In this document: positions 1-8,675 of the stretch, piece by piece
Layout of the letters: each line of letters begins with the position of its first letter
How positions within the stretch are numbered: the stretch's first letter is position 1
Origin: a bacterium
GTDB lineage: Bacteria > UBP18 > UBA7526
Direction: 5' to 3'
DNA: 8,675 nt
Assembly (NCBI GenBank): GCA_030619985.1
Contig: JAUXAI010000052.1
Coordinates: 1-8,675, forward strand
Program-made: the position numbers and the translations under genes
The notes under the pieces: generated by a model
Told to the model about the DNA's origin: nothing
Database searches by the model: none
The model's input: the letters and a program-made list of their open reading frames with translations, nothing else

Positions 1-16
1 TTAAATTGAGCCAATA

Positions 17-50
17 CACAAATCAATCGACGATCGTCTCTAAAATTGTG
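17..50. promoter_or_regulatory. Degenerate palindromic operator upstream of the PaaX-family gene
   Basis: This 34-bp site matches 29 of 34 positions of the perfect palindrome at 885-918. The left arm and centre (17-38) are identical; five mismatches fall in the right arm. Outer pairs cacaa/ttgtg and the centre gacga/tcgtc keep the dyad. A -10-like taaaat lies at 41-46 inside the right arm, without a convincing -35. It sits about 40 bp before the start codon at 89, where an autoregulatory repressor would bind. That the PaaX protein binds here is inference. Confidence 0.6.
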
Positions 51-88
51 CAAAGGGATAGAAAAAACTCTTCTACGGGAGGTGAGGA

Positions 89-880
89 ATGAAAGGACGA
101 GTCTCTACCACAAAGATTATCCTTTCTCTTTTGGACGATGCCCTCAAACTTCGTAGAGATCCCATGACTTTTCTTTTGGAAGAGATGGGGAAAACGGCGC
201 GTGCTGTCCAGGTGGCACTCACCAGACTTGAGAAAAAGGGCCAGATCAAGAAGGTGAATCAGAAGGAAGGAGTCTTCTTCTCTCTGACAGATGAGGGGAG
301 GGCCCAGATTCCGGACAGTCCCCATAGGCTGAAGAGAAAAAAGCGGAGATGGGATGGGAAATGGTATCTGGTGAGCTTTGATATCCCGGAGAAGAATAGA
401 AGGATGAGGAACCTCTTCAGGCGATATCTGGTCAGCCTGGGATGTGGAAGGATGCAAAAGAGCCTTTGGATATCGCCTTACAATCTTTCTCGAAGAATAC
501 AATCCATGATTAACGAAATGGGCCTGGAGAAGTATGTGGAGACCTTCTCCGCCCAACATCTGGGAGCGAGTAATAGCAGAACCTTAGCCTCCTGGATCTG
601 GAGACTGGAGGAATTTAATAGACGCTACTCTGAATTTATAGGCCGTTATAATCCTCTACTTTCCAGATTGAGAAGGGAGGCGAGCGCCAAAGGCCAAGAG
701 ATGGGACTTCTGCGTCTCAAGAGAAGAATAGAGAAAGATCTGGCCCAGATCTTAAGGAACGATCCTCAGCTCCCCAATGATCTCTTGCCTTCCGATTGGA
801 GGGGAGAGAAGGCCTATCAACTCTTTGAAGAATACTATGATTTAGTTCTTTTAAGGATCAGCTCGAGGAGAGGAAAATAG
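89..880 (+). CDS. PaaX-family transcriptional regulator
   Basis: A 263-residue protein with the three-part PaaX layout: an N-terminal winged helix (about residues 8-75, with ARAVQVALTRLEKKGQI as recognition region), a Cas2-like ferredoxin-fold middle domain (about 88-160, including KWYLVSFDIPEKNRRMRNLF and SLWISPY), and a C-terminal PaaX_C region ending in DPQLPNDLLPSDWRGEKAY. E. coli PaaX represses phenylacetate degradation and responds to phenylacetyl-CoA. No such pathway is visible here, so the ligand and regulon are unknown. The ATG at 89 has GGAGGT at 78-83. The gene is bracketed by two copies of one palindrome (17-50, 885-918), which suggests autoregulation. It is convergent with the ABC exporter genes, ending about 60 bp from the permease stop. 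The family call is firm; the regulated target is not determinable. Confidence 0.88.
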   Translation: MKGRVSTTKIILSLLDDALKLRRDPMTFLLEEMGKTARAVQVALTRLEKKGQIKKVNQKEGVFFSLTDEGRAQIPDSPHRLKRKKRRWDGKWYLVSFDIPEKNRRMRNLFRRYLVSLGCGRMQKSLWISPYNLSRRIQSMINEMGLEKYVETFSAQHLGASNSRTLASWIWRLEEFNRRYSEFIGRYNPLLSRLRREASAKGQEMGLLRLKRRIEKDLAQILRNDPQLPNDLLPSDWRGEKAYQLFEEYYDLVLLRISSRRGK

Positions 881-884
881 ATTG

Positions 885-918
885 CACAAATCAATCGACG
901 ATCGTCGATTGATTTGTG
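885..918. repeat. Perfect 34-bp palindrome after the PaaX-family gene
   Basis: The first 17 bases (cacaaatcaatcgacga) are followed directly by their exact reverse complement, with no loop. The first 22 bases are identical to 17-38 upstream of the gene. It starts four bases after the PaaX stop codon. No T-run follows on either strand, so it is a poor intrinsic terminator. A second operator for the same dimeric repressor, or a repeat family member, fits better. It lies between two convergent genes. Confidence 0.85.
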
Positions 919-941
919 TGAGAAGGGAAATAAAAGGGGGA

Positions 942-1751
942 TCAGTATTGAATGAGGCTTCCGTCCCTCTTTGCTTTTTTGATGGCATAGTTAAAGACCA
1001 GGATGCCTAAGGGGAGCAGGATAACGGAGAAGATGGCCAGGGCTATGATATTGGGTAATAAAGCTCCCCAGCTGGGGTCTCCTAATAGGGAATTTCTTAT
1101 ACCCCTTAAGGAGTAGGTGATAGGCAGAAGATGGGAGAATTTTTGGAGGGGCGGGGGAAGGATGGAGATGGGGTAGTAGACCCCGCCTAAGAGGATGGAG
1201 AGGGTGGTGAAGAGCCAGGTTATGGGGTTCCCCCTCTTGAAGACGATGATGAAGCCAGCAGCGATAATACCAAGGCTGCTAAAAGAGATAATGGTTAGGA
1301 TAAGGATGATGAAGGCGGGAAGGAGGTGAGTGAGGTTCAAACTCACCTTAAATAGAAAGATGCCGAGCAGAAGATAGACTAAGACATTTAAGGAGGTGCG
1401 AATGAAGCTCCAGAGGGAGAGGGAGACGACCAATACGCTTATCTTAGTGGGGGTGAGGAGCATGGCCTCTAAGGTGCCCATCATCTGTTCCCTTCTTATG
1501 CTACCTGAGAAGCTCTGTAGTCCCACTCCCAGATAGGTGGAGAAGGCCAATCCAATTAGGACAAAGGGGAAGTATTCCCCTCCATAATCTTTGAGATAGG
1601 GGGCAGCGCTCTCCCCAAATAGCTTAGAGATGAAGAAGAAGGTGACCACCCAGAAGAGGATGCTGAAGAGGTTGAGCAGGAAGGAGAAACGATAGCTTAT
1701 CTCAACAAGGAAGTCTCTTTTAATGAAGGCTAAGGGCTTTCTTAGAAACAA
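942..1751 (-). CDS. ABC-2 type transporter permease
   Basis: A 269-residue integral membrane protein with about six hydrophobic segments: around residues 20-42, 60-78, 105-135, 140-172, 180-200 and 235-258. It carries the ABC-2 hallmark stretch between segments 2 and 3 (SGSIRREQMMGTLEAMLLTP) and a conserved GGVYYPISILP loop before a late helix. It would form the membrane channel, probably as a homodimer, of an exporter powered by the ATPase encoded just upstream on the same strand (1820-2611). The start is TTG, with AGAGGT eight bases before it. No earlier in-frame ATG exists, and the next ATG would remove the first membrane segments. The substrate cannot be told from sequence; relatives export polysaccharides, drugs or lipids. 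The 68-bp gap to the ATPase gene holds repeats (1772-1815). Confidence 0.9.
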   Translation of the reverse strand: MFLRKPLAFIKRDFLVEISYRFSFLLNLFSILFWVVTFFFISKLFGESAAPYLKDYGGEYFPFVLIGLAFSTYLGVGLQSFSGSIRREQMMGTLEAMLLTPTKISVLVVSLSLWSFIRTSLNVLVYLLLGIFLFKVSLNLTHLLPAFIILILTIISFSSLGIIAAGFIIVFKRGNPITWLFTTLSILLGGVYYPISILPPPLQKFSHLLPITYSLRGIRNSLLGDPSWGALLPNIIALAIFSVILLPLGILVFNYAIKKAKRDGSLIQY

Positions 1752-1771
1752 TTTATTTACCTCTTTAAAAA

Positions 1772-1815
1772 TGTTAGCCAGTTAACCGGTTAGCCTGTTA
1801 GCCAGTTAAAACTGG
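1772..1815. repeat. Direct and inverted repeats between the two ABC genes
   Basis: The 14-mer tgttagccagttaa occurs at 1772-1785 and again at 1796-1809, a 24-bp period. Between them is the palindrome taaccggtta (1783-1792). The second copy continues into ccagtt-aa-aactgg (1802-1815), a 6-bp inverted repeat. The block fills most of the space between the ATPase stop and the permease start, so it would lie in the mRNA between the two cistrons. Function is unknown; it could be a small dispersed repeat or an intercistronic structure. Confidence 0.7.
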
Positions 1816-1819
1816 TAAA

Positions 1820-2611
1820 CTATTTGCTGGTGAAGTAAGAAAAGATTTCTTCCAGGGTAGCCTCTGGAATCCCGGCCTTACTCTGTAACTCTTTCAGGGT
1901 TCCACAGGCCTTTATCCTGCCCTGGTCTATAATGGCGATACGGTCGCAGAGTTCCTGGGCTTCGTTCATCTGATGGGTAGTCAAGAAGACGGTCTTTTTC
2001 TGTTGAGAGACGAGTTTCTCCCTGATAAAAGTCCTCAGGTTTTTAGCAGCAGTGGGATCCAGACTCTTAGTGGGTTCATCCATAAATAGAATCTGGGGAT
2101 TGGGCAATAGGCTCCTTGCTAAGGAGAGTCTCTGCTTCATACCCGTAGAGTATTCCTTGAAGAAAATATTTAACATTCCTCCTATTTCCAGGAGTTCAGC
2201 TACCTCCCCTATCCGCTTCTTTATTTGGGCCGAAGAGAGATTGTAGAGAATAGCGAAGAATTCCAGATTCTGCCTGCCAGTCAGTCGCCAGTAGAAACAG
2301 CGCTCCTCACCGGTCACCAGACCAATGGACTCCTTAACCCCGGCTTCATCCTTCAGGACGTTATATCCATTGACATAGGCCTCCCCCTTAGTAGGCAATA
2401 TGAGGGTGGAGAGAAGTTTTAAGAGAGTGGTTTTACCCGCTCCATTGGGGCCCAGAAGTCCAAATATCTCTCCCCTTTTGACCTGGATATTCACATCTTC
2501 TACTGCCTTGACCACTCCTTTTTTCCTGAAGGGATGGGCGAGCAATCTTCCCAAGCCAGGGGTAGGAGTGAAGTATTTGGTAAGATTTACTGTTTCTATG
2601 GCATAGGGCAT
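1820..2611 (-). CDS. ABC transporter ATP-binding protein (ABC-2 exporter partner)
   Basis: A 263-residue cytoplasmic ATPase that hydrolyses ATP to drive the ABC-2 permease encoded next to it. Counting from the chosen start it shows Walker A GPNGAGKTT (54-62), signature YSTGMKQRL (154-162), Walker B ILFMDEPTKSLD (174-185) and the switch histidine TTH (211-213). The Q-loop region reads GEERCFYWRLTGRQNL, so E stands near the usual Q, a pattern I associate with DrrA/CcmA-like exporters. The reading frame could be extended 22 codons to a TTG at 2677. However, the ATG at 2611 has GGAGG (2617-2621) five bases upstream, and the likely -10 box (2634-2639) would leave the longer start untranscribed. 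It is first in a two-gene operon and divergent from the PAS sensor gene. Confidence 0.93.
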   Translation of the reverse strand: MPYAIETVNLTKYFTPTPGLGRLLAHPFRKKGVVKAVEDVNIQVKRGEIFGLLGPNGAGKTTLLKLLSTLILPTKGEAYVNGYNVLKDEAGVKESIGLVTGEERCFYWRLTGRQNLEFFAILYNLSSAQIKKRIGEVAELLEIGGMLNIFFKEYSTGMKQRLSLARSLLPNPQILFMDEPTKSLDPTAAKNLRTFIREKLVSQQKKTVFLTTHQMNEAQELCDRIAIIDQGRIKACGTLKELQSKAGIPEATLEEIFSYFTSK

Positions 2612-2633
2612 AATAGCCTCCGGTACAATAGGT

Positions 2634-2662
2634 AGTTTAACAGATAAGAAATAGGATGTCAA
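2634..2662 (-). promoter_or_regulatory. Sigma-70-type promoter for the ABC exporter operon
   Basis: On the minus strand TTGACA (2662-2657) is followed after 17 bp by TAAACT (2639-2634), four of six matches to the -10 consensus. The predicted start is near 2627, giving a leader of about 16 bases that contains the GGAGG for the ATG at 2611. The -35 box is one arm of the palindrome at 2657-2676, whose other arm is the -35 of the divergent promoter. Confidence 0.6.
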
Positions 2663-2676
2663 ACTCAGATTTGACA
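2657..2676. repeat. Palindrome formed by two divergent -35 boxes
   Basis: The arms tgtcaaa (2657-2663) and tttgaca (2670-2676) are exact reverse complements around a 6-base centre. Each arm contains one TTGACA hexamer, for the minus- and plus-strand promoters respectively. The two promoters would compete for polymerase, or could be shut together by one dimeric regulator. The symmetry may simply follow from back-to-back consensus boxes. Confidence 0.7.
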
Positions 2677-2699
2677 AACCATGCTATATAGGCTATAAT
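2671..2699 (+). promoter_or_regulatory. Consensus sigma-70 promoter for the PAS sensor gene
   Basis: TTGACA (2671-2676), a 17-bp spacer and TATAAT (2694-2699) match the bacterial housekeeping consensus at all twelve positions with optimal spacing. Transcription would start near 2706, 32 bases before the ATG at 2738, which has AGAGAGG at 2726-2732. The same region carries the divergent promoter for the ABC operon. Confidence 0.82.
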
Positions 2700-2737
2700 A
2701 TCAAACAAATTACATATGGGCATAAAGAGAGGCCAAA

Positions 2738-4156
2738 ATGGTTAAGGAAAAGAAAGAAAGAAAAGAGATGGGGATGGAAGAAGAGTTAAGAAAGTATCGA
2801 TTGATAGTGGAGTCTGCTCAGGATGCCATATTTGTAAAGGATTTGGATAGCCACTATACTCTGGTTAATCAAAAGTGCTTAGAGGCATTTGGCAAGTCAA
2901 AGCAAGAGGAGGTCCTGGGCAAGAGGGATGATGAGCTCCTGCCTCCAAAAGAGGCTAAAATAAATATTGAGCACGACCAAAAAGTTTTTAAAACTGGCAA
3001 ACTTAAAGAGGTAACTAAGAAAATGACCGCTGGAGGGAAAGAGCGTTGGTTTCAGGCAAAAAAGGTTCCTCTGCGAGATAATCAAGGGGAAATTATTGGT
3101 CTCATTGGCGTCGCCCGAGACATCACGGAGCGCAAGAAGGCGGAGGAGGTACTGCGGGAGAACGCGGAGAAATTCAGGGTCCTTGCAGAAGAGTCGCCAA
3201 ACATGATTTATATCAACCAGAAGGGCAGGGTAGTGTATGCCAATAAGAAATGCGCAGAGGTTATGGGATACAAAAGGGATGAATTCTATTCCCCCAATTT
3301 TGACTTTCTGACCCTTATCGCACCAGAATATAGAGACTTGGTAAAGTCAGGTTTCAGCAAGCATATGAAGGGTGAGGAGGTCAAGCCATACGAATATGCC
3401 CTTATCACCAAAGAAGGTAAAAGAATCGATGCAATACACTTGACAAAATTGATAAGATATGGGGGAGAGAGCGCCCTCCTTGGAATAATAACTGACATCA
3501 CCGAGCGGAAAAGGGTGGAGGAAAGGGTAAAGGAGTCAGAGAGGAAATATAGGGACATGGTAGAGGTTACTACCGATTGGGTATGGGAAGTTGATAAAGA
3601 TGGAATGTATACCTATGTCAGTCCCAAAGTCAAGGACATCTTGGGTTACGAAGTCGATGAAGTAATTGGCAAGACCCCCTTTGATCTGATGCCAAAGGAT
3701 GAGGCAAAGAAGATATTAAGATTCTTCCGAGAGAAAGCAATTAAGAAAGAACCCTTCTTTGGATTAGAGAATATAAATAGGCATAAGGAGGGACATTTAG
3801 TAATACTAGAGACAAGTAGCATACCAATATTGGATAAAAGAGGAGAACTGATTGGCTATCGAGGTATTGATAGAGACATCACCGAGCGCAAGAAGATGGA
3901 GAAGATGTTGTGGAAAACCGAAGAACAACATAAGAAAGCTATTGAAAATATTTTCAAATTTGTTCCAGAAAGTCTGTTAGTTTTTACAGATAAATTAGAC
4001 TTATATAAAAAAAATAAAGCTTTTCAGAACATTATTAAGAAATATTCTGCTAAGCTGAATTATACAGAACAAGAACTGGCAGAAATAATTATTAAAAAGG
4101 TAAAAAATAGAATAATCACCGGGAATAATACGGCAATCAGGGTTTCTAAAAAATAG
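2738..4156 (+). CDS. Multi-PAS sensor protein, N-terminal part of a split histidine kinase
   Basis: A 472-residue soluble protein with three complete PAS/PAC domains (about 18-133, 145-258 and 268-385), each ending in a DITERK motif at 128, 253 and 380. Then comes the first half of a fourth PAS (about 400-470: FKFVPESLLVFTDKLDLYKKNKAFQ... helix-rich part). No membrane segment or signal peptide is seen, and there is no kinase domain. The fourth PAS stops after its helices, and its missing last strands plus a DITERK motif open the next kinase gene at 5189 in the same frame register. I infer that the two were one PAS-kinase gene, now split by the insert at 4154-5188. The first three domains keep moderate GC, but from about 3930 on the DNA becomes AT-rich. 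ATG 2738 has AGAGAGG (2726-2732). Ligands are unknown. Confidence 0.88.
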   Translation: MVKEKKERKEMGMEEELRKYRLIVESAQDAIFVKDLDSHYTLVNQKCLEAFGKSKQEEVLGKRDDELLPPKEAKINIEHDQKVFKTGKLKEVTKKMTAGGKERWFQAKKVPLRDNQGEIIGLIGVARDITERKKAEEVLRENAEKFRVLAEESPNMIYINQKGRVVYANKKCAEVMGYKRDEFYSPNFDFLTLIAPEYRDLVKSGFSKHMKGEEVKPYEYALITKEGKRIDAIHLTKLIRYGGESALLGIITDITERKRVEERVKESERKYRDMVEVTTDWVWEVDKDGMYTYVSPKVKDILGYEVDEVIGKTPFDLMPKDEAKKILRFFREKAIKKEPFFGLENINRHKEGHLVILETSSIPILDKRGELIGYRGIDRDITERKKMEKMLWKTEEQHKKAIENIFKFVPESLLVFTDKLDLYKKNKAFQNIIKKYSAKLNYTEQELAEIIIKKVKNRIITGNNTAIRVSKK

Positions 4157-4158
4157 GC

Positions 4159-4317
4159 GTGAGGAAGGAACAAATAGGCAAAATAATTTTTAGTAAAGTA
4201 TTGGAGATGCCCTTAGCAAAGTATCTCATCTATGTTGAGAAAATAATAGAGGGAACAATAAAGCCTTTTTCAACCCACAAGTCTGTAAAAAAAAATTATT
4301 TTATGCTAAAACAATGA
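4159..4317 (+). CDS. Small ORF, probable displaced N-terminus of the sigma-54/GIY-YIG protein
   Basis: A 52-codon frame from GTG 4159 (ATG alternative at 4207), including KIIFSKVLEMPLAKYLIYV and KPFSTHKSVKKNYFML. Its TGA (4315-4317) overlaps the ATG of the next frame (4314) as ATGA. No clear ribosome binding site precedes it. The segment before the stop resembles, weakly, the part of sigma-54 that precedes the DNA-binding region, where the following ORF picks up with IKDGTLCFEV. A one-base shift at the A9 run (4287-4295) or the AAAA at 4308-4311 would join the two frames. So this is either a translationally coupled partner, a slippage-expressed N-terminus, or the broken start of a decaying gene. 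Identification is tentative. Confidence 0.4.
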   Translation: MRKEQIGKIIFSKVLEMPLAKYLIYVEKIIEGTIKPFSTHKSVKKNYFMLKQ

Positions 4318-5186
4318 TTAAAGATGGAACTCTATGTTTCGAGGTTTCAGATAAACGCTTAGAAAATATCTATTCGACTCAAAATTGTACTGAGAATAAA
4401 ATAATATGTTCATTGAAATGGATTAACACCAGAAATAAATTTTCTCTACATATTTTAAAAAGCCTCTTTCGTTATCAAAATAAATATTGGTTTTCTGGCA
4501 AAGAGACAGATCTAAAACCTTTGACCTTAAAACAATTCTTATTCTTATACCCACTAAAATATCTTGATCAAACTCGACTTTCAAGGTTAATTTCAAATTT
4601 ATTGGTTATGAATCCTCAAAATTGGGTTATTAATCTTAAAAGTTTATTTATATCAAAGAAAAAATATCACTCATACCTTGTTAAAGAATTAGTTAGGGGT
4701 AACGAAGATGCCTTGAAAGATAAGGAGATTCAACGCCTATTAGCTCAAAAAGGAGTATATTTATCCCTTAGAACGATATGTAATTGCAGAAAATTGCTTA
4801 ATATCCCTAACTATAAGGAAAGAACCACTTATTGTTATGAAAAGGATATAACTTTTAGTGATTACATGATGTTATTAAAAAAATATTTAAATAAAATTCC
4901 AACTGAAACTGGAACTTATGAATTAAGCATTTCATCAAAAATTAATTACCTGAACTACAAAAGTAATGTTCTATATATAGGTTCTTCCAAAAATCTGCGA
5001 AAGCGGATAACAAACTATTTTGGTAATAAATTAAAAAATAATCGTTTGAGTAAATTTATCAATAATTACGATGTATTCTTGCGTTTTTGTCTAAACCAAA
5101 ATTACATCTTAGTAGAAAAAAAGCTCCTTAAGAATTTTAAGAACATTTATGGAGAGTTACCAAAGGCTAACAGTTTAGGAGGATAA
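4314..5186 (+). CDS. Sigma-54-like DNA-binding region fused to a GIY-YIG endonuclease
   Basis: A 290-residue protein with two recognisable parts. Residues about 1-170 follow the C-terminal third of sigma-54 (RpoN) step by step: SLKWINTRN (33-41) matches AKWLIKSLESRN, LKPLTLKQF (67-75) matches the start of the HTH region, and SRLISNLLVMNPQNWVINLK (90-109) matches SRVTTQKYLHSPRGIFELK. LVKELVRGNED and QRLLAQKGV match the stretch leading to the RpoN box, which here reads SLRTICNCRK (151-160) instead of ARRTVAKYRE. Residues about 198-290 are a GIY-YIG nuclease: GTY (200-202), YIG (221-223), arginines 229/231, probable catalytic E268 and N286. Activator-contacting region I and most of the core-binding domain are absent, so it is not a working sigma factor. 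I infer that the HTH steers the nuclease to a site. The ATG lacks a good ribosome site and overlaps the upstream TGA. Confidence 0.78.
   Translation: MIKDGTLCFEVSDKRLENIYSTQNCTENKIICSLKWINTRNKFSLHILKSLFRYQNKYWFSGKETDLKPLTLKQFLFLYPLKYLDQTRLSRLISNLLVMNPQNWVINLKSLFISKKKYHSYLVKELVRGNEDALKDKEIQRLLAQKGVYLSLRTICNCRKLLNIPNYKERTTYCYEKDITFSDYMMLLKKYLNKIPTETGTYELSISSKINYLNYKSNVLYIGSSKNLRKRITNYFGNKLKNNRLSKFINNYDVFLRFCLNQNYILVEKKLLKNFKNIYGELPKANSLGG
5177..5182 (+). promoter_or_regulatory. Ribosome binding site for the kinase half, inside the endonuclease ORF
   Basis: AGGAGG lies within the last glycine codons of the endonuclease gene, six bases before ATG 5189. It fixes the start of the kinase half. It also shows that the insert, not the original gene, provides the translation signal for the downstream half of the split kinase. 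Confidence 0.8.
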
Positions 5187-5188
5187 TT

Positions 5189-6097
5189 ATGGAAAAGAAT
5201 CCAGAAAAAACAGGAGAACTTATTTTGCAATTTGACTCAGCAAGAATATTTTTTGCAGAAGAAGAAGAAGAAGAAGAAGCCAGAACTGTTGTATCGCTTA
5301 AAGACATCACGGAGCGTAAGAAACTTGAGAGAGAACTCATCCAATCCAGCAAGTTAGCCGCCATTGGACAGTTGGCGGGAGGAATTGCCCATGAATTGAA
5401 TAATCCCTTAGTAGGGGTCTTGAATTTCTCCCAACTTCTGCGGGAAAGGATGAAAAAGGACGATCCTAACTCAGAGTATGTGAAGATGATTGAGAGGGGA
5501 GCCTTGCAGTGCCAGAGGATTGTAAGGGGTCTTTTGACTTTCTCGCGTCAAGATAGAGAACCCTTCCAGCCCACAGATGTAAATAAGAGTATCCAAGAGG
5601 CCTTGCTTCTGGCGGAAACTCAAATAAAACTTCAGAAGATAAAGGTAGAGTGCCATTTCGACTCTAATTTACCAAAGATAATGGGAAGCGCCAATCAGCT
5701 GCAACAGATGGCTTTAAATATGATTATCAATGCCCGAGATGCCATGCCCCAAGGAGGGAGCCTGACAATTATCACCAGACTTCGCAGTCAGGGATTAAAG
5801 AGGGGCTCCGCCCCAGCCTCCGGCTCGGAAAGCCTCCAGGCTCGGAGAGAGGGGGCTCTGCCCCGGAGGGAACTCATCGAAGTGATATTTCAAGATACAG
5901 GAGCAGGAATGACAAGGGAAGAAATGATTAGGGTCTTTGATCCCTTCTTTACTACTAAGAAAGCAGGCCGAGGAACGGGTTTGGGTCTGGCTATTAGTTA
6001 TGGAATTATAAAGAATCATGGAGGCGATATAAGGGTAGATAGTGAAAAAGGCAAAGGAACCACCTTTACCATTGTGCTTCCCGTGACAAAGAAATAA
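5189..6097 (+). CDS. Histidine kinase, C-terminal part of the split PAS kinase
   Basis: A 302-residue cytoplasmic kinase. It opens with the last strands of a PAS domain (GELILQFDSARIFF ... SLKDITERK, 9-44), complementing the half domain that ends the sensor gene at 4156. It then has a HisKA dimerisation helix with phospho-accepting H68 (AHELNNPL), an N box NMIINARDAM (177-186), G1 DTGAGM (236-241), F box FDPFFTTK (250-257) and G2 GRGTGLGLAI (260-269). All motifs needed for autophosphorylation are present. Two oddities: seven glutamates encoded by a GAA repeat (24-30), and about 24 extra residues (202-226) encoded by a GC-rich palindromic block between N and G1 boxes. Likely phospho-acceptor partners are the receivers encoded at 6667 and 7488. 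Start choice rests on AGGAGG at 5177-5182. Confidence 0.92.
   Translation: MEKNPEKTGELILQFDSARIFFAEEEEEEEARTVVSLKDITERKKLERELIQSSKLAAIGQLAGGIAHELNNPLVGVLNFSQLLRERMKKDDPNSEYVKMIERGALQCQRIVRGLLTFSRQDREPFQPTDVNKSIQEALLLAETQIKLQKIKVECHFDSNLPKIMGSANQLQQMALNMIINARDAMPQGGSLTIITRLRSQGLKRGSAPASGSESLQARREGALPRRELIEVIFQDTGAGMTREEMIRVFDPFFTTKKAGRGTGLGLAISYGIIKNHGGDIRVDSEKGKGTTFTIVLPVTKK
5258..5278 (+). repeat. (GAA)7 trinucleotide tract in the kinase half
   Basis: Seven perfect GAA codons in a row encode E24-E30, in a loop between the late strands of the split PAS domain. Length changes by slippage would add or remove glutamates without shifting frame. Confidence 0.9.
5802..5864 (+). repeat. GC-rich palindromic cluster inserted in frame in the kinase
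   Basis: Four small hairpins in 63 bases: ggggc-tcc-gcccc (5802-5814), agcc-tcc-ggct (5815-5825), agcct-cc-aggct (5831-5842) and ggggc-tct-gcccc (5852-5864). The two inner units are also direct repeats (gcctccggctcgga 5816-5829, gcctccaggctcgga 5832-5846). The outer two are near-identical and can pair with each other. It is far richer in GC than its surroundings and stays open in the kinase frame. It encodes about 24 residues, rich in G, S, A and R, between the N and G1 boxes, where kinases normally have a short turn. It resembles coding palindromic repeats in form; the family is not identified. Confidence 0.75.
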
Positions 6098-6099
6098 GC

Positions 6100-6117
6100 A
6101 CACAGATGATCACAGAT
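6100..6117 (+). repeat. Left terminal inverted repeat
   Basis: acacagatgatcacagat, the exact reverse complement of 6633-6650. Internally it holds two cacagat units with a 10-base period. It begins three bases after the kinase stop codon. Confidence 0.9.
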
Positions 6118-6131
6118 GGAAAGACGTTAAT

Positions 6132-6168
6132 CGGTAACGGTAACGAAGCCCGTATCGGTTAATGGTTA
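6132..6168 (+). repeat. Left inner inverted repeat
   Basis: Pairs with 6579-6615 at 29 of 37 positions; the best block is cgaagcccgt against acgggcatcg, with one mismatch. It contains repeated ggtaac/ggttaa units and lies just before the start codon at 6181. Confidence 0.8.
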
Positions 6169-6180
6169 GGGTAACGTAAA

Positions 6181-6606
6181 ATGGAAGGAAAAAAGAGAAT
6201 CACGAGCTTTAGAGATTTAGAGGTATACCAGAATACTTATAATGCTATGCTAATTGTGATGAAAGAAATTGTGCCTAAATTACCTGATAACGAAAAATAC
6301 GATTTAAAGGACCAATCGAGTCGTGCATGTAAAGCAATACCAAGATTAATAGCAGAAGGCTATGCTAAACGTCATCAAAAAGCAGGCTTTCAAAAATATA
6401 TCGATGACGCTATGGGTGAATGTAACGAGATGGTTGTTAGTTTAAGTCAGTGTAGAGATATTTATCCTACATATGTAAATGTAAAACGTTGCGATGAGTT
6501 AATTGATGTATATGATAAATCAGGAAGACAGCTTTATAAATTAGGTAACGCTTGGACAAATTTTAAAGACGATAGACGTAACCATAAGACGAAACGGGCA
6601 TCGTAA
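6181..6606 (+). CDS. Four-helix-bundle protein, 23S rRNA intervening-sequence protein (S23/IVP) family
   Basis: A 141-residue soluble, mostly helical protein. The N-terminal SFRDLEVYQNTYNAML is the family hallmark, followed by LKDQSSRACKAIPRLIAEGYAKR (helix 2 with the conserved AEG), FQKYIDDAMGECNEMVVSL (helix 3) and a last helix near 100-130. Members form pentamer-like bundles and are encoded in intervening sequences of 23S rRNA in Leptospira and Coxiella, and also at scattered chromosomal sites; their biochemical role is unsettled. Here there is no rRNA around it. Instead it sits inside inverted repeats (6100-6650) between a kinase and its regulator, and the right inner repeat arm covers its last codons. 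The ribosome site is weak. Codon use is more AT-rich than that of the kinase. The family call is strong; function is unknown. Confidence 0.88.
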   Translation: MEGKKRITSFRDLEVYQNTYNAMLIVMKEIVPKLPDNEKYDLKDQSSRACKAIPRLIAEGYAKRHQKAGFQKYIDDAMGECNEMVVSLSQCRDIYPTYVNVKRCDELIDVYDKSGRQLYKLGNAWTNFKDDRRNHKTKRAS

Positions 6607-6615
6607 CCTTAACCG
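6579..6615 (+). repeat. Right inner inverted repeat
   Basis: Complement of 6132-6168 at 29 of 37 positions. It overlaps the last nine codons and stop of the four-helix-bundle gene, so the protein's C-terminus is constrained by, or derived from, the repeat arm. Confidence 0.8.
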
Positions 6616-6632
6616 TAAGACGATATTAAAAA

Positions 6633-6650
6633 ATCTGTGATCATCTGTGT
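6633..6650 (+). repeat. Right terminal inverted repeat
   Basis: atctgtgatcatctgtgt, the exact reverse complement of 6100-6117. It ends two bases before the AAGGGG that serves the response regulator gene. Confidence 0.9.
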
Positions 6651-6666
6651 ATAAGGGGCTGAATGC

Positions 6667-7182
6667 ATGGCTAAGGCGAAGATATTAGTGGTAGATGACG
6701 AGGCCTATACCAGGGTCTTTTTCTATGAATTGTTAAAAGAAAAAGGATATAAGGTTAGCATTGTAGAGGATGGAAGAAGAGCAATTGAGACTGCGAAAAA
6801 AGGATCCTTTGATCTCGTTTTTTTGGATGTAAGAATGCCGGACATTGATGGGGTAGAGACCTGCAAAGCAATTAAGAAGACCAGTCCTAAGACGATCGTC
6901 ATTATGATGAGCGGCTACCCGGTTGAAGATGAGGTGAGAGAGGCGCTAAAATTGGGTGCCTCTGATTATGTTGCCAAGCCATTTAATCCAGATGAGATAA
7001 TGGGTATTACCCAGGTGGCTGAATATCTCAATATCCATAGGATGACCCTTTATGACTTAGTCCGAACGAGAAAAATTCCGGCCTTCAAAGTGGGCGGCCA
7101 GTGGCGCTTCAGAAAGGAGTTATTGGAGAAGTGGATTACTACTGAGACTAAGAGGCGGGAGAAGCATTCTAATAAGAAATAA
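6667..7182 (+). CDS. Response regulator: receiver domain fused to an HTH_17 DNA-binding domain
   Basis: A 171-residue protein. The receiver (about 1-112) has D10/D11, phospho-accepting D54 (FLDVRMP), S82 and K104 (KPF), so it should accept phosphate from the kinase encoded upstream. It is cut short at DEIM (109-112), where helix alpha-5 should begin, and continues directly into an excisionase/MerR-like winged helix (113-158; TQVAEYLNIHRMTLYDLV, then KIPAFKVGGQWRFRK). The HTH is closely related to the stand-alone protein encoded at 7294. The likely role is phosphorylation-controlled DNA binding. ATG 6667 has AAGGGG at 6653-6658. It would adjoin the kinase gene if the 551-bp element were absent. 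Missing alpha-5 is unusual, because that face usually makes receiver dimers. Confidence 0.9.
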   Translation: MAKAKILVVDDEAYTRVFFYELLKEKGYKVSIVEDGRRAIETAKKGSFDLVFLDVRMPDIDGVETCKAIKKTSPKTIVIMMSGYPVEDEVREALKLGASDYVAKPFNPDEIMGITQVAEYLNIHRMTLYDLVRTRKIPAFKVGGQWRFRKELLEKWITTETKRREKHSNKK

Positions 7183-7222
7183 ATCAAATCGTTCAATTTT
7201 ACTTAATAGTTTATAAAAATAC

Positions 7223-7251
7223 TTGACATAGTTAAAAATTTATGTTATTTA
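7223..7251 (+). promoter_or_regulatory. Possible promoter for the HTH_17 / HD-GYP pair
   Basis: A perfect TTGACA (7223-7228) is followed after 17 bp by TATTTA, only three of six -10 matches, in a very AT-rich 111-bp gap before the gene at 7294. It could drive the HTH and HD-GYP genes apart from the upstream operon. The weak -10 makes this uncertain. Confidence 0.4.
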
Positions 7252-7293
7252 TAAAAGAAGGGTCTCATCCTTACTTCATATAAGAGAGGAGTA

Positions 7294-7488
7294 ATGGCAG
7301 ATAAGATAATGACTGTTAAAGAGGTGGCTAAGTATTTAGATGTCCACCCTATGACCCTCTATAGGTTAGCCAGAGAAGGAAAGATCCCAGCCTTTAAGAT
7401 CGGTGGTCAATGGAGGTTCCAGAAAAAGGCCTTAGACAGATGGGTAGCCCAAAGCATGAATAAAAATTATAATTCTGAGGAGAAATAA
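7294..7488 (+). CDS. Stand-alone HTH_17 (excisionase/MerR-like) DNA-binding protein
   Basis: A 64-residue protein that is almost entirely one winged-helix module: IMTVKEVAKYLDVHPMTLYR is the helix-turn-helix and KIPAFKIGGQWRFQKKALDR the wing and last helix. It matches residues 110-157 of the response regulator encoded at 6667 at most positions, so the two probably bind related sites; the small one could compete or form mixed complexes. Proteins of this family act as excisionases or small transcription factors, but nothing nearby is an integrase. It has AGGAG just before its ATG. Its stop overlaps the next start (TAATG at 7486-7490), implying translational coupling to the HD-GYP gene. Confidence 0.85.
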   Translation: MADKIMTVKEVAKYLDVHPMTLYRLAREGKIPAFKIGGQWRFQKKALDRWVAQSMNKNYNSEEK

Positions 7489-8675
7489 TGGTTGAGTTAG
7501 CTAATATTTATAAGACAAAGAAAGAGAAAAAAGCTTTTCATCTCGTCTTTCTCGATGTCAGAATGCCGGGCATGAATGGGGTGGAGACCTGTAGGGCGAT
7601 AAGGGAGATCGATCCCCGAATAATCATTATTATGATCAGCGCCTATGCGGTAGAGAAGGAGGTGGAGGAGGCTCAGAGGCTGGGTGCCCTGGACTTTCTC
7701 TCCAAGCCCTTTGATGTGAAGAGAATATTCAGTATCGTGGAGAGCGTGCGGAGTAGAAAGGGAGTGAGGAGACTGAGGATCTTAGTGGTGGATGATGAGA
7801 CCTACACCAGGGTATTTATGAAGGAACTCTTGGAAGGAAAGGGGCATGAGGTTGTCACCGTAGAGGATGGATATAGAGCACTCGAAGTTCTAAAGGGGGC
7901 TGTGACAATAGAGAGAAGGAAAGAGGTGGAGAGAGAGGCCTTAGTTTTTCGGGAAGGAGTTGCCCGGCAAGTGAAGGAGAGGGAGGAAAGAGAGAAACTC
8001 TCCCAGGCCCTCTATGATAAGGCAATAGTGACCGTAAAGAAGGTATTAAGAGAGGCAGAGGAAGGGAATATAGAGAGCGGCCATGAGGTTAGCAAGATAG
8101 TGGAAGAGATGGTCACCCTTTTATCCTCAGGGGATAATACCCTGGTCGTCTTAGCGAATAAGAGGGCCACGGAAAAGAACTACCTCTATGCCCACTCAGT
8201 AAATGTCGCCATCCTCTCCATTAAGGTCAGTCTAGGATTGGACTATGAGAGGGATAAGTTAATCGATTTAGGGGTAGCGGCCCTCCTCCATGACGTGGGG
8301 ATGGTGAAGGTCATGGAGATTGCTAAATTACCCAGGAGGTTGACTCCCAGGGAGTATGAGAAGATAAAGAAGCATCCCATATATGGGAAAGAGATCTTAG
8401 AAAAAGTGAGGGATATCTCAAAGTCAGCCATCCAGACCGCCTATCAGCAGCATGAGAGATTCAGGGGCCAGGGCTATCCAGAAGGAATAAGAGCCTATAA
8501 GATAAATGGGTATGCCCAGATCGTGGGCCTGGTGGATGTCTATGAGGCATTGACCCACCCTCGAGTCTATAGGAAGAGGTTCCCGCCCCATGAGGCCATG
8601 AGGATGATTGTTGACTCCTCAAGGGACCTCTTTTCCTTACACACAATAAAGGAATTGATGAGGGAACTGGGCACC
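7488..8675 (+). CDS. Receiver/HD-GYP protein with permuted receiver halves (3' end cut by the window)
   Basis: An open frame of 396 codons running off the window. Residues 17-88 are the C-terminal half of a receiver (D23 in FLDVRMP, S51, K73 in KPF) without strands 1-2. Residues 95-137 are the N-terminal half of a receiver (LRILVVDDETYTRVF, D102/D103) without the phospho-acceptor half. A charged helical linker follows (about 138-200). Then comes an HD-GYP domain: H236, H268-D269 (LLHDVG), H296, QQHERFRGQGYP (319-331) and D350 (VDVYEAL). HD-GYP enzymes hydrolyse cyclic di-GMP. The HHE before GYP reads QHE here. ATG 7488 overlaps the upstream stop and has GAGGAG about six bases before it; a stop at 7476 in this frame rules out a longer N-terminus. 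It is a likely output of the same phosphorelay. Confidence 0.88.
   Translation, partial: MVELANIYKTKKEKKAFHLVFLDVRMPGMNGVETCRAIREIDPRIIIIMISAYAVEKEVEEAQRLGALDFLSKPFDVKRIFSIVESVRSRKGVRRLRILVVDDETYTRVFMKELLEGKGHEVVTVEDGYRALEVLKGAVTIERRKEVEREALVFREGVARQVKEREEREKLSQALYDKAIVTVKKVLREAEEGNIESGHEVSKIVEEMVTLLSSGDNTLVVLANKRATEKNYLYAHSVNVAILSIKVSLGLDYERDKLIDLGVAALLHDVGMVKVMEIAKLPRRLTPREYEKIKKHPIYGKEILEKVRDISKSAIQTAYQQHERFRGQGYPEGIRAYKINGYAQIVGLVDVYEALTHPRVYRKRFPPHEAMRMIVDSSRDLFSLHTIKELMRELGT

Follow-up and report, generated by a model that had tools for sequence, protein, structure and literature searches.

The free-standing GIY-YIG endonucleases of T-even phages, SegA-SegG, are associated with no intron or intein, may cut DNA hundreds to thousands of bp away from their own genes, and are translationally coupled to a neighboring gene (PMC2988022). 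An endonuclease gene of the free-standing kind can also interrupt a coding gene, as in the Aeromonas phage Aeh1, where mobE splits nrdA into 2 separately translated parts with coupling through UAAUGA-type stop/start signals (PMC2988022). Here we analyzed a stretch of bacterial DNA of 8,675 nucleotides (hereafter the window) in which a PAS-domain sensor kinase gene is split by a gene for a GIY-YIG nuclease that carries a DNA-binding region derived from the sigma factor RpoN (Table 1). Our literature searches found no such sigma-54/GIY-YIG fusion and no link between a nuclease and repeats described, and the word "sigma" is absent from a survey of the GIY-YIG superfamily (PMC1564403). A (GAA)7 tract downstream of the nuclease gene, missed by the first-pass annotation of this DNA, is the strongest clue to the function of the protein.

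A sigma-54/GIY-YIG fusion within a sensor kinase gene

The first-pass annotation had read the nuclease ORF as the DNA-binding end of sigma-54 joined to a GIY-YIG nuclease, and profile searches bear this reading out. The Pfam Sigma54_DBD model (PF04552) matched the ORF with 42.6 bits (cut-off 22.8, E=6.6e-11) and the GIY-YIG model (PF01541) with 23.4 bits (cut-off 22.6, E=7.7e-5, residues 216-275). Because the first match covers positions 15-158 of the 160 in the profile, the proposed collinearity with the end of RpoN, through the HTH to the RpoN box, is borne out as well; the box is indeed altered, and its R153, T154, C156, and R159 are kept in close relatives. By phmmer against the PDB, the window protein matched Aquifex RpoN (5ui5, 3e-6). 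With a family profile this match rose to 2.9e-13, and the GIY-YIG domains of Endonuclease II and UvrC were matched at the other end. All catalytic residues named beforehand are present (GTY 200-202, YIG 221-223, R231, E268, and N286), with G200, Y202, Y221, G223, R231, E268, and N286 invariant across 9 relatives. The architecture recurs, since both Pfam models matched 8 of the 9 family members. An AlphaFold2 model of the window protein, built on a shallow alignment, had a pLDDT of 42. The NCBIfam rpoN_sigma model scored 38.7 bits, below its cut-off of 277, matching the C-terminal region only, and the profile matches leave the nuclease without region I and with no more than a remnant of the RNA-polymerase core-binding domain, which places the protein outside RpoN itself.

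Table 1. Features of the nuclease locus, its neighborhood in the window, and a chimeric PAS gene of another genome.
Feature	Coordinates	Strand	Description and basis
Kinase N-terminal half	2738..4156	+	Three PAS domains and first half of a fourth, "PAS-B"; Pfam PAS_4/PAS_9
Probable N-terminal extension of nuclease	4159..4311	+	GTG 4159; frame change before main ORF
Sigma54_DBD-GIY-YIG nuclease ORF	4314..5186	+	290 aa; Pfam, phmmer, family profile
Sigma-54 DNA-binding region	4413..4823	+	Residues 34-170; PF04552
Altered RpoN box SLRTICNCRK	4764..4793	+	Residues 151-160; sequence
GIY-YIG nuclease domain	4911..5171	+	Residues 200-286; PF01541 and invariant columns
Shine-Dalgarno GGAGG-like sequence	5179..5183	+	Within last nuclease codons (L-G-G-stop), ahead of the start ATG of the kinase C-terminal half
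Kinase C-terminal half	5189..6097	+	End of PAS-B, HisKA, HATPase_c; Pfam
Sigma-54-site-like 16-mer AAGAATATTTTTTGCA	5242..5257	+	-12-like TTGCA at 5253-5257; -24-like GG degenerate
(GAA)7 tract	5258..5278	+	Polyglutamate in PAS-B hairpin; sole (GAA)7 of the assembled genome
23S rRNA-intervening-sequence-type (four-helix) protein ORF	6181-6606		AT-rich; between kinase and response regulator
Perfect 18-bp inverted repeat ACACAGATGATCACAGAT	6100-6117 and 6633-6650		Flanks the four-helix protein ORF
Chimeric PAS ORF L113 (G421:C164)	23-1471		Joined at (GAA)8; Pfam match positions 4-73 of 113

The true start of the nuclease gene is probably near GTG 4159 and not at 4314, judging from the translation from that GTG (VRKEQIGKIIFSKVLEMPLAKYL...), which matches the in-frame N-termini of 5 relatives (L004, L005, L045, L007, and L008). 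The frames of the extension and the main ORF part at an A9 run (4287-4295), where a frame change is likewise implied in a 96%-identical relative. Since the extension is out of frame at this run, the window copy may have decayed or may be translated through slippage.

The 2 kinase halves share one frame and jointly form a kinase cut midway through a PAS domain, and the G+C content of the insert is 25-29% versus approximately 45% in the flanks. The same PAS-B position is split in the window and in 6 other loci or genomes (L003, L004, L005, G339, G601, and G610), and 5 more are split at equivalent PAS positions (G580, G602, G606, G073, and L088). Uninterrupted kinase homologues exist (L107, L108, and L110), so that the insertion has the fixed place and the empty counterparts of a homing endonuclease. 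At the junctions, stop and start signals are overlapping or almost adjacent (ATGA in L004, L007, and L045), an arrangement known from free-standing phage homing endonucleases in split genes, such as mobE in nrdA (PMC2988022), and the C-terminal (L/I)GG of the nuclease recurs in L003, L004, and L096. A group I intron or an intein was considered and rejected because no Rfam match (group I intron) was found at the nuclease, and the nuclease and the kinase halves have their own stops and starts. Comparison of the site in carrier alleles showed that TTGCA(GAA)n persists beside the insert, the sequence upstream of it being replaced. Whether other fusions also sit inside split genes had been proposed as a check, and not all of them do. 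In 4 cases the nuclease gene is upstream of the target gene instead: an intact EAL gene follows it on the plasmids pSTJ2 (Sulfuricystis) and pDCB1 (Diaphorobacter), a kinase ORF adjoins it in G026, and in G640 a sensor kinase lies 2 genes downstream.

Elsewhere in the window, the four-helix protein ORF with its inverted-repeat flanks resembles a small mobile cassette, and the ORF is also found in L003. A 34-bp repeat (17-50 and 885-918, 85% identical, largely palindromic) brackets a PaaX/Cas2-like regulator gene (89-880), and the same MerR/HTH_17-type DNA-binding module occurs twice (7294-7485 and 6997-7150) in neighboring genes, once as a small ORF of its own and once joined to a response-regulator receiver domain.

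GAA tracts in PAS genes and the sequence at their edge

Each of the 15 loci whose nuclease is a close and undecayed relative has a tract of GAA codons in a PAS-domain gene. The tracts have 4-13 units, lie 65-2,400 bp downstream of the nuclease, and are pure at 14 of the 15 loci, the G580 tract being broken by one GCA. GAG is absent from every tract and accounts for 21-59% of the Glu codons in the rest of these ORFs, so that the tracts are DNA repeats and not merely selected polyglutamate. Polyglutamate kept by protein selection alone was rejected on 2 grounds: the tracts are GAA-only in loci of 58-64% GC, and the Leu codon before the tract is always CTT, even where CTT makes up 5-13% of Leu codons. 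Two PAS positions hold tracts, one in the hairpin that precedes the DIT motif and one in the loop that follows "..IFA" (structure inferred from the PAS fold), and their structural difference argues for targeting at the DNA level. In nuclease-free uninterrupted homologues, (GAA)2 or (GAA)3 is found at the same codons, and where the nuclease is decayed the tract is broken up (L005) or just (GAA)2 (G043). Repeat number differs by one unit between pSTJ2 and pDCB1 (7 versus 8) and between G606 and G602 (7 versus 6), and is 7 in both the window and G002. The carrier G601 has 4 tracts, 2 of which (8 and 10 units) are in genes without the nuclease; few genes speak for a possible tract expansion in trans. 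Genome-wide repeat instability in carriers was unsupported, there being one (GAA)7 each in the window genome (G000) and G002, and the two (GAA)7+ tracts of G026 being in the adjacent gene.

The bases before the tract end in TTGCA or TTGCG at 18 of the 21 sites. The full TGGCA-N6-TTG pattern with canonical spacing is found at the tracts of pSTJ2 and pDCB1 and at both G026 tracts; among 2,620 codon-register positions in three host ORFs it occurred 4 times, each time at a tract edge. The nucleases of these carriers have the RpoN boxes nearest to canonical (SRRTV and SRRSI). The window branch (S[L/V/I]RT[I/V]C box) has AAG where TGG is expected, and G580, G602, and G606 (SVRTICNY box) have TGG-AA. 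That box and site pattern may co-vary between branches is suggestive only. A full -24/-12 element was not found at every tract, and in an offset control the canonical position was only modestly elevated over all 21 sites. The first-pass annotation had taken the altered RpoN box to mean that the target might be something other than a -24/-12 promoter. The associated site does lie in coding DNA and not in a promoter; it is nevertheless still -24/-12-like, with a near-invariant TTGCR.

Association of nuclease and tract, and its possible explanations

In 245 genomes of one phylum, which is not that of the window, TTGCR(GAA)5 was present in 5 of the 6 nuclease-positive and 1 of the 239 nuclease-negative genomes (p=5e-9), and within the family holding 5 of those carriers the counts were 5/5 versus 0/11; most close cases come from one PAS family and are thus not fully independent, and the sample consists mostly of metagenome assemblies with few independent lineages. 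(GAA)7 occurred in 21 of 386 genomes, and inside PAS genes in 4 nuclease carriers and in G093 (p=8e-8), in which the nuclease was not detected. Two blind predictions came true. A search of viral contigs with the site only gave 7 matches, one of which (L088) turned out to be a PAS kinase that is split and has the nuclease immediately upstream, and a search with the nuclease only led to G640, whose downstream sensor kinase bears TTGCA(GAA)13. The lone nuclease-free genome with the site, G421, has PAS halves of 2 types joined exactly at (GAA)8. In G339, G601, and G073, 2 tracts flank the nuclease; deletion between them would yield a PAS like that of G421 and lose the nuclease, and the G421 chimera looks like the product of such a deletion.

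The fusion forms a small mobile family, about 18 relatives having been found in several phyla and on plasmids. Relatives put the genome of the window in Candidatus Stahlbacteria. In the nuclease tree, the window protein and L004 (Stahlbacteria) cluster with G601, G610, and G339 of another phylum, which together with the plasmid copies indicates horizontal spread apart from the host phylogeny. A distant relative is encoded on the plasmid pACLO (about 27% identity), which is free of GAA tracts. Phages as the main home were rejected, since tblastn gave no match in 50,697 phage records and protein scans of viral contigs gave none either, yet one contig of a viral collection (L088) carries the nuclease. 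A search of the window's assembly (1.25 Mb, 84% complete) gave no further Sigma54_DBD gene, so rpoN may be absent from G000, which has a nuclease derived from sigma-54. Besides the frame change in the window, decay is seen in L005 and L009/G043, in L007, where the RpoN box is deleted, and in L096/L095 (G601 and G610), where the DNA-binding and GIY-YIG parts are separate ORFs with the same break in both genomes. These decayed copies fit a homing life cycle.

We consider it probable that the protein is a free-standing homing-type nuclease, which its sigma-54 domain aims at GAA-edge sites in PAS genes and whose breaks, on repair, enlarge the tract in frame. Targeting of these sites is well supported by the sequence comparisons, from which binding, cleavage, repair-driven expansion, and homing are predicted. 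The sigma-54-derived domain would bind a -24/-12-like sequence (TTGCR and a -24-like G) that runs straight into the GAA codons, and the GIY-YIG domain would cut at or near the tract; the spacing of 65-2,400 bp fits with the distant cutting of free-standing enzymes (PMC2988022). Repair off a nuclease-bearing homologue would place a copy of the nuclease gene within the PAS gene or next to it. In the window this insertion would have split the kinase, the overlapping or nearby stop/start signals letting both halves be translated. Repair without a donor would add or remove whole GAA units by slippage or annealing within the repeat, keeping the polyglutamate in frame, and recombination between 2 tracts would delete the intervening DNA. 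Expansion is backed by the contrast between carriers and non-carriers and by the one-unit differences, and the nuclease may be its cause. Several observations count against parts of this scheme: classical homing insertions destroy their site, but here the tract beside the nuclease is intact; the window branch lacks the -24-like GG, and the G580 tract is imperfect; and pACLO has no tract, while G093 has a tract and no detected nuclease. The first-pass annotation had itself suggested a homing endonuclease with a borrowed sigma factor, and the fusion, the recurrent split site, the uninterrupted homologues, and the tree across phyla speak for it, its promoter claim having proved half right.

The main rival, possible but doubtful in our view, is a domesticated system in which the host keeps the nuclease to vary polyglutamate length or shuffle PAS modules and so tune signaling. 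The anatomy of the loci fits this reading as well as it fits homing. It would account for tracts that are in frame and pure, for plasmid genes that are similar but differ by one unit in tract length, for the several sensor genes of G601 that bear tracts, for the G421 chimera, which is truncated by Pfam, and for nucleases outside the target gene (pSTJ2, pDCB1, G026, and G640). However, frequent decay (L005, L009/G043, G601/G610, the window, and L007) and a patchy distribution suit a selfish element better. In its strongest form, a sigma-factor-guided nuclease would deliberately expand, contract, and recombine in-frame GAA tracts as programmed sensor diversification through polyglutamate length and domain shuffling, which has no described counterpart and which we regard as likewise doubtful.

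It is also unlikely that the nuclease homes to conserved PAS DNA while the GAA microsatellites, present beforehand and not its product, are bystanders or just part of its binding site. Seeds (TTTGCAGAAGAA) do occur without the nuclease, microsatellites grow by slippage unaided, and G093 has its tract with no nuclease detected; but nuclease-free relatives have almost no long tracts (0/11 within the one family), and tracts occur in unrelated PAS families and in genes that do not carry the nuclease. Finally, it is highly improbable that the protein acts in transcription, at promoters, as a competitor of sigma-54 or an anti-sigma-like regulator whose GIY-YIG domain is secondary: the full sigma-54 DNA-binding region is kept, but the protein lacks region I and almost the whole core-binding domain, the 84% complete assembly gave no further Sigma54_DBD gene, the catalytic residues are invariant, and the associated sites lie within coding DNA.

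Comparison with known systems

Read as a homing-type nuclease aimed at GAA-edge sites, the window protein differs from SegA-SegG in its sigma-54-derived DNA-binding part, its residence on bacterial chromosomes and plasmids, and its association with GAA repeats. With mobE it shares a free-standing endonuclease gene that splits a coding gene; mobE, however, encodes an HNH nuclease, interrupts a phage ribonucleotide reductase, and has no repeat tract. Like I-TevI and I-BmoI, the protein is modular, combining a GIY-YIG catalytic domain with a separate DNA-binding module, but the nuclease is N-terminal in those enzymes and C-terminal here, where no group I intron was found. It is collinear with the C-terminal region of RpoN through the HTH and the RpoN box, and its sites are -24/-12-like, whereas it lacks region I, keeps only a remnant of the core-binding part, has a changed RpoN box, and is fused to a nuclease. 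The tracts recall simple-sequence-repeat contingency loci in being pure short tandem repeats within coding genes, and differ from them in being trinucleotide, in frame, and tied to a dedicated nuclease gene. Among sigma-factor DNA-binding domains, this one appears to be the first to have been recruited to aim a nuclease, and its candidate sites are still sigma-54-like. The locus offers a natural bacterial case of a site-specific nuclease genetically tied to trinucleotide (GAA) tracts, and with it a model, simple and testable, for repeat expansion driven by a nuclease and for the way in which modules may be gained, lost, and fused in multi-PAS sensors.

Follow-up and report, generated by a model that had tools for sequence, protein, structure and literature searches.

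A receiver domain with its halves in permuted order on an HD-GYP protein: a likely natural circular permutation kept in two bacterial species

Few bacterial signalling domains are as common as receivers, which almost without exception share one topology, with the output placed after helix α5. In the described Rec-HD-GYP regulators (the RpfG, PA4781 and NosR type) the receiver precedes a helical linker and an HD-GYP domain. A second described relationship is that of the receivers to the HAD phosphatases: HAD enzymes run an aspartate, a serine or threonine, a lysine and an acidic pair along the chain, which is the order that a permuted receiver would have. HAD and CheY are recognised as a pair that shares one Mg site, the correspondence between the two chains being non-sequential (cited in PMC10400377 from Ridder and Dijkstra 1999). 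We found no natural permuted receiver in the literature that we searched; this search was limited and we do not claim absence elsewhere. Here we show that the two halves of a receiver occur in permuted order on an HD-GYP protein, and that this order is conserved in a second species.

The window, by which we mean the whole 8,675-nucleotide stretch of DNA that was analysed, is a contig (C30) from a 1.25-Mb, 84%-complete assembly. The permuted HD-GYP gene starts with an ATG at 7488 on the plus strand, overlapping the stop codon of the upstream HTH gene (TAATG), and its open reading frame runs off the contig end at 8675. The last 141 bases of the window are the start of contig C46 (a 141-bp overlap), on which the permuted gene ends and its tandem paralogue, an HD-GYP gene with no receiver, comes next. 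The full-length protein of 481 residues could be read in a second species of the same genus (G002), where its gene (G002:C30:15204-16649) lies on a contig of 252 kb among the same neighbours as in the window. The features that concern us are:

5189..6097, plus strand: histidine kinase, candidate phospho-donor for both receivers (HisKA and HATPase_c)
6667..7182, plus strand: canonical receiver fused to an HTH domain (Rec-HTH), the closest relative found for both halves (PF00072 positions 6-113; HTH_17)
7294..7488, plus strand: small excisionase-type HTH gene, its stop overlapping the start of the permuted gene, as also in G002 (HTH_17, E 1.2e-20; TIGR01764)
7488..7535, plus strand: N-terminal 16 residues, similar to the start of the HD-GYP paralogue that lies next downstream and has no receiver (shuffle test)
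7536..7760, plus strand: receiver C-half, β3-α3-β4-α4-β5-α5, residues 17-91, with D23, S51, F70 and K73 (PF00072 positions 39-110; AlphaFold2)
7761..7775, plus strand: link from α5 to β1, residues 92-96 (alignment with G002; AlphaFold2 coil 92-96)
7776..7907, plus strand: receiver N-half, β1-α1-β2-α2, residues 97-140, with D102/D103 (PF00072 positions 1-39; AlphaFold2)
7869..8060, plus strand: predicted to be one unbroken helix, α2 running on in the direction of HD-GYP, residues 128-191 (AlphaFold2 helix 128-191)
8172..8675, plus strand: HD-GYP domain, cut by the contig end (PF13487, HD_5, E 3.8e-24)

Several other genes of the window deserve separate mention. Within the signalling operon, 6181-6606 codes for a 23S rRNA intervening-sequence-type (S23) protein, of which there are about ten genes genome-wide. 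Elsewhere in the window, 89-880 codes for a PaaX-like regulator with a Cas2-like central domain. The 290-residue product of 4314-5186 combines a sigma-54 DNA-binding-domain-like region (including an RpoN-box-like stretch) with a GIY-YIG nuclease domain; its G002 counterpart is 96% identical, and outside the window's family it has two relatives, one in G026 (36% over residues 32-287) and a partial one in G043. At the locus of the kinase (302 residues) G002 instead has three genes, coding for 103, 227 and 466 residues (L040 3143-5628). The window kinase corresponds to the start of the first of these joined to the kinase end of the third, and hence about 1.6 kb has been lost or gained in one lineage.

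The initial annotation had proposed that the protein starting at 7488 begins with receiver strands 3-5 (bearing D23, S51 and K73) and, after a short link, continues with strand 1 to helix 2 (bearing D102/D103), the two halves together holding one full catalytic set. All of these residues and coordinates were confirmed: the active-site codons lie at 7554-7556 (D23), 7638-7640 (S51), 7704-7706 (K73) and 7791-7796 (D102/D103), and all five residues, namely the acidic pair, acceptor aspartate, serine and lysine, are present and unchanged in both species. Pfam recognised Response_reg at residues 13-84 (profile positions 39-110), and positions 1-39 were added by a whole-genome search; on the DNA, positions 39-110 fall at 7524-7739 and are followed by positions 1-39 at 7779-7895, with the same split in G002. 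The two pieces are exactly complementary, with the profile covered once. Likewise, an HMM derived from 21 receivers recovered positions 38-113 (E 5e-29) and then 1-39 (E 7e-10), and yielded no further convincing receiver piece in the six frames of 7183-8675. An in-frame remnant upstream of the ATG was considered and rejected, as only three in-frame codons precede it. When the halves are rejoined in the canonical order they align with the upstream Rec-HTH receiver at a score of 325 with a single one-residue gap, as against 208 in the encoded order, and the Pfam bit score rises from 88 to 99. The N-half alone scores 127 against the same receiver (shuffle maximum 46, n=1000). All five β/α units are present (PF00072 positions 1-110 in two pieces; five strands and five helices in the predicted structure). 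Compared with a CheY-like receiver (PF00072) the domain thus retains all catalytic residues and profile positions and differs in the swapped order of its halves: the canonical β1-to-α5 order is not met, with β3-α5 preceding β1-α2.

The permuted proteins of the two species are 93% identical over 396 residues, and G002 keeps the same half order, the same start/stop overlap and collinear flanking genes. Across the receiver halves the two genes differ by 12 substitutions, 7 synonymous and 5 non-synonymous, over 80 and 268 sites respectively (P 0.009 against neutrality), with dN/dS of 0.22 and 0.15 in the two halves. The C-half alone also departs from neutrality (P 0.03); the N-half alone does not do so significantly (2 synonymous, 1 non-synonymous; P 0.15). 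Residues 1-145 contain seven amino-acid differences, of which four lie around the link at 88-96, the most variable stretch. At a dS of about 0.15 the species pair is close and the conservation spans a short distance only, and we take these figures as evidence that purifying selection acts on the whole receiver rather than as proof of it.

A structure was predicted with AlphaFold2 for residues 1-215, using an alignment in which all but two of the rows cover a single half. The model shows one closed α/β domain (pLDDT 91-98 for residues 21-140) in the order β3-α3-β4-α4-β5-α5-β1-α1-β2-α2. Predicted strands lie at 19-23, 46-51 and 69-72 in the C-half and at 97-101 and 121-125 in the N-half, and predicted helices at 31-41, 56-64 and 77-91 in the former and at 105-116 and from 128 onwards in the latter; the link is coil at 92-96 in a block of pLDDT about 95-98. 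Helix α2 is predicted to continue to residue 191, forming a 64-residue helix towards the HD-GYP domain. The halves are accordingly not predicted to be unfolded, but this support is weakened by a control slice taken from a tandem Rec-Rec kinase of another bacterium, which closes about as well (pLDDT 92, pTM 0.85); the model therefore shows feasibility and not proof. In VIA-align comparisons, residues 12-143 match KdsC-type HAD phosphatases as one unit (2p9j: Z 8.9, 115 residues, 2.8 Å), and ordinary receivers superpose on the C-half only (Spo0F: residues 14-90, 1.5 Å). Such a whole-domain superposition is to be expected of a closed 2-1-3-4-5 sheet, if the domain follows HAD enzymes in the order of its catalytic motifs. 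HAD scores of Z near 8-9 are modestly above background and suggestive only, and contacts were not checked on coordinates; HAD was missing among the listed structural matches of the control model, but we draw nothing from this, since a family may match without being listed. The domain resembles the HAD phosphatases (KdsC/YrbI) in the order of nucleophile aspartate, serine/threonine, lysine and acidic pair and, at a score that is merely suggestive of their sequential Rossmannoid topology, in the superposition of its predicted model over the whole domain, whereas no sequence kinship with them was found and it lacks the second aspartate of their motif I.

In the placement of a receiver N-terminal to a helical linker and HD-GYP domain the protein is like the Rec-HD-GYP regulators, and its best NCBIfam match is the NosR-family c-di-GMP phosphodiesterase, far below cut-off. 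It differs from them in that its receiver is permuted and is predicted to exit via α2 rather than α5, and in having glutamine and methionine at two HD-GYP active-site positions. Both HD and GYP motifs are present (HDVGM...QHERFRGQGYP), but the usual full metal-ligand set is not met: glutamine takes the place of the first histidine of HHExxDGxGYP (QHE versus HHE), and methionine replaces the lysine of HDxGK (HDVGM). Because of these substitutions, which are shared with the paralogues (QHE and HDVGM occur in all five copies of the subfamily found in the genus), enzymatic activity of the HD-GYP domain is probable without being certain. Some distant relatives share EHE or HDIGM.

The interpretation that we consider likely is that of a single-domain natural circular permutation in a response regulator of the Rec-HD-GYP type, in which the fold and long helix are model predictions and the phosphorylation, kinase and output are inferred. 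In this view, the break in the receiver would lie in the α2-β3 loop, the short link would connect α5 to β1, and both halves of one chain would fold as a single five-stranded receiver with the sheet order 2-1-3-4-5. The Mg/phosphate pocket would then be complete (D102/D103, D23 as the phospho-acceptor, S51 and K73), such that D23 should accept phosphate, most simply from the histidine kinase encoded four genes upstream. Helix α1 (YTRVF..ELL..KG) is nearly the same in the permuted and the upstream Rec-HTH receivers, and α1 is one of the main kinase-contact helices in known systems; we infer from this near-identity that both receivers may answer to one kinase. Given that the chain leaves from α2, the α4-β5-α5 face may be left free and the signal may travel through the long helix; it would exit to the HD-GYP domain by α2 and not by α5 as in ordinary receivers, the putative output being altered hydrolysis of c-di-GMP or a related cyclic dinucleotide. 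The initial annotation had offered one permuted domain driving HD-GYP, with two broken receivers as the alternative. The single domain is supported by the complementarity of the pieces, their conservation and selection, the absence of leftovers and the closed predicted fold; phosphorylation and control of HD-GYP remain inferences only.

One rival explanation is a domain-swapped receiver, in which the C-half would complete the N-half of a partner in an HD-GYP dimer and the site would exist in the dimer only. Such swaps have been described for CheY and for a receiver from a plant (cited in PMC9815098), and the long predicted helix would be suited to holding a dimer. Against this, the five-residue link is confidently predicted in a closed single chain, albeit in a model of a single chain only, and we regard the swap as unlikely. 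It is similarly improbable that recombination left the HD-GYP protein with two broken receivers, tolerated as an inert extension at its N-terminus. In favour of this, tandem receivers are common, a slice of an ordinary tandem pair has the same order and also folds in silico, and selection on the N-half alone is unproven. However, the two pieces are exactly complementary, with no profile positions missing or doubled, the active-site residues are all kept, the receiver taken whole shows purifying selection, and the homologue search, in which G002 kept the same order and the nearest paralogues lacked receivers, revealed no family relative with two complete receivers on HD-GYP. A third possibility, which we hold to be very unlikely, is that the domain is not a phospho-acceptor switch and has become either a HAD-like phosphatase or a pseudo-receiver that binds phosphate. 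Speaking for it are the structural match and catalytic motifs that run D, S/T, K, DD, like those of HAD enzymes; however, the domain is 51-65% identical to the canonical receiver next door, Arg25 stands in place of the second aspartate of motif I (nucleophile +2), such that DxD is not met (D23-V-R25), and Pfam gives no HAD family match. Finally, although both genomes are fragmented assemblies, an assembly or frameshift artefact is all but ruled out by the same order on separate contigs of two species, a frame open from start to stop and collinear flanking genes.

Tandem-receiver proteins (the PleD type and Rec-Rec kinases) contain the same C-half/N-half junction but differ in having two complete receivers; the structural alignment with PleD spans 141 columns at 16.5 Å rmsd. 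In a search of 386 genomes with a permuted-order profile the window and G002 came out on top, and the other full-order matches whose loci were inspected proved to be tandem complete receivers, a complete with a partial receiver, or read-through of a stop into a neighbour, none of them permuted. Limited candidates were scored per genome in this search and a limited list was shown, and rare cases could thus be missed. Scans of viruses, plasmids and phages gave no full match in permuted order, and a scan of genome contigs with the two-species alignment, run on poor peptide patterns, returned only canonical or tandem receivers and no orthologue. One candidate that looked permuted (G029:C114) was rejected as a canonical receiver with a chance tail.

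As to the origin of the permuted receiver, none of the nearest HD-GYP relatives has a receiver, neither the tandem paralogue of either species nor the homologue in G001. The first 15 or so residues of these proteins (C46, G002 and G001) are similar to the 16 that open the permuted protein (P about 0.001-0.002 versus shuffles), from which we infer that a receiver was inserted between the N-terminal peptide and the helical linker of an HD-GYP protein. Similarity at the DNA level between the 5' end of the permuted gene and the paralogue is not convincing, and this reading hence has no more than moderate support. The N-half is nearest to the receiver of the window's Rec-HTH protein (65% identity; 92/82 tree support), to which the C-half is also closest (51% identity), with the C-half tree unresolved; these relationships suggest that the donor was similar to the neighbouring Rec-HTH receiver. 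A plausible, if purely inferential, route would start from a tandem duplication of that receiver, out of which an internal slice was taken. In another genome, a 187-residue frame (L111, G151:C79) contains a complete receiver and only the N-half of a second (profile positions 1-47). It may represent a half-step towards permutation, though a contig cut at that point is not excluded.

Returning to the circularly permuted receiver as our preferred interpretation, a bolder reading would see in it a functional domain with α2 as the output helix and catalytic motifs in the HAD order, that is, a sequence-level example of a single receiver/HAD step; on balance we lean towards this reading, by a narrow margin. 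The rearrangement, being preserved in a second species, is an unusual natural experiment in protein rewiring. If the domain works, phosphorylation would be readable through another helix, and the protein would offer a natural test of the dependence of receiver allostery on chain connectivity. The active site shared by CheY and HAD across a permutation would thereby become testable with a domain that is, by sequence, of plain receiver ancestry.
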